A stretch of DNA of 64,000 bases from assembly GCA_016191165.1 (NCBI GenBank), contig JACPPF010000056.1:1-64000 (forward strand), read 5' to 3'. The stretch comes from Planctomycetota bacterium (GTDB lineage: Bacteria; Planctomycetota; Planctomycetia; Gemmatales; Gemmataceae). Numbering within the stretch: position 1 is the stretch's first letter; each line of letters starts with the position of its first letter. The notes under the pieces are model-generated. The model was given only the letters and a program-made list of their open reading frames with translations. It made no database searches and had not been told where the DNA came from. Positions 1-64,000 of the stretch are shown piece after piece. Position numbers and translations under genes: made by a program.

Positions 1-182
1 AGCCTGTGGACGCGATTGGTTCTGGATCTGAACTTGGCTGCCGAGGCAGTGGGCCAGACGATCGAAGCGATTCGCGAGACCGCGGCCGCGTTCCGGCCTA
101 TTTTCTCCGCGGCGTGCACCTAAAAACGGAAGAGCCGGAAAAACTGGCCAAGGCCCTTGGCCTCAAACTCGTGGCGAGTTGA
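1..182 (+). pseudogene. 3' end of an unidentified gene, possible frameshift
   Basis: The gene runs in from outside the window. Frame 1 reads as helical, GC3-rich protein up to about position 100 and then stops at 121-123. Frame 3 looks non-coding at first, but from about position 100 gives a convincing tail ending KLVAS with a TGA at 180-182. The codon bias switches frame where the protein-like text does. This suggests either a frameshift near 95-105, or a real stop at 123 with a chance ORF after it. The family was not recognised. Confidence 0.35.
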
Positions 183-239
183 CCAGAGCAATTTGCTTTT
201 CGGCGAGCCGCGTGAGCGGCCGGGTGAGACCTGGCTTAC

Positions 240-269
240 CCCCGCCAATCGCTGCGCTCATGGCGGGGC
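240..269. repeat. Intergenic hairpin, GAGCGCAGCGA word family
   Basis: The arms CCCCGCCA and TGGCGGGG flank the word CGCTGCGCTCA. The same word recurs in the larger hairpins at 16578-16653 and 25497-25565 and beside the tRNA at 2871-2890. The hairpin lies between the unknown gene end and the methyltransferase. No U-tract follows, so a classical terminator is not shown. Confidence 0.6.
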
Positions 270-359
270 TTGGGATCGCTCTGATGCCGATTGACGTTGC
301 GGCGGTGACTTGGTATCGTTTCACACTTCACGGACGAATCCCGGCACGGAGGCCCGCGA

Positions 360-1247
360 ATGCACCTGTCCGCCCCGCACACCGCCGACCTGCGCCAACC
401 CATCGCGTGGGACGAGTGCGCCTGCCTCCTGTGCGGCGGCGCCCGGCACACGCCTATTCTTGAAGCGGTCGATTCGCTGGGCGAAATGCGTTTTCTCATC
501 GTGCGCTGCGAGCGTTGCGGCCTCGCCTTCACCAATCCGCGGCCCGATCGCGACAGCATCGACCGGTTTTATCCTGACGACTATGCCTGCCATCGGATTG
601 AGCGCCAGCCGCTCGCGAAGCGTGACGGTAGCGTTGCCCTCCCGAAGCACGGCCTGGCGCGGTTGCTCGATTTTGGCTGTGGCAGCGGCGCCTTTCTCGC
701 ACGCATGAACGCGCAGGGCTGGAACGTGGTTGGGCTGGATCGGTCGGAAAATGCGGTCAAGCGAGTCCGGGAGCATTTCGGTCTAACCGCTCACGTCGGC
801 TCGTTGCCTTCACCCTATTGGACCAGCAACTGTTTCGAGGCGGTCACGATGTGGCAATCGCTCGAACACGTGCATGATCCGCTCGGCGTCTTGCGTGCCG
901 CGTATCGCTTGCTGACACCGGGTGGGCGCTTGCTGGTCGCCGTGCCCAACGTCGACGGCTGGGCGGCGCGCTGGTTTGGCGCACACTGGTACGGGCTGGA
1001 TTTGCCACGGCATCTGACGCACTTCACGCCGACCACCTTGCACCTGATGCTGACGCTGGCCGGGTTTGCACGAATTGACATGAGGCAGGAGAGAAAGAGC
1101 AGCTGGATTCGCCACTCGGCCGGGATGACGCCGCCTGGGGATTGGATGGCGCGGGCCATGCGAACGCGTTTTGGCTCAGGACTGGCAGGATGGGCGGCCC
1201 TCGCTTTCAACGCGGCGGAGTCGATCTTCGCCGTGGCAACGAAGTAA
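360..1247 (+). CDS. Class I SAM-dependent methyltransferase with N-terminal zinc knuckle
   Basis: Predicted 295-aa cytoplasmic SAM-dependent methyltransferase. The N-terminus carries two CxxC pairs (C22/C25 and C50/C53) that can form a zinc site, as seen in C-methyltransferases acting on sugars or polyketide-like substrates. The Rossmann motif I is LLDFGCGSG at residues 102-110. Later come an acidic motif, a SLEHVHDP segment and the post-core LTPGGRLLVAVPN strand. GGAGG sits about eight bases before the ATG, which supports this start. It lies next to ugd on the opposite strand, so a role in sugar or cell-surface metabolism is possible but only inferred. The substrate cannot be read from sequence. 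Confidence 0.8.
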   Translation: MHLSAPHTADLRQPIAWDECACLLCGGARHTPILEAVDSLGEMRFLIVRCERCGLAFTNPRPDRDSIDRFYPDDYACHRIERQPLAKRDGSVALPKHGLARLLDFGCGSGAFLARMNAQGWNVVGLDRSENAVKRVREHFGLTAHVGSLPSPYWTSNCFEAVTMWQSLEHVHDPLGVLRAAYRLLTPGGRLLVAVPNVDGWAARWFGAHWYGLDLPRHLTHFTPTTLHLMLTLAGFARIDMRQERKSSWIRHSAGMTPPGDWMARAMRTRFGSGLAGWAALAFNAAESIFAVATK

Positions 1248-1276
1248 CCGTCTATCCGCTCGCCCATGGCAAGGGG

Positions 1277-2581
1277 CTAGACAACGCGCCCGATCGCGTG
1301 GTACGTGAAACCCGCGGCCTTGACTGTGGCGGGTTCATATAGATTTCGGCCATCGAAGATCACCGGCTCGCGCATCAGACGGCGCATCAACTCGAAGTCT
1401 GGGTGGCGAAATTCCGGCCATTCGGTAACGATGGCCAGTCCGTCGGCGCCTTCGAGAGCGGAGTAGGGACGATCGCAGTAGGTCAGCCTCTCGCCATAAA
1501 TCTTCTTCACGTTGGCGGCCGCCTCCGGATCGTGGACGCGGAGTTCCACCCCCGCGTTGAGCATCTCGTCGAGGAGCGTCATGGCCGGGGCTTCGCGGAT
1601 GTCGTCGGTGCGCGGCTTGAAAGCCAGGCCCCAGACGGCGAGGCATTTTCCTTTCAGAGTTTTCCCGTAGTGCGTGCGAATCTTGCCCGGCAGCACCCGC
1701 TTTTGCCGATCGTTGACGCGATCGACCGCTTGAAGCAGTTCCACGGACACCTGAGATGATTTGGCGATCGAGATGATGTTCTTGACGTCCTTGGGAAAAC
1801 AGCTGCCGCCGTAGCCTGGGCCGGGGAAGAGAAACTGGAACCCGATGCGTTGGTCGTGCCCGATGCCGCGGCGGACATCGTTGATGTCGGCGCCGAGTTT
1901 TTCGCACAGGTTGGCCATCTCGTTGATGAAACTGATCTTGGTGGCGAGCATGGCGTTGGCGACATACTTGGTCATCTCGGCGCTTTCGGGCCCCATCACG
2001 AGAAAGGGATGCTCCGTGCGCAGGAACGGGGCGTAAAGATCACGGAGGCGTTGCCCAATTTCGGAACGGCGCACGCCAACCACGACGCGATCGGGCTTCA
2101 TGAAATCGTCGATGGCCGCGCCTTCCTTGAGGAATTCCGGATTGCTCGCGACTTCGACCGGCTTGCCGGCTTTTTGGGACATGCGCTCCATGAGCTTCGT
2201 GTTCGTGCCGACGGTGACCGTGCTCTTGATGACGACGATCGCGTCAGATCGCAAATGCGGCACCAGGGCGTCACCGACAGCCCAGACGGCACTGAGGTCG
2301 GCGTCGCCGGTCGGCGTTTCCGGCGTGCCGACGGCGATGAAGATGAGCTGCGCATCCTTGACGGCGGCAGGGAGATCGGTGCTGAAGACGAGGCGTTGCT
2401 CGCGGGTGTTGCGGTGAACCAGCTCGGCCAGGCCTGGCTCGTAGATAGGTATTTTCCCTGATTTGAGCGTGGCGATTTTGCCAGCGTCCTTGTCGACGCC
2501 GACGACCTCGTTGCCGCTCTCCGCCAGGCAGGTGGCCGTGACCAAGCCGACATAACCGGTGCCGATGACTGCGATTTTCAA
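1277..2581 (-). CDS. ugd: UDP-glucose 6-dehydrogenase
   Basis: This enzyme oxidises UDP-glucose twice with NAD+ to give UDP-glucuronate, a precursor for surface polysaccharides. It has 434 aa, the normal length. The N-terminal NAD fold has [10 protein letters not shown] at residues 7-16. The catalytic cysteine lies in GGSCFPKD at about residue 260, followed by the central dimerisation helix and the C-terminal UDP-binding domain. The start is TTG (2581), since the DNA reads TTGAAAATC there, with GGAG about nine bases upstream. It converges with the methyltransferase and is monocistronic as far as can be seen. Confidence 0.96.
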
Positions 2582-2620
2582 GGCCGAAACTCCTTCACGG
2601 CGTTGGGGATACAGAGCGCG

Positions 2621-2655
2621 ATCGCCCGCGCTCCCCTTCGGGTCGCGGCTAAACC
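2621..2655. repeat. Intergenic hairpin, CTCCCCTTCGGG word family
   Basis: A GC-rich segment ends in GCGGCTAAAC and contains CTCCCCTTCGGGTCGCGG. The same words recur at 61804-61828 and 63760-63830. It lies upstream of ugd, between ugd and the tRNA island. It belongs to the class of elements edged by GTTTAGC or GCTAAAC. Confidence 0.6.
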
Positions 2656-2788
2656 TTCGAGATTTTATGGTGGCTGGCGGGAATTGACCAATCCTGAATG
2701 ACCGTGGCGCAAGTGGGGCGCCTTTTTTCGTCCTTTCCGCGAACCTCTCCGAGCGACACGGCGTCTTGGTTCATGTCGCCCACGTGAT

Positions 2789-2859
2789 TCCGGGGTCGTC
2801 TAACGGCAGGACGGTGGGCTCTGAACCCGCAGGCGTTGGTTCGATTCCAGCCCCCGGAG
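2789..2859 (+). tRNA. tRNA-Gln(CUG)
   Basis: A full 71-nt cloverleaf can be folded by eye. The acceptor stem TCCGGGG (2789-2795) pairs with CCCCGGA, U8 is present, and the D loop contains GG. The anticodon stem is GTGGG/CCCGC with loop CTCTGAA, which gives anticodon CUG. The T arm is GTTGG-TTCGATT-CCAGC. CCA is not encoded. It is the first of five tRNA-like genes in tandem. Confidence 0.93.
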
Positions 2860-2900
2860 CTTCCAGGCCCTGGGATGAGCGCAGCGATTCTCAGTGGTAC

Positions 2901-2971
2901 TCCGGTGCAGCTCGAAGGTCGAGCGTCCCGCTGAAGCCGGGAGGGTGCTGGTTCGAGTCCAGCCGCCGGAA
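2901..2971 (+). tRNA. Phe-type tRNA (GAA anticodon) with aberrant D arm
   Basis: The acceptor stem TCCGGTG/CGCCGGA, the anticodon stem TCCCG/CGGGA with loop CTGAAGC (GAA) and the T arm GCTGG-TTCGAGT-CCAGC all pair well. The core is odd: position 8 is C instead of U, the D loop is only seven bases and lacks A14 and A21, and position 37 is G. The acceptor and T arm resemble the tRNA-Gln just upstream, which hints at duplication and divergence. It could be a divergent tRNA-Phe, a tRNA-like RNA or a decaying copy. CCA is not encoded. Confidence 0.6.
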
Positions 2972-2983
2972 TTGATGCAGAAC

Positions 2984-3056
2984 GCGTCCATGATGTAGCC
3001 TGGCAGCCTGCCACCTTGCCATGGTGGATGCGGCGGTTCAAATCCGCCTGGACGCT
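2984..3056 (+). tRNA. tRNA-Gly(GCC)
   Basis: A 73-nt cloverleaf with acceptor GCGTCCA/TGGACGC, U8, and a D loop with A14, GG and A21 in which one D-stem pair is mismatched. The anticodon stem is CCACC/GGTGG with loop TTGCCAT, giving GCC. The T arm is GGCGG-TTCAAAT-CCGCC. CCA is not encoded. Confidence 0.92.
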
Positions 3057-3069
3057 TTTGGCCGTCCTC

Positions 3070-3122
3070 GTTTAGAGCCCGCGTGGCGTCGCGCGAACGC
3101 AAAGCCGCAAGCGGCAAACGCT
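3070..3122. repeat. Intergenic hairpin between tRNA genes
   Basis: It begins with GTTTAG and contains the CCGCAAGCGGC and GCGCGAACGC words that recur at 3209-3267 and 39699-39756. It separates tRNA-Gly from tRNA-Met. It could affect tRNA precursor processing, but it carries no U-tract. Confidence 0.55.
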
Positions 3123-3129
3123 ACCCCGA

Positions 3130-3206
3130 TGCGGAGTGGACTGGAGCCTGGATTCCAGCACGGTCTCATAAGCCGTTCGACGCCGGTTCAAATCCGGCCT
3201 CCGCAA
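3130..3206 (+). tRNA. tRNA-Met(CAU)
   Basis: A 77-nt cloverleaf. The acceptor is TGCGGAG/CTCCGCA, the D stem is CTGG/CCAG around an AGCCTGG loop, the anticodon stem is ACGGT/GCCGT with loop CTCATAA (CAU), and the T arm is GCCGG-TTCAAAT-CCGGC. The D loop and T arm look like an initiator. However, U1-A72 is paired and the anticodon stem has only two consecutive G-C pairs, so initiator versus elongator is left open. CCA is not encoded. Confidence 0.9.
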
Positions 3207-3208
3207 CA

Positions 3209-3267
3209 TGCCGCTTGCGGCTTCGCGCTCGCGCGGCGTCATGCCAGCGCGAGGCCGCAAGCGGCTT
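3209..3267. repeat. Intergenic hairpin, CCGCTTGCGGC word family
   Basis: The left arm GCCGCTTGCGGC with TCGCGCT pairs with the right arm AGCGCGAGGCCGCAAGCGGC. It lies between tRNA-Met and tRNA-Ala. A close relative is at 39699-39756, downstream of the anti-sigma gene. Confidence 0.75.
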
Positions 3268-3272
3268 CAAAT

Positions 3273-3345
3273 GGGCTGCTGGTCCAACCTGGTACGACAC
3301 CTGGTTTGCACCCAGGAAATCGGGGTTCAACTCCCCGGCGGTCCA
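3273..3345 (+). tRNA. tRNA-Ala(UGC)
   Basis: A 73-nt cloverleaf with acceptor GGGCTGC/GCGGTCC (two wobble pairs) and D stem GTC/GAC. The anticodon stem is CCTGG/CCAGG with loop TTTGCAC, giving UGC. The T arm is CGGGG-TTCAACT-CCCCG. The discriminator is A and CCA is not encoded. It is the last member of the tRNA island. Confidence 0.92.
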
Positions 3346-3378
3346 CTTGTTCTTTTCGTGGGGATTTGCCTCCTGAAA

Positions 3379-3837
3379 TCAGACCGTGTTTTTCGGCCGC
3401 GGCCGAGCCGTGCCGACGATTGCGTTCCTGACGGTCCTGAACCATTGGGTTGCGATCCACTCCAAATCGTTGAACGGCTGCACGCGATGGGTTTCCCAGC
3501 CGGCCTCACGGAGCAAGAATTCCATACCATCGCCGGCGGCAGAATTCGTGGTGTGAATAATCACGGGGCAAATGGGATCATTTTGCGCCAAAAAATCGGC
3601 CACTTCACGGCCGGTTCCGGGGTCGTGCATCTTTCCATTCTTGGAGGGTTTCATTTCGAGATCGTGATCCAGGCAAATGAGCAGTGCGGACGCGAGATTT
3701 TTTCTCAGGAACGCGAGCATTTCGTTGGCGTCGTCGAAAACAACGGCATCATACGGATGAAACCGGTCGCGCAGGAGTTCCTGCATGGCCAGGGCGCGGG
3801 CGTCATTGTCTTCGAGAATGAGAATTTTCATGGTCAT
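3379..3837 (-). CDS. Divergent receiver-domain protein (cREC-like)
   Basis: A 152-aa single-domain protein. The N-terminal strand MKILILEDND resembles a response-regulator receiver. The rest has a conserved LDHDLE motif, a GREVADFL helix and a VIIHTTNSAAGDGM strand. From memory, these match the divergent cyclic-phosphate-processing receiver family (cREC) rather than a normal CheY; this was not searched. GGAG six bases before the ATG at 3837 supports this start, with a second ATG two codons later. It follows the unknown gene by 25 bases and is probably the last gene of the operon starting at 5138. No output domain is attached. Confidence 0.7.
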   Translation of the reverse strand: MTMKILILEDNDARALAMQELLRDRFHPYDAVVFDDANEMLAFLRKNLASALLICLDHDLEMKPSKNGKMHDPGTGREVADFLAQNDPICPVIIHTTNSAAGDGMEFLLREAGWETHRVQPFNDLEWIATQWFRTVRNAIVGTARPRPKNTV

Positions 3838-3862
3838 TTCGCTCTCCACGAATCCGATCCCC

Positions 3863-4231
3863 TCATTCCAATATAACAGGCCGCGACCCATCAGGCGGAA
3901 AGAAACGTACGGCTCCCGGTACGACCACGAGTCCTTGTTGCCGCAGCTGCGCCGCGACCTGGAGAAGCCCTTCTTCGTCATCGAACTGAAATGTTCCCGA
4001 CAGATTAGTCAGATCAGCGACTGCCCCGTCCAGGATGGTGAGGTCGCCTGCATATAACGCCGGCTTGCCGCCGCCCAGAACCTTGGGATGCAAATGAGGG
4101 CTGTCGGGCAAGGCCATTACGATTCCGTTCGTGTCCTGGACATAAACGTATCCCCCATCCGGAAAATCGTGGGCGACTGGCTGACTTCGCGGATCTTGCG
4201 AATAGGGGAAAGTATCTTGAGGCAGTTTCAT
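3863..4231 (-). CDS. Unknown protein with LSGTF motif
   Basis: A 122-aa soluble protein. The order of motifs is a GGYVYVQDTNG strand pair, HLHPKVLGGG at about residues 44-53, an AGDLTI..GAV segment, the sharply conserved-looking LSGTFQFDDEEGL, and a helix VAAQLRQQG. The HP-x-x-GGG...AG...SGTF pattern reminds me of the HP..L.GG...AAG...SGHY fold found beside some toxin and ADP-ribosyl-transfer domains; this is recall, not a match. It begins 13 bases after the stop of the prenyltransferase-fold gene and precedes the receiver gene, so the three are probably co-transcribed. Function unknown. Confidence 0.6.
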   Translation of the reverse strand: MKLPQDTFPYSQDPRSQPVAHDFPDGGYVYVQDTNGIVMALPDSPHLHPKVLGGGKPALYAGDLTILDGAVADLTNLSGTFQFDDEEGLLQVAAQLRQQGLVVVPGAVRFFPPDGSRPVILE

Positions 4232-4244
4232 GCCGGCGGTCCAT

Positions 4245-5138
4245 TCACTTGTCTTGCTGCTTGAGCCAGCGCAGGATGATCGACGCAAAATAGGTCCCGC
4301 CGATGTTGGAGGGCTGCCCTGGAGCGCTGCCGTAGCCGCCGTCCGGATTGCGGCACTTGGCGACGAAGGAACGAATGCCCTCCGCATGGCCTGGCCTCGA
4401 CTTCAGCATGACGAAACAGCGCATGACGCGATAGGTGGTTTCCAGGTCCGAGGCGATTTCACTATCCGCCTTGCCATAGCCGCCGTTTTGGCGCTGCCCT
4501 GCCTTGAGGGATTTGAGAATCGATTCCGGGTTGTGAACCTTCGCGCCGAGCCGCAGGATCGTGACCACCCTGCTGCCGGTGTCGCGGGCCATTCCCGGGC
4601 CATTGCCGAACGTGCCGTCTGCGTTTTGCGGCTTCAGCACGTCCTTGAGCCATTGGTCTTTTTTCGGCGCCGTGGCGTGTAGCCGTTCCAGGCCGGCGAC
4701 GGCGATGCGAATGTCCTCAAACGATTTCGCATTCTCGCTCATGAACTTGATGGCGCCGGCGGCGTATTTTTCCGTGGGCATCTTCAATTCGGTGACGGCC
4801 ATCAAGCCGACGGCGGTGAGGAAGACATCCGGTTTGCCGCGGGGCATATCGCCAAAGCCGCCGGTCGTTGGATCGTAGCAACTTTCCACGAACTTGATGC
4901 AGGCCTTTTTGTTGGGAATCTCGCCGCCAAGGTAATGCAACGCGCGAACGGCGGCGGAGGTCGAGCGCAGGTTCGGCGCCACGCGGATGTTTGGCCGCGG
5001 CGCCATGGGCAAGAACCCGCCGGTCGCGGTTTGCAGTTTTTGCACGTAGGCAATGGTTTGTTTGCTCCCAGGTTCGCCGGCGTTCGTGAAGGTATTGGCG
5101 GCGAGGCCCACGATGCAAACAAGAGTGAAACGGTTCAT
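4245..5138 (-). CDS. Secreted prenyltransferase-beta-like alpha/alpha barrel protein
   Basis: A 297-aa protein with a clear signal peptide (MNRFTLVCIVGLAANTFTNA) followed by repeats of the prenyltransferase beta-subunit/squalene-cyclase type. Each repeat has a helix pair and a TGGF, GGFGDMP, DGTFG, NGGYG or DGGYGSAPG loop, as in geranylgeranyltransferase II beta homologues. Export makes lipid transfer onto proteins in the cytoplasm unlikely. In planctomycetes these repeats are common in secreted proteins of unknown role. It is the first gene of a three-gene operon with the unknown and receiver genes downstream. Confidence 0.78.
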   Translation of the reverse strand: MNRFTLVCIVGLAANTFTNAGEPGSKQTIAYVQKLQTATGGFLPMAPRPNIRVAPNLRSTSAAVRALHYLGGEIPNKKACIKFVESCYDPTTGGFGDMPRGKPDVFLTAVGLMAVTELKMPTEKYAAGAIKFMSENAKSFEDIRIAVAGLERLHATAPKKDQWLKDVLKPQNADGTFGNGPGMARDTGSRVVTILRLGAKVHNPESILKSLKAGQRQNGGYGKADSEIASDLETTYRVMRCFVMLKSRPGHAEGIRSFVAKCRNPDGGYGSAPGQPSNIGGTYFASIILRWLKQQDK

Positions 5139-5372
5139 GGAAAACCTCCTGGTTTCTGCAAATTAAGGCAAGGCCGCGGCAAGCACGTCACTTGGTAGCG
5201 AGGCCATGCGGGACAATCGCCCCAATTTCCTCTGGACAGCCCGTCCGTTTTCTGGCATAGGGCGTCTCTCACTTGAGCCAAAAAACGGAAAGGGCGGGGG
5301 AAAGAAGCCGGGGCGCCGTGGGGTGCGGCGTGCTGGCTATCCTATTCCGCGCCATCGATTCGGGGAACCGCC

Positions 5373-5798
5373 ATGCGCCTCGGAACCGCGGCATTGACGT
5401 TGGCGTTCGGCCTGGGGATCGTCGAGCTCGTGTCGGCGCAAGAATCGGGCAACTGGTTCACACGCATGTTCACGCCGGCCACGAAAACCAGTGCCGCCAA
5501 AAAAACGGAAGACGAGGCGGCTGCCAAGGCGGCGAAGAAAAACGCCGCCAGCGCCAGCCGACTCACCAAGGCCAAGGCCGATCTGGAACGCCGGCAGGCG
5601 GTTTGCCTGAAGGTGCGCGAAATTGCCCTCGCCACTGGAGACGACCAACTGCTAAAGCAAGCCGAACAGCTGGATGGCCGGGCGTGGGAACTTTACGTCG
5701 CGGTCAAGAATCGGCTCGTCGATTCCCGGCGGCCGATCGGCGAGGTCCGGGCGAAGGACCTGGGTCTGAACAAGACAAGCAAAAAGGGGGAACGCTGA
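5373..5798 (+). CDS. Small secreted helical protein
   Basis: A 141-aa protein with an N-terminal signal peptide ending near SAQ, then an Ala/Lys-rich helical region (KKTEDEAAAKAAKK) and a predicted coiled helix up to the basic C-terminus. It has no recognised domain. Its TGA stop overlaps the ATG of the next gene by one base (TGATG), so the two are translationally coupled. It probably acts in the periplasm with the lipoprotein encoded downstream. Confidence 0.7.
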   Translation: MRLGTAALTLAFGLGIVELVSAQESGNWFTRMFTPATKTSAAKKTEDEAAAKAAKKNAASASRLTKAKADLERRQAVCLKVREIALATGDDQLLKQAEQLDGRAWELYVAVKNRLVDSRRPIGEVRAKDLGLNKTSKKGER

Positions 5799-6031
5799 TG
5801 CGACGGCTGCTTGGATTTGCCCTGTGCGCCGGCCTCCTGGCGTGTGCTGGCTGCTTGACCGCCACGTTGCCCGATGCCCTGATACCAAACGGGACCTCCC
5901 GTGCGGTTGCCAGTGCTGTTCCCGCCGTGACGCCCGAACAGGTGACGGACACCAACGGCTTTCAGATCTTGCAAGCTCTCGAAGCTGAGGTGACCAAAGA
6001 GGAGCAGCAGCTGCTAATCGGCGGGCAGTAG
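5798..6031 (+). CDS. Small lipoprotein
   Basis: A 77-aa protein starting with an ATG that overlaps the upstream stop. The N-terminus has a basic start, a hydrophobic core and the lipobox LLACAGC, so signal peptidase II cleavage and lipid attachment at the Cys near residue 18 are expected. The remainder is short, ends acidic (EVTKEEQQLL) and has no recognised domain. Longer in-frame starts upstream lie inside the preceding gene and are rejected because the lipobox needs this start. Confidence 0.7.
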   Translation: MRRLLGFALCAGLLACAGCLTATLPDALIPNGTSRAVASAVPAVTPEQVTDTNGFQILQALEAEVTKEEQQLLIGGQ

Positions 6032-6200
6032 ACGGCGTTACCGGCTTTTTGGGCGTGCGAAACTTCCAGCGCAGCGCGACGAAAACGCCACGCGAGGAAT
6101 CTCAACGTGAGAGGCTGGCACTCTCTCGTCGCAGGTCGGCGGCCCAGCGGGGGAACGGCGCCGACCTGCACCTTTTTTGCCTGGCAGCGAACGACGAATC

Positions 6201-6260
6201 CGCCGAGCCTGATGCGTGAGCGAAGGTTGCCGCCTTCTCGCTCACGCTTCAGGCTTGGCG
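6201..6260. repeat. Intergenic hairpin, GCCTGAAGCGTGAGCGA word family
   Basis: The arms CGCCGAGCCTGATGCGTGAGCGAA and TTCTCGCTCACGCTTCAGGCTTGGCG form a stem of about 24 bp with three or four imperfections. It is in the leader of the LarA-like gene. Single-arm relatives lie at 11377-11392 and 52745-52765. Confidence 0.75.
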
Positions 6261-6279
6261 GTTTTCTACAATAGCGCGT

Positions 6280-7494
6280 ATGGAAAGTACGCGCATCAGC
6301 CTGGCCTACGGCGAGCGGGCGGTCGAACTGGAAATTCGCAATGCGAACCTTCTGGTAGGCCGACGAGCTACGATCGCGCCGGATCTGGCCGATCCAGCGC
6401 AGGCGATGCGGGATGCGCTCGAACGCCCGCTGGACTATCCACCGCTTCGACTCGGCCTGACCTCGGACGATCATGTCGCCATATTCATTGATGAAGGCAT
6501 TCCCGATCTGGTTCACCTGTTGGTTCCTTTGCTCGAACACCTCCGGCAGGCCCAGGTGAAGGCCGACGCGGTGACGTTGATCTGTGCGCCTCCCTCCACG
6601 GGGCAGCCCTGGCTGGATGAGCTGCCGGACGAATTTCAGGACGTTCAAATCGAAGTTCATCAGCCGGATGACCGCAAAAAACTCGCCTACCTGGCAACGA
6701 CGAAGAAAGATCGCCGCGTCTACCTCAATCGCACGGCGGTTGACGCGGATCAGCTCGTGCTTCTGACCCGGCGCGGGTACGACCCGCATGTTGGCTACGC
6801 CGGGGCGGAGCTGGCACTTTTCCCCGGCCTTTCCGAGCGATCGTCCCGGGATGAATTTGCGGCACGCTTCGATCGCCGCACGCCGGGCCAGGAACCGTGG
6901 AAAATTCAGCGCGAGGCGCGCGAGATCGCCTGGCTGCTGGGCGCGCCGTTTTTTGTGCAGGTCATCGAGGGCGCCGGCGATGCGATCAGCCACGTCCTGG
7001 CCGGTCCCCTGGAAAGCAGCGCTGCCGGCCAGGCCTTGCTCGAGGCACGTTGGCGGATGACCTTCGACCGGGCGGCCGACGTGGTCATCGCCAGCGTCAC
7101 GGGAACCCCGGCACGGCAAACCACGGAGGACCTGGGTCGCGCCTTTCACGCCGCCGCGCGCGTCGTGCGACCCGGGGGCAGCATCGCGTTGCTGACCGAG
7201 GCGACGCCGACCCTCGGACCCGGATTCGAGGCCTTTCGTTCCCACGAAGATCCCGACCTGGTTCGACGTTTACTTCTACAAGAAAAACCACCTGATCTGA
7301 CGGCAAGCTACCTGTGGGCTGGCGCGGCCGCGCAGGCTCGACTCTATCTCCTGAGCGGTCTACCCCCGGATGTCGCGGAAGAGTTGTTCACGATTCCGCT
7401 GGAGCGAGCTGGCCAGGCCCAGAAACTGTTGACTGGGGACACGTCCTGCATCGTGCTACCCGACGCACACCGGACGCTGGCGGTTGTCGAATAA
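6280..7494 (+). CDS. LarA-like (nickel-pincer racemase superfamily) protein
   Basis: A 404-aa cytoplasmic protein with the two-lobed architecture of LarA, the lactate racemase that uses a nickel-pincer nucleotide. The N-terminal half holds VAIFIDEGIPD, resembling the LarA substrate-binding lobe. Around residue 170 it reads GYDPHVGYAGAELALFPG, which aligns with the LarA segment ending GYSGGRK..LPG. At the lysine that tethers the pincer in LarA this protein has Leu, so it may bind the cofactor non-covalently or do something else. No larB, larC or larE is in the window. The true substrate is unknown. Confidence 0.72.
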   Translation: MESTRISLAYGERAVELEIRNANLLVGRRATIAPDLADPAQAMRDALERPLDYPPLRLGLTSDDHVAIFIDEGIPDLVHLLVPLLEHLRQAQVKADAVTLICAPPSTGQPWLDELPDEFQDVQIEVHQPDDRKKLAYLATTKKDRRVYLNRTAVDADQLVLLTRRGYDPHVGYAGAELALFPGLSERSSRDEFAARFDRRTPGQEPWKIQREAREIAWLLGAPFFVQVIEGAGDAISHVLAGPLESSAAGQALLEARWRMTFDRAADVVIASVTGTPARQTTEDLGRAFHAAARVVRPGGSIALLTEATPTLGPGFEAFRSHEDPDLVRRLLLQEKPPDLTASYLWAGAAAQARLYLLSGLPPDVAEELFTIPLERAGQAQKLLTGDTSCIVLPDAHRTLAVVE

Positions 7495-7547
7495 AAAAAA
7501 ATCCCTCGGAATGCCCGCGCGGAGCAATCCTGCCGGAAAATCTTGCC

Positions 7548-7988
7548 ATGCTCGAAATTCGCATGACGCCAAACATGGGCCGAGGCGTGTTCGCGACCGC
7601 TCCCATTCCACACGACACTCTTCTGGTGAAGTGCGAGGGCTGGCTGGCCGCGAGCGCTGACTTGAAGGATGACTGGGTCGCCATGCAAGTCGGCCCGGAC
7701 CTCTGGCTTTGCTCGCTTAGCGGCAGCGTTGATGATTGCATCAATCACTCCTGCGAACCCAACGCCGGTTTTGTCACGGGCGAACCCGTGCTCCATGCGC
7801 TGCGAGAAATTGCCGCAGGGGAGCAAATCGGCTGGGATTATTCCACCTCGATTGCCGAGGCGGGCTGGACCCTCAGGTGTCGCTGCGGGAGTGCGGGGTG
7901 TCGCGCGATCATTCGCTCCTGGTTTGAATTGCAGCCGGAGGAACGGGACCGCCTGCGGCCAATCGCACTCCAGTTCCTGCGTGATTGA
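7548..7988 (+). CDS. SET-domain protein (predicted lysine methyltransferase)
   Basis: A 146-aa compact SET domain. It shows the early NMGRGVFAT turn, the catalytic NHSCEPNAGF motif near residues 66-75, a GEQIGWDYS motif and a post-SET CRCGSAGCR cluster able to bind zinc with the active site. SET proteins transfer methyl from SAM to protein lysines; bacterial targets are mostly unknown. The ATG at 7548 begins at the first SET strand; the longer in-frame extension overlaps the LarA-like gene and looks non-coding. It follows that gene by about 50 bases and may share its transcript. Confidence 0.85.
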   Translation: MLEIRMTPNMGRGVFATAPIPHDTLLVKCEGWLAASADLKDDWVAMQVGPDLWLCSLSGSVDDCINHSCEPNAGFVTGEPVLHALREIAAGEQIGWDYSTSIAEAGWTLRCRCGSAGCRAIIRSWFELQPEERDRLRPIALQFLRD

Positions 7989-8260
7989 GCACGGTCCTGA
8001 TGATTGCGCGACGCCGGCCGACCAGCCCATTCCGTCCTGGGCGGTTTCCGCACACCTGGCTCGAAGTTCTGTAACCCTTTCGCACATTCCCCCCTGCTCA
8101 ATTGCTTGGACCCTGAAGGCGTCATCCGGTGCAACTAAAGTCCTGACAAACCGTTGCGGATTTTCATCCCTTCGACCTTTTCTCCAGGCCCTTCCGGTAC
8201 CAAAGGTGCGTCGTCCATAGGCGCCGAAACACCGGTCACTTCGCAAAGGGAGGAACGATC

Positions 8261-8998
8261 ATGAAACCCATCACCGAAAAACCCTGGTTGCTCATCGCTC
8301 TTGCCACCCTTTTGGCCTTACTATTGGTCAGGAACGTGGCTTCCGCACAAACCCCGCCCCCGGGGAAATCCGACATTGTCTTGAGTGGCTTCTTGACCTG
8401 CCCGATTGGCAACGGCGAGTCCACCGGATGTCCAAGCCGACTTCATTATGTCGACCTCACCCAGGGACGGACGTACCTTCTGCGCATGGATAGCTCCGAG
8501 TTTCATTCTCGCCTGACCCTGGAGGACATGCACGGCAACTTGCTGGCGGCTGACACGGATTACTTCGACTCGCTTGACCGAACCATCGTATTTCGCGCGC
8601 CGGCGACGGGGACCTATCGACTGATCGCAACATCTTCTCCGCCGACCAGCGAGGGATTCTACACCATCGACCTTCGGGAAATCCCTGTGATGTTCCGCAT
8701 CGAAGCCTCGCTGACTCCCAGGGATCCGGTCGCAAACGGATGTTTCCACAAAACGCACGAGGTGACGCTGGTTGCGGGAAGGCGCTACATCATCGACGTG
8801 GAAAGTAACCACTTTAACGCGTTCCTCAAACTCCAGGACGGAGGTGGAGCTATCGTGGCCTTCGACGATGAAGGGGGTGGGGAACGTCCCGCGCGGGTCG
8901 TTTACACGCCCCTCCAGACGGGGAATTTTCGCCTGGTCGCAACAAGTGTCTCTCCCTTTGCGACGGGGGCCTTCACGCTGACTGTGTGTGAAGACTGA
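8261..8998 (+). CDS. Secreted protein with two PPC-like beta domains
   Basis: A 245-aa protein with a signal peptide (hydrophobic core at residues 9-27, ending ASAQ). Two copies of a beta-sandwich module of the bacterial pre-peptidase C-terminal type follow. Each has a strand such as GRTYLLRMDSSEF or GRRYIIDVESNHF, then a LEDMHGN or LQDGGG turn, and a closing GTYRLIATS or GNFRLVATS strand. The two halves are internal repeats. It is likely extracellular or periplasmic and binding rather than catalytic. A GGAGG-like site lies before the ATG. Confidence 0.75.
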   Translation: MKPITEKPWLLIALATLLALLLVRNVASAQTPPPGKSDIVLSGFLTCPIGNGESTGCPSRLHYVDLTQGRTYLLRMDSSEFHSRLTLEDMHGNLLAADTDYFDSLDRTIVFRAPATGTYRLIATSSPPTSEGFYTIDLREIPVMFRIEASLTPRDPVANGCFHKTHEVTLVAGRRYIIDVESNHFNAFLKLQDGGGAIVAFDDEGGGERPARVVYTPLQTGNFRLVATSVSPFATGAFTLTVCED

Positions 8999-9060
8999 CG
9001 CCTTCGTCAAGGCCCGGGGACGCGACCGTCTCTGGGCCGTCGGGAAGAAATGCAACGTTG

Positions 9061-9124
9061 ACGAGCCGCGACGTTGAGGGAGCGGGGACGAAGTAAAACC
9101 CGCTGCCTCACGGTCGCGGCTCGT
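9061..9124. repeat. Long hairpin between convergent genes
   Basis: Arms of 26 bases (ACGAGCCGCGAC..GAGG.AGCGGG and its complement at 9099-9124) enclose a 12-base loop. It lies between the PPC-like gene and the decarboxylase, which converge. It could terminate both transcripts, but no U-tract is present. Confidence 0.6.
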
Positions 9125-9184
9125 TGGCGCCGCTTCGATGTCGCCGTTCAGTATGATTCCGCACCGTAACGATGGATCGCCAAC

Positions 9185-10648
9185 TCAAGCATTCTCTCCC
9201 AGCCGCGTGCCGATCTCGACCAAGGCACGTACGACGTTTTCCACATCCGTGGCCGTCGTGCGCCCGTTGACGAAGCACAACCGCAACGTGCTCCGTCCGT
9301 TCAAACGTGTCGTCGAGAGGAACGCCAGGCCGGAGCGGAATAGCTCCTCCGCGATTTCCTGTTGCAGTTCATCGATTCGATTCGGGGCCATTGGCTGGCC
9401 TGGCAAAAAGCGAAAGCACACGATGCTGAGCCGGCACGGGCTGGTAATCTCGAAACAGCCGGCTTGGTCAACGAGTCCTTGAGCGTACCGGGCGAGAGCG
9501 CAGCCATGCTCGATCAGACGGCGAAACCACGCGATGCCGAGCAGCTTGATCGAGAACCAGATCTTCATGGCGCGAAAGCGGCGTGTCAGGGCGATGCCGC
9601 GATCGCAGAAGTTGACCTCGTCGGCGGCGGGGACGACATCTTGCATGTATTCAGGCCGCATTCGAAAGGTCGTTTCCAGGCGTGCCCCGTCGCGCACGAG
9701 CAGGCCGCCTGCCTCGAAGGGCTGGGCGAACCACTTGTGCGGGTCAAGCGTAATCGAGTCGGCGCGATCGATGCCGTCGAGCACCTGCCGTCCCGAGGCG
9801 GTGAGGACCATGGGCCACCCGTAGGCGGCGTCCACGTGCAGCCAGAGGTTTTCCGCCGCGCAGAATTCGGCGAGTTCGCGCAACGGATCAACGCTGCCCG
9901 TGTTCGTCGTGCCCGCACTGGCCAGGACCAGCCAGGGGCGACGCCCGGCGCGGCGATCGTTGGCGACCGCGCCGCGAAGCGAGTCCGCGCGCATTCGGAA
10001 ACTGGCATCGCATTCCACGGGATGAATTTGCGCTGGGCACAGGCCGATAATCTTGGCCCCGCGATCGACCGACCAGTGACGATGCTCAGAGGCATAAAGC
10101 ACCAGCCGACCGTGTTCTTCGTGGGGGATGCCTTCGCGTGCGACGACCAGGGCCGTCAGGTTGGCCTCGGACCCACCACTCGTCAGAAGGCCGGCTGCGA
10201 ACGCCGGATAGCCGAGGAACTGCTTGAACCAGTCGAGTACGACCAGTTCAACCTGGGCGGCGCCGACTGCTTCCTTCCACACGCCCGCGAAAAGATTGAT
10301 CTCCGAAGCAAGGCAATCGCCAAGAATGGAGGCAAAGGTCGGCGCCCCGGGGATAAAGGCCAGAAAGCGAGGATGACTGACCCGGTAGGAATGTCCCACG
10401 ACCTTGGCTCGGAAGTCAGCGAGCAATTGGTCGAACGCCATCCCCGCCTCCGGGGGCGGCTCGCGCAGGAGGCTTTCCATTTCCGCGCGGTTCGTCGTGT
10501 GGCCGACCGGCTCTTCACCCTGGTGGACGTAGTCGTCTACCATTGCGTCCATCGTCTGCTGGCCCGCTGAACGCAACCAGGTTTCCGTGGGTTGCTCGGG
10601 CGGGGTCAGGCAGGCCTGACGCAGGGCTTCCAGGGGAGAGGGAGGCAT
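9185..10648 (-). CDS. PLP-dependent group II amino-acid decarboxylase
   Basis: About 487 aa, the usual length for aromatic-L-amino-acid or glutamate decarboxylases of fold type I. It shows the N-terminal HPRFLAFIPG signature, TSGGSEANL for cofactor phosphate binding, HVDAAYGWP with the PLP-contacting Asp, and the Schiff-base lysine in LDPHKWFAQPF. These point to decarboxylation of an aromatic or related amino acid; the exact substrate cannot be told. The ATG at 10648 is preferred over an in-frame GTG at 10687 because the longer form adds only basic, low-similarity residues. It is monocistronic. Confidence 0.88.
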   Translation of the reverse strand: MPPSPLEALRQACLTPPEQPTETWLRSAGQQTMDAMVDDYVHQGEEPVGHTTNRAEMESLLREPPPEAGMAFDQLLADFRAKVVGHSYRVSHPRFLAFIPGAPTFASILGDCLASEINLFAGVWKEAVGAAQVELVVLDWFKQFLGYPAFAAGLLTSGGSEANLTALVVAREGIPHEEHGRLVLYASEHRHWSVDRGAKIIGLCPAQIHPVECDASFRMRADSLRGAVANDRRAGRRPWLVLASAGTTNTGSVDPLRELAEFCAAENLWLHVDAAYGWPMVLTASGRQVLDGIDRADSITLDPHKWFAQPFEAGGLLVRDGARLETTFRMRPEYMQDVVPAADEVNFCDRGIALTRRFRAMKIWFSIKLLGIAWFRRLIEHGCALARYAQGLVDQAGCFEITSPCRLSIVCFRFLPGQPMAPNRIDELQQEIAEELFRSGLAFLSTTRLNGRSTLRLCFVNGRTTATDVENVVRALVEIGTRLGENA

Positions 10649-10691
10649 GGTTCCGACCGGTTTTCTCACCTTCGTTTGGCTGCGCACATCG

Positions 10692-10722
10692 GGCGCGCGG
10701 GCCAGAAGCCCGCGGCTAAACT
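10692..10722. repeat. Intergenic hairpin edged by GCTAAAC
   Basis: The stem GCGGGC-CAGAA-GCCCGC is followed by GGCTAAAC. It lies immediately upstream of the decarboxylase start and at the 3' end of the RHH/zinc gene. It is a member of the GCTAAAC-edged class. Confidence 0.6.
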
Positions 10723-11158
10723 AGGGGTGGCCGTGGTCGTGATGGGCGCTGTGCTGGTGTTCCTCGGTCTTGTCCGCGGAGATATGCCAGCCGCAGTCGT
10801 CGCAGGGCGGCGCTTTGCCATAGCAGGGATCGCATAGCAGCGGACCGCCGTGGAAATATTGCTCGAGGCGTTGCTGATCGTCGTGCGAAAGGTCACCCGG
10901 ATCGCGGGGTAACGTCAACTTGTCGCCGCAGCCCTCGCACTGGCGCAGGTTCCATTCGACCAGGAGCGGAGCGTAATGATCGTGTGCCCATTTGCTGACT
11001 TGCCCCGAACCGCTGCACAGCGGACAAGCGGTGCTCATCTGCGCCGCGATGGCCTTGCGAATAAATGCGCTTTTGTTGGGGAGCTGATTGAGGAATTCCG
11101 CGAGTTCCGCCTCGACCTTGAAGGCGACGACCGCGGTTTTCGGGGTTTTTTGTGCCAT
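10721..11158 (-). CDS. RHH-like N-terminus fused to a Cys/His-rich zinc-binding protein
   Basis: A 145-aa protein. Residues 1-40 (AVVAFKVEAELAEFLNQLP, SAFIRKAI) look like a ribbon-helix-helix DNA-binding unit. They are followed by CPLCSGSG, a DnaJ-like knuckle, then CEGCGD, CDPCYG and CDDCG pairs, enough for two or three zinc sites. The C-terminus is a His-rich tail (HQHSAHHDHGHP). A metal-responsive regulator or metal-storage protein is one reading. No target operator could be identified. It has its own start downstream of a hairpin-rich spacer. Confidence 0.65.
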   Translation of the reverse strand: MAQKTPKTAVVAFKVEAELAEFLNQLPNKSAFIRKAIAAQMSTACPLCSGSGQVSKWAHDHYAPLLVEWNLRQCEGCGDKLTLPRDPGDLSHDDQQRLEQYFHGGPLLCDPCYGKAPPCDDCGWHISADKTEEHQHSAHHDHGHP

Positions 11159-11252
11159 GTCCGTGCTCGCTCGGAAAGGAAATCCTTTATTATCTTAGCC
11201 GCGAAGCGGACATTTCGCAAGGCAACACCACCGGTTCCTGGTACCGTTTGAA

Positions 11253-11314
11253 GTAGGTCAGGCATTCTTGCCTGACAGCAGCCGCGAAACGTCAGGCCGG
11301 AAAGCCTGACCTAC
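11253..11314. repeat. 62-bp dispersed hairpin repeat, copy 1
   Basis: A nested palindrome starts GTAGGTCAGGCAT and ends AAGCCTGACCTAC, with internal TGCCTGACA and GTCAGGC words. A second copy of exactly the same length, differing at only a few positions, lies at 26493-26554. A degenerate relative is at 45547-45593. It sits in the 241-bp space between the DUF1501 gene end and the RHH/zinc gene start. Confidence 0.85.
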
Positions 11315-11340
11315 CGCATCCCGGTACGCCCACGCACCGA

Positions 11341-11392
11341 CGAGCCGGAAGCGGCGGTTTGTGTTGGGGCCGTCGCTCACGCTTCCGGTTCG
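11341..11392. repeat. Intergenic hairpin near the DUF1501 stop
   Basis: The arms CGAGCCGGAAGCG and CGCTTCCGGTTCG are separated by about 26 bases. The right arm extends the TCGCTCACGCTTC word of the hairpin at 6201-6260. It ends a few bases from the stop of the DUF1501 gene. Confidence 0.55.
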
Positions 11393-11399
11393 CCTGGCA

Positions 11400-12842
11400 T
11401 TACCTCAGGATTTCGCGCACGACGCGGGCGGGCTGACCGTCAATCAGGGCCAGTTCGCGATTGTTGTGGTGATAGGTCAGACGTTGGTGATCCAATCCGA
11501 AGAGGTGCAGGACGGTCGCAAGGTAGTCGCAATGGTTGACGATGTCGTCCACGGCGTGGTGGCCGAAGTCGTCGGTCGCGCCATGGACGTGCCCGGCCTT
11601 GATGCCGCCGCCGGCCAGCCAATGAGTGAAGCCGTAAGTGTTGTGGTCGCGACCGACGTTGGCCCGGCCATTGTCGTTCTGAATGACGGGGAGCCGGCCC
11701 ATCTCGCCGCCCCAGGAGACGAGTGTCGAATCCAGCAGGCCGCGGGCCTTGAGATCTTGAACGAGTGCCGCACAGGGGCGATCGATGTACCGGCACGAAT
11801 TGGGCAAGGCGCGGAGAATCGCGCCATGGTGATCCCAGAATTGATTGCGCGTGAAGACCTGCACGAAGCGCACGCCGCGTTCGACGAGGCGGCGTGCGAT
11901 GAGGCAACGCGTGCCGAAGTCGGCGCTGGCGGGATCGTCGATGCCGTAAAGCCGGCGCGTCGCCGCCGATTCACCCCGGATGTCGAGCGCCTCGCGCGCG
12001 GACGTTTGCATGCGCGCGGCCAGCTGGTAGCCGGCGATGCGGGCGTCGAGATCGAGTTCGCCGGGACGCTGGGCGAGATGGTCGCGATTGAGCCGATCGA
12101 GGTAGTCAAGATACCGTTGTTGCGGTTCGCCACGCATGTGGGCCGGTGCATCGAGATTGGGAATGCGGGGTTCCTGCGGGCGCAGGACCGTTCCCTGGTA
12201 GAGCGAGGGCAGCCAGCCGTTGGACCAGTTGCCCACGCCGATGACGGGCAGGCTGTGCGGATCGGTCAGGACCATGTAGGCCGGCAGGTTTTGATTCTCC
12301 GAGCCCAGGCCATAGGTCAACCAGCTGCCGAGGACCGGTCGGCCGGCCAACGTGCGACTCGTGCCCAGCGCGTAGATCGACTGACCGTGATTGTTGACGC
12401 CCGTGTGCATCGAACGGACGACGGTGATGTCGTCCACGACCTCGGCCAGGGCCGGCAGGAGTTCGGACAGGTCAATGCCCGATTGCCCGTGTTTGCGAAA
12501 TCGCCACGGGCTGGCGAGCACCTTGGAACTGGCCTGGGCCGGATTGTCGTAGCGGATGACGCCGGGGTAGGGCTGCCCGTCGTAGCGGCGCATGACAGGT
12601 TTCGGATCGAATAGATCGACGTGGCTTGGCCCACCCTGCATGAACAGCGAGATCATCGCCCGCGCCTTCGGCTCATGGTGCGGTTGTTTGGGAGTCAGGT
12701 CAAAACGGCGCGGCGCCAAATCGGGGCGCATCGGCTCGGCCGGCAGACGATCTTGCTTGAGCAGCCAGGCCAGCGCAACGCTGCCGATGCCGAAACCGGT
12801 GGAAGTGAGGAAGTGGCGGCGGGAGGGAGGTTGGATGGTCAT
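11400..12842 (-). CDS. DUF1501 Tat-exported protein
   Basis: A 480-aa member of the planctomycete DUF1501 (alkaline-phosphatase/sulfatase-fold) family. The N-terminus has a twin-arginine signal, SRRHFLTSTGFG, and a hydrophobic stretch. The core motif SLFMQGGPSHVDLFDPKP follows at about residues 65-82. Near the C-terminus are the family motifs WGGEMGR and GRDHNTYGFTHWLAGGG. These genes usually stand beside DUF1549/DUF1553 cytochrome-like partners, which are missing here. The enzymatic activity is not established. Confidence 0.9.
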   Translation of the reverse strand: MTIQPPSRRHFLTSTGFGIGSVALAWLLKQDRLPAEPMRPDLAPRRFDLTPKQPHHEPKARAMISLFMQGGPSHVDLFDPKPVMRRYDGQPYPGVIRYDNPAQASSKVLASPWRFRKHGQSGIDLSELLPALAEVVDDITVVRSMHTGVNNHGQSIYALGTSRTLAGRPVLGSWLTYGLGSENQNLPAYMVLTDPHSLPVIGVGNWSNGWLPSLYQGTVLRPQEPRIPNLDAPAHMRGEPQQRYLDYLDRLNRDHLAQRPGELDLDARIAGYQLAARMQTSAREALDIRGESAATRRLYGIDDPASADFGTRCLIARRLVERGVRFVQVFTRNQFWDHHGAILRALPNSCRYIDRPCAALVQDLKARGLLDSTLVSWGGEMGRLPVIQNDNGRANVGRDHNTYGFTHWLAGGGIKAGHVHGATDDFGHHAVDDIVNHCDYLATVLHLFGLDHQRLTYHHNNRELALIDGQPARVVREILR

Positions 12843-12884
12843 ATCAGGTGCCTCGCGGGGCGAGGGTGGGAACCAACAAGGAGT

Positions 12885-13130
12885 TCAGCGGCATGAACAA
12901 TAGTGATTTTCACGGGCAAGAGAATCTCGTAGCGCCTTTTCCGCATAGTCGAAACCTCCGCGCTCGAGTTCTTGATACGCGACGGAAAGGGTCTGCAACA
13001 TTTCCAGGGCAGGTTCGGGAACGATGAACATGTTCTCTGGTAAGCAAATAACGCGGCCACGCACTGTTAGCGCCTCCAACGCTTTGGCACGGTCGCTGCG
13101 CACCGGAATGTGGATTTTCACCATCTGCAT
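12885..13130 (-). CDS. Small unknown protein
   Basis: An 81-aa protein. AGAGGA six bases before the ATG at 13130 supports this start over a longer version. It opens with a beta strand (VKIHIPVR), contains the motif GRVICLPENMFIVPEP and ends with a helical C-terminus carrying CSC. The size and strand-then-helix layout recall an antitoxin-like protein, but there is no adjacent toxin, so no function is assigned. Confidence 0.55.
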   Translation of the reverse strand: MQMVKIHIPVRSDRAKALEALTVRGRVICLPENMFIVPEPALEMLQTLSVAYQELERGGFDYAEKALRDSLARENHYCSCR

Positions 13131-13502
13131 TGCCGATCCTCTGGAACAATGAATTCCCATCTTATCCTATCGTGATGGCCGCGGTTTCGCTAGTTCTTTT
13201 TGCATCGAACCTGGGCAGAACACTGATCCTCGGTAATCGTCGTTAATGGGGAAAAGGGGGAGGCTGTCATCAGTGAGGATTAGCGCGGATTAGTGTTCCA
13301 ATCTGCCGCGTCATGCCATGTACGGCATACAAATGCGCCAGGCCTTCTTCATTTCGTTTGAAGCCGCTGCAACATGCTCGGCACTGCTGCGCAGGCTCGC
13401 CGCCAATTGGGGTCGTCCTCGCTTTTCGTCGAGGGCGGCGTCCCCGTCGAGTTTGTCCGCGAGGCCCCCGAGAAACTCCGCTAGTGTTCTTGAACCGCGA
13501 AA
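13131..13502. other. Gene-free stretch
   Basis: I see no convincing gene in this stretch. The short plus-strand ORFs here have amino-acid content typical of chance frames and no ribosome binding site. A GCGGATTAG-type direct repeat is visible near 13280. The segment runs into the MITE-like element that starts at 13503. Confidence 0.5.
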
Positions 13503-13634
13503 CTCATGGCGATTGAGTCAAGTTTGCATACTAGCCCGAAGCGTTAGCGAGGTTTTCCGTTGCACGCGATCCCTCGCTTACGCTTCGGGCTAGTATGCGT
13601 GTGTTGTTTTGGTCTGAGGTAGAAACCTCGCTAG
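13503..13634 (+). mobile_element. MITE-like ~130-bp element, copy 1
   Basis: The segment runs from CTCAT..GCG..TGAGTCAAGTTT, through a central inverted repeat of the 20-base word AGCCCGAAGCGTTAGCGAGG, to TTTTGGTCTGAGGT..GAAACCTCGCTAG. It aligns over its whole length with the reverse complement of 22713-22840, with only scattered differences and a variable loop. It encodes no transposase, so it is non-autonomous if mobile. Its right end forms the last codons and stop of the small membrane-protein gene at 13590-13712. Confidence 0.75.
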
Positions 13635-13712
13635 CAATCCAATCACACCGTAGACGATCGCAGGAAAAAAGAGCAGCAGAATTCCCAAGACCATCCACAT
13701 GAGCGTGGTCAT
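13590..13712 (-). CDS. Small single-TM membrane protein
   Basis: A 40-aa ORF: MTTLMWMVLGILLLFFPAIV and onward form one strong transmembrane helix with a short basic tail. Its ATG overlaps the TGA of the upstream 79-aa gene in an ATGA arrangement, which strongly suggests real translation. The final LARFLPQTKTTHAY and the stop are encoded by MITE-like copy 1, so the natural C-terminus may have been lost. Function unknown. Confidence 0.6.
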   Translation of the reverse strand: MTTLMWMVLGILLLFFPAIVYGVIGLLARFLPQTKTTHAY

Positions 13713-13948
13713 TTTATCGCCGGCTGTTCATACCAAAGCTTTTCCATCACGTATTCCAGTTTGTCTTGAAGCGGATTGGCGTCGGCGGAATCGTTGAACC
13801 CGTTATCGAGCCAGCGTTGTTGCAGGATCGCGTCGGACTCCGTGGCGTTATTCCCCAGTCGTTCTTGTTGCTCGTGAACCAGCGTCAGGAGGGCGTCATA
13901 ATCGTAGCCCGCCCTCCAGGTTCTTTCGAACTGGGCTCGAAGATTCAT
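13709..13948 (-). CDS. Small acidic unknown protein
   Basis: A 79-aa soluble, helical, acidic protein (motifs HEQQERLGNN and DKLEYVMEKLWYEQ). It starts 12 bases after the stop of the 144-aa gene upstream and overlaps the small membrane-protein gene by four bases, so it is part of a tightly packed operon below gcvPA. No family was recognised. Confidence 0.6.
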   Translation of the reverse strand: MNLRAQFERTWRAGYDYDALLTLVHEQQERLGNNATESDAILQQRWLDNGFNDSADANPLQDKLEYVMEKLWYEQPAIK

Positions 13949-13960
13949 GATCGCCTCATG

Positions 13961-14395
13961 TCAGCTGAGGATCCCGAATTTTTGGAGCGATTCTTGCACC
14001 AGCCGAAGCCCGGTTTTTGTGTCCACTACCTTCCCGTCGATCCACATCTCGAGAATCGGCGTCTGCGTGGCGGCCGGAATCTGCGTCACGAACTTGCACG
14101 CGTCGGCGGAACTTTTCCATTCCATCACATCGAATACCGCGACTTCCCAGTCCTGCTCCCAAACGGCGTGCGCATTCTCCAATCGGTCGAGGAGTGCCAT
14201 CTCGTCCGGCGCATAGGAAGCGATGCCGATGATGACAAACTTGCTCTCGCTGGTCGTTGGAATCGGGTCATTCGGTTTCTTTTCCCGCAAATGACTTGCA
14301 CGGATGACCGCGGGAAACCGCATGCGGGCGTTCGTTTGCAGCTGGCCGGGATCAATTCTGTCGGCATTGCTCAATAGTTCTTTGAACATGCTCAT
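13961..14395 (-). CDS. Unknown 144-aa protein
   Basis: A soluble alpha/beta protein with a central strand KFVIIGIASY, then EQDWEVAVFDVMEWKSSADAC and PILEMWIDGKVVDTKTGL. The strand-helix-strand order and the DGKVV turn slightly resemble a thioredoxin-like fold, but no CxxC is present and this is only a guess. It overlaps the preceding 114-aa gene by four bases (ATGA) and is followed by two more small genes, so it is translated as part of an operon. Confidence 0.6.
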   Translation of the reverse strand: MSMFKELLSNADRIDPGQLQTNARMRFPAVIRASHLREKKPNDPIPTTSESKFVIIGIASYAPDEMALLDRLENAHAVWEQDWEVAVFDVMEWKSSADACKFVTQIPAATQTPILEMWIDGKVVDTKTGLRLVQESLQKFGILS

Positions 14396-14736
14396 GGCTT
14401 CCGGTGGACGAGGATACCATCATGATACCAAGTCCCCCCGGCCTTCAACAGGCGCTTTATCTCGTTGGAGTCAAGCGACGGCCCCAACCAAGTAGCGCCC
14501 TGATCGATTGGAACGCCGTTCGTCACAATCTCGTCAACGGCGCCCTCGGGAAAAGGCAGCAGCGTGTTTTCGCAGAACAGGAAGGGAATACCGGCCTGCG
14601 TAAGGGTTCGCAAAGGCTGGCCGCTGCGCGACGTCGGGTGGCTAAGATCAACCCACGGAGGCTGCTGATTGATGCAATCCGGATCCTCCCCCTCGCCGCC
14701 AAGGTTCAAACGCAGCGTAGTCTGTAATCCACTCAT
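14392..14736 (-). CDS. Unknown protein with methyltransferase-like C-terminal motifs
   Basis: A 114-aa protein starting six bases after the gcvPA stop. The second half reads LLPFPEGAVDEIVTNGVPID and then LLKAGGTWYHDG. This follows the LPFPD-x-FDEIV...LKPGG-x-W order of class I methyltransferases, but motif I (the SAM glycine loop) is missing. It may be a truncated or non-catalytic relative. It overlaps the next gene by four bases. Confidence 0.55.
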   Translation of the reverse strand: MSGLQTTLRLNLGGEGEDPDCINQQPPWVDLSHPTSRSGQPLRTLTQAGIPFLFCENTLLPFPEGAVDEIVTNGVPIDQGATWLGPSLDSNEIKRLLKAGGTWYHDGILVHRKP

Positions 14737-14742
14737 GGGCGT

Positions 14743-16089
14743 TCACAGGGTTGCCGCCTTGAATGCCGCCACAAACCCATCCAACTCCGCGCGCGTCCGC
14801 TTCTCCGTGACCGCAATGGTCACGCAGTTACCAAGTTCCGGATACCAGCGGCCCGTGGGTAGCCCCGCGTGATAGCCCGCCTTTAATAGCTTCGCCAGCA
14901 GCGCCGGCACGTCGCCCGGCACCTCGAGCGTGAATTCCTTGAAGAACGGCTGCTTGAATTTGAGCGACACGCCCGGCAGCTTGCACAGTTCCTCCGCGAG
15001 GTAATGCGCCTTCTGCAAGCACAGGTTCGCGGTCTCCTTCAAACCCTGAGGCCCCAGCGCGGCCAGGTAAACTGCGGCGCGCAGCGCGAAAAGCCCCTGG
15101 TTGGTGCAAATGTTGCTCGTCGCCTTTTCGCGGCGAATATGTTGCTCGCGCGTTTGCAGGGTCAGCACCCAGCAGCGCTTGTTATTGCGATCCACGGTCT
15201 GTCCGACGATGCGGCCCGGGATCTTGCGCACGAACTGGTCGCGGCAGGCCATGACGCCCAGGTACGGTCCGCCGAAAACCATCGGATTTCCCAGGCACTG
15301 CCCCTCGGCGACGGCGATGTCCGCCCCGTATTGGCCGGGCCGTTTGAGAATGCCGAGGCTAATCGCGTCGAAGCTGACGACGAACAGGGCGCCCTTTTCC
15401 TTGCACGCTTTCGCGATGGCGTCAACGCCTTCAAGGTTGCCAAAGAAGTTGGGATGCTGCACGATCACGCACAGCGTCTTGTCGTCGAGGTGTTTGTTCA
15501 ACTCGCTCAGGTCGAGACTTCCGCCGGGCGTCGGCAGCGTGACGATTTGCTTGTTGAGGTTGGCCAGGTACGTCGTCAGCGTTTGCCGATATTCGGGATG
15601 AACGCTCTCGGCGATGAGGACCTTGGGTTTATCTGGATCGATGCTGATCGACATCAGCACGCTTTCCGCGACGGCGCTGCCGCCCTCGTAAAGGCTGGCG
15701 TTGGAGACGTCGAGTCCGGTCAGCTCGCAGATCAGTGTTTGGTATTCAAAGAAAGCCTGCAAGCTGCCCTGGCTGGCCTCGGCCTGATAAGGGGTGTAGG
15801 CGGTGTAGTATTCGCTGCGCGAGGCGACGGCATCGACGGCGGCCGGGATGAAGTGATCGTAGGCGCCGCCGCCCAGGAAACAGACCGCGTCATTGGCGGA
15901 AATGTTTTTGGCTGCCAGGGCGCCCATGTGCTGTTCGAGTTCGATTTCGCCCAGTGACGGCGGAACATCCAGCGCTCGGGGCAACTGGAACCCAGGCGGA
16001 ATCATCTTGAACAGATCGGCCATCGAGGCGACGCCGATCTTCGCCAGCATTTCCCTCTGATCGGCCTCGGTGTTGAGGATGTAGGACAA
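14743..16089 (-). CDS. gcvPA: Glycine dehydrogenase (decarboxylating) subunit 1
   Basis: The P1 subunit of the glycine cleavage complex; with the P2 subunit it uses PLP to decarboxylate glycine and pass aminomethyl to GcvH. Visible features are the N-terminal YILNTEADQREML, YTPYQAEASQGSLQAFFEYQ and the C-terminal TNQGLFALRAAVYLA. The length is 448 aa from the preferred TTG start at 16089, which has a GAGGG site seven bases upstream. The longer ATG at 16128 lies inside a hairpin repeat and adds a sequence absent from the family. The partner gcvPB is not in the window. Confidence 0.93.
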   Translation of the reverse strand: MSYILNTEADQREMLAKIGVASMADLFKMIPPGFQLPRALDVPPSLGEIELEQHMGALAAKNISANDAVCFLGGGAYDHFIPAAVDAVASRSEYYTAYTPYQAEASQGSLQAFFEYQTLICELTGLDVSNASLYEGGSAVAESVLMSISIDPDKPKVLIAESVHPEYRQTLTTYLANLNKQIVTLPTPGGSLDLSELNKHLDDKTLCVIVQHPNFFGNLEGVDAIAKACKEKGALFVVSFDAISLGILKRPGQYGADIAVAEGQCLGNPMVFGGPYLGVMACRDQFVRKIPGRIVGQTVDRNNKRCWVLTLQTREQHIRREKATSNICTNQGLFALRAAVYLAALGPQGLKETANLCLQKAHYLAEELCKLPGVSLKFKQPFFKEFTLEVPGDVPALLAKLLKAGYHAGLPTGRWYPELGNCVTIAVTEKRTRAELDGFVAAFKAATL

Positions 16090-16112
16090 GCCAAAGCCCT
16101 CAAGTGGTCCCC

Positions 16113-16150
16113 CGTTTAGCGCCCGCACGGCGCCGCGCCGGCGCTAAACG
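16113..16150. repeat. Hairpin edged by GTTTAGC/GCTAAAC between gcvH and gcvPA
   Basis: The arms CGTTTAGCGCC and GGCGCTAAACG flank a GC-rich core. It lies in the 73-bp gcvH-gcvPA spacer and spans the false upstream gcvPA start at 16128. Close relatives are at 24417-24476 and 27401-27444. Confidence 0.8.
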
Positions 16151-16162
16151 AAAACGGTTTCA

Positions 16163-16549
16163 TCAATGACCCTGCGACGCGATCTGTTTTTCGTACTGCT
16201 CCGGCGTCAGCAATTTATCGTAGTCCGCCGGCGACGCCATCTTGATCTTGACCATCCAGCCCTTGCCGTAAGGATCGGCGGAGACGAGGGTCGGATCCTT
16301 CTCGACGGCGTCGTTCTTGGCGACGATTTCGCCTGCGACGGGGCAATAGAGATCGTTCACCGACTTCACCGATTCAATCTGCCCAAAGGCGGCCTGGGCG
16401 GCGAATGGTTTGCCGAGCTTGGCCAATTCGACGAACACGACGTCGGTCAATTGCTCGACGGCGAACTTGCTGATGCCGACCGTGCAGACATCACCCTCGA
16501 CGCTCGCCCATTCGTGCGTCTCGGCGTAGCGGAGATTGTTGGGGACCAT
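16163..16549 (-). CDS. gcvH: Glycine cleavage system H protein
   Basis: A 128-aa lipoyl carrier of the glycine cleavage system. The lipoylated lysine is in FGQIESVKSVNDL. The N-terminus has the typical YAETHEWASVEGD. The C-terminal helix PADYDKLLTPEQYEKQIA is also standard. AAGGAG precedes the ATG. It sits between gcvT and gcvPA and is separated from each by a hairpin element. Confidence 0.97.
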   Translation of the reverse strand: MVPNNLRYAETHEWASVEGDVCTVGISKFAVEQLTDVVFVELAKLGKPFAAQAAFGQIESVKSVNDLYCPVAGEIVAKNDAVEKDPTLVSADPYGKGWMVKIKMASPADYDKLLTPEQYEKQIASQGH

Positions 16550-16577
16550 GTGCCTTCTCCTTGAATGAACTTCTCAA

Positions 16578-16653
16578 ACCCCGCGATGAGCGCAGCGATT
16601 CGCGGGGGTGAGGGCGCCCGGATCCCCAGGAATCGCTGCGCTCATCCTGGGGC
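16578..16653. repeat. Double hairpin between gcvT and gcvH
   Basis: Two adjacent palindromes, CCCCGCGATGAGCGCAGCGA.. and CCCCAGGAATCGCTGCGCTCATCCTGGGG, use the word GAGCGCAGCGATTC in opposite orientations, so they also pair with each other. It fills most of the 110-bp gcvT-gcvH spacer. The same word family occurs at 240-269 and 25497-25565. Confidence 0.8.
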
Positions 16654-16659
16654 TTGCCG

Positions 16660-17748
16660 TCATGATCGTGATCTCTTGTAAAACGGCATCGCCACAACAA
16701 CCGCATCCTCGTCATTGCCGCGGATATCCACGGCCAGCGACGAGCCCACCATCTGGAAGGCGGGATCGACATAGCCCATGGCAATCGGCCTGGCAAAGGT
16801 TGGAGAATGCGTTCCGCTGGAAACGACGCCGACCGTTCTTCCCGCCGACTTGATGAGCGCCCCTTCCCGAGCGATGCGCTTGCCCTTGAGTTCCAGGCCC
16901 ACCCGGCGGTGCAAGGTTGCATCGTCCTGGCGTCGCAGCAGCGCCTCTTTGCCGCGGAAGTCGCCCTTGCCGAGCTTGACCGCCCACGCCAAACCGGCCT
17001 GGAACGGATCGATCTCCTCGCTGAGTTCGTGCCCATAAAGCGGCATGGCGGCCTCAAGGCGAAGCGTATCGCGCGCGCCCAATCCGCAGGGCTTGGCCCC
17101 GCGCCTGATCAGTTCTTCCCAAACTTTTACGCCGTGGGTGTTGTCGATGATGAGTTCGACGCCGTCTTCGCCGGTATAGCCGGTGCGGCTGATGACACAA
17201 TCCTGTCCAAAGCAGCGCGTCGGTAGGGAGTAATAGTAGGCAAGCTTGCTGGCGTCGTCCTCCGTCAGGCCGGCGACTAACTCAATCGCCCGCGGGCCCT
17301 GCACCGCGATCATACAGGTCATAATCGTCTGATCGTATACCGGGGCATTCAGGGCGCCGTTGCTGTCAGCAATCCAATCGACAATCTTGGCGAGATTGCT
17401 GGCGTTGACGACCATCAACCATCGATGACCAGACCAGCCACAGCGGTAAACCAGCACGTCGTCCCGAATACCCCCACGCTCGTTGCAGATCAAGCCGTAA
17501 CGAACCTGGCCTTCTTTCATCACGGCCGCGTCATTGGTGTAAACCTTCTGAATCAACGCGAGCGCATCGGGCCCGCCGAAAGACAGGCGACCCATGTGGC
17601 TGATGTCAAACAAGCCGGCCCCGGTGCGCACCGCGGAATGTTCGTCGATGATCGTGGAGTACTGAACCGGCATGTCCCAGCCCGCGAAATCCACCATGCG
17701 GCCGCCGTGGGCGACGTGCCAATCGTAAAGGGCGGTGCGCAGAGCCAT
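16660..17748 (-). CDS. gcvT: Aminomethyltransferase (T protein)
   Basis: A 362-aa T protein of the glycine cleavage system; it transfers the methylene group from aminomethyl-lipoyl GcvH to tetrahydrofolate and releases ammonia. It shows the N-terminal HMGRLSFGGPDAL, the RTGYTGEDGVEL folate-binding motif, GLGARDTLRLEAAMPLYGHEL and the C-terminal GVVSSGTHSP and IAMGYV strands. It is the first gene of the gcvT-gcvH-gcvPA run. Confidence 0.96.
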   Translation of the reverse strand: MALRTALYDWHVAHGGRMVDFAGWDMPVQYSTIIDEHSAVRTGAGLFDISHMGRLSFGGPDALALIQKVYTNDAAVMKEGQVRYGLICNERGGIRDDVLVYRCGWSGHRWLMVVNASNLAKIVDWIADSNGALNAPVYDQTIMTCMIAVQGPRAIELVAGLTEDDASKLAYYYSLPTRCFGQDCVISRTGYTGEDGVELIIDNTHGVKVWEELIRRGAKPCGLGARDTLRLEAAMPLYGHELSEEIDPFQAGLAWAVKLGKGDFRGKEALLRRQDDATLHRRVGLELKGKRIAREGALIKSAGRTVGVVSSGTHSPTFARPIAMGYVDPAFQMVGSSLAVDIRGNDEDAVVVAMPFYKRSRS

Positions 17749-17852
17749 GCCTTTTCTCGTAAACGGAGTGTGGAGTGATGCGGCAAATGTAGCAAAATCG
17801 GCGGCGGTTGGACAGCAGGTTTCGCGGGTTCATCTACCTCGGCGGCCCCGCG

Positions 17853-18329
17853 TCATTCGCCCGCATAGGGGGGTTCTCGCAACTCCAGGGGCGCCAGGCA
17901 GCAATCGCAAATGCCGGCCTGGAACCGTTTGATCGTACAGATGTCGCACCAATAATACACGTCATGGAGTTTGCCCTTGATGACGCTATGGACGGTAATG
18001 ACCTGCAAAAACGGCGAATTCGGAATGCGCCGGGCGGTCAGCCTCATTGGGCGGTTGAGCAGCTTGGCGTCCTTGTAAAACATGCGCGAGCCTTCATCCT
18101 TGAGCAGCGGATAAACTTTGCCATTCTTGTCCAGCAAAATCAATTCGTCGCGATCGGGGTCGATCTTGATCTTCTGCGTTGCCAGCCAATCGGCGAGGCG
18201 CACAACCTTCCCGTGGAAGAACTCGTTTTTGTCAGCCGCCTTTTTATCCCCCGCGCTTCCGCTGTATAGCGGCAACGACGCGACGGCGAAAACGAGGATG
18301 ATGGCGAATCGTTTGAATCTTGGCGTCAT
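17853..18329 (-). CDS. Secreted protein with C-terminal Cys cluster
   Basis: A 158-aa protein with a signal peptide (RFAIILVFAVASLPLYSGSAG). The mature part holds KVVRLADWLATQKIKIDPDRDELIL and ends with CDIC...GICDCC, five cysteines that could bind a metal or form disulfides. No family was recognised. It is downstream-facing to the kinase gene's strand but separated from gcvT by 104 bp, so its transcription is probably separate. Confidence 0.68.
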   Translation of the reverse strand: MTPRFKRFAIILVFAVASLPLYSGSAGDKKAADKNEFFHGKVVRLADWLATQKIKIDPDRDELILLDKNGKVYPLLKDEGSRMFYKDAKLLNRPMRLTARRIPNSPFLQVITVHSVIKGKLHDVYYWCDICTIKRFQAGICDCCLAPLELREPPYAGE

Positions 18330-18387
18330 CAGTTGGCCTCCACGACGTCGGGGCCTGAAACGGAAGCGAAGTTTGGGCTATGCAAGG

Positions 18388-19272
18388 CTACCAACTCCCT
18401 TTGAGATTCGCCAGGGCGGTGCGAAACTCCAGAGGATTCTGAAAACGCCGATTGGGGTCACGATCAACCGCTTTCATAAGGAAATCGACGACATCCTCCG
18501 GAAGATCGGCGCGAAAATCGCGCGGGTTGCGAGGGGGTTGATTCACGATGGCACGCAAAACCTCCTGTGAAGAACCCTTTTCCCACGGAAAATCGCCAAC
18601 GAACATTTCAAATGCGGTCACGCCCAGGGCGAACATGTCGACGCGATGATCGGTCGTCGATCGCTTGATGAGTTCGGGAGCGAGGTACATGGTCGTGCCC
18701 GTGCGGTTGCCTGGCTTGCAGAAATCGGGCGTATATGGAATCGCCAGGCCAAGATCGATGATCTTGACGACGCCCTCCTTGTTGACCATCACGTTGCGCG
18801 GGCAAATATCGCGATGCAGGAAGCCGGTCTTGTGCATGAATTCGATTCCCAGCGCATATTGCGACAGATAGTTGACGCGATTGCCCTGCAAATCCTTGTG
18901 CTTGGTCTCGATCAGAAAGTTCAGGCCCACGCCGTCCACCAGCTCCATGACGATGTACGGCTCCTTTTCGGTCGTCAAGCCGTGCTCAAAGGTTTGCACG
19001 ATGTTGTCGTGCCGAAGCAACAGGCAGATTTCGCCCTCGCTCGGCTTCTTCAGGCCGAAAAAACGGGCTTCAAATTTCTGGGTCTTTTCCCGATCCAGCA
19101 CCTTGAGGCACACGGTCCGGCCCGACTCGCGATCCCGGGCGCGCCAGACCTTCGACATGCTTCCCTGGCCGGTGCGGCCGATCAACTCGAAACGCTTGTT
19201 GACGTCGATGATCGATCGGCCGCTGTCGGGATTGGCGGCGAACAGTTGTTTGATTTTGTCGAAGAAGCCCAT
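18388..19272 (-). CDS. Ser/Thr protein kinase with HRDxC catalytic loop
   Basis: A 294-aa cytoplasmic protein kinase. It has a glycine loop GRTGQGSMSKVW, the ATP-site lysine in CLKVL, and the catalytic loop HRDICPRN in which the usual Lys after HRDx is Cys. The metal motif is DLGLA, the activation segment ends APELI, and GVTAFEMFVGDFPW forms the F-helix region. The HRD Asp and the following Asn are intact, so activity is possible. I believe this HRDIC variant recurs in planctomycete kinases, but that is from memory. No sensor or transmembrane domain is attached. It follows accD by 65 bases. Confidence 0.88.
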   Translation of the reverse strand: MGFFDKIKQLFAANPDSGRSIIDVNKRFELIGRTGQGSMSKVWRARDRESGRTVCLKVLDREKTQKFEARFFGLKKPSEGEICLLLRHDNIVQTFEHGLTTEKEPYIVMELVDGVGLNFLIETKHKDLQGNRVNYLSQYALGIEFMHKTGFLHRDICPRNVMVNKEGVVKIIDLGLAIPYTPDFCKPGNRTGTTMYLAPELIKRSTTDHRVDMFALGVTAFEMFVGDFPWEKGSSQEVLRAIVNQPPRNPRDFRADLPEDVVDFLMKAVDRDPNRRFQNPLEFRTALANLKGSW

Positions 19273-19337
19273 GCTGCCTCAGGCCCGGGCACTCGCGTTG
19301 CGTTCGCCTGACGACATGCGTACGCGCGACGAAGGGG

Positions 19338-20153
19338 TCAATGTTCACAATAGTCGATAATGCGCGCCAGTTCCATCCGTAATTCCGGGCGGGGCACGAT
19401 GCGATCGACGAAACCGTGCTTGAGGAGAAACTCGCTGGTCTGAAAACCCTCGGGCAGTTCCAGTCGCACCGTGTTCCAGATGGTGCGCTTGCCCGCGAAG
19501 CCCACCAGCGCTCCGGGCTCGGCCAGGGTAATGTCGCCTTGCAGGGCGAAGCTGGCAGCCACGCCTCCCATGGTTGGGTTGGTCAGGATCGAGACGTAAA
19601 GCCCGCCTGCCTTGTCGTAACGAGCAAGCGCGGCGGAGATCTTGGCCATTTGCATCAAGGAAAGAATACCCTCCTGCATGCGGGCGCCGCCGCCGGAGCC
19701 GCTGACGATGATGAGCGGCAACGCCAGCCGAGTCGCCTCCTCCGTCGCGCGCGTCAACTTTTCGCCTACGACCGACCCCATGCTCCCGGCCATGAAGGCG
19801 AAATCAGTGACGGCAAAAACAACGGACCGTCCACGGATATAGCCCCGACCCACCACGGCGGCGTCCAGCATTCCCGTCTTGGCCTGTTCGGCCTTCAACC
19901 GCTGGCTGTAAAGCACGCGGTCGTTGAATTGCAAGGGATCTTTGGGGCGGATGTCGGTGAACCATTCCTCGAAACTTTCCTCATCAAGCAGTTGCTTGAT
20001 GCGCGCCCGGGCCGGGAGATAGAAATGGTGCTGGCACTCCGGGCAGACGTTGAAGCGCGCCTCGGATTCCTTGCGGAAGACGGTCGCCTTGCACTGCGGA
20101 CAGCGAATCCACAGACCTTCGGGAACGCCGCGTTTTCGACCGCCGGTGGACAT
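19338..20153 (-). CDS. accD: Acetyl-CoA carboxylase carboxyltransferase subunit beta
   Basis: A 271-aa beta subunit of the carboxyltransferase that moves CO2 from carboxybiotin to acetyl-CoA in fatty-acid synthesis. The N-terminal zinc ribbon is CPQC (about residues 19-22) and CPEC (38-41). The carboxyltransferase core has [27 protein letters not shown] and GFAGKRTIW. It lies 33 bases downstream of the pYEATS-like gene on the same strand. accA is not in the window. Confidence 0.96.
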
Positions 20154-20185
20154 TTTCTTTCAATCCTTCCCCTGCAAGTCTTTGC

Positions 20186-20608
20186 TCAGTTTTCCCGAAT
20201 ATTGCGAATAGCGTCTTGAATCGACTTGCTTGGGATGGTGTCGGCGTATCCCGCTTCCAACATGTCTGCAAGCCACATTTGCTGCGTATAGGATTTACCG
20301 TCTATTAACACCTCTACGGTAATGACAAAATCGCCGTTGCTTTCGACGACTGCTTCGTAAGAGCCATCGCGGTTCTTTTGTCCCAACCGCACCCGATCGA
20401 TAAAGGCTTCGTCCAGATAGAAGATGACGTCCTGGATCTTGTCAGCCCGGCCGCTGTCCGGGACAAAGAATAGGTCAATGATATAGCGCTTGGCGCCATC
20501 TTCGTTTTCCGTGTAGATCTCGGGATCATTGCAGCGAAATCGGGCTTGCAGCGCTCCGCGCACGTGCTCCTGAAAACGCTTATTGACAGGAAGCCTATTC
20601 ATTTTCAT
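20186..20608 (-). CDS. pYEATS-like domain protein
   Basis: A 140-aa soluble beta-rich protein. The ATG at 20608 overlaps the stop of the upstream membrane gene in an ATGA arrangement, so the pair is translationally coupled. The order IIDLFFVPDSG, KIQDVIFYLDEAF, YEAVVESNGDFVITVEVLIDG, SYTQQMWL follows the immunoglobulin-like pYEATS fold, a prokaryotic YEATS relative predicted to bind a small ligand or protein mark in conflict systems. The match is from memory of the family pattern. Next to a 2TM effector-like protein, a sensor role is plausible. Confidence 0.55.
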   Translation of the reverse strand: MKMNRLPVNKRFQEHVRGALQARFRCNDPEIYTENEDGAKRYIIDLFFVPDSGRADKIQDVIFYLDEAFIDRVRLGQKNRDGSYEAVVESNGDFVITVEVLIDGKSYTQQMWLADMLEAGYADTIPSKSIQDAIRNIREN

Positions 20609-21192
20609 TTCGCCTTTCTTTTTGCGACTGGAAAGGTCCAGTTCCTCTGGAATTGATTGACCAGTTTGTCCTTCAAGCGAATGACTTCGTCGTGAGCGGG
20701 TTCCTTGAGGACATCGTGGAAATTCACGCCCAGTGTCTTGGCGTCTCGGACGACCTGGTCCAACTCCGGACGCGGATCGGCGCATTCCAGGGCATTTTCA
20801 AGAGCTTTCAGAAGTCGGCTGAATGAATCCTGGGCGCTGATCGCTTGGAGTGCCTTTTTATCGATACCAAAAGCGCGGTACAATTCAAGAATGACCGCAC
20901 CGATCAGGGCAAGGAGCGCGGCGAGAAAAATCGCCCAGTCCCCCACCGTCATTGCATCGCCAACTCGCATTTGCGTCAAGTCGTACTGTTTCTTGATCAA
21001 TCCAGCCGACCCGAGGATCGACAAGATCACGGTCAATGCCGTATGCACACGATAGTATTTCATTTCCCAGCAAATCGTGGCATTTTGCCCCGGTACGATC
21101 CGCCCACAGACGAATTCAATCTTTTGCAATACCGCCTGCCTGGGATCGTCGCCGACTTGGGTGTTATCAGGAGAAGTCGGTTCGATCGGCAT
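20605..21192 (-). CDS. Two-TM SLATT-like membrane protein
   Basis: A 195-aa protein with a charged N-terminal helix, then a two-helix membrane hairpin (about residues 51-66 and 83-104) and a long C-terminal cytoplasmic helical tail. Motifs are CWEMKYYRVH before TM1 and ELYRAFGIDKK after TM2. This layout matches SLATT-type effectors, predicted pore formers of nucleotide-signalled defence systems. The ATG at 21192 has GAGGAA upstream and lies below a good promoter; a longer GTG start at 21234 would overlap that promoter. It overlaps the pYEATS-like gene. Confidence 0.6.
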   Translation of the reverse strand: MPIEPTSPDNTQVGDDPRQAVLQKIEFVCGRIVPGQNATICWEMKYYRVHTALTVILSILGSAGLIKKQYDLTQMRVGDAMTVGDWAIFLAALLALIGAVILELYRAFGIDKKALQAISAQDSFSRLLKALENALECADPRPELDQVVRDAKTLGVNFHDVLKEPAHDEVIRLKDKLVNQFQRNWTFPVAKRKAK

Positions 21193-21217
21193 CGGTGTGA
21201 TTTCTTCCTCGTCGTAT

Positions 21218-21245
21218 TTTATACCGAGCGGCACGAGCGACGCAA
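21218..21245 (-). promoter_or_regulatory. Putative sigma70-type promoter of the SLATT/pYEATS pair
   Basis: On the minus strand, TTGCGT (21245-21240), a 16-base spacer and TATAAA (21223-21218) lie just after the pgk stop. Transcription would begin near 21211, placing the GAGGAA site at the very 5' end of the mRNA. This would let the pair be expressed independently of pgk. Confidence 0.4.
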
Positions 21246-21261
21246 GGAAACCTTGAACCGG

Positions 21262-22512
21262 TCAAGCTTCCGAAAGGGCTACAATGCCTGGTAGGTCTAT
21301 TCCCTCGAGCAGTTCCAGCGACGCCCCGCCGCCGGTCGAACAGTGGGTGACCTTGTCCTCGACTCCCCAGTTGGCAGCCGCCGTCGCCGTATCGCCGCCG
21401 CCGATGACCGTGACCGCACCGTGCGCCGTGACTGCTACCATTGCCTCCATGATCGCCCGCGTGCCGGCTGCGAACTTCGGCATCTCGAAAACGCCGACCG
21501 GGCCGTTCCAGACGATCGTCCGGGCCCGGCTGACCGTTTCCTGGAACCGCTTGATCGTTTCTGGCCCACAATCCAGCCCCTGCCAGCCGGCGGGAATGCC
21601 CTGGACCAGCGAGACGATTTTTGTATCGGCATCCTTGTCAAACCTGTCCGCGGCGAGGAAGTCCACCGGCAGCTGGATCGGCTTGCCGAGGGCCTTCGCC
21701 TTCTCCAAAATGCGTGGCACGATCTCGGCGCCCTTGGGGTCGAATATGGAATTGCCGATCTCCATCTGATCGCGCACCTTCAAGAAGGTATACGCCATAC
21801 CGCCGCCGATGACGATTTCGTCGGCCTTGTCTAGGAGGTTCTCGATGAGTTGAATCTTGTCCGCCACCTTCGCGCCGCCGAGAATCGCCAGCAACGGCCG
21901 CCGGGGATGGTCGAGCACCTTGGCAAAGGCGTCGAGTTCCTTTTTCATCAGGAACCCGGCCGCGCGCTGGGGTAGATCGACGCCGACCATGGAACTGTGA
22001 CCGCGATGAGCCGTGCCGAAGGCGTCATTGACGTAAACATCGCCAAGTTTGGAGAGCGATGCGCGAAAGGCAGCGATGGCGTCGGGCGTCGCCTTCTTGA
22101 TGGTTTCGCCGGTCTTGGCGTCCTTGACCTTGCCTTCTTCCTCAAGGTGAAAGCGCAGGTTTTCCAGCAATAGCACGTCGCCCGGCTTGACCGCGGCACA
22201 GGCGGTTTCGACCCCGGGGCCCACGCAGTCGTCCAGGAACCTGACCTGGCGGCCGAGCAATTCGTTCAACTTGTCCGCAACCGGCTTGAGGCTGTACTTG
22301 GCCTTGCGTTCACCATCGGGTCGGCCCAGGTGGCTCATCAAGATGACGCCCGCCCCGTGCTCAAGGGCATACTGAATCGTGGGCAACGCGGCCACGATGC
22401 GCTGCGGGTTCGTAATTTCACCGGTCTGCTTGTCCTGCGGCACGTTGAAATCGACGCGTATGAGAACGCGTTTGCCGTTGAGAGACAGCTTGTCGATCGA
22501 GAGTTTCGGCAT
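21262..22512 (-). CDS. pgk: Phosphoglycerate kinase
   Basis: A 416-aa glycolytic enzyme that transfers phosphate from 1,3-bisphosphoglycerate to ADP. It shows [14 protein letters not shown] at the N-terminus, [13 protein letters not shown], the hinge and the C-terminal nucleotide loop [11 protein letters not shown]. The ATG at 22512 with GGGGA about eight bases upstream is the standard start. The same frame stays open upstream to 22710 because it runs into the 3' remnant of a vapC gene, so an automatic annotation could give a false 482-aa fusion. Confidence 0.97.
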
Positions 22513-22710
22513 GAAGTTTCCCCGGTCCATAAGTACTTTCACATGCGGGTAGGCGAGGGTCTTGCGGTCGGCCGTCAGAAGCGCAAGATCCAGGCAGCGG
22601 GCCGTCGCAATCAGGATTTGGTCAGCTGGATCGCGATGAATCGGGCCAGGCAAATTCGCGGAATCGATGGCAATCACTTCGGTCATGGCCAAGAGTTCGA
22701 CTCCAGACAT
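22513..22710 (-). pseudogene. vapC: 3' half of a disrupted vapC toxin, in frame with pgk
   Basis: The reading [16 protein letters not shown]..., [14 protein letters not shown] and [17 protein letters not shown] is the C-terminal half of a PIN-domain VapC toxin, including the conserved HRDPADQ and ADRK acidic motifs. The N-terminal half is at 22834-23010, on the other side of MITE-like copy 2. The usual stop after YPHVKVL is absent, so the frame continues through MDRGNF into pgk. Any ATG inside this remnant could make a pgk fusion, but the pgk start has its own ribosome site. Confidence 0.75.
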
Positions 22711-22712
22711 CT

Positions 22713-22840
22713 CTAGCGAGGTTTCACCTCAGACCAAAAGGCCCGCCACACAAGCCCGAAGCGTTAGCGAGGGAAATCTTCCGCATCCTCCCTCGCTAAC
22801 GCTTCGGGCTTGTATCGAAACTTGACTCATGCGCTATGAG
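22713..22840 (-). mobile_element. MITE-like ~130-bp element, copy 2 (inside vapC)
   Basis: Reverse orientation relative to copy 1 (13503-13634). The central arms AGCCCGAAGCGTTAGCGAGG and its complement form a perfect stem of at least 20 bp. Outer ends match copy 1: CTAGCGAGGTTT..ACCTCAGACC on one side and AAACTTGACTCAT on the other. It separates the two vapC halves, and compared with an intact VapC about 13 codons are missing at the junction. No obvious long target-site duplication is seen. Confidence 0.78.
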
Positions 22841-23010
22841 TTTTTTGGATTATTGCCGGCACTGTGAAGCTTGGCGATTTCCCACACGGAAATAATGCTG
22901 ACAGCCAAACCGTCGCCGTGATGCTTTAGAATTTGGGCACGCTGGAATCCAGTCAGCTTCGAATTATTCTCGATCCACCAATACCAAATATGGGTATCAA
23001 GTAGGATCAC
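22834..23010 (-). pseudogene. vapC: 5' half of a disrupted vapC toxin
   Basis: From a GTG at 23010 the frame reads VILLDTHIWYWW with the first PIN-domain Asp, then AVSIISVWEIAKLHSAG, and is cut at a TAG inside the MITE-like element after NNPKNS. The GTG overlaps the antitoxin stop as GTGA, the usual coupling of a VapBC pair. The product lacks the later acidic residues needed for RNase activity, so the toxin should be dead. Confidence 0.75.
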
Positions 23011-23291
23011 GAAACGGCCTCCCAATCTTCCGGTGGGCATGCGGGCCCAAACGGGTCATCGTAGCCTTCCGTCTTGAGAAGGTCCGGGTTGTCAAGCAAG
23101 CGCTGCCTCAATTCGGGGGAAAGCGCGGGTTTCTCCATGATGCCCTCTCGCCGCCTCTTCGCAAATTCGTCCTCGTCGGTTGTTGACTCCATGGGCGTGA
23201 CGACGATCTTGACCTGCTTGCCTTGAAACGCCGGGGGCATTTTGATGGCAAGAATCGGGCCAGTAACCGTTTGAATCGTTTCCATATCCAA
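23007..23291 (-). CDS. vapB: VapB-like antitoxin
   Basis: A 94-aa protein encoded just before the vapC start and overlapping it by four bases. The N-terminal part (ETIQTVTGPILAIKMP, QVKIVVTPME) resembles a short AbrB-like or other swapped-hairpin antitoxin unit. The C-terminal part (RQRLLDNPDLL, DPFGP) is the expected flexible toxin-binding tail. With the toxin split, it may survive as a solitary regulator or be a relic. It lies 30 bases downstream of the gap stop, on the same strand. Confidence 0.65.
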   Translation of the reverse strand: MDMETIQTVTGPILAIKMPPAFQGKQVKIVVTPMESTTDEDEFAKRRREGIMEKPALSPELRQRLLDNPDLLKTEGYDDPFGPACPPEDWEAVS

Positions 23292-23321
23292 CCTCCTGCG
23301 ATCATTATAGCGTCGCCGGGG

Positions 23322-24374
<1,053 letters not shown>

Positions 24375-24416
24375 CTAAACAAATTCCGTTCGGTTCATAT
24401 CAAATAACTTATCGAA

Positions 24417-24476
24417 GTTTAGCCGCTCGCCTATGGCGAGCGGGTCGGCACGCTCGCCATAGGCGAGCGGCTAAAC
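24417..24476. repeat. Perfect 26-bp hairpin edged by GTTTAGC/GCTAAAC
   Basis: GTTTAGCCGCTCGCCTATGG.. and its complement ending GGCTAAAC form a perfect stem of 26 bp with an eight-base loop. It lies in the 122-bp divergent space between gap and mdh, so it is in the 5' region of both and is not a terminator by position. Confidence 0.9.
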
Positions 24477-24487
24477 GAGGAGATGTC

Positions 24488-25489
24488 ATGCCAAATATCG
24501 TTCGCGTCGCTGTCACCGGCGCCGCCGGCCAGGTTGCCTATACGCTGTTGCCACGTTTGGCATCGGGCGAAGTTTTCGGCCCGGACACGCAGGTCATCTT
24601 GCAGCTTCTGGAAATCCCGCGGTCCATCACGCCGAAGCCGATGGACATGCTCGAAGGCGTCGCCATGGAGCTGGAAGATTGCGGCTTTCCGACGCTGAAA
24701 GAAGTCGTCGTCACCGACGACGAGAACACGGCGTTCGCCGGCTGCAACTGGGCGTTGTTGGTTGGCGCTGCGCCGCGCGGGCCCGGCATGGAACGCAAGG
24801 ATTTGTTGCTCAAGAATGCCCAGATATTCCAGAAGCAGGGCAGGGCACTCGCGGCGAAGGCGGCGTCGGATGTGCGCATCCTGATCGTCGGCAACCCGTG
24901 CAATACCAATTGCCTGATCGCGTATAAAAACGGCCAGGCCATCCCGGCCGAACGCTGGAGCGCGATGACTCGCCTTGATCACAACCGCGCCGTCGGCGCC
25001 TTGGCCAAGAAGGCCGGCGTCGGCAATGCCGCGGTCACCTGCATGACCATCTGGGGCAACCACTCCAACACGCAGTTTCCCGATTTCACCAACGCCAAGA
25101 TCAACGGCAAACCTGCGACGGACGTCATCCCGGACCGCGCCTGGCTCGAAAACACTTACGTCAAGGCGTGCCAGGAGCGCGGCAAGGCGGTTATCGAAAA
25201 GCGCGGCCTGTCCAGCGCCTTCTCCGCCGCCAACGGTGCGCTCGATCACGTCAAGAGCCTGCTCAGGACAACGCCTGCCAACGACTGGCTCAGCATGGCT
25301 GTCGTGTCCAAGGGTGAGTACGGCGTCCCCGCGGGGCTCGTGTTCGGCTATCCCTGTCGTTCGGATGGAAAGGGCAACTACAGCGTCGTCGATGGCGTCA
25401 AACTCGACGCGTTCGGGCAGGAGAAATTCAAGTTGACGCTGAAGGAATTGGAGGAAGAACGCGAGGCGGTGAAGGATTTGTTGGGGTAA
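24488..25489 (+). CDS. mdh: Malate dehydrogenase
   Basis: A 333-aa NAD-dependent enzyme of the TCA cycle of the cytosolic/chloroplast-like group. It has [16 protein letters not shown] for cofactor binding, VGNPCNTNC and the catalytic [10 protein letters not shown] with its histidine, after LDHNRAV with substrate-binding Arg. GAGGAG precedes the ATG. Divergent from gap. Confidence 0.96.
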
Positions 25490-25496
25490 TCTCGAA

Positions 25497-25565
25497 AGCC
25501 CAATGGTGAGCGCAGCGAACCTTTGGGCTTTAGCCCCAAGATTCGCTGCGCTCATCCTGGGGCTT
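25497..25565. repeat. Double hairpin downstream of mdh
   Basis: AGCCCAATGGTGAGCGCAGCG..TTGGGCT is followed by AGCCCCAAG..CGCTGCGCTCATCCTGGGGCT. It is the same two-palindrome design and word as 16578-16653. It lies between the convergent mdh and secreted-protein genes and could serve both 3' ends. Confidence 0.8.
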
Positions 25566-25569
25566 GCCT

Positions 25570-26391
25570 TCATTCCACCAAATCTCGCACGTACTGACTC
25601 TTGAACTGATAGCTGCTTCCCTTGCCCTGGTGATTCTCGATCGTCTTGTCAATACTCAGTCGCGCGGACATCAGACGCCCCGTAGGCAAATCGAATACGA
25701 TTTCCCCCTGCACCTCTTTTTGCAACAGCGGCAGCCGTTCCCGGGCGTTGTCCGGCATCGTCTTGAATGATGTGCTCAGGCTGATCGTTGCCTTGCCGTC
25801 CTTGATGCTCTTACATTCGTAACGCTGGTCGGCATCGAACTTCTCGCCGGTGCCGTAGGGCGGATCGAAAACGATCTTGAACGGCCGGCGCCACGCTTGC
25901 CCGGCTTCCGCCTTCGCGGCAGGGAAGACGACCAGAAACGGCGGCTCCGCCTCGAAGGTTGCACGAGACCCTTGCTTGACATCGATGATCCGACCGAACC
26001 CATCCATGCGGACGATCGCCAGCGTGGCGCCGATGTATTTCTTCATCTGCTCGCGCAGTTCCGGCGTGCTCTTTTCCAGGTTTTGGGAATCAAAAAGAAC
26101 GGTGTCTCCCTTGGCTCGCTTCTGTTCGTTGCGCATCGACACGAGTGTGAGTTTCAGGGTCGCGATCCCCTTGACGTCGAGATCGGTAACTTCCCAGCGA
26201 TTGACCAGGTCAAGCTTCGAGTCCGACTGGTTACGAGTGGTGTTCACGACCTCCACCACCGACGTGACGTGCTTGACCTTGTATGTCAAGACCTGCCCCT
26301 TTTTCCACTGGAATTGCCAGGGCAACTGGGCGAAGGCGGGCACGGTGAACGTCAAGCCAAAAGCAAAGGCCAAAAGAAAACGGCGGATCAT
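25570..26391 (-). CDS. Secreted unknown protein
   Basis: A 273-aa protein with a clear signal peptide (MIRRFLLAFAFGLTFTVPAFA), so the ATG at 26391 is chosen over the longer frame. The mature part begins WQFQWKKGQVLTYKVKH, followed by beta strands (TLKLTLVSM, TISLSTSFKTM) and DLPTGRLMSARLSIDKT. I believe related proteins are common in planctomycetes and end in the same way, but the function is unknown. Confidence 0.75.
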   Translation of the reverse strand: MIRRFLLAFAFGLTFTVPAFAQLPWQFQWKKGQVLTYKVKHVTSVVEVVNTTRNQSDSKLDLVNRWEVTDLDVKGIATLKLTLVSMRNEQKRAKGDTVLFDSQNLEKSTPELREQMKKYIGATLAIVRMDGFGRIIDVKQGSRATFEAEPPFLVVFPAAKAEAGQAWRRPFKIVFDPPYGTGEKFDADQRYECKSIKDGKATISLSTSFKTMPDNARERLPLLQKEVQGEIVFDLPTGRLMSARLSIDKTIENHQGKGSSYQFKSQYVRDLVE

Positions 26392-26492
26392 GATCCCCTC
26401 CCTGGGTGGAAACGTCCATTGGGTTTGTGGGGAATGTAGCAAACATCCCTGAAGTGTGCCAAGGCCAATCTTCGGCCGTATATAGTTTTTCC

Positions 26493-26554
26493 GTAGGTCA
26501 GGCATTCGTGCCTGACAGCAGCCGCGATCCGTCAGGCTGGAAAGCCTGACCTAC
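26493..26554. repeat. 62-bp dispersed hairpin repeat, copy 2
   Basis: Same length and layout as 11253-11314 (GTAGGTCAGGCAT...AAGCCTGACCTAC) with a handful of substitutions. It lies between the divergent secreted-protein and tatD-family genes. Two nearly identical copies 15 kb apart argue for a dispersed element. Confidence 0.85.
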
Positions 26555-26618
26555 GGGAACTGTGGGCGGCGCTTTGGGTCATCCCGTACAATACCAGCGA
26601 TCCAAAAAGGAGCAACCT

Positions 26619-27398
26619 GTGCCGCTGGAATGGATCGACACCCACGCCCATCTCGACGACGAGCGCTTTCAGGGCGACTTGCCGACCGTGCTCGCGCGCG
26701 CCGCGGAGGCAGGTTTGACACGCATCGTCGTTGTCGCGACCACGGCGCTAGACAGCCCGCCCTGCGTCGAACTTGCCAGGACGCACGCGATCCTCCGGGC
26801 CACCGTCGGCATTCAGCCGAACCACGTTGCCGAGGCGACGCCGACGGCGTGGGATGAAGTGGTTGCCCTGGCGAATCGTCCCGAGGTGGTCGCACTGGGT
26901 GAGACGGGGCTGGACCGTTACTGGGACCATACGCCGTTCCCCCAGCAAGAAGATTACTTCGCGAGGCATCTGGAACTGGCGCGGAAGCTTCAACTCGCCG
27001 TCGTCATCCATTGTCGAGAGGCCGAGGCCGACACGGTACGAATGCTGCGTGCGGACTTTGAGCAGCACGGTCCAGTGCGCGCGGTGATGCATTCCTTCAC
27101 GGGCGATTTGGCGACTGCGCAGGCTTGTGTCGAGATGGGCCTATACATTTCCTTCGCGGGAATGCTGACGTATAAAAACGCACAGGCCTTGCGAGACGTC
27201 GCCGCCAGAATGCCGCTCGAACGTCTTCTGGTGGAGACCGATTGCCCGTACCTGGCGCCGGTCCCCCATCGTGGCAAACGCAACGAGCCGGCGCATGTCG
27301 TGCACACGGCCGGCGTGCTCGCGGAAACCCTGGGCGTGCCGCTGAGTGTGATCGCCGAACATACGACGCGGAATGCGCGGGCACTTTTTGGACTCTGA
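26619..27398 (+). CDS. TatD-family metal-dependent hydrolase
   Basis: A 259-aa TIM-barrel hydrolase, probably a 3'-5' DNase or RNase of the TatD family. Metal ligands appear in DTHAHLDDE (HxH), ALGETGLD, VIHCREA, VMHSFTGD and LVETDCPYL. A GTG at 26619 is chosen because AAGGAG lies just upstream; the longer ATG form adds unrelated residues. It is followed by a GTTTAGC-edged hairpin. Confidence 0.92.
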   Translation: MPLEWIDTHAHLDDERFQGDLPTVLARAAEAGLTRIVVVATTALDSPPCVELARTHAILRATVGIQPNHVAEATPTAWDEVVALANRPEVVALGETGLDRYWDHTPFPQQEDYFARHLELARKLQLAVVIHCREAEADTVRMLRADFEQHGPVRAVMHSFTGDLATAQACVEMGLYISFAGMLTYKNAQALRDVAARMPLERLLVETDCPYLAPVPHRGKRNEPAHVVHTAGVLAETLGVPLSVIAEHTTRNARALFGL

Positions 27399-27400
27399 TT

Positions 27401-27444
27401 CTTCGTTTAGCGCCCGCCTGGCGCCACGCGGGCGCTAAACGAAG
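27401..27444. repeat. Perfect 17-bp hairpin edged by GTTTAGC/GCTAAAC
   Basis: CTTCGTTTAGCGCCCGC pairs perfectly with GCGGGCGCTAAACGAAG around a ten-base loop. It lies three bases after the tatD-family stop and just before the dinB-like gene. It resembles a terminator in shape, but no U-run follows. Confidence 0.88.
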
Positions 27445-27461
27445 ACACCGGGAGAAAAAAC

Positions 27462-27947
27462 ATGACATTCGCTGACCTGATCGAATCGCTGGATTTCAAC
27501 CGTCAGAAAACGCTCGCCTTCATCGAAGGTCTTGCCAAGGCCGGCGACGTGCAAAAGACGCTCGCCTGGCGTCCAGGTCCTGGCCGAGCGCATTTGGCCT
27601 GGCAGCTCATGCACATCGCGGCGACCGACGATCGCCACGTCCACGTTCGCATGACCGGCGGCCAGCCGCAGGAGCCGAAATACGTCGAACGCTTCGCCGG
27701 CGGCAGCACGCCGGACGATGACATTCCGACCTTTGCCGAGATCAAACGCTACCTCGAAACGCAGCGTGCCGAATTGCTCGCGCACCTGAAGAAACTCGAC
27801 GACAGCGCCCTGGGAACGAAGCCCAACGAGCAAGCGCCGTGGACCTATCGCGAATGGCTAAAAGTATTGGCCTGGCACGAAGCGCACCACCAGGGGCAGG
27901 CGCATCTCACTTTCAACCTGTACAAGGCGGCGCACGGGATCCAGTGA
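27462..27947 (+). CDS. DinB-family protein
   Basis: A 161-aa four-helix-bundle protein of the DinB/YfiT type. Candidate metal ligands are the His in LAWQLMHIAATDDRH and the HEAHHQGQ motif at about residues 137-144. DinB relatives include thiol-dependent transferases and damage-induced proteins. It is preceded by a purine-rich site (GGGAGAA). The specific reaction is unknown. Confidence 0.82.
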   Translation: MTFADLIESLDFNRQKTLAFIEGLAKAGDVQKTLAWRPGPGRAHLAWQLMHIAATDDRHVHVRMTGGQPQEPKYVERFAGGSTPDDDIPTFAEIKRYLETQRAELLAHLKKLDDSALGTKPNEQAPWTYREWLKVLAWHEAHHQGQAHLTFNLYKAAHGIQ

Positions 27948-28101
27948 CCTGGCCCGGGGGGCCTCCGTACGCCGCGTTGGGATTCACTCGCGTAAATCTG
28001 AGCAGTCTGGGAAGAACGCGCAATCACTGGCGCCATTGGTCATCGTTTGCTGTTCGGCAAAATCATAAAAACCGGCAAACTTTCTCACCAACGGAATAAT
28101 C

Positions 28102-28113
28102 GTTACCGATAAC
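28102..28113. promoter_or_regulatory. Short palindrome upstream of the TonB-dependent receptor
   Basis: GTTACCGATAAC is a GTTA/TAAC half-site palindrome about 80 bases before the receptor ATG. It could be an operator for a metal-dependent repressor, but it does not match a known Fur or Zur consensus well enough to name. Low confidence. Confidence 0.2.
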
Positions 28114-28192
28114 AAAGACGGAATAGCCGGCAAAGTTTCCCAGGCAGCGCGTTCTCGTCAATGCGCTCCGACGCGAATGAGGAACGGAATCC

Positions 28193-30682
28193 ATGCTCAA
28201 CAAGAAAGCCTTTTGGATGGGATTGGCAGCGATCCTCACCATCCCGCCGATTCTTGTTGCCAACCCGCCCCAGGAGCCACGGCCGGTGGCGGACAATCCA
28301 CGCCGGGCTCTCGCGCCCGAGAACCAAGGCGCGAAGGGTCTGGGCGTTCCGCAAAGTTCGACCAGCGCTACCATGCCGATCGCGCGTCAAAAAGGCCCCG
28401 CCGGGAGCGGTGAACGTACGGTGATGGGCTGGAATGTGCCGCAGCTCAATGCCGCGGTCGACGTCCACGGCCGCTATCAAACGTCAACGCCGTTCCTGTC
28501 GCCGCAACCGGCGAATCCAAACTCCTTGTTCGTTTTGGCAGGCGGCCAGGAGCCGAAGGAAGGCGGGCCTGGTGCCGTGCCGTCGCCCGTCGCCACGGAA
28601 CCGGCGACCTTTGATTTCTCGGGAATCGCAAAGGATTCCGCCGCCGGAATAAGAACGCAATCAGGTGGAAAAGCCATTGCTCCCACGTCCGGAGGACCGG
28701 CTGGGGACGTCGGTTCGGTCCTGGGCGCCTCGAACGCATCCGGCGGCGTCGAACTCCAGCGCCGCTCGCCCCTCGTTTCCGATCCGCGCATCCAGGGCTT
28801 GCATTTCGGGCAAATTGTCACTCATGCCGACGGCGGCTACTGGTTCCCGGCGCGCGTCGATCTGGATACCGTCGTCAGCAAGATGAATTCCGGCGACATC
28901 AAGAGCATCGGCATCATCCAGGGGCCGTTCAGCGTTCGCTATGGTGCGGGCTTCTCGTTCCTCGATGTCGAATCGGTGCCGACGCCGCGCTCCACCCTCG
29001 GACATTTTGACGCCCATGGCAGCACCAGCGGAACCTACAAGACGAATGGCCGGGCCTGGCAGGGCCAGCAGAGCGTGTGGGGCGGGGGCAAGGATTGGGG
29101 CTTTCGGATCACCTACGACGCCCAGGCTGCCGTCGATTACACCGCCGGCAATGGGTCCAAGCTTCCAAGTGGTTACAACAACCAGTTTGTCAACTTTGCC
29201 TACGGCATCGACCTGTCCCAGACCGCCAGCCTTGAGGTCAAATACCTACACGTGCAACAGTCGGATGTCTTGTTCCCTGGCCTGCTGACCAACATCAATA
29301 GCCTGACGACCGACGCCTTCACGGCAAGATTCGTCGACAAGGATGGCGCCTGGTACGACCGATTCACGCTCGATGCCTGGGTCAACAACACGGTCTTCAA
29401 CGGCAACAGTGCGAACCCGGAAACGCGCCGTCAAATCCCGCAACTCGACGATATCTTCAAAGGGTCCTTCACGGCCTTCCAGCCCATTCGCCTGGACATC
29501 AACACCCAGGGCAATGCCCTGACGTATGGCACCCGGCAGATCACCACCTGGGGCGACGCCAAGGGGTTCAACGTCTCGCTGGGCGCCGACATCCGCGTGT
29601 TCGACAGCAACTACCGCGAGGCCGACGCTTTCAACCTCTCGGTCCTGCAAGGGACGGGCGGCCCGCCAAACCTGGGCATTCCGCGCGCCAGGCAGATTGC
29701 CCCGGGCATCCTGCTGGATTCCTCCGTACCGCTGGGAGAATACCTGGTCTTCAAGCTCGGCACGCGCATGGATTTCGTCACCAACCAGTTCGTCGGATTT
29801 GACACCAACGTTGACCTGACCACCTATAACAAGTTCGTCGGCGACCCCACGGGAGACCGCGTCTTTTCTCTCTTCAGCGGCTTTGCAACCGGTGAATTCA
29901 AGATCACTCCCGAGTGGACCCTCAACGGCGGCTACGGGTACGCCCAGCGCTCCCCCACCACGACCGAACTGTATGCCGGCGGCGCTTTTCTGGGTCTGAT
30001 TCAGAATGGCTTCAACTCAATCTACGGCAACCCCAGCCTGCGCCGGGAAGAAATGCACAACCTCAATCTCGGCCTGCATGGCAAATACGAAGCCGTCCGC
30101 GTCGGCGCGAACGGATTCGCGGCGTACGTTCCCAATTACATCACCTATTTGCCGCTTGGAAAATTCGCCACGACTCTCACCAACACGGTCCCTCCGCTCA
30201 CTGGGACCACCCCGATCAATCAGCTTCAGTTCATCAATACCCCGCATGCCACGCTGACCGGCTTTGACGCCTACGGTGAAGTCGATGCGACGCCCTACCT
30301 CACCCCCTTCGTCACCGCCAGCTATGTCAAGGGCATGGATCGAACCAAGGGCGAACCGTTGCCCGGCATCGCACCCTTGAGTTCCCGGGCCGGCTTGCGT
30401 TTCCACGAGGATAGCAAGAATCCGCGCTACGGCGTCGAGTACTTCGCCCGCATTGTGGCCCCGCAGAACCTCTTCGCGGCCTCCCTCGGGGAAGCACGCA
30501 CCGGTGGGTTTGTCACCCACAACGTCCGCGCGTACTGGCAGGTTCGCGAAAATCTCCTGGTCCTGGGCGGCGTGGAGAATATCGGCGACCTCTACTACCG
30601 CGAACACCTCGACCTGCGCACCGGCCTCGGCGTCTTTCAGCCTGGCGTCAACTTCTACTTCGGGGCGAAACTCACGTATTGA
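28193..30682 (+). CDS. TonB-dependent outer-membrane receptor
   Basis: An 829-aa protein with a signal peptide (MLNKKAFWMGLAAILTIPPILVA), a long Gly/Ser/Pro-rich linker, a plug-like region at about 200-280 (HFGQIVTHADGGYWFPARVDLDTV..., IIQGPFSVRYGAGFSF) and a beta-barrel of alternating strands. The barrel ends with the aromatic C-terminal FYFGAKLTY expected for BAM insertion. The ligand is not evident. No ExbB/ExbD or TonB is near. The 245-bp leader holds no gene. Confidence 0.82.
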   Translation: MLNKKAFWMGLAAILTIPPILVANPPQEPRPVADNPRRALAPENQGAKGLGVPQSSTSATMPIARQKGPAGSGERTVMGWNVPQLNAAVDVHGRYQTSTPFLSPQPANPNSLFVLAGGQEPKEGGPGAVPSPVATEPATFDFSGIAKDSAAGIRTQSGGKAIAPTSGGPAGDVGSVLGASNASGGVELQRRSPLVSDPRIQGLHFGQIVTHADGGYWFPARVDLDTVVSKMNSGDIKSIGIIQGPFSVRYGAGFSFLDVESVPTPRSTLGHFDAHGSTSGTYKTNGRAWQGQQSVWGGGKDWGFRITYDAQAAVDYTAGNGSKLPSGYNNQFVNFAYGIDLSQTASLEVKYLHVQQSDVLFPGLLTNINSLTTDAFTARFVDKDGAWYDRFTLDAWVNNTVFNGNSANPETRRQIPQLDDIFKGSFTAFQPIRLDINTQGNALTYGTRQITTWGDAKGFNVSLGADIRVFDSNYREADAFNLSVLQGTGGPPNLGIPRARQIAPGILLDSSVPLGEYLVFKLGTRMDFVTNQFVGFDTNVDLTTYNKFVGDPTGDRVFSLFSGFATGEFKITPEWTLNGGYGYAQRSPTTTELYAGGAFLGLIQNGFNSIYGNPSLRREEMHNLNLGLHGKYEAVRVGANGFAAYVPNYITYLPLGKFATTLTNTVPPLTGTTPINQLQFINTPHATLTGFDAYGEVDATPYLTPFVTASYVKGMDRTKGEPLPGIAPLSSRAGLRFHEDSKNPRYGVEYFARIVAPQNLFAASLGEARTGGFVTHNVRAYWQVRENLLVLGGVENIGDLYYREHLDLRTGLGVFQPGVNFYFGAKLTY

Positions 30683-30741
30683 TTCGCACGGCCATGGCCG
30701 CGGGCCGGGAGCGTTTGCACCCGGAGCCCTCCGTACACCTC

Positions 30742-31141
30742 TCAACGCTTGGCTGGCGCCGCAGTCACGCCAGACACCGACAGCACAATCTCGCGCGTGC
30801 CGTGGTCATCGACGAACAGGTGGACCTGCGAGCCGAACTCGCCAGGTTTCATCGTTTTCAGCTCGACAACAAATTCGCTCACCCCCGGCGGAAGTTCCGT
30901 CAGGTCGTCGTCCTCACGCTTCGGACCGCATCGGTTTGCCGGAGCGATTGTCGAGATGAAAGACCACGTCGCGTTTTTGCTTGGGCTGGGCGTCACTGAG
31001 CTTGATTTCGGTTTCAACGACATGAAGCGCCGGCCCCGGCGGCGGCGCGAAATAGCAATACGCAGCCGCACCCAGGAAGCCAATGGCCGCGAGGCAGCAG
31101 ACGCGGTAGAGCCAGGGGTAGACGCGCGGCGGCATGGTCAA
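30742..31141 (-). pseudogene. Frameshifted DUF1573-like membrane-anchored protein
   Basis: The first part (from ATG 31141) reads VYPWLYRVCCLAAIGFLGAA as a membrane anchor, then ETEIKLSDAQPKQKRDVVFHLDNRSGKPMR, and stops at 30914. The second part, shifted one frame, continues DDDLTELPPGVSEF, GEFGSQVHLFVDDHG and LSVSGVTAAP. Together they make one DUF1573-type Ig-like domain, but the segment that should hold the CxC motif is missing and the frame shifts there. The ATG overlaps the upstream stop by four bases. It is therefore the decayed last gene of the cassette. Confidence 0.7.
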
Positions 31142-32151
31142 CTTCCGGACGCGGGCATCGTGGCGCTCGGGCGTTTGGACCGGCGCAGCAGGTAGAACCC
31201 AACGATCAAGGACACGGCGGCGATGCCGATGAACCAGAGATACCAGCGGGAAATAGGAGCCGATACGCCTGCCGGTTCAGGAAGTCCGAAGGCGGAAACA
31301 TAAAACTGGGCGCTACGATGATTGCGCGCATCAATTATTTCATACGATGTTCTTCGAACATTTTTTGAGTTCTCGCGGCTGTTTTCGCTCTTTACCTCCC
31401 AGCGGATACACGGACGGTAGCCATCGCCCGACGTCGTGAATTCTTTTTTTAACGTGACCACTGTTCCGTTTGCTGCCGTGAGCTGAAACCCTTGCATTAC
31501 CCATGCGTTGTTGGGGTCAAACTCCAGCCAGCCAGTGAGATGGATTTTCAAATTCGGAACGCGTGTCGTTTTTTCGATGTGAACCTGAATGACACCAGAT
31601 GCCTTTGTCTGGGCGCGAATAATCTTTACATCCTTCGCAAACATCAGTTTCGAAACAAGCCCTCCCAAACGAATAAACGACGAGCCGTTCGGCTTTAGAT
31701 AATCAATGATTGCGGGATCGATCTGCTGATCGTGAGGAGGTCGGCTTAGAACCGGTCCGGTGCCAAGTTGCCAGCCTTCTTTGTCAGGAAGGTGGGTGAG
31801 TTCAAAACGGTAATCAGGGTTTTGTCCAAAGATTCGTTTGGCGCCATCTCGTTCAAATTTGAAAAGAAAATACCCGGGCCGCCGCTCAATGATTGCTTCC
31901 TTTTTTTCCGGCTCGCGGACCTTGTCGTTGACGCGGCTCAGAATCGTTGTCGTGAATTTCAAGGTACCGGGCGTTTCGTCGGCGGCATCAACAATTCTCC
32001 ACGACTCGACCCCCTCGGATTTCAATCGGGCAAGAAGGGTTTCCGACTCCTGCGCCGATGCGATCGTGGAGAAAAATGAACCGTTCAAAAAAGCCACCAC
32101 GGTGACGGCCCAAATCTCAATTTGACACAACCATAGCCAAACAGGTTTCAT
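31138..32151 (-). CDS. Secreted protein with C-terminal FGLPEP/TM anchor (copy 2)
   Basis: A 337-aa protein. The signal peptide starts at ATG 32151 (WLWLCQIEIWAVTVVAFLNG). The mature part looks like an outer-membrane lipoprotein-sorting-type beta fold: RRPGYFLFKFERDG, GYRPCIRWEVKS. Its end reads SAFGLPEPAG, a linker, then SRWYLWFIGIAAVSLIVGFY, a TM helix and an RRSKR tail. That end is about 85% identical at DNA level to the protein at 32817-33869, while the middle is unrelated or very diverged. The preceding gene is the Cys-rich protein at 32298. Confidence 0.75.
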   Translation of the reverse strand: MKPVWLWLCQIEIWAVTVVAFLNGSFFSTIASAQESETLLARLKSEGVESWRIVDAADETPGTLKFTTTILSRVNDKVREPEKKEAIIERRPGYFLFKFERDGAKRIFGQNPDYRFELTHLPDKEGWQLGTGPVLSRPPHDQQIDPAIIDYLKPNGSSFIRLGGLVSKLMFAKDVKIIRAQTKASGVIQVHIEKTTRVPNLKIHLTGWLEFDPNNAWVMQGFQLTAANGTVVTLKKEFTTSGDGYRPCIRWEVKSENSRENSKNVRRTSYEIIDARNHRSAQFYVSAFGLPEPAGVSAPISRWYLWFIGIAAVSLIVGFYLLRRSKRPSATMPASGS

Positions 32152-32297
32152 TTGGAAGCCTCTATGTCGTGGGCCTAGTCCCGTGGTGTTCACGGACAAA
32201 TTGAGAACAACCGACCGCTCGTCAAGACCGATCCATCCAGCATCGATGACCACCGACGCGTCGGATAATGGTCGACAGGGCGTTCGAGTGTACTGCG

Positions 32298-32699
32298 TCA
32301 GAATCCAAGACAAAGGCAAGGGCCGAAGTCGCCCCAGGTACATATTCGCGCACCAACTAGCCCGCACTTGAGCCTCGGATTCGGTTCGCAGTTTTCCTTG
32401 GTCACGTTCTTGAGGCAAAGCGGATAGACCGTTGCGGAGCAGTTGGCTTGACAGGTGGCATCCATTCCGCATGCATCGGTACAACAGTCGCCAGCGCAAG
32501 TCCCATCGTCACCGCTGCACGCCGAACCGCAGCACGCAATGGAACAGGCGGACGGATCTGAGGCGGTTTGACAATCGCTACAGGTGCCCTTGGTGTAATC
32601 CCCAAACGCATCCGCCGGCACGACGAGGATGCTGACGCCCGCCAGCACGAAGCCCAGGCAGGCGAAGAAGTAGCCGGTCACTGTTTCGAGTCGCTTCAT
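32298..32699 (-). CDS. Cys-rich secreted protein B
   Basis: A 133-aa protein. The first 32 residues (KRLETVTGYFFACLGFVLAG onward) are a signal peptide or anchor identical to that of the Cys-rich protein A at 33995. The mature part has about 20 cysteines, including CSDC, CCGSAC, CCTDAC and CLC, suggesting a disulfide knot or metal binding. The mature sequence differs clearly from copy A. It starts with a 120-bp block identical to copy A. It lies just upstream of the secreted anchored protein. Confidence 0.72.
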   Translation of the reverse strand: MKRLETVTGYFFACLGFVLAGVSILVVPADAFGDYTKGTCSDCQTASDPSACSIACCGSACSGDDGTCAGDCCTDACGMDATCQANCSATVYPLCLKNVTKENCEPNPRLKCGLVGARICTWGDFGPCLCLGF

Positions 32700-32722
32700 T
32701 GCAGGTCTCCTTGGGTTGAAGG
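32603..32722. repeat. 120-bp identical block, copy at Cys-rich gene B
   Basis: Identical by eye over 120 bp to 34336-34455. The block covers the promoter-proximal leader, ribosome site (AGGAGACC) and signal-peptide codons of the Cys-rich gene. Sequence identity ends abruptly at both sides, which suggests recent duplication or gene conversion. Confidence 0.85.
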
Positions 32723-32816
32723 AACGGTGTTGTGCGATGCGTTTGGGCTCACCCCGTCGCTTGCGCTCCGGGCTGGTTGCCGCTCACCACCCGAAGGAGG
32801 CCCCGCGACGGCATGG

Positions 32817-33869
32817 TTAACTTCCGGACGCGGGAGTCGCGGCGCTTGGACGACCGGACCGGCGCAGCAGGTAGAACCCAACGATCAACGACACTGCGGC
32901 GATGGCGATGAACCAGAGGTACCAGCGCGAACTAGCGCGCTCTATGCCCTCGGGTTCGGGCAGACCGAACGCAGATAGCGTGAATTCCTCGTCGGCCGGT
33001 AAGATGACAGGCTCCTCCACTTCAAAGTCCACCTTGATTCGTCGAGTGACGGATCTTTTCTCCGTGATCGTTTTGCCGTCAGGAATGTCATACCCAATGC
33101 TCTCGATAACCAAGCGACGGGGAATGCACGAATTTGGCGATTGATCGGAAAAACCGAGTATGTGCCGCGATTCGTCGGCGCCATTTGCATATTCGTTTTT
33201 GACGACCGCTGAACGGAGACACCATGATCTGCTTGGATCGAGGTAGAGCTTGCCTCCTTGTATCGAACAAAACGGTTCGTTCTTCACACTGTGCTTGTTG
33301 TCAAACGCAACCTCGATCAAATTGTCTTTTGCCACGGCTTGAACGGACACAACTTTGAAGTTGGGCTGTTTCACAAGTTCTGCAAGGTGCAGGACTCTTA
33401 TGGTGACCGGCGAATAGGCCCACGATCGTTTGACCGAATCATCAATCTGGTCGGCACGCAACTTCCGTTTCGCAATTTTCAAGGCAGACTCGGCCAGCAC
33501 CCACGCCCTATCTTTCTTCCTGGTCAAGGAAAAAGAATAGTCTCGGTTGTAAGCATCGAGGTTTTCGTCTTTTCCAGTCCTAAGCCTGGCCAATTGCATC
33601 TTGCAGTGCGCATTCTGCTTGAGTTCGATTTCCGTATCGACACGCATCTTGCCATTATGGATGATTTGAATCGAATAACGGCCCTGTAAGCGCTGGAAGT
33701 TCGCCATGGCTTTCTCCCAGGCCACGGGAGCCTCCGTCAAAAAACGATCGCGAAGCGCGGTTGGATCCCCTTGCGCCGAAGCGGTCGGGGCAAATCCGAT
33801 CGCCGCAAGGCAGCCCAAGGTTACCCAGGCAGCGGCCAAACAACCAAATCGATCGAACTTGCGTGCCAT
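32817..33869 (-). CDS. Secreted protein with C-terminal FGLPEP/TM anchor (copy 1)
   Basis: A 350-aa protein. The ATG at 33869 opens a signal peptide (CLAAAWVTLGCLAAIGF..TASAQ). The mature part has the strand pattern GRYSIQIIHNGKMRVDTEIELKQN and a LYLDPSRSWCLRS motif, similar to lipid-carrier-type secreted beta folds. The end SAFGLPEPEG, SRWYLWFIAIAAVSLIVGFY, RRSGR matches the anchor of the protein at 31138. It follows Cys-rich gene A. Only a start-codon-like remnant of the DUF1573 partner is left after its stop, at 32765-32815. Confidence 0.75.
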   Translation of the reverse strand: MARKFDRFGCLAAAWVTLGCLAAIGFAPTASAQGDPTALRDRFLTEAPVAWEKAMANFQRLQGRYSIQIIHNGKMRVDTEIELKQNAHCKMQLARLRTGKDENLDAYNRDYSFSLTRKKDRAWVLAESALKIAKRKLRADQIDDSVKRSWAYSPVTIRVLHLAELVKQPNFKVVSVQAVAKDNLIEVAFDNKHSVKNEPFCSIQGGKLYLDPSRSWCLRSAVVKNEYANGADESRHILGFSDQSPNSCIPRRLVIESIGYDIPDGKTITEKRSVTRRIKVDFEVEEPVILPADEEFTLSAFGLPEPEGIERASSRWYLWFIAIAAVSLIVGFYLLRRSGRPSAATPASGS

Positions 33870-33994
33870 AGGATCACCAAAACATCGGCCCTGCCACGAG
33901 TGCCAACCATGGACATGCACCCCTAGCGCGATTCTATCAACTCGCTCGGATCATACCGACCGGGGAAAGGATTGGGGACACGGCGCACGCGTCA

Positions 33995-34432
33995 TCATTT
34001 TGTGCAAATACATGCCGTGCCCATCGGGTTGTCGGTGCAGCCGCAAAGAGAACAGGGTGTTGGATCCGACGTTTCGCTGCAAAGCTCAAGTACGATGCTC
34101 GCACACGAGCCTGGCGTACGCGCGCCGCAGCCGCTATTGCAGACGGAGTGGCTCTTGCAACTAGGAGCGGCCGCCTTGCAATTGTTCTCGCAGGTGGTGT
34201 CTCCACCACAGGCGTCTTTGCAGCAGGCGGTCCAACACACACCGTCATTACCACAGGAAGTGCCGCAGCACGTGATACTACAGGCTTCGGGATCCGGATT
34301 TCCCTGACATATCTTGCATTGCTCTGTGTAATCCGCAAACGCATCCGCCGGCACGACGAGGATGCTGACGCCCGCCAGCACGAAGCCCAGGCAGGCGAAG
34401 AAGTAGCCGGTCACTGTTTCGAGTCGCTTCAT
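33995..34432 (-). CDS. Cys-rich secreted protein A
   Basis: A 145-aa paralogue of the protein at 32298. The signal region is identical for the first 32 residues, then diverges. The mature part holds more than 20 cysteines in CKIC, CCGTSC, CCKDAC, CSLCGC and CIC groups. A structural disulfide-rich or metal-binding surface protein is the likely reading. It is 81 bases downstream of the frameshifted MauE/DUF1573 gene, whose product could supply redox or assembly help. Confidence 0.72.
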   Translation of the reverse strand: MKRLETVTGYFFACLGFVLAGVSILVVPADAFADYTEQCKICQGNPDPEACSITCCGTSCGNDGVCWTACCKDACGGDTTCENNCKAAAPSCKSHSVCNSGCGARTPGSCASIVLELCSETSDPTPCSLCGCTDNPMGTACICTK

Positions 34433-34455
34433 TGCAGGTCTCCTTGGGTTGAAGG
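34336..34455. repeat. 120-bp identical block, copy at Cys-rich gene A
   Basis: Partner of 32603-32722. It is followed in both copies by the shared words GATGCGTTTG and CCCCGTCGCTTGCGCTCCGG about 15-40 bases further on, so the duplication originally extended into the intergenic space. Confidence 0.85.
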
Positions 34456-34513
34456 TTTGTTGTTGCTCGATGCGTTTGCAAACACCCCGTCGCTTGCGCT
34501 CCGGGCTGGTTGG

Positions 34514-35361
34514 TTATTGGTCGGCGCTTACGATGCGGCCCGTCAAACGAAACGTCACGGCCTTGAAGCCCTCGTCATCCACGAGAAACGCGGCCTTGCG
34601 CGTGAAGATGCCGGGCTTGCCGGTCATGGCGACATCGACCTTCACGGTGCGGGTTTCGTTGGGCGGAATGGTCAACGGCAGATCGCCCAGAACGGTACAG
34701 GAACAGTCCGCGGTGCCCCCGATCAAGCGAATCGGATGCTCCGTCCAGTTGGTCACATCAATTTCCGCTTCGCGCTGGTCGCCCAGCGTTCCCGTGCCGA
34801 CATCGGCCAGGCGCGGTTGCACGGAGATGCGCTCGCCGCGCAGGTGCGCGATGGCGGCGGGTATCGACCCGTAACCTGCGAACGCGATTGCGTACAGCGA
34901 AATCGAAATCGCGAAGACACCGAGGATGGCGTAGAGCGTCGGCAACATGGTTCGCGTCAGCCGGCCGCCCCGCTCGTCGCGCAAACCCGCAAAATCCGGC
35001 CGCCCCAGCAGCAGCAATCCGATCACCACCGCGTCGAGTGCAAAAGCCCACCACGGGCTGGGCGGGAAACGCCCGAAGCAACCGCATGAGGTTTGGCCGA
35101 TGACTCCGAGGTAGAAGCTGATGCCCGCGAAGATCGTGAAGGTGGTCAGCGCCGTCAGCCAGGCGCCGACCGCAGCCGCGCCCGTCAAGAGCCAGATGCC
35201 CAGAAAAATCTCGAACTCGACAATGGCCAGCTGGACTTCCGCCGACACGAAAAGAACCCCGCCCGGCCAACCGGGTCGAGCGCCAGGCCCCACGCCTTGA
35301 GCGCCGCGGCGGCGAGCAACAGGATCGCGGGGATTCGCAGAATCAGGCCGGACAGACGCAT
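34514..35361 (-). pseudogene. MauE-like membrane protein fused to DUF1573-like domain, frameshifted
   Basis: From ATG 35361, RLSGLILRIPAILLLAAAAL and KAWGLALDP form the first TM of a MauE/DoxX-type redox membrane protein. The frame then shifts near 35250-35265 in a G/C run and continues with QLAIVEFEIFLGIWLL, LGVIGQTSCGCFG (the MauE cysteine motif), two more TMs and a DUF1573-like Ig domain with DCSC and GKPGIFTRKAAF. Full length would be about 282 aa. The shift may be a sequencing error at the homopolymer or a real mutation. MauE relatives help form disulfides in periplasmic proteins, fitting the Cys-rich neighbours. Confidence 0.72.
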
Positions 35362-35459
35362 GGGTCGCCTCCGAAGCCGTATCAATCTGCACGAGTAAAA
35401 TGAAGCCGATTTTTCAGACAACAGGACATTGGACTGAAAGAGAGTCTATCAAATTCATA

Positions 35460-35470
35460 GGGGGGGGGGG
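35460..35470. repeat. Eleven-base poly-G tract
   Basis: An unbroken run of 11 G about 100 bases upstream of the MauE/DUF1573 start. It could act as a phase-variable promoter spacer, or it could be a site of length error in assembly. Its effect on expression is unknown. Confidence 0.9.
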
Positions 35471-35635
35471 CAAGAGCATTCGCGAATTTTCTCAGAATAT
35501 TCCCGCCCGAATTATCGTGGGGCGTGAATTTTGACACTGGGGCGCGAAAAATCAACTCATTAGCCCAGAAACGACGGTACAAGGTCGGCCCAATAAGGCC
35601 CGACCGCGCAGCAATCGCGTTGCAGCTGGCCTCCC

Positions 35636-37840
35636 TCATTCCGGCCCGCGCCAGCGGAAGACCTGGAACAGGTTCGAGCGATCGTCCGTCCACACGGGCA
35701 GTTCCGGGCGAGGTTGCGCTGGACGCCAGGCCGGAGAATCGAGGAGAGGGCGCACGTCTTCCCTCTTCTGTGCGATCACCAGCCAGTCGGAGTTCATGAT
35801 GCCGAACTTTTTCTCGTCGGCATTGGCGCGGTGCCGTCGGACCAGGGCTACGCATGGCGGATCGGTGTCGGCGGCGAGGTTGGCGAGGACCGATTCCAGA
35901 TTGACGTATCCGTTGGATATGTGGAAGGCGAGAACGCCACCGGGCGTCAGCCGGTCCAGGTAGACGGCCAGGGCCTCGCGCGTCAACAGGTGCATGGGAA
36001 TCGCATCGGAGCCGAAGGCGTCCACGATGAGCAGGCCGAAGGTGTTGCCGGGTTTCCGCAGTTGCAGGCGGGCGTCGCCGATCTCGATGCGGATCGTCCC
36101 TTGTGCGTCCTTCAGATAGGTAAAAAGCTTTGGGTTCTCCGCGATGCGTTTCACGGTCGGATCGATCTCCAAAAAAGTCCAGGTCTGTCCGGGTTGCGCA
36201 TACGCGGCAACCGATCCCGTCCCCAGTCCGACGACGCCGACACGGTTCAGGCGTGGATCATCCTTGTAGAGGCGGAAGACGTCGCCGATCGGGCCCTCGT
36301 GAGAGTAATAGGTCAACGGAAGGTGACGCCGTTCGGGGTCGAGACTTTGCTGGCCATGCACGGTGCTCCCGTGGACGAGGCGATGGAAACCGTCGATCTT
36401 CGTCACACGATGGATACCGAAATAGCTGCGCTCGCGGTAGGCGGTCGCGCCGTGAATGCCGGGATCGAGGGAACTTGCGACCACGACGGCGGCGATGCAC
36501 AGGGCGAAGCGAGCGTGCTGTTGATGAACGAGGTAGCAGACCACCAGGGCGGCGGCGATGACGGCCAGGTTCACGCGATTGGAATCGAGTTGATGAACGT
36601 CCCCCGCCCGAAGGACCAGGATGACTCCCGCGGTGGCCGCGCCGATGCCGAGTGCCCAGAACCAATCCTGGCGCGTCGCGCGCAGTCCGTTTTGCTGGGC
36701 GAAGACGCAAGCAAGCACGATCATGGCCGGGTATTCGTAGAGGCCCGGAAAGAGCAGGGGTGCGATCAAGGCGTTGAGGCTCCCGCCCAGCACGCCGCCC
36801 AGCGCCAAACAGAGATAGAAATCGGTCAGGTGCGAAGCGGGCGGGCGCGTCCGCGCCAGCTCGCCGTGGCAGGTCAACGCCAGCCAGAAGAAACCGGCCA
36901 GGTGTAATGCCATCACCAACGGCATCGGCTCCGTCGCCTCGGATGCCAGCACGACCAGCAACACGATCACCACCAGCGGCAGGAATCGCGTCAGGATTTC
37001 ATGCGGCGCCAAATGTCGCTGCGAGAAGGCCAGCGTGAACGTAAGGAGATAGATCGCCATTGGAATGAGCCAGAGGAGCGGGATTGACGCGACATCCGTG
37101 GTCAGGTGGGTTGTCACGCTCAGCAGCAAACTCGACGGAATCAGGGCCAGCGCAATCCAGCGACCGCGAGCCTTCCAGGTTGGCGAGTCGGAAGCGTCAG
37201 ATGTGGATGGCGCCGCGGTCGGCGCGGCCTGGCGCATTGGCACGCAGAACGCCAGCAGGGCCGTCATCACCAGGAATGCGTACGCCCAGATTTCGCTCTG
37301 CTCACCCAGAGACCAGTACGGCTCCAGCACGAACGGGAACAGACCCAGCGCGAGGAAGCTGCCGAAATTGCTGGCCGCGTAAAGGAAATACGGGTCGCGC
37401 GGCGCATTCTGAAACCGCAGAACGAACCACCGCTGCACCAGCGGCGCGCCCGCGGCCAGCAGAACGAATGGCAACCCGACGGAAAGGAGCAACGACACGA
37501 GGAGGAACAGGACGGGATGCCAGCCAGCCCGCACCTCGTCCGGCAGCCGAATGGGAAGGAGAAAGTACGCCGCGATCAAGAGACCAAGATGAAAGATTGC
37601 GTGACGCCCGACGCCAAGTCTGGCCGGCAGAATGTGCGCATACGCATAACCCGCCAGAAGGCCGGCCTGAAAGAAGACCATGCACGTGTTCCATACCGCC
37701 GGCGTGCCGCCCAGCAACGGCAGCAACATTTTGGCGCACAGCGGCTGCACCAGAAACAACAGGCATGAGCCAAGCAGGATGGTAAGCGTGTATAACCAGA
37801 CCATGACACCCGGCACGCAGCCGAAATCGTAAACCCGCAT
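35636..37840 (-). CDS. Membrane protein fused to spermidine-synthase-like domain
   Basis: A 734-aa fusion. Residues 1-460 form about 14 transmembrane helices of the fused spermidine-synthase membrane family. Residues 460-734 form a Rossmann methyltransferase-like domain with VGVVGLGTGSVAAYA (cofactor loop), FLEIDPTV and LIVDAFGSDAIPMHLLT (substrate loop). Such proteins are predicted aminopropyl-transfer or related enzymes at the membrane; the actual reaction is not known. It is divergent from the small gene at 37997. Confidence 0.85.
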   Translation of the reverse strand: MRVYDFGCVPGVMVWLYTLTILLGSCLLFLVQPLCAKMLLPLLGGTPAVWNTCMVFFQAGLLAGYAYAHILPARLGVGRHAIFHLGLLIAAYFLLPIRLPDEVRAGWHPVLFLLVSLLLSVGLPFVLLAAGAPLVQRWFVLRFQNAPRDPYFLYAASNFGSFLALGLFPFVLEPYWSLGEQSEIWAYAFLVMTALLAFCVPMRQAAPTAAPSTSDASDSPTWKARGRWIALALIPSSLLLSVTTHLTTDVASIPLLWLIPMAIYLLTFTLAFSQRHLAPHEILTRFLPLVVIVLLVVLASEATEPMPLVMALHLAGFFWLALTCHGELARTRPPASHLTDFYLCLALGGVLGGSLNALIAPLLFPGLYEYPAMIVLACVFAQQNGLRATRQDWFWALGIGAATAGVILVLRAGDVHQLDSNRVNLAVIAAALVVCYLVHQQHARFALCIAAVVVASSLDPGIHGATAYRERSYFGIHRVTKIDGFHRLVHGSTVHGQQSLDPERRHLPLTYYSHEGPIGDVFRLYKDDPRLNRVGVVGLGTGSVAAYAQPGQTWTFLEIDPTVKRIAENPKLFTYLKDAQGTIRIEIGDARLQLRKPGNTFGLLIVDAFGSDAIPMHLLTREALAVYLDRLTPGGVLAFHISNGYVNLESVLANLAADTDPPCVALVRRHRANADEKKFGIMNSDWLVIAQKREDVRPLLDSPAWRPAQPRPELPVWTDDRSNLFQVFRWRGPE

Positions 37841-37996
37841 TCCTGTGGCAAACCTTCCACCCTATAATGGTTGGAAGAGTTATGCGGGTTGGGGTTTCCT
37901 GGCAGAAAGCCGATCTCCATTTGCTTTGGCTGCCACCCAGCGCCACTCTTGGTGTGGAAGCTCGCCCCTGATCCTAACTACGAATAGGAGCCGTCC

Positions 37997-38254
37997 GTGG
38001 CCCGAAAAACCAAAACAAACAAACCGGAAGTCGTCGGCCTCCTGGGCGTCGGTCTCGACAAAGACGACGGGCACCAGCGCATCACCAGGGCCGAAGAGTT
38101 TGTCCTTCTCGGCGGTTCACAGGAAACGCACGAACGCATGCAGGACGTTGCCATCCATGTCACGGAAACCCTCAAAACCAAGGGTAAACGTCTGCAAGAT
38201 GCGTCGATCGAGGAGGTCTTCGATCTGATGTATAATGCGATGCAGCGGCAATGA
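37997..38254 (+). CDS. Small conserved-looking unknown protein
   Basis: An 85-aa soluble protein. It has a basic N-terminus, then VVGLLGVGLDKDDGHQRIT, a helix EEFVLLGGSQETHERMQDVAIHV cut by a basic turn, and a C-terminal helix ASIEEVFDLMYNAM. The codon use is strongly biased and the start is GTG/ATG-proximal with AGGAG upstream, so it is probably real. I have the impression that it recurs in planctomycetes. Function unknown. Confidence 0.65.
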   Translation: MARKTKTNKPEVVGLLGVGLDKDDGHQRITRAEEFVLLGGSQETHERMQDVAIHVTETLKTKGKRLQDASIEEVFDLMYNAMQRQ

Positions 38255-38280
38255 CCTTCGTCCGACCTTGGTTCCTCTGG

Positions 38281-38404
38281 GTCCCAAACTCCGTTTGGGA
38301 ACCCCGCGTCCCCGAAACTCGGTTTCGCGGACAACGGTTACCGCAGGGTGCCGCCGGCGCGAAGCAGAGCTTCGCAGACGTGCTTTCCCAAACGGAGTTT
38401 GGGA
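38281..38404. repeat. 124-bp nested hairpin element
   Basis: The outer arms GTCCCAAACTCCGTTTGGGA and TCCCAAACGGAGTTTGGGAC are complementary, and each is itself a palindrome (CCCAAACTCCGTTTGGG). Inside lie two more palindromes, CCGAAACTCGGTTTCGCGG and GCGAAGCAGAGCTTCGC. It therefore can fold in two ways: one long arm-to-arm hairpin or a chain of small ones. It is in the leader of the sigma factor gene. Confidence 0.85.
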
Positions 38405-38487
38405 CCGAGAATGAATGATCGCCCGGAAAAAGCCGAAACCCTTTTTCCTTTCCGCGGGTATACCCTTTCAGGACGCGAGGCGAAAAC

Positions 38488-39045
38488 GTGTCGGCCGAGG
38501 ATGCCAACCTGGTGCGTCGTTGCCTGAAGGGCGATGAGACTGCCATTCAAACCCTGGTGGAACGCTTCCAGTCGGATGTGTTTGGCCTGTGCGTGCGGCT
38601 ATTGCACCATCGCCAGGATGCCGAGGACGTGACGCAGGAGGTGTTCCTGCGCGTGTTCCGCAGTCTGAAACGGTGGGACGCGACTCGGCCGTTCAAGCCG
38701 TGGTTGATGGGCATCACGGTCAATCGCTGCCGCACCTGGTTGACGGCGCGGACCAAACGGCCCGAGCTGGTCGATTTCTTGCATGAAACGGAAGCTGGGC
38801 CCCCCGCCGACGATAGCCTGGAGATGGCGCGGGAAATCCAGGACGCGATGCGCGAGCTTCGCTGGGAATATCGCAGCGTGTTTGTCATGTACCACGAGCG
38901 CGGGCTGCCTTACGAAGACATCGCCGAGGCGATGGAGAAACCGGTGGGAACGGTGAAGACCTGGTTGCACCGGGCGCGCCTGGAGGTGCTGGATCGCCTC
39001 AGGCGTCGCGGTATGATCTCCGAGGTTGAGCATGAATTGCCTTGA
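38488..39045 (+). CDS. ECF-type RNA polymerase sigma factor
   Basis: A 185-aa sigma factor with region 2 (LCVRLLHHRQDAEDVTQEVFLRVF) and region 4 (REL..EYRSVFVMYHERGLPYEDIAEAM, VGTVKTWLHRARLEVLDRLRRRG), no region 3. The start is GTG at 38488. It overlaps the anti-sigma gene by 14 bases, indicating translational coupling. It would direct transcription of an unknown regulon, often its own operon. Confidence 0.94.
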   Translation: MSAEDANLVRRCLKGDETAIQTLVERFQSDVFGLCVRLLHHRQDAEDVTQEVFLRVFRSLKRWDATRPFKPWLMGITVNRCRTWLTARTKRPELVDFLHETEAGPPADDSLEMAREIQDAMRELRWEYRSVFVMYHERGLPYEDIAEAMEKPVGTVKTWLHRARLEVLDRLRRRGMISEVEHELP

Positions 39046-39691
39046 TTGCCAGGACCTGTTGCAAAAACGTCTGGATGGCGATCCGCTGGGTAACGGCGAA
39101 GCGCTGGAGCAGCACCTCAATCAATGTGCGCCGTGCCGCGAAACGCACGCCGCCGCGGCGTTGCTGCTTGAGACTTTGCCGCGAATCGCGCCGCCGGGCG
39201 CGCCGGCCGATTTCGCGCGGACCGTGACGGCGGAGGTCCTACGCGATCGGCGGGTACGACTGGCGAAAATGCGGCGGCGAGTTTGGGTGACGGCGGCGCT
39301 GGCGGCCTCGGTGCTGATGATGCTCTTCGCGGCCTATTGGTGGCTGCCGCGCACGGCACCGGAGGAGCCCCAGCAGCCGTTTGTCAAACTGCCTCCCAAG
39401 ATTGACCCGCCCAAAAAGATTCTCGTGCCGCCCCCGAAAATGCCCGAGCCACGCAATGGGTTTGCCTCGTTGACCGAACGCATGGCCGATACGACCCGCG
39501 ATCATGCCAAGGTCGTCCTGGTGGCCGCGAGTCTCGATGGCGTCGAGAAATTGCCCGCGGTCAATGACTTGCCGATGCTCGACGGCGGCGTTCGCGAAGC
39601 AGGGCAAGAAGTTTCTGACGGCGTTCGCGCCGTGGCACGCAACGCGAGGAAGGCTCTCGATTTCTTTGCCCGCGAAATGCCCATGCCGTGA
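39032..39691 (+). CDS. Membrane-anchored zinc-binding anti-sigma factor
   Basis: A 219-aa protein. It opens with CLDCQDLLQKRLDG and the zinc motif HLNQCAPC (HxxxCxxC of the ZAS domain) at about residues 29-36, then one TM helix (VTAALAASVLMMLFAAYWW at about 90-108), then a Pro/Lys-rich stalk and an extracytoplasmic helical tail. It should sequester the sigma factor encoded upstream. The ATG at 39032 with GAGG before it is preferred over the TTG at 39026. Confidence 0.85.
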   Translation: MNCLDCQDLLQKRLDGDPLGNGEALEQHLNQCAPCRETHAAAALLLETLPRIAPPGAPADFARTVTAEVLRDRRVRLAKMRRRVWVTAALAASVLMMLFAAYWWLPRTAPEEPQQPFVKLPPKIDPPKKILVPPPKMPEPRNGFASLTERMADTTRDHAKVVLVAASLDGVEKLPAVNDLPMLDGGVREAGQEVSDGVRAVARNARKALDFFAREMPMP

Positions 39692-39698
39692 TCTTTTA

Positions 39699-39756
39699 CG
39701 CCGCTTGCGGTTTCGCGCTCGCGCGGCGTTGAGCGAACGCCACGCCGCAAGCGCCT
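39699..39756. repeat. Intergenic hairpin, CCGCTTGCGG word family
   Basis: CGCCGCTTGCGGTTTCGCGC.. and GCGAACGCCACGCCGCAAGCG form a stem with a few mismatches. It is close kin to 3209-3267. It lies just after the anti-sigma stop and before the secreted-protein gene. Confidence 0.75.
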
Positions 39757-39775
39757 ACGCCGGAATGTGTTCTCC

Positions 39776-41446
39776 ATGAAACGTGTCCTGAATTCCGTTG
39801 CGGCAATCTGGTGTTGGCTCGGCGCAGCGTCGTTTGCGGCCGCGCAGACTGCGCCCGCCTATCCCAGCGATCTTCTCGCGCTGCTTCCCGACGATTTCGC
39901 GGTTTGCATCGTCATGCACGATCTGCGCGGGCACTCCGCTCGTTGGGAAAAGTCGGACTGGCTCAAAGCCTTTCGCCAGTCGTCCGTTGGCAAATCAATT
40001 TTCGGCTCTCCAGAAATGGAACAGTTCACCCGCTGGCAGGCCGACATGAAGAAACACCTCGACCTTGACTGGCCCACGCTGCGCGACGAAATTCTGGGCG
40101 ACACATTTGTCATGGCGTACACGCCAGGGCCGAAGGATAGGCCCGGCGATGAGCATGGCCTGTTCCTCCTTCAGGTTCGCAAACCGGAGCGCCTCGCGAA
40201 GTTCATCGACAAATTCAACGACGTGCAGACCCGGTCGGGCGAGTTGAAATCGCTGACGAAAATGACGTGGAAAAACACGACCTATTTTCGCCGCGACCAG
40301 GAAAAAAAGACGCAGTTTTATGTCGTCAAGGATTCGCTGGTGGCGATCACGACCAAGGAAGACGTAATAAAAAACCTGATCCAGGGTTTGCCCGACCGCT
40401 CGGCCGATAATTTGTGGGCGAAGCGCTTTCAACGCGCCGGCGCCGAATCGGCCTTCCTGACGATGTGCGTCAATCCGCGCATTCTGGCGCCGGAGGTCGT
40501 GCGCGTCGGGAAAAAGGGAGACGCCCTTCCGGGCTACTGGCGCGCACTGGACGCGATCTTCGTCACGCTATCGATCCGCCAGAATGCCGACCTGCGCATC
40601 ACGATTCAGGCCGACGCTGCCAGGCTCCCAGTCTGGGCCCGGCCGGCGTTCACGGACACCTTGCCCATGTCGGACCTGTGGCAGCGGTTCCCCGAAAAGG
40701 GCCTGCTGACCATCGCCGGCAAGACCGATTTCGCGGGAACGGCCGAGGCGTTGAAAATGCTGATGCCGGAGAAGGATCGCACGAAATTGGCCAAGGACTG
40801 GGCCAGCATCGGCGCGGTGCTTGACCTCGATCTCCTCAAGGACATCCTTCCCAACGTGGGGCCTGACTGGGGCCTGTGCATCCTGCCTGCGCGCAATGCG
40901 CAACAACTGCCGGAAGCGATCCTGGCCATCGCGGTCAAGCCGGGTAACAAGGAGAAGCCGATCGATCAAACGCTCATCAAGGGCATCGATTTTTTCGCCA
41001 AGTTCGCGGTGTTACAAAATCCCAATGACCTGCGCCTTCAGACGGTCAAGCAAGGCAAGATCGAGGTGAGGTATTTGGCGAGCACCAAGCTTTTCCCGCC
41101 GGGATTTCAGCCGGCGTGCGCCTTGAAGGACGGCTTCCTGTTGGTTGCCACTTCTCCCGCGGCAATTGCCGATTTCGGGTCTCCGCGGCTGAAGGTGGTT
41201 GACGCGAAGGAGGCGCTGCTTTTGCGTCTTTCGGCGCCGGAACTGGGAAAACTCCTGAACCAGCGCCGCGACCATATTCTTGCCACCTTGACGACGCAGC
41301 AGCAGATGCCGGCACAGCAGGCGAAGAAGAATCTCGACAACGTGATCTCGCTGCTCGGCTCGTTCGATCGGCTAACCTTGAGCCATCAAGGCGGCGCCGG
41401 GCAAGCGAGCTGGATCATTCGCCTCACGCCGGCGCCGGGCCAGTGA
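39776..41446 (+). CDS. Secreted DUF3352-like unknown protein
   Basis: A 556-aa protein with a signal peptide (VLNSVAAIWCWLGAASFAAAQ) and no later TM helix. The mature part repeats a pattern of a LLPDDFAVCIVMHDL opening, a LFLLQVRKPERLAKFIDKFND helix and a YLASTKLFPPGFQPACALKDG segment, similar to DUF3352 secreted proteins, which are of unknown function. It follows the sigma/anti-sigma pair on the same strand and may be part of its regulon. ATG 39776 is chosen over the GTG at 39767. Confidence 0.75.
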   Translation: MKRVLNSVAAIWCWLGAASFAAAQTAPAYPSDLLALLPDDFAVCIVMHDLRGHSARWEKSDWLKAFRQSSVGKSIFGSPEMEQFTRWQADMKKHLDLDWPTLRDEILGDTFVMAYTPGPKDRPGDEHGLFLLQVRKPERLAKFIDKFNDVQTRSGELKSLTKMTWKNTTYFRRDQEKKTQFYVVKDSLVAITTKEDVIKNLIQGLPDRSADNLWAKRFQRAGAESAFLTMCVNPRILAPEVVRVGKKGDALPGYWRALDAIFVTLSIRQNADLRITIQADAARLPVWARPAFTDTLPMSDLWQRFPEKGLLTIAGKTDFAGTAEALKMLMPEKDRTKLAKDWASIGAVLDLDLLKDILPNVGPDWGLCILPARNAQQLPEAILAIAVKPGNKEKPIDQTLIKGIDFFAKFAVLQNPNDLRLQTVKQGKIEVRYLASTKLFPPGFQPACALKDGFLLVATSPAAIADFGSPRLKVVDAKEALLLRLSAPELGKLLNQRRDHILATLTTQQQMPAQQAKKNLDNVISLLGSFDRLTLSHQGGAGQASWIIRLTPAPGQ

Positions 41447-41580
41447 AGCACGCTGAACGCCCGACGATTGGCACTGCCGCCTGCGGCGTTGGCCTACAAA
41501 TCCCCTGCAAATGGCTATGATAATCTGACCACGGATTGAATTGTCCAGTTCGGCCAACGCACGCAGCCGGGTCTTTGCCG

Positions 41581-44298
41581 ATGAGTCTTGCTTGTGCACA
41601 ATGCTCGCGCACGAATCCCGCCGACGCGGCCTACTGCTACTTCGACGGCGCAGCGCTGCGCGGTCGCGGAACGGGTCCGGTTGACGCGGGCGCGCAGAAT
41701 TTCTTACAGCCGTTTACGTTCGCCAATGGGCTGACATGCCGGAACTTCGATCAGCTTGCCATGGCCTGCCAGACGCACTGGCGTGACGCGGTGGAGTTGC
41801 TGCGGCGCGGGCATCTGGGCTCTTTTTTTGGCAGCCTGGGTCGGGTCGATCTGGCGGCCGCGGCGGATGAGGCGGCGAAATTCCCGGACGCGGACCGCGG
41901 TCTCGATCAACTCCTGGGCCGGTTGCCCACGCGCGCCTTGCAGCCCCCGAAGCTTCGCGTCGAACCTGGCGCGCTCAACCTTGGCGCCATGAAAATCGGC
42001 GAGGACCGCGTTTTCGATTTGCACCTGGTGAACCAGGGCATGAAGCTTCTGTATGGCACGGTGGCGTCCGATTGCGATTGGCTTACCGTCGGCGCGCCGG
42101 CGGGACACCCGGCCAAGATATTTCAAACGGGCAGCGAAACCGTGTTGCCGATCCGCGTCCGCGGGCAGCACCTCCGGGCGAGCAACCAACCCCTCGCGGG
42201 CACGCTGCTCGTGGAGTCGAACGGCGGCACGAAGAAGGTGACGGTGCAGGTCGCGGTGCCGATCACGCCGTTTTCAGGCGGCCCGTTCGCCGGCGCCGTC
42301 ACGCCACGGCAGATCGCGGAGAAGGCCAAGCTTCAGCCGAAGCAGGCGGCGCCTTTTTTTGAGAGCGGCGCGGTCGCCAAGTGGTATGCCGCCAATGGCT
42401 GGAGCTATCCCGTTCAAGGCCCGCCGATGCCCGGCGTCGGTGGCGTGCAGCAATTTTTCGAGGCTCTTGGCGTGACCAAGCCGCCCGTGGTCGCGATCGC
42501 TCCCAGGGTGCTCGATTTCCAGGCCGCCGGCGGGCAAGTGATCAACACCAGCATCACCATCACGCTGAATGACACGGGGAAGCGCAAGCCCATCTACGGC
42601 TGGGCGACGTGCGGGCAGCCCTGGGTGCGCATCGGCGCCACGGTTATCACCACCAAGAGCGCAACGATCCCAATCACCCTGAACGTGCCGCACTCCCCCG
42701 ACGGTATGGTCAGCGCCGAGATTCGGGTGCTCGCCAACGGGAATCAGAAAACGGTGGTCCCGCTTCGCGTCATCGTGACGCCCGGTACGCCGCGCGTTGG
42801 CGGCGAAGACATCTCGGTCGAACTCGTCCCCAAGCCCGCGCCAGCCCCGGCACGGGCGCCGGTCGCGCCGGCCTCGCTTCCTGTGGCGGCGCCCGTGACG
42901 ACGCCCACGCCGGAATCTCTCGACTTCGGCGCCTTGCCCGTGTATCGCCGGCGCGGCATGACCGGCGCGCAGAAGCTGAGCCTGGTCGGGCCGCTGCTCC
43001 TGTTGCTTGCGGGAGTGGCCTTGCTTGGGGTTCGCGATTGGCGCGTCGATGCGTCCGACGAGGGCCATCCCGACCCACGGCCGGTCACCGTGCTCAAGAA
43101 AACCGATGGGCCGATCAATCCGGGCGATGTCGATCCCACGCCGCGCATTCGCATCGTTTTCGATGAAGGCGTCAAGGGCGCCGACTATACCGACAGCATG
43201 ATGTTCGCGGTCCACAAGCTCGGCGCGGGAAACCGGGGCGACGTCAAACTCAACTGGTATGACAACGGCCTGGGCAACAGTACCGTGGCCCGGATCGACA
43301 TGGGAGACAACGTTTTTGGCAACACCAACTTCGGCTTCTGGCAGCCCGCCGGGCCGGCCAAAAGCGTCGGCAGGCCAGGAGGCAAGGAGCGGACCTTTGT
43401 CTTCAGCAAGTCCGATGTGCGCGTAACCCAGACCGTGACGATTGAAACCGGCGAACCGGTCCAGCTCACCAGCGGGCAGTTCAAACGCCCGCTCAACGTT
43501 TGCATGGTCAAATACACCATCGTCAACGGCGATGGCAAGATCCATCGCGTGGGCCTGCGCACCTTGCTCGATACGTGCATCGGTCAAAACGACGGCGTGC
43601 CGTTCACGATTCCCGGCGAAACCGACCTGGTCTCGACCTCGCGCGATTTCCGCGACACCCAGGTTCCGCATTTCGTCCAGGTGCTCGAGAAACCCGACCT
43701 CAAGGATCCGGGTACCGTGGTCCACCTCAACATGCGCCTCGCGGATCGCCTGGAGGTACCGTCGCGTTTTTCGCTCACGCGCTATCCCGTATCGGTCTCC
43801 GCGAATCGGGCCGATCTCAATCGCTGGGACGTGCCGATTGTCGATATTGGCGACGACTCGTGCGTGGTCATGTACTGGCGGGAGCGCGCCATGAAACCAA
43901 ACGAGGTTCGCGAAGTCGCCTACAGCTATGGCCTGGGAAATCTGTCGCTGTCCGCGCCAGAAACGAAGACCACGGTCAAGGGCCGGCTCGGCGTGAGCAT
44001 CGGCGGCGCGATGTATGTCAACGGCGAGCTGACGGTCGTGGCGCTGATTGCCGATCCGGACGCCAAGACCGCCACGCTCAGGCTTCCCGAGGGCCTGAAG
44101 CTGGCGGATGCTTCGCAATCGCTGACGCAGGCCGTGCGCAAGGCGGTCGTCTCGGCCAAGGGGCAGGTTCGCCCGGTTCCCGTGACGTGGAAGGCCCGTG
44201 CCGTTCAGGAAGGGAACCACCAGATCACGGTGAGCACCGACACCAAGCTGACGCATTCGCGCCGGGTTTCGATCAGCCTGCGTTCGTTATTCAATTGA
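41581..44298 (+). CDS. Large zinc-ribbon/Ig-like membrane protein
   Basis: A 905-aa protein. The N-terminus has a zinc ribbon (CAQCSRTN..YCYFDG). Then come two ASH/DUF1573-like Ig domains (residues about 120-230 and 300-410), each opening with a LRVEPGALNLGAMK or RVLDFQAAGGQVI strand. A Pro/Ala linker and one TM (about 465-485) follow, and the C-terminal half is a beta-rich domain with FTIPGETDLVSTSRDFRD. The zinc ribbon and Ig domains would be cytoplasmic if the TM is standard, which is odd for ASH domains. The ATG at 41581 matches the ribbon's first residues. Confidence 0.72.
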   Translation: MSLACAQCSRTNPADAAYCYFDGAALRGRGTGPVDAGAQNFLQPFTFANGLTCRNFDQLAMACQTHWRDAVELLRRGHLGSFFGSLGRVDLAAAADEAAKFPDADRGLDQLLGRLPTRALQPPKLRVEPGALNLGAMKIGEDRVFDLHLVNQGMKLLYGTVASDCDWLTVGAPAGHPAKIFQTGSETVLPIRVRGQHLRASNQPLAGTLLVESNGGTKKVTVQVAVPITPFSGGPFAGAVTPRQIAEKAKLQPKQAAPFFESGAVAKWYAANGWSYPVQGPPMPGVGGVQQFFEALGVTKPPVVAIAPRVLDFQAAGGQVINTSITITLNDTGKRKPIYGWATCGQPWVRIGATVITTKSATIPITLNVPHSPDGMVSAEIRVLANGNQKTVVPLRVIVTPGTPRVGGEDISVELVPKPAPAPARAPVAPASLPVAAPVTTPTPESLDFGALPVYRRRGMTGAQKLSLVGPLLLLLAGVALLGVRDWRVDASDEGHPDPRPVTVLKKTDGPINPGDVDPTPRIRIVFDEGVKGADYTDSMMFAVHKLGAGNRGDVKLNWYDNGLGNSTVARIDMGDNVFGNTNFGFWQPAGPAKSVGRPGGKERTFVFSKSDVRVTQTVTIETGEPVQLTSGQFKRPLNVCMVKYTIVNGDGKIHRVGLRTLLDTCIGQNDGVPFTIPGETDLVSTSRDFRDTQVPHFVQVLEKPDLKDPGTVVHLNMRLADRLEVPSRFSLTRYPVSVSANRADLNRWDVPIVDIGDDSCVVMYWRERAMKPNEVREVAYSYGLGNLSLSAPETKTTVKGRLGVSIGGAMYVNGELTVVALIADPDAKTATLRLPEGLKLADASQSLTQAVRKAVVSAKGQVRPVPVTWKARAVQEGNHQITVSTDTKLTHSRRVSISLRSLFN

Positions 44299-44338
44299 AC
44301 GGATTTGGCGGCGGGGCTAAGGTTCCACGCGAAACCCA

Positions 44339-44366
44339 GCGCGGGGCAAGCCCCGCGGCTAAATTC
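44339..44366. repeat. Short hairpin ending GGCTAAA
   Basis: GCGGGGCAAGCCCCGC forms a perfect six-base-pair stem and is followed by GGCTAAAT, a GCTAAAC-edged variant. It lies between the zinc-ribbon protein and the serine hydrolase gene. Confidence 0.55.
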
Positions 44367-44382
44367 ACCGAGGAGAAACCGC

Positions 44383-45507
44383 ATGTCCGCAGTTCCGATT
44401 GGAAAGCCTGAGTCGATGGGCCTGGACCCGATCGCCCTGCGGCGCGCCGACGATCTGGTGCAGCGTTGGTTGAAGGAAGATCGCATCCCCGCAGCCGGGT
44501 GGTGCGTCGGTCGGCGCGGACGCATGATCGAACCGCGGCTGGTGGGCCGCCAACGCGCGGCCAAGAACGCGCCGGCACTGCGGAAGGAGGCACTCTTCCT
44601 GGTGGCGTCGATCACCAAACCCGTGACCGTCACCGCCGTCATGATGCTCCTGGAGCGCGGCCAGCTGGCGCTGGACAATCGCGTGGCCGACTTTATCCCC
44701 GCATTCGCCGGCAATGGCAAGCGCGACGTCACCATCCGCCACTTGATGACGCATACGTCCGGATTGCCCGACATGGTTCCCAACAACGAGAAACTGCGGC
44801 GTGCCCATCAGCCGCTGTCGGCCTTCGTGCGTGACACATGCCGGCTGCCGCTGTTGTTCCCCTCGGGAACGCGCGTCAGTTATCAAAGCATGGGAACCCT
44901 GATGTTGGCGGAGATCGTCCATCAGGTGACGGGCGTGACGCTTGCGGATTTCTTGGCGAAGGAGGTCTTCGGGCCATTGGGGATGAGCGATACCTCGCTG
45001 GGAGTGCAGGCGGGGCCGCGGCGCGATCGCGTCGCTGGCGTGCGCGTCCCGGCCGACCTGGAAAAAGCCGACTGGAACTGGAATACGCCGTACTGGCTCG
45101 GGCTGGGGGCGCCCTGGGGCGGATTGATCACGTCGCCGGCCGATTTCGCGCGATTTTGTCAGATGATGCTTGGAGGCGGGGCCGTCGGGAAAGTCCGCAT
45201 CCTCAGTCCGGCATCGGTGCGCGCGATGACAAGCAATCAACTCGCCGCGATGCCGCGCGCCCCCGAGGAGGATCGCCGCTGCCGCCCGTGGGGGCTGGGG
45301 TGGCGCCTGAACTGGCCGGCGCACTCGGCGAACTTCGGCGACGTTTTGGGTCCGCGCACCTACGGCCACTGGGGCGCAACGGGCACGTTATGCTGGATGG
45401 ACCCTGACGCCGAGGCGTTTTTCATCCTCTTCACGACCCAGCCGCAGGAACCGGAAGGGCGCTTTCTGGCGCGGCTGTCGAACGTGGTGGCGTCATCGCT
45501 GATTTGA
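44383..45507 (+). CDS. Class C beta-lactamase-fold serine hydrolase
   Basis: A 374-aa protein of the beta-lactamase/DD-peptidase/esterase family. The catalytic SxxK is SITK at residues 76-79. The second motif is YQS in SYQSMG near residue 165 (YxN expected, so a Ser variant). The third is HWGATG in place of KTG. LMTHTSGLPDM and FGPLGMSDT are also typical of the esterase group. No signal peptide is seen, so it is probably cytoplasmic. GAGGAG precedes the ATG at 44383. Confidence 0.88.
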   Translation: MSAVPIGKPESMGLDPIALRRADDLVQRWLKEDRIPAAGWCVGRRGRMIEPRLVGRQRAAKNAPALRKEALFLVASITKPVTVTAVMMLLERGQLALDNRVADFIPAFAGNGKRDVTIRHLMTHTSGLPDMVPNNEKLRRAHQPLSAFVRDTCRLPLLFPSGTRVSYQSMGTLMLAEIVHQVTGVTLADFLAKEVFGPLGMSDTSLGVQAGPRRDRVAGVRVPADLEKADWNWNTPYWLGLGAPWGGLITSPADFARFCQMMLGGGAVGKVRILSPASVRAMTSNQLAAMPRAPEEDRRCRPWGLGWRLNWPAHSANFGDVLGPRTYGHWGATGTLCWMDPDAEAFFILFTTQPQEPEGRFLARLSNVVASSLI

Positions 45508-45546
45508 TTTCGACCTGGCGCCGCTTGAAGGGTCCAGGGAAACAAA

Positions 45547-45593
45547 GTAGGTCAGGCTTTCCAGCCTGACAGTTAGCCTGGAGAGCCTGACCA
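45547..45593. repeat. Degenerate relative of the 62-bp hairpin repeat
   Basis: GTAGGTCAGGCTTTCCAGCCTGAC and AGCCTGGAGAGCCTGACC give two overlapping stems. It shares GTAGGTCAGGC and AAGCCTGACC words with 11253-11314 and 26493-26554 but is shorter. It lies between convergent genes. Confidence 0.7.
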
Positions 45594-45618
45594 ACACTTA
45601 TTGCCTGGGCACTCTTTG

Positions 45619-45816
45619 TTATCGCGTCACATCCACGATGATTTGCCTGGCGACCTTGTAGGCGATGCGCAGGGTGGTGGCGCGCGATTCGAGCTGGGAT
45701 TCCGTGAAGGGCCTGCCAGGCTCGCAACCGGGCAGGCCGGCCAGCGCCAGGGTCAAGGGCAGCAGGCTCATGAACTCCTTGGCCTTTTGCTGTTGCCGCT
45801 CAATTTCGGGTGTCAT
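45619..45816 (-). CDS. Small unknown protein, first or last of a lipoprotein cluster
   Basis: A 65-aa protein starting at ATG 45816 with GAGGAG upstream. It has a charged start (MTPEIERQQQKAKEFM), a hydrophobic segment ending PGCEPG, and a C-terminal strand YKVARQIIVDVTR. The hydrophobic segment may be a weak membrane or lipid-anchored stretch. The longer ORF upstream is not supported. It lies 85 bases downstream of the 192-aa lipoprotein gene on the same strand. Confidence 0.55.
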   Translation of the reverse strand: MTPEIERQQQKAKEFMSLLPLTLALAGLPGCEPGRPFTESQLESRATTLRIAYKVARQIIVDVTR

Positions 45817-45901
45817 GGTTTTTCTCCTCGACACGCCTGCCGCGCAAGCGCCGGGGTGCCCTTCGCAGGCGCTCAGGCTCGGATAACGTTGCGTTGGGTT
45901 T

Positions 45902-46480
45902 TCAGTTAACCAGGTCGAGTTTTTCCTTGAGCTGGAACACCTTGCGGCGTTCCATGAATTTCTCAAGCAACTCCGGGTATTCACTTAGCTTCCATTTCTT
46001 GAAGTTTTTCATCGTCTTCAACAGATTCGGGTCGGTCAATTGCTTACGCACGTGATCCAGGGTGCTTTCGTCCGCCACGAGCTCCTTCAGCGCCGGGCAT
46101 TCTTCACCCGCATCCGCCAGTTCCTTGTAGAGTTTGCGCAAGCGTGCCATCTCCAGGACGAAACGCTGGCGATTGACATCCAGTTCGGTGAGATAAAGGT
46201 GGACGCCGTTCGACTCAAACACCGCCTTGACGAAATCTTTTCGATCGCTGTTCTGCTCGACCGAGGCCAGCTTCTTGTCGATTGCGTCATAGCGATCCTT
46301 CGACGGCTTGATGATGCGCCGGAGCATGCGCTCGGCTGTCGCGTCGTTGGTAGTCATCATCAAGGAGTCGATGACCTCGTTGTTGACGTTGCGATATTCG
46401 CGCGAGACCGAATCCGGCGTATCGACGCAGCCGGCGAGGATGGGCGCCAGGGACAGAAAGACCAGCGGGATTCGTTTCAT
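45902..46480 (-). CDS. Lipoprotein with coiled-coil body
   Basis: A 192-aa lipoprotein: MKRIPLVFLSLAPILAGC gives lipobox LAGC at residue 18. The mature part is almost entirely helical (ERMLRRIIKPSKDRYDAI, RQRFVLEMARLRKLYKELAD). It overlaps the 133-aa lipoprotein gene by four bases and is part of a chain of four to five similar genes from 47863. Predicted to sit in the outer or inner membrane leaflet facing the periplasm; role unknown. Confidence 0.75.
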   Translation of the reverse strand: MKRIPLVFLSLAPILAGCVDTPDSVSREYRNVNNEVIDSLMMTTNDATAERMLRRIIKPSKDRYDAIDKKLASVEQNSDRKDFVKAVFESNGVHLYLTELDVNRQRFVLEMARLRKLYKELADAGEECPALKELVADESTLDHVRKQLTDPNLLKTMKNFKKWKLSEYPELLEKFMERRKVFQLKEKLDLVN

Positions 46481-46878
46481 GGCTTGACGGCCTTGAAAAG
46501 GTTCTGGGATCGGGAACGATATTGTTTGAGAAACTCCTCGCCGCCGGGCAACTTGCTCACGCGTTCCGCCTCCATGGTCAAACGGCTAAAGGCGTCGCGG
46601 ATCAGGAACTCTTCGTCCCTTAGCCGGGCGACTGCGCCCTCGGGGGGCGGCCCCAGGGCCTGAGCGCGCTGGGAAATCGCCTCGAAATCCTTGAGTTTCG
46701 CCGCAAACGCCTCCTTGGCCCGGGCCATCGATTTTTCGTCCTTGATGGTGGCGAGGATATCGGCTGTTTCGTTCCAGGCCGCACGTTGATCGCGAGCGAG
46801 CTGGATGAAGTCCTTTTCGGACTTGCACCCGGCCAAAGCCAGGAGGACGCACAGGCCGAGCGGCGCGGCGCGGATCAT
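46477..46878 (-). CDS. Short coiled-coil lipoprotein
   Basis: A 133-aa lipoprotein: APLGLCVLLALAGC ends the signal with lipobox at Cys 18. The mature region is one long helix (ARDQRAAWNETADILATI, KAKE..AKLKDFEAI) rich in Ala, Glu and Lys, ending in a SRSQNLF tail. It overlaps the next gene by four bases, so translation is coupled. No family was recognised. Confidence 0.73.
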   Translation of the reverse strand: MIRAAPLGLCVLLALAGCKSEKDFIQLARDQRAAWNETADILATIKDEKSMARAKEAFAAKLKDFEAISQRAQALGPPPEGAVARLRDEEFLIRDAFSRLTMEAERVSKLPGGEEFLKQYRSRSQNLFKAVKP

Positions 46879-46891
46879 GGCGGGACCTCCG

Positions 46892-47293
46892 CTATTTGCC
46901 GTCTTTTTTTTTCAAAACCCCGGCGATTTCCTTCAGCGCGTCCTTGCCGCCGGGAATCAACTCGACCCGGCGGACCTGCGTGAACATTTTTTTCATTGCT
47001 GCTTCCAGCTTGGGCTTGAACTGCTTCTCGAGACGCACCTTTTCGTCCTTTTCCGGCGGCTGCATTTTGGCGGCCTGGGTGCGTGCGTCGATGAAGGCCT
47101 GCGCGGACTTGCGAAGGTCAGGCTTGGCGGCGCGGGCGCTGTCCTCATCCACGATTGTGGTCAGGCTTTTGCCAATCGCATCGAAGCTGTCGACGACCTT
47201 CTGAAGCGCCTGAGCATAGGGCGAGGCCTGGCTGGCGTCAAGGAACGCGCCAGCGAGGAACAGAATGGCGGCGCTTGCCAGGCGACATGTCAT
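46892..47293 (-). CDS. Secreted helical protein of the lipoprotein cluster
   Basis: A 133-aa protein with a signal peptide (MTCRLASAAILFLAGAFLDA), but no clear lipobox Cys. The rest is helical (LQKVVDSFDAIGKSL, EDSARAAKPDLRKSAQAFI, KFKPKLEAAMKKMF) and ends in a basic KKKDGK. GGGGAG precedes the ATG at 47293. It lies 13 bases before the 133-aa lipoprotein gene and belongs to the same co-directional run. Confidence 0.7.
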   Translation of the reverse strand: MTCRLASAAILFLAGAFLDASQASPYAQALQKVVDSFDAIGKSLTTIVDEDSARAAKPDLRKSAQAFIDARTQAAKMQPPEKDEKVRLEKQFKPKLEAAMKKMFTQVRRVELIPGGKDALKEIAGVLKKKDGK

Positions 47294-47365
47294 AACTATC
47301 TCCCCTTGCGGAGCGTGGCTCAACGTTCCCCTACCGGCGCGCGAGCATGACACCGCGCGCGGCAA

Positions 47366-47863
47366 TTATTGACGAGCCAGCGCCTCAAACGGGCTCTCGG
47401 CTTCGGTGAGCTTCGTGCGCAACTTGACGACTTCGCGTTTGGCCGCCAAACCGAGTTTCTCCGCGTTCTTGAGCGTCTGCCGGAGTTCGTCACGTTGATC
47501 GGCGAGGTCCCTGAAGGCCTTGGTTAAACGGTCCTTGTATTTTTTGGCGAGGGCTTCCTTGTCCGAGTCGGCAATCTCCTTGCGAATCGGTTCGATTCGC
47601 CCTTTCAGTTTTTGAGCGCTTGCCCCGGTTTCCTTCAGGCTGGTGGTCGCCTCGATGGCTTCCTTCAGGTCGAACGGTTCTTGTTTCTCGGTGGTTGCCT
47701 TGATCGCGTCCTTGACGCGGGCGTTGATATTGCCCATTTCGGTGGTGGCCTTGGCCATCAGGTTGATGACATCCTGAATGAGGCCGTCGTGGTTTTCACT
47801 GGCGCAGCCGATGAACCAAAAGGAAAGGAGAAACGCAGCCGCGGGGAAGAAGACGCGCCTCAT
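47366..47863 (-). CDS. Long coiled-coil lipoprotein
   Basis: A 165-aa lipoprotein: RRVFFPAAAFLLSFWFIGC carries the lipobox FIGC. The mature part is a nearly continuous coiled coil (RVKDAIKATTEKQEPFD, KLKGRIEPIRKEIADSD, FRDLADQRDELRQTL). The ATG at 47863 is used because the longer frame overlaps the his genes' spacer and adds no signal sequence. First gene of the cluster, separated from hisB by about 80 bases. Confidence 0.72.
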   Translation of the reverse strand: MRRVFFPAAAFLLSFWFIGCASENHDGLIQDVINLMAKATTEMGNINARVKDAIKATTEKQEPFDLKEAIEATTSLKETGASAQKLKGRIEPIRKEIADSDKEALAKKYKDRLTKAFRDLADQRDELRQTLKNAEKLGLAAKREVVKLRTKLTEAESPFEALARQ

Positions 47864-47946
47864 ATCGACAAACTCCTTGGAGAATCCGTTTCTTTCACGG
47901 GTTAGTATAACAAGCGTCCGTGTTTTTGGCGATACGCGCCAGGCGG

Positions 47947-48540
47947 TCACAAGACGCCTTTCGTCGAAGGCACGCCGCCGCCGCGCGGGTCGAGTTCCAC
48001 CGCCTGGCGCAACGCGCGCGCCGTTGCCTTGAACGTCGCCTCGATGATATGGTGGCTATTGCGCCCATGATGGCAGATCACGTGCAGGTTCATCAACGCC
48101 GCGCCAGCCGCCGCACGCCAAAACTCCTCCGCCAGCGGCGCGTTGAACGCGCCGAGCATTTCCGCGGGCAGATCCACCTTCCACACGCAGAACGCCCGGC
48201 CGCTCAGGTCAAGGGCTGACGTGACGAGCGTTTCATCCATCGGTAGCGTGGCGGAACCGTAGCGCCGGATGCCTGCCTTGTCGCCCAGAGCCTGCGTGAG
48301 CGCCTTGCCGAAACAGATACCGACATCCTCGACCGTATGGTGGGCATCCACATGGAGGTCCCCCTGGGCCTCAACGTCCAGGTCGATCAGGCTATGCCGG
48401 GCGAGGAGGTTGAGCATGTGATCGAAAAACCCGATGCCCGTGGCCAGCTGCGCCTGCCCGGCGCCATCGAGGTTGAGGCCAAGCGAGATTTTGGTCTCGG
48501 CAGTCTCGCGTTGAATCTGAGCGGTGCGTGCGACTGACAT
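47947..48540 (-). CDS. hisB: Imidazoleglycerol-phosphate dehydratase
   Basis: A 197-aa monofunctional dehydratase of histidine synthesis; it dehydrates imidazole-glycerol-phosphate to imidazole-acetol-phosphate. It shows the metal-binding [13 protein letters not shown] and [12 protein letters not shown] and the second copy [18 protein letters not shown]. The length fits the monofunctional class (no phosphatase domain). It is last in the hisD-hisC-hisB run, 170 bases after hisC. Confidence 0.95.
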
Positions 48541-48710
48541 ACGAATCGGCTCGGCAGGAGCCTCTGCCTCCCTCGCTGTTTGGGTCTACTGACAGCAGCG
48601 CGAAAAGCGCAACTTTCAGGGTTTACTGTGAGCACGAAGCGCAAGTGCGGCACATGCGTGCGCCGCGTGTTCAGATCGGGTGCGCTATTTGCGCTCGAAC
48701 CCGTAACTTA

Positions 48711-49754
48711 TCATACCAGCTTTTTCAATTCCTCAAGCAACCGATCGACCTCAGCGTCGCTGCCCACACTGATGCGTAGCCCATCGCCGTGACCTGGATA
48801 TTTCATGTATCGCACCAGAATGTTGCGCCGCTTCAATTCTTCAAATACGCCGTGAACGGGACGATCGATCCGGGTTGCCCAGACGAAGTTCGCCTGACTG
48901 GCGGGCACGTCGAAGCCCAGCGTTCGCAGGGCGAGGGTCATGCGCGAGCGCGTCATGATAGTCCTGGCGCGCGTGCGCTGAAGATACTCCTGATCCTCCA
49001 GTGCGGCCTGGGCGCCGGCAAGGCTGAGCACGTCGCAGTTGTAGGAGTCCTTGACCTTGGTCAGCTCCCGGACCACCTCCGGCGCGGCGAGCGCGAAACC
49101 AAAACGCAGGCCGGCCAGGGCGTAGGACTTGCTCAGCGTGCGCGTCACCAAGACATTGGGCATATGAATCAACGCCAGGGCGTTGGTGTCCGCGAAATCG
49201 ACGTAGGCCTCGTCAATGACCAGGGGCCCGTGTAATTCCCGCGCCAGCGTTTCGAGAGCCGCATTGCCGACCATCGTGCCAGTCGGCGAATTCGGGTTGG
49301 CGACCAAGGTGAGGTTGGCATCGCGCCGGGGCCAAGGGGCGGCCAATTGCCAATCCTGGGCATAGGGAACATATTCGATTTTTGCGCCCTGGATGTCGGC
49401 CAGCGTTGAGTACAAGACGTAGCTGGGCGACGGCGATACGATCAGGCCGCCCTCCGGCACGAAAGCGCGGGTGAGGATGGTCAGGATGTCGTCCGACCCG
49501 TTGCCGATGAGGACTCCGTCAGGATCGATATCAAAGAGCCGTCCCGCCGTTTTTCGAAACGCGGTGCCGAGCGGATCGGGATATCTCCTTAGCCGATCGG
49601 AGCGCAGGATTTCCGCCATCGCCTCGAGCGCACGCGGTGAGGGCGGGTATGGATTCTCATTGGTATTGAGCTTGATGACGCCAGCGCCCTGGGGTTGTTC
49701 ACCAGGCGTGTAGCCGGTCATCGCGCGAATGTTGGGGCGGAGGTATTGGGACAT
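48711..49754 (-). CDS. hisC: Histidinol-phosphate aminotransferase
   Basis: A 347-aa PLP enzyme of histidine synthesis that transaminates imidazole-acetol-phosphate to histidinol-phosphate. It shows LNTNENPYPPSP, the NSPTGTMV turn with cofactor contacts, VIDEAYVDF and the PLP lysine in VTRTLSKSYALAGLRFGF. The ATG at 49754 is used; the hisD stop is ten bases upstream, so the pair is co-transcribed. Confidence 0.95.
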   Translation of the reverse strand: MSQYLRPNIRAMTGYTPGEQPQGAGVIKLNTNENPYPPSPRALEAMAEILRSDRLRRYPDPLGTAFRKTAGRLFDIDPDGVLIGNGSDDILTILTRAFVPEGGLIVSPSPSYVLYSTLADIQGAKIEYVPYAQDWQLAAPWPRRDANLTLVANPNSPTGTMVGNAALETLARELHGPLVIDEAYVDFADTNALALIHMPNVLVTRTLSKSYALAGLRFGFALAAPEVVRELTKVKDSYNCDVLSLAGAQAALEDQEYLQRTRARTIMTRSRMTLALRTLGFDVPASQANFVWATRIDRPVHGVFEELKRRNILVRYMKYPGHGDGLRISVGSDAEVDRLLEELKKLV

Positions 49755-49764
49755 CAGGTAGTTC

Positions 49765-51126
49765 TCATTCGCTTTGCAATCGAACATCGACGCTGGCCGC
49801 ATGAGCCGTCAACCCTTCTTTCTGGGCCAGCACGCGCACATCGCCTGCCATGGCCTCCAGGCCTTGCTGGGTAAAGGTCAACACGCTGGAGCGCCGCAGG
49901 AAATCGTTGGCGGACAAACCGCTTGCGAAACGAGCCGTTCCGCCCGTTGGTAGAACATGCGACGGCCCCGCAACGTAATCCCCCAGCGCCACCGGCGAGT
50001 AATGACCGACAAAAATCGCGCCGGCATGGTGGATCTTTTCGGCCAGCTTATCGGCGTTCTTCGTCGCCAGGTGGAGATGCTCTGGGGCGATGCGGTTGGT
50101 CCATTCGAGCGCCTCCGCCGGATTGCGCGCAAGGACCAGGGCGCCGAACCGCTCCAGGCAGGCGCGCGCCAGGTCGCCACGAGGCAGCTTCGCGAGCTGG
50201 CTTGCCATGGCCGACTCCACCTGATCGAGCAAGGGCCCATGCCACGTTATTAGAATGCTGCTCGCGGGATCGTGCTCCGCCTGGGCGATGAGATCCGCCG
50301 CGACATGCGCTGGCTTTGCCGACTCGTCGGCGACGACGACGACTTCGCTAGGCCCGGCCAGGCAGTCAATGGCGACTTGTCCGAAGACATATTTCTTGGC
50401 CAGCGTTACGAAGATATTCCCCGGACCGACGATCATGTCCACCGGTTCGATCCCGTCAACACCGTAGGCCAGAGCGGCGACCGCCTGGGCGCCGCCAACG
50501 CGGTAAACCTCCGTGATGCCGAGTTCCTTGCACGTCGCCAGCAGATCGGGATTGTTGGCGCCCATTGCGGTTGGCGGCATGACGATTGCGATTTCTTTCA
50601 CCCCCGCGGCCTGGGCGGGGCAAGCGGTCATGAGAATCGTGGACGGATACGAGGCCGCCCCGCCCGGCACGCAAATCCCAACTCGTCGTAGCGGGCGATA
50701 ACGCAGGCGCAATTCGTGATGATCACGGCGGGGCAAAACCGCGTCGCTGGGAACTAACCCCATCTGAAAGGACAGGATGTTGTTGCGAACTCGCCGGATC
50801 GTTTCCAGAAACGCCGGCGCCGCCGACCGATGTGCCGCATTGAATTCCGCCGCTTCGACCCTTAGCGCATCCGGCGTCAAGCGGACCTTGTCAAACTGCT
50901 CCGTATAGTGGAGCACGGCGGATAGTCCCTGTCGCCGAACGTCACCGCAGATTCGTTCCACAACCTGGCTCGGCGTCAGCGCCTGGCCAAACACCTGTTC
51001 GGTCAACGCCTGGCCGCGCGGCGAAACCACATCGGCTTGAAGGCTTAGCTGTCGGCACAGATGCGTCAGTTGGTCGGCGGCGTCGGGAGCGGTGTACGAA
51101 ATCCGCCGCATCGTGAATTTGCCCAT
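49765..51126 (-). CDS. hisD: Histidinol dehydrogenase
   Basis: A 453-aa enzyme that oxidises histidinol to histidine with two NAD+ and a zinc. It shows [21 protein letters not shown] (shortened by eye), [36 protein letters not shown] and the zinc-ligand [14 protein letters not shown]. The ATG at 51126 has GAGGA upstream; earlier in-frame codons code for unrelated residues. First gene of the hisD-hisC-hisB run and divergent from a DUF1501 gene. Confidence 0.96.
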
Positions 51127-51407
51127 GAAGGGATTCCTCGCCTGTCTCCTCATTCGATTCATCCAGGAATCGCATGCGAATAGAATCATACAGGGGCGAA
51201 AAACGAAATGCAAGAAATTCAGCAATGCGGTAATGAGGCAGACTGGAATAGGTCAGCGTTTCCAGGCTCAAGGGCTGCGAAAAAGCCAGCCGGGAAGCCT
51301 GGGCACCGCAGGCCCCCCGCCCAGCATTTTTTTTCCTTGCCCCGATGAAGGTCCGAGAAAGCCTGGTATAATAAATCCCATTGAAAACCCGGGGGGAGGA
51401 TGCGCAG

Positions 51408-52730
51408 ATGACTTTGCATAAAGATCGCCTTAACGTGTCACGGCGTGATTGCCTGAAACTTGGCCTCGGCGCGCTGCTGGGCGGCGGCCTGGTCGATATG
51501 TTCCGCTTGCGAGCGCACGCCACCGGAGCGTCCCCGGCCGTGGCGCGCAGTTGCATCCTCATCTGGATGGACGGTGGACCGACCCACTACGAGACATTCG
51601 ACCCGAAGCCGAACGCGCCGAGCGAAATCCGCGGCGCGTTTCAGCCAATCCAGACCCGCACGACTGGTGTTCAGGTTTCGCAGCACATGCAACGGCTCGC
51701 CAGCATTAGCGACAAGTATGCGATCGTTCGCTCAATCCGGCACGATCAAGGCAACCATGGCGCGGGCAACCACTACATGATGACCGGCGCGCCGCCACGC
51801 ATTCCGGTCGGCTGCGGGGCCTTCGTGAGTTTCCATCCGAGCATGGGCTCCGTGACGGCGCATGAGCGCAGCGCGCCCAATGGGCTGCCGTCGTATTTCT
51901 CGATGCCGAGTATGTCGCGCTCGGGCGGTCCGAACTTTCTCGGCGCTCGCTTTGCGCCGTTTATCGTCGATGACAATCCGAACAGTCCGGACTTCCGCGT
52001 GCGCGACGTGGCGTTGCCGCGAGGGTTGTCGGAGGGGCGTTTCGATTCGCGTCGGCAGGTTCGCCGCGAGGTGGATCGCCTGGAACGCATTCTTGACCGC
52101 GAGGCCGGCGACCCGGTTAACGCATTGGACGAGCATTACCAGCAAGGCTACAACCTGGTTCGCTCGCGCGAGGCACAGGCGGCATTCGATATCTCGGGCG
52201 AGCCAGAGCGCGTACGCGACGCCTATGGCCGCAACCCGATGGGTCAGCGTGCGCTGTTGGCGAGGCGACTGGTCGAGGCGGGCGTGCCGTTCATCACGCT
52301 TTACGACGGCGGGTGGGATCACCACACGAACCTGTTCAACTCGCTGGCGCAACGACTGCCGGCGTGGGATGCCACCGTGGCGACGCTGATTCAGGATCTC
52401 GACCAGCGCGGCATGTTGGCGAGCACCATGGTGATCGCGTTAGGCGAATTTGGCCGCACGCCGACAGTCAACCGCGACGCGGGCCGCGACCACTGGAGCA
52501 ACTCGATGTCGGTTCTGTTCGCCGGCGCCGGCACGCCGGGCGGGCAGGCCGTCGGTGCCACCGACGTGCGCGGCTACGCCCCAGTGGGGCACGCCAACAG
52601 TCCGGAAAATTTCGTATCGACGATCTACCTAAAACTGGGCATCGACCCCGGTAAGATTCTGTTTACACCCCAAGGTAGACCAACCCATCTGGTAAGCGAG
52701 ACCGAGCCGATTCGGGAGTTGATGGGGTGA
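51408..52730 (+). CDS. DUF1501 Tat-exported protein (second copy)
   Basis: A 440-aa DUF1501 protein. The Tat signal SRRDCLKLGLGALLGGGL is followed by CILIWMDGGPTHYETFDPKP, and later by the typical GGWDHHTNLFN, LGEFGRTP and GRDHWSNSMSVLFAGAG. The ATG at 51408 has GGAGGA eight bases upstream. Compared with the first DUF1501 copy it has different loops and its own promoter space. No DUF1549/DUF1553 partner is beside it. It lies in a 281-bp divergent region with hisD. Confidence 0.9.
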   Translation: MTLHKDRLNVSRRDCLKLGLGALLGGGLVDMFRLRAHATGASPAVARSCILIWMDGGPTHYETFDPKPNAPSEIRGAFQPIQTRTTGVQVSQHMQRLASISDKYAIVRSIRHDQGNHGAGNHYMMTGAPPRIPVGCGAFVSFHPSMGSVTAHERSAPNGLPSYFSMPSMSRSGGPNFLGARFAPFIVDDNPNSPDFRVRDVALPRGLSEGRFDSRRQVRREVDRLERILDREAGDPVNALDEHYQQGYNLVRSREAQAAFDISGEPERVRDAYGRNPMGQRALLARRLVEAGVPFITLYDGGWDHHTNLFNSLAQRLPAWDATVATLIQDLDQRGMLASTMVIALGEFGRTPTVNRDAGRDHWSNSMSVLFAGAGTPGGQAVGATDVRGYAPVGHANSPENFVSTIYLKLGIDPGKILFTPQGRPTHLVSETEPIRELMG

Positions 52731-52783
52731 GAAATCGCCTCCGAGCCTGAAGCGTGAGCGAACGATGGCGAAGCGAACTCCTC

Positions 52784-53806
52784 ATGATCCCCGGCATTGA
52801 CCCACGTGTGGATTACGCTTTCAAACGCGTGTTCGGCAGCGAGCCGAACATTGCGGTGCTTCGCAGCCTCATCGAGGCGGTGCTCAAGCCGTCGCCTGGG
52901 GAAGAATTGACGGAACTGCACCTGAAAAACCCGTTCAACGACAAGGAGTATTCGGCCGACAAGTTGTCCATACTCGACGTCAAGGCACGTGATCAGCGCG
53001 GCCGGCAGTATAATATCGAGATGGAGATGGCGGGCTTGCGGGTCTATCCCCAGCGAGTGTTGTATTACTGGTCGGTCCTTCACGGGGAGCAATTGGGCGA
53101 CGGCGAAGATTACGCAAAGCTACAGGCGACGATTTCCATCAGTTTTGTGAACGCTGTGCTTTTTCCGGAAGTGCCGGGTTACCATCTTCATTTTCAGTTG
53201 CGTGAGGCGGAGCGGCCGAGCTTGATTTTCAGCCCGCATTTGTCGATTCACCTGATGGAGTTGCCGAAGTTCAAACTCAGGGTCGAAGACCTCAAGGACC
53301 CGCTCGATTTGTGGATCTACTTTCTGATTCACGGCAGCGAGCTCGACAAGGACAATTTGCCGAAGTCGCTGCGGGCAAGTCCGGTTCAGCAAGCAATGGA
53401 GGTATTAACCATGATGGCCCAAACCGAAACGGAACGCGAACGTTACCAGGCTCGCCTGAAAGCAGAACGCGATCACCGCGCGAGGATTCAGGAGACGCTG
53501 GAGCTAGGCCTGGAAGAAGGTATCAAAAAGGGCATCGAAAAGGGCATCGAAAAGGGCATCGAAAAAGGCATCGAAAAAGGCATCGAAAAAGGCATCGAAA
53601 AGGGCATCGAAAAAGGCATCGAAAAAGGCATCGAAAAAGGCATGGCTGAAGGCCTAGTACAAGGCGAAGTTGTCGGCCGGATCCTTGCTTATCAGGCCAT
53701 GCTGAAGTCGGTGGCAACGCCCCGGGAACAATTACTCGCCAAATCGATGGACGAATTGCGTTCGCTCGCGATAATCCTGGAACAACAACTTGGCCTGACG
53801 AAATGA
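52784..53806 (+). CDS. Rpn/PDDEXK-family nuclease-like protein with tandem repeat
   Basis: A 340-aa protein of the Rpn/YhgA-like PD-(D/E)XK superfamily. The core reads DYAFKRVFGSEPN, ADKLSILDVKARDQRGRQYNIEMEMA (the Asp, EM and lysine-like positions of the fold) and WIYFLIHG. The C-terminal part has nine perfect GIEK tetrapeptides from a 12-bp tandem repeat, then a helical tail. I use ATG 52784 because the upstream GTG extension falls in a hairpin word. Its stop overlaps an ATG of the next reading frame. Confidence 0.8.
   Translation: MIPGIDPRVDYAFKRVFGSEPNIAVLRSLIEAVLKPSPGEELTELHLKNPFNDKEYSADKLSILDVKARDQRGRQYNIEMEMAGLRVYPQRVLYYWSVLHGEQLGDGEDYAKLQATISISFVNAVLFPEVPGYHLHFQLREAERPSLIFSPHLSIHLMELPKFKLRVEDLKDPLDLWIYFLIHGSELDKDNLPKSLRASPVQQAMEVLTMMAQTETERERYQARLKAERDHRARIQETLELGLEEGIKKGIEKGIEKGIEKGIEKGIEKGIEKGIEKGIEKGIEKGMAEGLVQGEVVGRILAYQAMLKSVATPREQLLAKSMDELRSLAIILEQQLGLTK
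53531..53638 (+). repeat. Nine tandem copies of a 12-bp coding repeat
   Basis: Nine in-frame units of GGCATCGAAAA(G/A) encode nine GIEK tetrapeptides; variation is only in the twelfth base. The antisense strand gives a Cys/Phe-rich ORF, which is a by-product. The number of units may change by slippage, changing the length of the helical linker. Confidence 0.95.
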
Positions 53807-53829
53807 CGGGATGTCCGCGAGGTCTGCCC

Positions 53830-55413
53830 ATGCATCAAACACACCGATTTTCGTGGTTGGCGTTCTTTCTGGTAGCGGTATTGCCCGGCGGCGCACGGTC
53901 CGCCCCCCCAAAGGTTGACTACCTATTCCCCGCCGGCGCCCAGCGCGGCACCACGGTGAGCGTCATCGCTGCCGGCACGTTTGAGCGTTGGCCCGTCAGG
54001 GCACATATCGATGGCAAGGGCATCGACGTCAAGCCAGGCAAAGGGAAAGGCGACCTGGCGATCAGCGTCGACAAGGACACCGAGCCGGGCGTGTACTGGC
54101 TTCGCCTTTACGACGCCCAGGGCGCCAGCGTCGAGCGGCCCTTCATCGTCGGCATGGTGCCGGAGGTGATGGAGCAAGAACCGAACGACGACCCACGCAA
54201 GCCGCAGGTTCTGGCGTCGTCGAGCGTCACGGTGAACGGGCGACTGGGAAAGCCGAACGATGTCGATACGTTCGCGGTCAAGCTGACGAAGGGCCAAACC
54301 CTTGTCACCTCGCTCGAAGCACACAACACGCTGCGGTCACCGATGGACGGCGTTTTGCAAGTGCTTTCCGCAGACGGTTTCATCCTGGCACGCAACGACG
54401 ACTATCACGGGATCGATCCGCAAATTGCCTTCACGGCGCCAAAAGACGGGACTTACCTGGTCCGCACGTTTGCATTCCCGTCTCTGGCCGATGCGAGCAT
54501 TCGCTTCGCTGGTAAGGAGAGTTTCATCTATCGCCTGACACTGACGACGGGACCGTTCGTTGACCATGTCTATCCGTTGGCCGTGCCGCGCGCCAACCCG
54601 GGAACGGTCGACCTTGTTGGCTGGAGCCTGCCTGCGGAGTTGCGCAGAATGACGGTCAAGGCATCATCGAGGGATTCGCTGAAGTTATTTGATGCGCGAA
54701 TCGCGAATCCGTTTTTCATTCGGCTCGAAGCGCACGCCGCCGTGACGAAAGGCATTGTGCTCGGCGACAAGTCGCCGTTGCGCTCACTGCCGATCACCAT
54801 CACGGGTCGGCTTGACAAGGCTGGCGATGTGGACCGGTATCGCTTTCAGGCCAAGAAGGGGGAGCGACTCGTGTTTCGCATCGAATCGGCCAGCCTGGGT
54901 TTTCAGCTCGATCCGGTGTTGCGCCTTTTTGATGGAACGGGAAAAATCCTGGCCCAGGCCCGCGCAGCCGCGTTGCACGCGGACGCCACGCTCGAATATG
55001 CGATTCAGAAGGATGGCGTCTTCACCATCGCCGTCAGTGATTTGCTTGACCAGGCCGGGCCGCGCGTTGTCTATCGGCTTCGAATCGGCGCCCCATCGCC
55101 GGACTTCACATTGAGACTTGTCGGTGATGCCTTCACCGTTTTGCCAGGCAAGGCGCTTGAAATCCCGGTGACCGTCACACGCATCGCTGGGTTCAAGCAG
55201 GCCATCATCCTAAAGGTCGAAGGCCTCCCGGAAAGGATTCCGATGTCGGCAAACGAGAAATCAATCACGCTGCGGGGCATGGGCGCCGCATTCTCCGGAC
55301 CGGTCCGAATCATCGGCACGGCGCCGGACGGCACGAAACGCGTCGCCTTGGCGCCGGTCGCCGAGTTGGGACGAGTTACCGAATCTTTGTGGGTGACGGT
55401 CCTGCGCCAGTGA
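53830..55413 (+). CDS. Secreted PPC-domain protein
   Basis: A 527-aa protein. The ATG at 53830 opens a signal peptide (RFSWLAFFLVAVLPGGARS). The mature part has a leading Ig-like unit (PPKVDYLFPAGAQRGTTVSV), then two PPC-like units: EQEPNDDPRKPQVL, VDTFAVKLTKGQTLVTSLEA and GDVDRYRFQAKKGERLVFRIES. It is probably surface-attached and binding. The earlier ATG at 53803 overlaps the stop of the Rpn gene but adds no signal sequence; a GAGG seven bases before 53830 favours the later one. Confidence 0.82.
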   Translation: MHQTHRFSWLAFFLVAVLPGGARSAPPKVDYLFPAGAQRGTTVSVIAAGTFERWPVRAHIDGKGIDVKPGKGKGDLAISVDKDTEPGVYWLRLYDAQGASVERPFIVGMVPEVMEQEPNDDPRKPQVLASSSVTVNGRLGKPNDVDTFAVKLTKGQTLVTSLEAHNTLRSPMDGVLQVLSADGFILARNDDYHGIDPQIAFTAPKDGTYLVRTFAFPSLADASIRFAGKESFIYRLTLTTGPFVDHVYPLAVPRANPGTVDLVGWSLPAELRRMTVKASSRDSLKLFDARIANPFFIRLEAHAAVTKGIVLGDKSPLRSLPITITGRLDKAGDVDRYRFQAKKGERLVFRIESASLGFQLDPVLRLFDGTGKILAQARAAALHADATLEYAIQKDGVFTIAVSDLLDQAGPRVVYRLRIGAPSPDFTLRLVGDAFTVLPGKALEIPVTVTRIAGFKQAIILKVEGLPERIPMSANEKSITLRGMGAAFSGPVRIIGTAPDGTKRVALAPVAELGRVTESLWVTVLRQ

Positions 55414-55438
55414 CGTTGCCGATCGGGGTTTGCGGAAC

Positions 55439-56782
55439 ATGATTGCGACGCACGTGCCGGTGGGACCCCCGGGACATTGGCTGGCCGGCCATTTGCCCGA
55501 TTTTCGCACCGATCGCCTTGGCTTCCTGACGCGCTGCGCGCGCGAGTACGGCGACATGGTTCCGCTGCGATTCGCACATCGACGTATTCTGCTCGTCAAC
55601 CATCCCGACCAGATCGAAGAAATCCTGGTAACCCATAGCAAGCACTTTATCAAGCACTTTGCGCTTCGGCTCAATCCAGTCATCCTCGGCAAGGGGCTCT
55701 TGACGAGCGAAGGCGATTTCTGGCTGCGGCAGCGCCGCTTGATCCAGCCGGTTTTTGTACGCACTCGCATCCAGAGTTACGCCGGCGACATGGTGGCGTT
55801 GACGGAGAAGATGCTCGCGGCCTGGAAACCGGGCGAAGCATGCGATATCCATGAAGAAATGATGCGTCTGACCCTCGCCATTGCCGCCAAGACGCTATTC
55901 AACGCGGAAGTGGGCGGCGATGCGCACACGATTGCCGGCGCCATGGCCGTGATGCAAGACAATTTTCTGGAGCGATTCAACAGCATCCTGCCTTTGCCGC
56001 TCTGGATCCCGACCCCGGCCAACCTGCGTGCGCGCCGTGCCGTTCGCCAACTCGATGACGTCATGTATCGCATCATTCGCGCTCGCCGCGAGGCGAAAAG
56101 TGATGAAGGTGATCTTCTCTCCCTTCTCTTGCACGCGCGCGACGAAGACGACGGCAGTCGCATGACCGACAAGCAACTGCGCGACGAGGCGATGACTCTC
56201 TTTCTCGCCGGGCATGAGACGACCGCGCTCACCCTCTCGTGGACCTGGTATCTGTTAGGCCAGCATCCCGAGGCCGAAAGGGAACTTTGGGCGGAACTCG
56301 ATGGCGTCCTCGCGGGCCGACAACCGAACGTGGACGATTGGCCGAAGCTCAAGTATACGGAAATGGTCGCACTCGAGGCGATGCGTCTGTATCCGCCGGC
56401 CTACGTGATTGGCCGCGAAGCGATAACGGATTGCGTGATCGGCGGATGCGCCGTCCCGCGCGGCATGACGGTGCTGTTGCCCCAGTGGGTGGTGCAGCGC
56501 GATCCACGTTTTTTCGACGAGCCCGAAACATTTCGTCCGGGGCGTTGGGGCGAGGAGCGAATGAAGTCCATGCCCAGGTTCGCCTACTTTCCATTCGGCG
56601 GTGGGCCGCGTGTGTGCATCGGTCAGCAGTTCGCAATGATGGAACTGGTGCTGATCCTGGCGACGATCGCGCGGAAATATCGCTTCCGCTTGCGACCCGG
56701 AGTCACGGTGACGCCGCACGCCTCATTCACGTTGCGTCCCTCGCCGGGCGTTCCCGGCGTGATCGAAGCTCGCTCGCCTTGA
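55439..56782 (+). CDS. Cytochrome P450
   Basis: A 447-aa P450. The I-helix motif is AGHETTALTLSW (about residue 250), the K-helix EAMRLYPP (ExxR) and the heme ligand loop FPFGGGPRVCIG near residue 390. Absence of a signal or TM helix points to a soluble P450. Ferredoxin partners are not in the window. The ATG at 55439 is preferred over a TTG three codons earlier. It is 25 bases after the PPC gene. Confidence 0.95.
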   Translation: MIATHVPVGPPGHWLAGHLPDFRTDRLGFLTRCAREYGDMVPLRFAHRRILLVNHPDQIEEILVTHSKHFIKHFALRLNPVILGKGLLTSEGDFWLRQRRLIQPVFVRTRIQSYAGDMVALTEKMLAAWKPGEACDIHEEMMRLTLAIAAKTLFNAEVGGDAHTIAGAMAVMQDNFLERFNSILPLPLWIPTPANLRARRAVRQLDDVMYRIIRARREAKSDEGDLLSLLLHARDEDDGSRMTDKQLRDEAMTLFLAGHETTALTLSWTWYLLGQHPEAERELWAELDGVLAGRQPNVDDWPKLKYTEMVALEAMRLYPPAYVIGREAITDCVIGGCAVPRGMTVLLPQWVVQRDPRFFDEPETFRPGRWGEERMKSMPRFAYFPFGGGPRVCIGQQFAMMELVLILATIARKYRFRLRPGVTVTPHASFTLRPSPGVPGVIEARSP

Positions 56783-56854
56783 GAAGCTTGCGGCGCACGG
56801 TTCGCATGGCGCCGCGCCAACCCACGCCGCGGGCGGCAGAAGTAGGAATCCCTC

Positions 56855-57805
56855 ATGCTCGATGTAATATGCGCCGGAATCATCGTTGCCGACCATGTAT
56901 GTACGCCGATCCCGCATGTCCCCGCGGCCGGTGAACTGGTGATGGCTGACAGCATGTTGTTGACCATCGGCGGTTGCGCCGCCAACGCCGCGGTGGATCT
57001 GGCCAGGATGAACGTGCGCGTCGGCATCGTCGGTCGCGTTGGCGCGGACGTCTTTGGCCGCGTCGTGAGCGACCTGTTACGCGCCGCTGGCGTCGAAACG
57101 TCCTCCCTCCAGATCAGCGCCGACACCGATACCAGCCAAACGCTGATCGTCAACGTGGTTGGCCAGGATCGCCGGTTCATCCACACGTTCGGCGCCAATC
57201 GAGATTTTCGGGCGGCCGACATCTCGCTCGACCTGCTTCAGGATGCGAAGGTCCTCTACGTCGGCGGCTACCTTGCGATGCCCGCTGTGACGCCGGACGA
57301 GCTGGCCCTGGTTTTCGCCACGGCCCGCGCGCAGGGTGTAAAGACCGTGCTCGACGTGGTCGTCCCGGGACCTGGCGAATACCTGTCGCGCCTCGACAGG
57401 CTGTTACCCCACGTTGATGTCTTCCTGCCAAACAATCACGAGGGTGAAATCATTACAGGCGAAAAGGACCCACTTCGGCAGGCAGGGGTCTTCCAGCGCC
57501 TCGGCGCCGGCACAACCGTCATCACGATGGGCGACGCGGGTTCCATTCTCGTCCAGGGAGATCTCCGGCTTCGCGCTGGCGTCTACTCGGTTCCAACGGT
57601 CGACGCCTCGGGCGGCGGCGATGCCTTCGACGCGGGTTACATGTGCGGCCTCCTTCAGGGCAAAGGCCCGGAGGACTGCTTGCGCCTCGCCAGCGCCCTG
57701 GGCGCGAGTTGCGTTCGCGCCATCGGGACCACGCCCGGCGTTTTCACGCGGACGGAGTGCGCGGCGTTTTTGCAAGAAAACAACCTGGCCATCGAACGCG
57801 TTTAG
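56855..57805 (+). CDS. PfkB-family carbohydrate kinase
   Basis: A 316-aa ribokinase-fold sugar kinase. It shows the N-terminal GGCAANAAVDLARM (sugar-binding), VGRVGADVFGR and the C-terminal ATP/anion-hole motif DASGGGDAFDAGYM with catalytic Asp. The phosphorylated substrate is unknown. The TAG stop at 57803-57805 is part of a GTTTAGC word, so the following hairpin overlaps the gene end. Confidence 0.92.
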   Translation: MLDVICAGIIVADHVCTPIPHVPAAGELVMADSMLLTIGGCAANAAVDLARMNVRVGIVGRVGADVFGRVVSDLLRAAGVETSSLQISADTDTSQTLIVNVVGQDRRFIHTFGANRDFRAADISLDLLQDAKVLYVGGYLAMPAVTPDELALVFATARAQGVKTVLDVVVPGPGEYLSRLDRLLPHVDVFLPNNHEGEIITGEKDPLRQAGVFQRLGAGTTVITMGDAGSILVQGDLRLRAGVYSVPTVDASGGGDAFDAGYMCGLLQGKGPEDCLRLASALGASCVRAIGTTPGVFTRTECAAFLQENNLAIERV

Positions 57806-57836
57806 CCGCGCGAACTGCCGCGCGGGGTTTCTCGCA
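57800..57836. repeat. Hairpin beginning in the pfkB-family stop codon
   Basis: GTTTAGCCGCGCG and CGCGCGG pair around an AACTGC loop. The TAG stop of the kinase lies in the GTTTAGC edge. A second fragment ending GCGGCTAAA lies at 57918-57930, so the pair may be remains of one element. Confidence 0.5.
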
Positions 57837-58013
57837 TTGAGCAGACATTGCCGCCGAATGAATTCTCTGCCCGCCAAACATTTCACGTTTCACGTCCTCT
57901 CACGTTGACTCCATGGGTGCGCCGCGGCTAAAATGGGGTTGGATAAACCGAACCCCGGCGTGCCGCGCCACGTATCAGATACATCGGATACCCTTCACCC
58001 TCGACGGTTCGCC

Positions 58014-61000
58014 ATGCCTGAGGAAACTCAAAAAAAATCGGCTCGACGAACCGAACGCGTCGGCAAGTACGAGATCGTCGATCATCTCGCCACGGGGGGC
58101 ATGGGCATCATTTACAAGGCGCGCGACCCTGACCTCGATCGGTTTGTCGCCCTGAAAATTCTGCCTGTCGAATTCGCCAAGCAAAAAACCACGCTGATCC
58201 GCTTCGAGCGCGAGGCCAAGGCGGCCGCCCAGCTTCGTCACGAAAACATCGTCGCCATCTACGACGTTGGGGAGGACCACGGCACGCACTTCATCGCCCT
58301 GGAATTCGTCGATGGCGCCGACCTGCAAGATTACATTAACCGCCAATGCCTGCTCGATCCCGAGGAGGCCAGGCAGATCATCATCCAGGCAACGCGGGCG
58401 TTGGGTCATGCGCATGAGCAGGGCATCGTTCATCGCGACGTGAAGCCGTCGAACCTCCTGCTAACGCAAAAGGAAGGGCAGCTCCTTGTCAAACTGACTG
58501 ATTTTGGGCTGGCGATCCGCCAGGAGAACGATGAGGAATTTCGCATCACGCGCGACAAGACGACGGTCGGCACCGTCGATTATATGTCCCCCGAGCAGGC
58601 GCGTGACAGCCGCTCGGCCGATACCCGCAGTGACATTTATTCGCTGGGCTGCACGTTCTTCCACATGCTGACGGGCACGGCGCCGTTTGCGCGCGGTTCG
58701 CTTCCGGAACGCATCGTGCAGCACATGCAAGCGCAGGCGCCGGATGTGCGCCGTCTCAACAAGGCGGTGCCGGAAAGCCTCGCGGTCATTATCCACCGCA
58801 TGCTGGAAAAAGATCCGCAGGACCGCTACCAGACTCCCGCGGAGTTGCTGCACGCACTGGAAAACCCCGGCGAGGTCGCCGTTCCCGCCGGCAAGAATTC
58901 GGTCTCCGCAAAGCTCGTGCGCGCCCCTGGCCAAAAACGCGCCAACGATCCGACGCAGATTCTCCCTCACGATGTTGACGTGGATGACGACGCAGACGAC
59001 CCGCCGCGCCAGGTGAAGGCCACCAAACCGCGCAGAGTCGCACCGCCCACGGAGAAGAAACGCAAGGATACGGACCCGGAGATACCAACTCCCCGTGGCA
59101 AGGAGCCAGAGGAGCGCCGTCCCGCCAAGAAAACCGCGGAAGAACGGCCGCCGGCGGATGAGAAGCCGAAGAAAAAGCCGGCGCCGAGTTCGCCCACGTG
59201 GATGTATGCGACCGGAGGAGTCGTGGGCGTCCTCGGGTTGGTGCTGATCGGCGCCCTGATTTTTGGCGGTAATTCGTCGCCGCGCAAAAAGTCGCCTGAA
59301 CCCGCTCCCCAACCCGGCCCGCCACCCTTTGTTGAAAACCCGGATGCCAAGAAAGAAAAGAAACCCGACCCGATCCTCGACACCTCGGCCAAGCTGATGG
59401 GCGCTGGCGAATGGCCCCTCGCGCGGATGGAGGCAGCGGTCAATTCCGTGGAGCGGCACAAGCTTCTCAAGGAGTATCGCGGCCCGTTCACGACGTTCCC
59501 CGAAGCCCCCAAAGACGCCATCGTGATGCGCGTCCGCCGTCTGGGGCCATCGGGCCCCGGCGACTTTCGTACGCTTGCGGACGCCTTTGCCGCGACGAAA
59601 TCGGGCACGTTCACCGTCATCGAGATTCACGACAACGGCCCGATCTGCGTGTCGATGTTGCCTGCCGTGGCGAAACGGACGATTTTCGTGCGCGGCGCCG
59701 CCGGCCACCGTCCGGCCATCGTCTGGGATGGTCCAGGCAAGGGGCCGTTCACTTTCTGCGCGATTTCTGACGGCACGTTGATCCTCGAAAATCTTGACCT
59801 GGTCAAACGCTGGTCCGCGAAGGGCCCGGCAACGGTCTTTGACCTGCTCGACACCGACTTCTACTCGCGCGACTGCACTTTTTCCCTTGATGCCAGCTCT
59901 CCTGACACCGTTGCCTTGATCCGGCGCCTGGGAAGCAACCGCAAGGAGCCGACGCGTACCTGGCTGCAACACAGTTACGTGCGCGGCGCACAGGCGACGG
60001 TCATTCACTCGCGGGACGCACCGATGGACGTCATCCTGGAGGAGTCGCTCATCGCCGGCCATGAGGCCCCGCTTTTCCAGATCAACGGCCGTGAGGAACA
60101 CGCTTTTGGCCTTTATTGCGTTCGGTCAACCCTGGTTGCGGGGCAAACCCTGTTGCGCTGGCAGACGCCCGGCGGCGAAAGCGATTTCTCGCCACCGCTC
60201 AAGGGCCGCATACTCGATTCGATTCTGAGCCGAGACGACACGCTGGCGCCCGCCGGCGACATGCTTCATCTGGGCAATTCCCGGCAATTGACCCTTACGA
60301 GCTGGCGCGCTCGCAATAGCGTCTACGCTGGCTGGAAGCAATTGCTGGTGTCGCGGCGAAAGAATATCGCCGGGACCGACCTGGAAAGCTGGCACGCTCA
60401 TTGGCTTTACAGCTCGGGGGATCGGGCCCTTCCAAACACCTGGCCCATCAATCCGCCCAGCGGCCTGGACGGGCAGCCCGCGACCACGTTTCGCCCGGAC
60501 GACGCGCCCGTGGCTTTTGCCGCGCTCTCCGGCTCGGGCGCGATCGGGTGCGTGATCGGCCGACTGCCGCCCGCGCCTGAGTTTCGGCTCGAAACCACCC
60601 CGCTCATTTCCGGCGTCAGCCTTGAGGCGCCCGAGATCAATCGCACCGAAGACGGGTATTATCACGGTGAGCGCCTCGACCTCAACAAGGTCGACCTGGG
60701 CGCCCATCTGGACACCGTGTTGAAAACGCGCAAGCCAGCACCGCGGGTTGTTCTGCGCCTGACGGGCCGCGGGGCTTGCCCAACAAGCCCGGTGCGGGTG
60801 AAGGGCATCAAGCACCTGATTTTGTATTTCGAGCCAAATCCCGCACCCGGCGGCCAGATCATCTTGCAGGCGAACGAAACCGTCATCGAGCAGCAGGCCC
60901 CCATCGTCGCGATGACGGATGGCCATCTCGAGTTGATCGGCGCTCGCATCGTCCTGGCGGACGGATCGCGCGTGCCTTCCTTGATTCGGCTTCTTGGCGC

Positions 61001-61742
61001 CGACCTGACCCTTACGCGCTCGTGGCTGCAAGGGCCCCTATTTCGTATTACGGGCGGCTTTCAAAGCCTCATCGCCGCGTCGAACGCGGCCGAAACGCCA
61101 ATCACCTTGCTATTGCGCGACAACGTTCTCCTTGCCGGCCGGCTGCTTCTGGATCTGCAAGAAAGGGTTCAGTTAAAAGCGCACAACAATGCATTCGTTT
61201 CGCTGGACGACGCGGTTCGCTTTGATCCAGGCGAACGCGGCGGACCAGGGATTCACGTTCTGGACCATAACACCTGGGCGGTCCGCAAGAACTGCTTCAC
61301 ACTCGGGACCGAACCGGCCAGCGAAACCGCCCAGGCGACGGTCGTGCATGTCCGCAGCAACGTGTTCCTCGGCCCGTTCGATGACGCGGACGCCAGGCCC
61401 ACGCTCGTGCGCGGCGCTGAGACGTGGGCGGCGAAAGGGCTGTGGCGCTGGCGCGGCGGGCACAACGTCTACGACGCTCGCCTGTTCGCGTTTTTCGCAC
61501 CCGCGAAGTCCGATCCCCACGCCAGGCAAAAGCTCTCCGATTGGGCGCAAGCCTGGGGCCAGGCCGGCGAGCAGAACCCGGTCCTTTATCAACCGGGTGC
61601 CGCGGTCAAGGCGATGCCCCTGGAGAACGTCTCGGCCAAGACATTGCTCAGGGTCTTAACCTTGCCCAAACAAATCCGCGGCGACCCGACGCAGGCCCCG
61701 CCCGGCGCCGATGCCGCCAGTCTCCTGAAAGGTGGCAAATAA
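58014..61742 (+). CDS. Ser/Thr kinase with TM and large beta-helix-like ectodomain
   Basis: A 1242-aa protein. Residues 17-280 are a complete kinase: LATGGMGIIYKA, VALKIL, HRDVKPSN, DFGLA and SPEQ, with an intact catalytic Asp. A Pro/Lys-rich juxtamembrane region and a TM (about 398-420) follow. The ectodomain (450-1242) repeats short beta units such as GPFTFCAISDGTLILENLDL, TWLQHSYVRGAQATVIHS and LIGARIVLADGSRV, the pattern of a right-handed beta-helix. It may sense a polymeric ligand outside. The ATG at 58014 begins the kinase. Confidence 0.88.
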   Translation: MPEETQKKSARRTERVGKYEIVDHLATGGMGIIYKARDPDLDRFVALKILPVEFAKQKTTLIRFEREAKAAAQLRHENIVAIYDVGEDHGTHFIALEFVDGADLQDYINRQCLLDPEEARQIIIQATRALGHAHEQGIVHRDVKPSNLLLTQKEGQLLVKLTDFGLAIRQENDEEFRITRDKTTVGTVDYMSPEQARDSRSADTRSDIYSLGCTFFHMLTGTAPFARGSLPERIVQHMQAQAPDVRRLNKAVPESLAVIIHRMLEKDPQDRYQTPAELLHALENPGEVAVPAGKNSVSAKLVRAPGQKRANDPTQILPHDVDVDDDADDPPRQVKATKPRRVAPPTEKKRKDTDPEIPTPRGKEPEERRPAKKTAEERPPADEKPKKKPAPSSPTWMYATGGVVGVLGLVLIGALIFGGNSSPRKKSPEPAPQPGPPPFVENPDAKKEKKPDPILDTSAKLMGAGEWPLARMEAAVNSVERHKLLKEYRGPFTTFPEAPKDAIVMRVRRLGPSGPGDFRTLADAFAATKSGTFTVIEIHDNGPICVSMLPAVAKRTIFVRGAAGHRPAIVWDGPGKGPFTFCAISDGTLILENLDLVKRWSAKGPATVFDLLDTDFYSRDCTFSLDASSPDTVALIRRLGSNRKEPTRTWLQHSYVRGAQATVIHSRDAPMDVILEESLIAGHEAPLFQINGREEHAFGLYCVRSTLVAGQTLLRWQTPGGESDFSPPLKGRILDSILSRDDTLAPAGDMLHLGNSRQLTLTSWRARNSVYAGWKQLLVSRRKNIAGTDLESWHAHWLYSSGDRALPNTWPINPPSGLDGQPATTFRPDDAPVAFAALSGSGAIGCVIGRLPPAPEFRLETTPLISGVSLEAPEINRTEDGYYHGERLDLNKVDLGAHLDTVLKTRKPAPRVVLRLTGRGACPTSPVRVKGIKHLILYFEPNPAPGGQIILQANETVIEQQAPIVAMTDGHLELIGARIVLADGSRVPSLIRLLGADLTLTRSWLQGPLFRITGGFQSLIAASNAAETPITLLLRDNVLLAGRLLLDLQERVQLKAHNNAFVSLDDAVRFDPGERGGPGIHVLDHNTWAVRKNCFTLGTEPASETAQATVVHVRSNVFLGPFDDADARPTLVRGAETWAAKGLWRWRGGHNVYDARLFAFFAPAKSDPHARQKLSDWAQAWGQAGEQNPVLYQPGAAVKAMPLENVSAKTLLRVLTLPKQIRGDPTQAPPGADAASLLKGGK

Positions 61743-61750
61743 AACGTTGG

Positions 61751-61828
61751 CCCGCTATCCGAAGGGGAACGCGGAATAGATCCAAACGGACGAAAACTTC
61801 GGTCCGCGCTCCCCTTCGGGTCGCGGCT
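61751..61828. repeat. Hairpin pair, CTCCCCTTCGGG word family
   Basis: CCGAAGGGGAACGCGGA (61759-61775) pairs with TCCGCGCTCCCCTTCGG (61803-61819) with one mismatch. It lies in the 101-bp space after the giant kinase. Related words are at 2621-2655 and 63760-63830. Confidence 0.75.
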
Positions 61829-61843
61829 CAATGATTTTTTTTC

Positions 61844-63094
61844 ATGCGTTTTGCTCTCCTGGGCGATCATCGGGACGGACTGGATTTCGCTGCCGCCGTG
61901 GCGGCGTCGGGGCGTCATGAACTGCGCCTTTACTCCGGCCCGGCGCCGGGGCTGGCGTATTTGCAACGGCTGGGAATCGCTCCACGCTCCGTCGGCGAGT
62001 TGGAAGAAGTGCTCTCGGACGCGGCGCTGGACGCCGTAATCGTTGCCAGTGGGCCTGCCTTGCGCGCGGGGCAATTGCGCCGTGCTCTGCAATCGGAATT
62101 TCACGTGTTGTGTGTCCACCCGGCCGACCCATCGCCGGACCTTGCCTATGAGGCCGCGCTCCTTCAGGCCGATGCGGGGTTTGTCCTGCTGCCTCTTTTG
62201 CCCGCTGCGTTGCATCCAGGGTTTGCTGGCGTCGGCAGGCTTGTGCAAGCCGGCCCGCCGCCGCGTTTTTTGGAACTGGAAATCTGGTCCACCGAGGAAG
62301 TGTTGCTTGGCGCGGAGGATGAGTCGGGCAAACCCGGCCTGCCCGCGTGGGATGTTTTACGCCTCATCGGCGGCGAGATTGCCGAGGTCTATTTGCAGAC
62401 CACGCAGGCCGAGCTTCTGCCTGGCCAGCCGCTCCTTCTGTCGGGACGTTTCCTGTCGGGGCTCGTTTTTCAGGCAACTTACGTGCCCGATCAGTCCGAA
62501 GCGCGCTGGCGGCTTTCCCTGGTGACGACCACCGGGCGCGCGACGCTGTTCCTCGAGCGCGGTTGGCCCGGCCCGTCTCGGTGGACGTACACCGACGAGC
62601 GCGGCGCAGAACGAACGGAAATCTTCGACCCATTCGATCCGTGGTCGGCCCTTCTAGAACACTTTGAACAGGAGGTGGAGGTTGCCTCGATTCGGCGCGT
62701 TCACCAGCGCCCGCTGGCACGAAGCCTGGTCGAAGACCCGCCAGCCCTGGCCTGGCAGGATGAGTTGCGGGCGCTGGAACTCGACGATGCCGCCCGCCGC
62801 AGTGCCGAGAAGGGGCGCGTGAGCACGCTTGACCTGCAAGAGACAACCGAGGAAGCGACGTTCAAGGGCACGATGACGCTGGTCGGCTGTAGCCTGATCT
62901 GGCTCACGCTGGTCGTGTTGATCGTGTCGGTGTGGGTGCCCCCGCTGGCCTGGGCGATCCTGCCACTGCTGGCGATCTTCATGGCGATGCAGGCCCTGCG
63001 CTGGGTGGTGCCGACCTCGAATGAGGAAAAGAAGCCGCCGCCCGCCGCGGAGATTCCGCCCGCGGCGCCGGATACGCGCATCAGGCCGGGGTGA
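61844..63094 (+). CDS. Gfo/Idh/MocA-fold protein with C-terminal membrane hairpin
   Basis: A 416-aa protein. The N-terminal half (FALLGDHRDGLDFAAAVAAS, LDAVIVASGP, VLCVHPADPS) is a Rossmann fold of the Gfo/Idh/MocA dehydrogenase type, but the usual GxGxxG cofactor motif is altered to LGDHRDG and the EKP catalytic motif is not seen. The C-terminus carries two TM helices (about 344-388) and a Pro-rich end. It may be a membrane-tethered non-catalytic regulator. It follows the giant kinase by 101 bases on the same strand. Confidence 0.65.
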   Translation: MRFALLGDHRDGLDFAAAVAASGRHELRLYSGPAPGLAYLQRLGIAPRSVGELEEVLSDAALDAVIVASGPALRAGQLRRALQSEFHVLCVHPADPSPDLAYEAALLQADAGFVLLPLLPAALHPGFAGVGRLVQAGPPPRFLELEIWSTEEVLLGAEDESGKPGLPAWDVLRLIGGEIAEVYLQTTQAELLPGQPLLLSGRFLSGLVFQATYVPDQSEARWRLSLVTTTGRATLFLERGWPGPSRWTYTDERGAERTEIFDPFDPWSALLEHFEQEVEVASIRRVHQRPLARSLVEDPPALAWQDELRALELDDAARRSAEKGRVSTLDLQETTEEATFKGTMTLVGCSLIWLTLVVLIVSVWVPPLAWAILPLLAIFMAMQALRWVVPTSNEEKKPPPAAEIPPAAPDTRIRPG

Positions 63095-63172
63095 TCCCTT
63101 GACGGATTGGGGATCAGCGGATCACCCTGATTGGAGGAAAAACTTCTCGACTGTTATTTTCCGAACTTGCCG

Positions 63173-63736
63173 CTATTCAGTGTCCGGAATCTCGTTGCCG
63201 AAAAGATCGTTTGCAGGCTTCGTCTTCCTGGGTTTCTTCACAGGCCGTGGTCTCCGTGCGGGTTTGGCCACCTTTGCGGGTTCCGGCGACGGTTCCAGTT
63301 TCACTTTGCGTCGCAAAAGACGCTCCCAATCTTTTTGTCGTCGCTCCGCCCACCAACGTTTTCTACCGTCCGGCAGCTTGTAGACCACCTCCTGAACCAT
63401 CTGCCAGATGTCGCACCGGTAGTCCGGATGGATGGCGATCGGGCAGAACATGATCCATGAGTCACCGTCCCCCTCGGTTGGCAGCGCCTCCTGAATGGTT
63501 GCGACCGGCTTACTGGTCCAGGGAATCCAGCATTCGTCAATCCCTTCGTCCATGAACATGCTGCTTCCGTTCTCGGAGAAGTGCCAGCCGCCGGAAGGAA
63601 CCGGTGTGCGATAGATATCGAACCCACCCCCTTCCGCGGCAAGGGTGATGACCAGCTCAGCTGCCCTCGCGGTGGTCTTCCGGTTTGTCAAATCGTGGTT
63701 CTTCTTTTTGCCTTTGGATTTGTCGTCGGTCGCCAT
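63173..63736 (-). CDS. Unknown protein with basic C-terminus
   Basis: A 187-aa protein. The N-terminus is Lys-rich and the middle is acidic and Trp/Tyr-rich (ECWIPWTSKPVATI, DSWIMFCPIAIHPDY). The C-terminal third is strongly basic (RRQKDWERLLRRKVK, PARRPRPVKKPRKTK) and ends in FGNEIPDTE. A nucleic-acid-binding role is one guess. No family was recognised. The ATG at 63736 is followed by the whole predicted protein. Confidence 0.6.
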   Translation of the reverse strand: MATDDKSKGKKKNHDLTNRKTTARAAELVITLAAEGGGFDIYRTPVPSGGWHFSENGSSMFMDEGIDECWIPWTSKPVATIQEALPTEGDGDSWIMFCPIAIHPDYRCDIWQMVQEVVYKLPDGRKRWWAERRQKDWERLLRRKVKLEPSPEPAKVAKPARRPRPVKKPRKTKPANDLFGNEIPDTE

Positions 63737-63759
63737 TTTTTGGTTTCCCTCTGGTGGGG

Positions 63760-63830
63760 CCGCGACCCGAAGGGGCGCACGGCGGCCGTGCCCGCGAGTA
63801 ATTCCGCCCGCGCTCCTATTCGGGTCACGG
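63760..63830. repeat. Hairpin, CTCCCCTTCGGG word family
   Basis: CCGCGACCCGAAGGGGCGC and GCGCTCCTATTCGGGTCACGG form a stem with a few mismatches. It lies between the 187-aa gene and the partial gene at the window end. Confidence 0.7.
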
Positions 63831-63835
63831 CAAAA

Positions 63836-64000
63836 CTACCTAGGCCAAATCAAGTCCAACGCGTTCTTGCCCGCCTTGAATTTCAGCCTCGTCCCCGCCT
63901 TTTGGGGTATCCATCCGAAATCCTCGTGCCAGCCGATCACGGCGATGTCGGCGTTGGCGGGTACACGCGGGATATTGAAACTGCCATTCTTGTCGGTGAT
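63836..64000 (-). CDS. Partial carboxypeptidase-regulatory-like secreted protein (C-terminus)
   Basis: The frame is open from the window end to a TAG at 63836-63838, giving the last 54 residues. It reads TDKNGSFNIPRVPANADIAV, then IGWHEDFGWIPQKAGTRL, a typical beta-strand end of a carboxypeptidase-regulatory-like domain in planctomycete secreted proteins, and ends LDLIWPR. The gene is cut by the window edge, so length and N-terminal features are unknown. Confidence 0.6.
   Translation of the reverse strand: MTDKNGSFNIPRVPANADIAVIGWHEDFGWIPQKAGTRLKFKAGKNALDLIWPR

Follow-up and report, generated by a model that had tools for sequence, protein, structure and literature searches.

A recurrent planctomycete gene cassette of disulfide-rich secreted proteins and membrane-anchored LolA-fold partners that looks like a variable recognition or conflict system

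The window (the whole stretch of DNA analyzed, 64,000 nucleotides) carries a duplicated set of genes for Cys-rich secreted proteins and membrane-anchored partners, accompanied by genes of the MauE and DUF1573 types. The features, all on the reverse strand, are the following:

34514..35361 (-), MauE-DUF1573 fusion with a 2-nt frameshift near its start (Pfam matches; frameshift judged against paralogs)
34326..34512 (-), constant upstream/leader repeat, copy 1 (the leader part is 100% identical)
33995..34432 (-), Cys-rich secreted protein 1: 33-residue leader, mature part with 22 Cys, C-terminal CICTK
32817..33869 (-), membrane-anchored partner 1: leader, variable LolA-fold ectodomain (predicted), then constant FGLPEP, transmembrane segment 316-338 and RRS tail
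32804..32975 (-), constant anchor-tail repeat, copy 1
32781..32814 (-), start-like scrap of a DUF1573-like gene at the duplication junction (read from the sequence)
32593..32779 (-), constant upstream/leader repeat, copy 2
32298..32699 (-), Cys-rich secreted protein 2: leader shared with protein 1, distinct mature part, C-terminal CLCLGF
31138..32151 (-), membrane-anchored partner 2: diverged ectodomain followed by the constant tail
31125..31296 (-), constant anchor-tail repeat, copy 2, overlapping the 5' end of the following gene
30742..31135 (-), remnant of a membrane-anchored DUF1573-like gene: Sec/Cys motif lost with a 44-nt deletion, frame broken

Two repeats define the duplication: a leader repeat of 187 nt (32593-32779 versus 34326-34512), 94% identical overall and 100% identical over the leader itself, and an anchor-tail repeat of 172 nt (31125-31296 versus 32804-32975) with 82% identity. 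The first-pass annotation of this DNA had described two Cys-rich open reading frames with an identical leader (33995-34432 and 32298-32699), anchored proteins with near-identical ends and differing bodies, a start-like DUF1573 scrap in one copy, and a MauE/DUF1573 fusion upstream. All of these were recovered, the anchors having diverged ectodomains and start sites that are probably near 33869 and 32151. The mature Cys-rich parts, described as different, do vary but are still homologous, with 55% identity overall between the two proteins. Likewise, the DUF1573-like gene thought to be retained in one copy lies at 31135-30742 but is broken, being 44 nt shorter than its paralog in C34, with the redox motif among the missing nucleotides.

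The fusion exceeds the Pfam cut-offs for both MauE (PF07291; 30.1 bits, cut-off 27) and DUF1573 (PF07610; 29.1 bits, cut-off 26.1), and it combines a redox-associated membrane protein part with an Ig-like domain bearing a CxC motif. Comparison with its paralogs placed the 2-nt frameshift within the first ~37 codons. Judged by their sequences, both helper genes of the window, the fusion and the DUF1573-like gene, look damaged; the frameshift and the 44-nt deletion could be assembly errors.

The cassette is multi-copy, with at least nine further units in this genome, four of them in tandem. A MauE-DUF1573 gene is followed by the Cys-rich secreted protein and by the LolA-fold protein with its C-terminal transmembrane anchor, and often by a membrane-anchored DUF1573-like protein (in a probable selenoprotein or a Cys form) and by a DUF1559 prepilin. 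Among relatives, a small secreted Cys-rich protein follows the MauE-DUF1573 gene in 39 of 44 cases, compared with 4 of 248 controls, and the anchor then nearly always comes next. This confirms that the gene order recurs far above chance; as the first-pass annotation had anticipated, it is found many times in this genome and across Gemmatales, and a Pirellulales MAG has the same order minus the last (DUF1573-like) gene. The further expectation that Cys-rich genes would not occur apart from these neighbors was borne out in part: the linkage is strong, yet some Cys-rich/anchor pairs have no MauE gene in cis. Indeed, among the 60 best anchors, 20 lack any listed MauE-DUF1573 gene within 4.5 kb, and in the G307 genome the stretch read contains arrays of anchor and DUF1573-like genes but lacks Cys-rich genes.

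Paralogous units in several genomes have flanks that are 80 to 100% identical around a mature Cys-rich part and an anchor ectodomain at background identity. This constant-variable-constant pattern of DNA identity was observed in the window pair, in the C176/C136 units and, independently, in G491 and G299, and for the anchors also in G375. The constant flanks comprise the MauE-DUF1573 gene, the start of the Cys-rich gene (its leader or first ~85 codons), the anchor tail, and the DUF1573-like gene, whereas the remainder of the Cys-rich gene and the anchor ectodomain vary jointly as a single block. The suggestion that mature regions vary more than leaders thus holds for the window pair, C176/C136, G491, and G299; the accompanying variation of the ectodomain goes beyond the earlier description. 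In each of the nine units measured, the variable ectodomain has a lower GC content than the tail. From these identity profiles, the Cys-rich part and the ectodomain seem to be exchanged as one matched module, while gene conversion of the flanks could yield the same pattern with no exchange of the middle.

The number of cysteines is even in 35 of the 41 Cys-rich proteins (p 2e-6), which is compatible with full disulfide pairing, and C-x-C forms the C-terminal end of most family members. The leader, read from the sequence, is signal-peptide-like, with a basic N terminus, a hydrophobic core, and an AFA site, in agreement with its earlier assignment. Searches with Pfam, NCBIfam, and PADLOC recognized no toxin, inhibitor, or receptor domain of a known kind in these proteins, although small toxins of unknown type would escape them. 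Comparison with PDB sequences gave no significant match, and an AF2 model, confident over the first ~58 mature residues only, gave no useful fold match. The C34 copy has a stop (TGA) inside its leader. Reading it as selenocysteine was rejected: the codon falls in a hydrophobic signal peptide, at a position occupied by Trp or Tyr in sister genes, so that mutation or an error in sequencing is the likelier cause.

Structures of the anchor were predicted from the window and related loci (not from the sister copies in this genome). The modeled ectodomain is of the LolA/LolB type, matching solved LolA/LolB/RseB structures (Foldseek E 6e-6 to 3buu; VIA Z 11.9 to 3bk5). PEP-CTERM sorting was considered for the FGLPEP-TM-RRR tail and found no support among 23 anchors, none of which matched the NCBIfam PEP-CTERM profiles.

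In 26 copies of the DUF1573-like gene from 17 genomes, an in-frame UGA occupies the position of an otherwise invariant Cys, and the motif in most copies is U-x-x-N-C. A hairpin, CUUC-N5-GAAG, lies exactly 14 nt 3' of the UGA in 23 of the 26 UGA copies, versus 1 of 24 Cys copies. This SECIS-like stem is nearly invariant, so that covariation offers no proof of it, and its folding z-scores are modest. Both tRNA-Sec and SelB are present in this genome, and SelB is found in 24 of 28 relatives. The dN/dS values are 0.07 to 0.24 on either side of the UGA, and by this measure the gene is under purifying selection. From its sequence features, the last cassette gene is very probably a selenoprotein in the sister copies, an addition to the cassette that ordinary gene calling truncates at the UGA. 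The separate UGA gene had no Pfam match at E 0.01, DUF1573 (PF07610) included, and no relevant Rfam match; it resembles the fused DUF1573 domain weakly, with the Cys aligned, and it is for this reason called DUF1573-like only.

The first-pass annotation had proposed a redox-assisted system of secreted and anchored proteins. The gene order, the leader, the even cysteine counts, and the difference in variation between leader and mature part uphold this proposal in part; oxidation of these proteins by MauE, anchoring of the Cys-rich protein by the transmembrane protein, and a place at the cell surface are its putative elements. It had overlooked the joint variation of the ectodomain, its LolA-type fold, the probable selenoprotein in sister copies, and the apparent damage to the window helper genes. 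We consider the chances evenly balanced that the cassette serves modular redox-assisted secretion of diversified disulfide-rich proteins, each with a cognate membrane-anchored partner. The leader would direct the Cys-rich protein outward via the general secretion pathway, and MauE-DUF1573 and the Sec/Cys protein would make its disulfides or check them. The LolA-fold ectodomain would bind its own Cys-rich neighbor and act as its receptor, its dedicated carrier, or an immunity factor against it; the two would vary as a pair because of this binding. Recognition of, or conflict with, related cells may drive the variability, as for effectors and their immunity proteins. The window locus would have kept two variable pairs, seemingly lost its own redox genes, and come to depend on other copies in the genome.

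Our more specific reading, tentatively held at a probability of roughly 0.35, is a planctomycete recognition or conflict system whose ligand, secreted and disulfide-rich, would be exchanged together with its cognate LolA-fold receptor or immunity protein in one two-gene block between constant ends, with maturation by a MauE-DUF1573 oxidase together with a dedicated selenoprotein. By analogy with polymorphic effector-immunity loci, the cassettes look like an undescribed system of this kind, and we found no published description of this planctomycete multi-gene module. This reading predicts, in a way that can be tested, that each Cys-rich protein pairs with the LolA-fold protein encoded next to it; suggests that variability can reside in two adjacent genes enclosed by constant flanks; and opens a route to the function of MauE/DUF1573 and LolA-fold proteins in planctomycetes.

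The secreted and anchored architecture, the joint variation, and the spare copies in tandem would also fit surface display with antigenic variation, where the transmembrane protein serves the Cys-rich protein as carrier or anchor and the variation evades phages, predators, or other recognition, with neither toxicity nor immunity involved. The best known members of the LolA-type folds are indeed carriers. However, a carrier of many proteins would be expected to vary less than its cargo, and we regard this alternative as possible but doubtful. It is improbable that the cassette is an accessory of a DUF1559 pseudopilus or type II-like secretion system, with the Cys-rich protein as cargo or tip component and the LolA-fold protein as assembly factor. 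A DUF1559 prepilin follows five units of this genome and units in several relatives, and the G371 anchor forms an in-frame fusion with one, but the window and C176 units have none. Since planctomycetes have very many DUF1559 genes, at least 41 per genome (PMC8567305), their neighborhood alone is weak evidence. Moreover, a pseudopilus leaves the joint variability unexplained.

Maturation of a redox-enzyme subunit, like that attributed to MauE for the small subunit of methylamine dehydrogenase, is more improbable still. The MauE domain, the CxC motifs, the Sec-containing partner, and the small, secreted, disulfide-rich substrate are what it would predict, but the cassettes read contain no dehydrogenase or cofactor gene, and such variability among paralogs would be unexpected for an enzyme subunit. 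Least probable is that these are mostly decaying repeats, duplicated and broken cassettes with no current function, as the defects of the window helper genes, the scraps at junctions, and the stop in the C34 leader might suggest. Against this, the Cys-rich and anchor frames are open in nearly all units despite strong divergence, Cys counts are even, the UGA gene appears to be under purifying selection, the cassette recurs across families, and the window defects may stem from assembly.

MauE is thought to mature the disulfide-rich small subunit of methylamine dehydrogenase. As there, a MauE domain (PF07291, above cut-off) adjoins a secreted disulfide-rich protein in the cassette, but here MauE is fused to DUF1573, methylamine dehydrogenase genes are absent from the cassettes, and the substrates are hypervariable. 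In the Bacteroidales locus L190, a MauE-family gene is directly followed by a secreted 79-residue peptide with 9 Cys, presumably comparable to NVEALA-type peptides; no anchor gene or DUF1573 fusion was seen there, and kinship with the cassette is putative. The ectodomain shares its predicted fold with the LolA/LolB/RseB/LprG superfamily, from which the cassette protein differs in its C-terminal transmembrane anchor, hypervariable ectodomain sequence, and Cys-rich partner gene. The planctomycete YTV proteins of the cell wall (PF07639) are likewise Cys-rich and exported, but they are large repeat proteins, and none of 13 Cys-rich proteins matched the YTV repeat. A DUF1573 selenoprotein with in-frame UGA as Sec and a UGC motif has been listed in surveys (PMC9312934, PMC13188914); in contrast, the cassette protein mostly has U-x-x-N-C, is membrane-anchored and planctomycete, and is tied to the Cys-rich/anchor cassette. 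Polymorphic toxin/immunity systems (CDI, MafB, and others; PMC3482391) have a constant trafficking part, a variable C-terminal part exchanged by recombination, and an adjacent partner gene that differs along with it. A constant leader or trafficking part with a variable C-terminal part was found in the window, C176/C136, G491, and G299. In the cassette, however, the counterpart of the variable C-terminal part is a small disulfide-rich protein in which no toxin domain was recognized, and the partner keeps one fold, LolA by prediction, and a constant transmembrane tail, in the company of dedicated redox genes.

Cassettes in which a MauE-DUF1573 fusion precedes a Cys-rich secreted protein and its membrane-anchored partner (the anchor) recur across planctomycetes. 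The copy in the window is arranged as follows.

35361-30742, minus strand: MauE-DUF1573 fusion, Cys-rich 1, anchor 1, scrap, Cys-rich 2, anchor 2, DUF1573-like remnant

The duplication of leader and anchor tail proposed in the first-pass annotation was borne out by repeats of 187 nt (upstream spacer plus leader, 94% identity between copies) and 172 nt (anchor tail, 82%). The spacer motif AACCAGCCCGGAGCGCAAGCGACGGGGTG precedes both leaders (32750-32778 and 34483-34511) and may be a dispersed repeat and recombination point. The DUF1573-like gene thought to remain in one copy is present but not intact, since 44 nt are missing relative to the paralog on C34 (C numbers denote contigs of the source genome, G000) and the frame is broken. 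Measured against its paralogs, the MauE fusion is shifted out of frame by 2 nt near its start; either lesion could be an assembly error.

Elsewhere in the source genome (7.23 Mb, 183 contigs), Cys-rich paralogs were found on C136, C34 and C46 and, four in tandem, on C176, with MauE-DUF1573 relatives beside them. Further MauE-DUF1573 relatives lie on C60, C94, C177, C155 and C115. Anchor relatives occur at these same sites, and reading of the C177, C155 and C115 loci revealed additional Cys-rich genes. Since repeats are expected at contig ends, where the units on C34, C60 and C94 lie, the true number of copies may be higher than the one counted. Next after the unit comes a DUF1559 (SBP_bac_10) prepilin, assigned with Pfam, on C136, C46, C177, C155 and C115, but none follows the unit in the window or on C176. 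A gene for a large YTV-type Cys-rich cell-wall protein (PF07639; locus L041:8818-10983) adjoins the C46 cassette.

Profile searches of a class-wide sample of 398 genomes matched the fusion in 82 (E 1e-12), the anchor in 110 (E 1e-10) and the DUF1573-like protein in 138, the last profile also picking up the fused domain. The linkage of Cys-rich gene and fusion held in relatives: under fixed criteria, a small secreted Cys-rich ORF lay within 400 nt after 39 of 44 fusions with room downstream, versus 4 of 248 other long ORFs, the 44 loci being best fusion matches that include the source genome's own units. In four of the remaining five a Cys-rich ORF was visible by eye. The anchor mostly lies 200-700 nt downstream of the fusion. 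The named relatives are mainly Gemmataceae and other Gemmatales MAGs, and a Pirellulales MAG carries two Cys-rich genes with anchors. Among the matches listed, 20 of the 60 best anchors had no fusion within 4.5 kb; at five loci (L211, L216, L217, L222, L223) the anchor lacks a listed fusion within that distance, yet a Cys-rich gene lies upstream. In another genome (L208, G307:C1:6174000-6182500), anchor and DUF1573-like genes stand in tandem arrays together with a scrap of MauE, and the part of the locus that was read contains no Cys-rich gene. In a Bacteroidales MAG (L190:2419-3608), the gene immediately after a MauE-family gene encodes a secreted peptide of 79 aa and 9 Cys; the association of MauE with Cys-rich proteins may extend outside planctomycetes.

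The Cys-rich proteins have a signal-peptide-like leader and 5-24 cysteines in the mature part. An even cysteine count is seen for 35 of the 41 proteins (binomial tail 2e-6, somewhat overstated because paralogs are non-independent), and 33 of 41 have C-x-C among the last residues. Searches of Pfam, NCBIfam and PADLOC assigned them to no family, and an AF2 model is confident only over a helical stretch formed by the first ~58 residues of the mature part. One paralog on C34 (L040:6087-6542) has an in-frame TGA within its signal peptide that probably reflects a mutation or an error in sequencing.

In the AF2 model of the anchor (mean pLDDT 80), a signal helix at the N-terminus is followed by an antiparallel sheet with helices, and residues 316-338 form a TM helix. 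Foldseek returned LolA-superfamily, RseB and LolB structures as top matches (best E 6e-6), and VIA-align matched the anchor to 3bk5 with Z 11.9 and to a LolB with Z 11.6. A relative (G371, L167:1940-3862 / L152) encodes an in-frame fusion in which an anchor-like protein is joined to a DUF1559 prepilin that keeps its cleavage motif.

As anticipated in the first-pass annotation, mature regions differ behind constant leaders: identity between the window copies is 1.00 in the leader, falls to about 0.55 and then to 0.3-0.45 through the mature part and anchor body, and is 0.73-0.90 over the anchor's last ~150 nt. The pattern is repeated in the C176 and C136 units, where the flanks are mostly at 0.8-1.0 on both sides and the break comes ~250 nt into the Cys-rich gene, and again in G491 (another family), G299 and, for anchors, G375 (the window's own genus). 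If a plain duplicate had diverged, an identical leader beside near-unalignable sequence would not be expected; unlike these pairs, one G299 pair is alike throughout and is a recent duplicate. The straightforward reading is that recombination within the flanks exchanged the middle, or that the flanks underwent gene conversion. GC is lower in the variable ectodomain than in the tail in 9 of 9 units (0.49-0.56 versus 0.61-0.69), which fits an outside source or a different constraint.

The separate DUF1573-like gene is probably a selenoprotein gene, judging from its conserved TGA and SECIS-like hairpin. The TGA is in frame at the same place in the unit-end genes of C176 (two), C136 and C34. Across 26 copies from 17 genomes it falls at a position occupied by Cys in the other homologs. 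A hairpin, CUUC-N5-GAAG, starts exactly 14 nt after the TGA in 23 of the 26, and in nearly all loops positions 23-24 (counting from the U of UGA) are GU; these are SelB-contact positions in the E. coli fdhF element. Such a hairpin occurs in 1 of 24 Cys copies, 11 of which are the fused domain. The hairpin start places the loop 18 nt from the TGA, within the 16-37 nt reported for bacterial SECIS (PMC10778597). The dN/dS is 0.11-0.24 before the TGA and 0.07-0.23 after it. Both tRNA-Sec and SelB are present in the source genome, and SelB was above cut-off in 24 of 28 relatives; none was found in the fragmented assembly of G622, which carries a UGA copy. Folding z-scores are modest, and the stem is nearly invariant and hence without covariation. 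The candidates, which standard annotation truncates, are:

L006:17982-18419, probable selenoprotein gene with TGA and SECIS-like hairpin
L006:15112-15549, probable selenoprotein gene, same features
L039:5688-6137, probable selenoprotein gene, same features
L040:4765-5199, probable selenoprotein gene, same features

A Cys form in another genome (L210, G485:C264) retains the hairpin with an altered loop, as if Sec had been converted to Cys and the SECIS left behind as a relic. Surveys already include a DUF1573 selenoprotein with motif UGC (PMC9312934, PMC13188914), so the idea has a partial precedent; a literature description of the present motif, architecture and lineage was not found.

The joint difference of the Cys-rich part and the LolA-fold ectodomain argues that they may be matched partners, and the redox genes in the cassette argue for assisted disulfide formation. 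Effector and immunity protein, ligand and receptor, or variable display are candidate roles between which the data do not decide. The cassette works like a polymorphic module; since no toxin domain was recognised in the Cys-rich proteins and neutralisation by the partner is putative, we do not class it among the polymorphic toxin systems.
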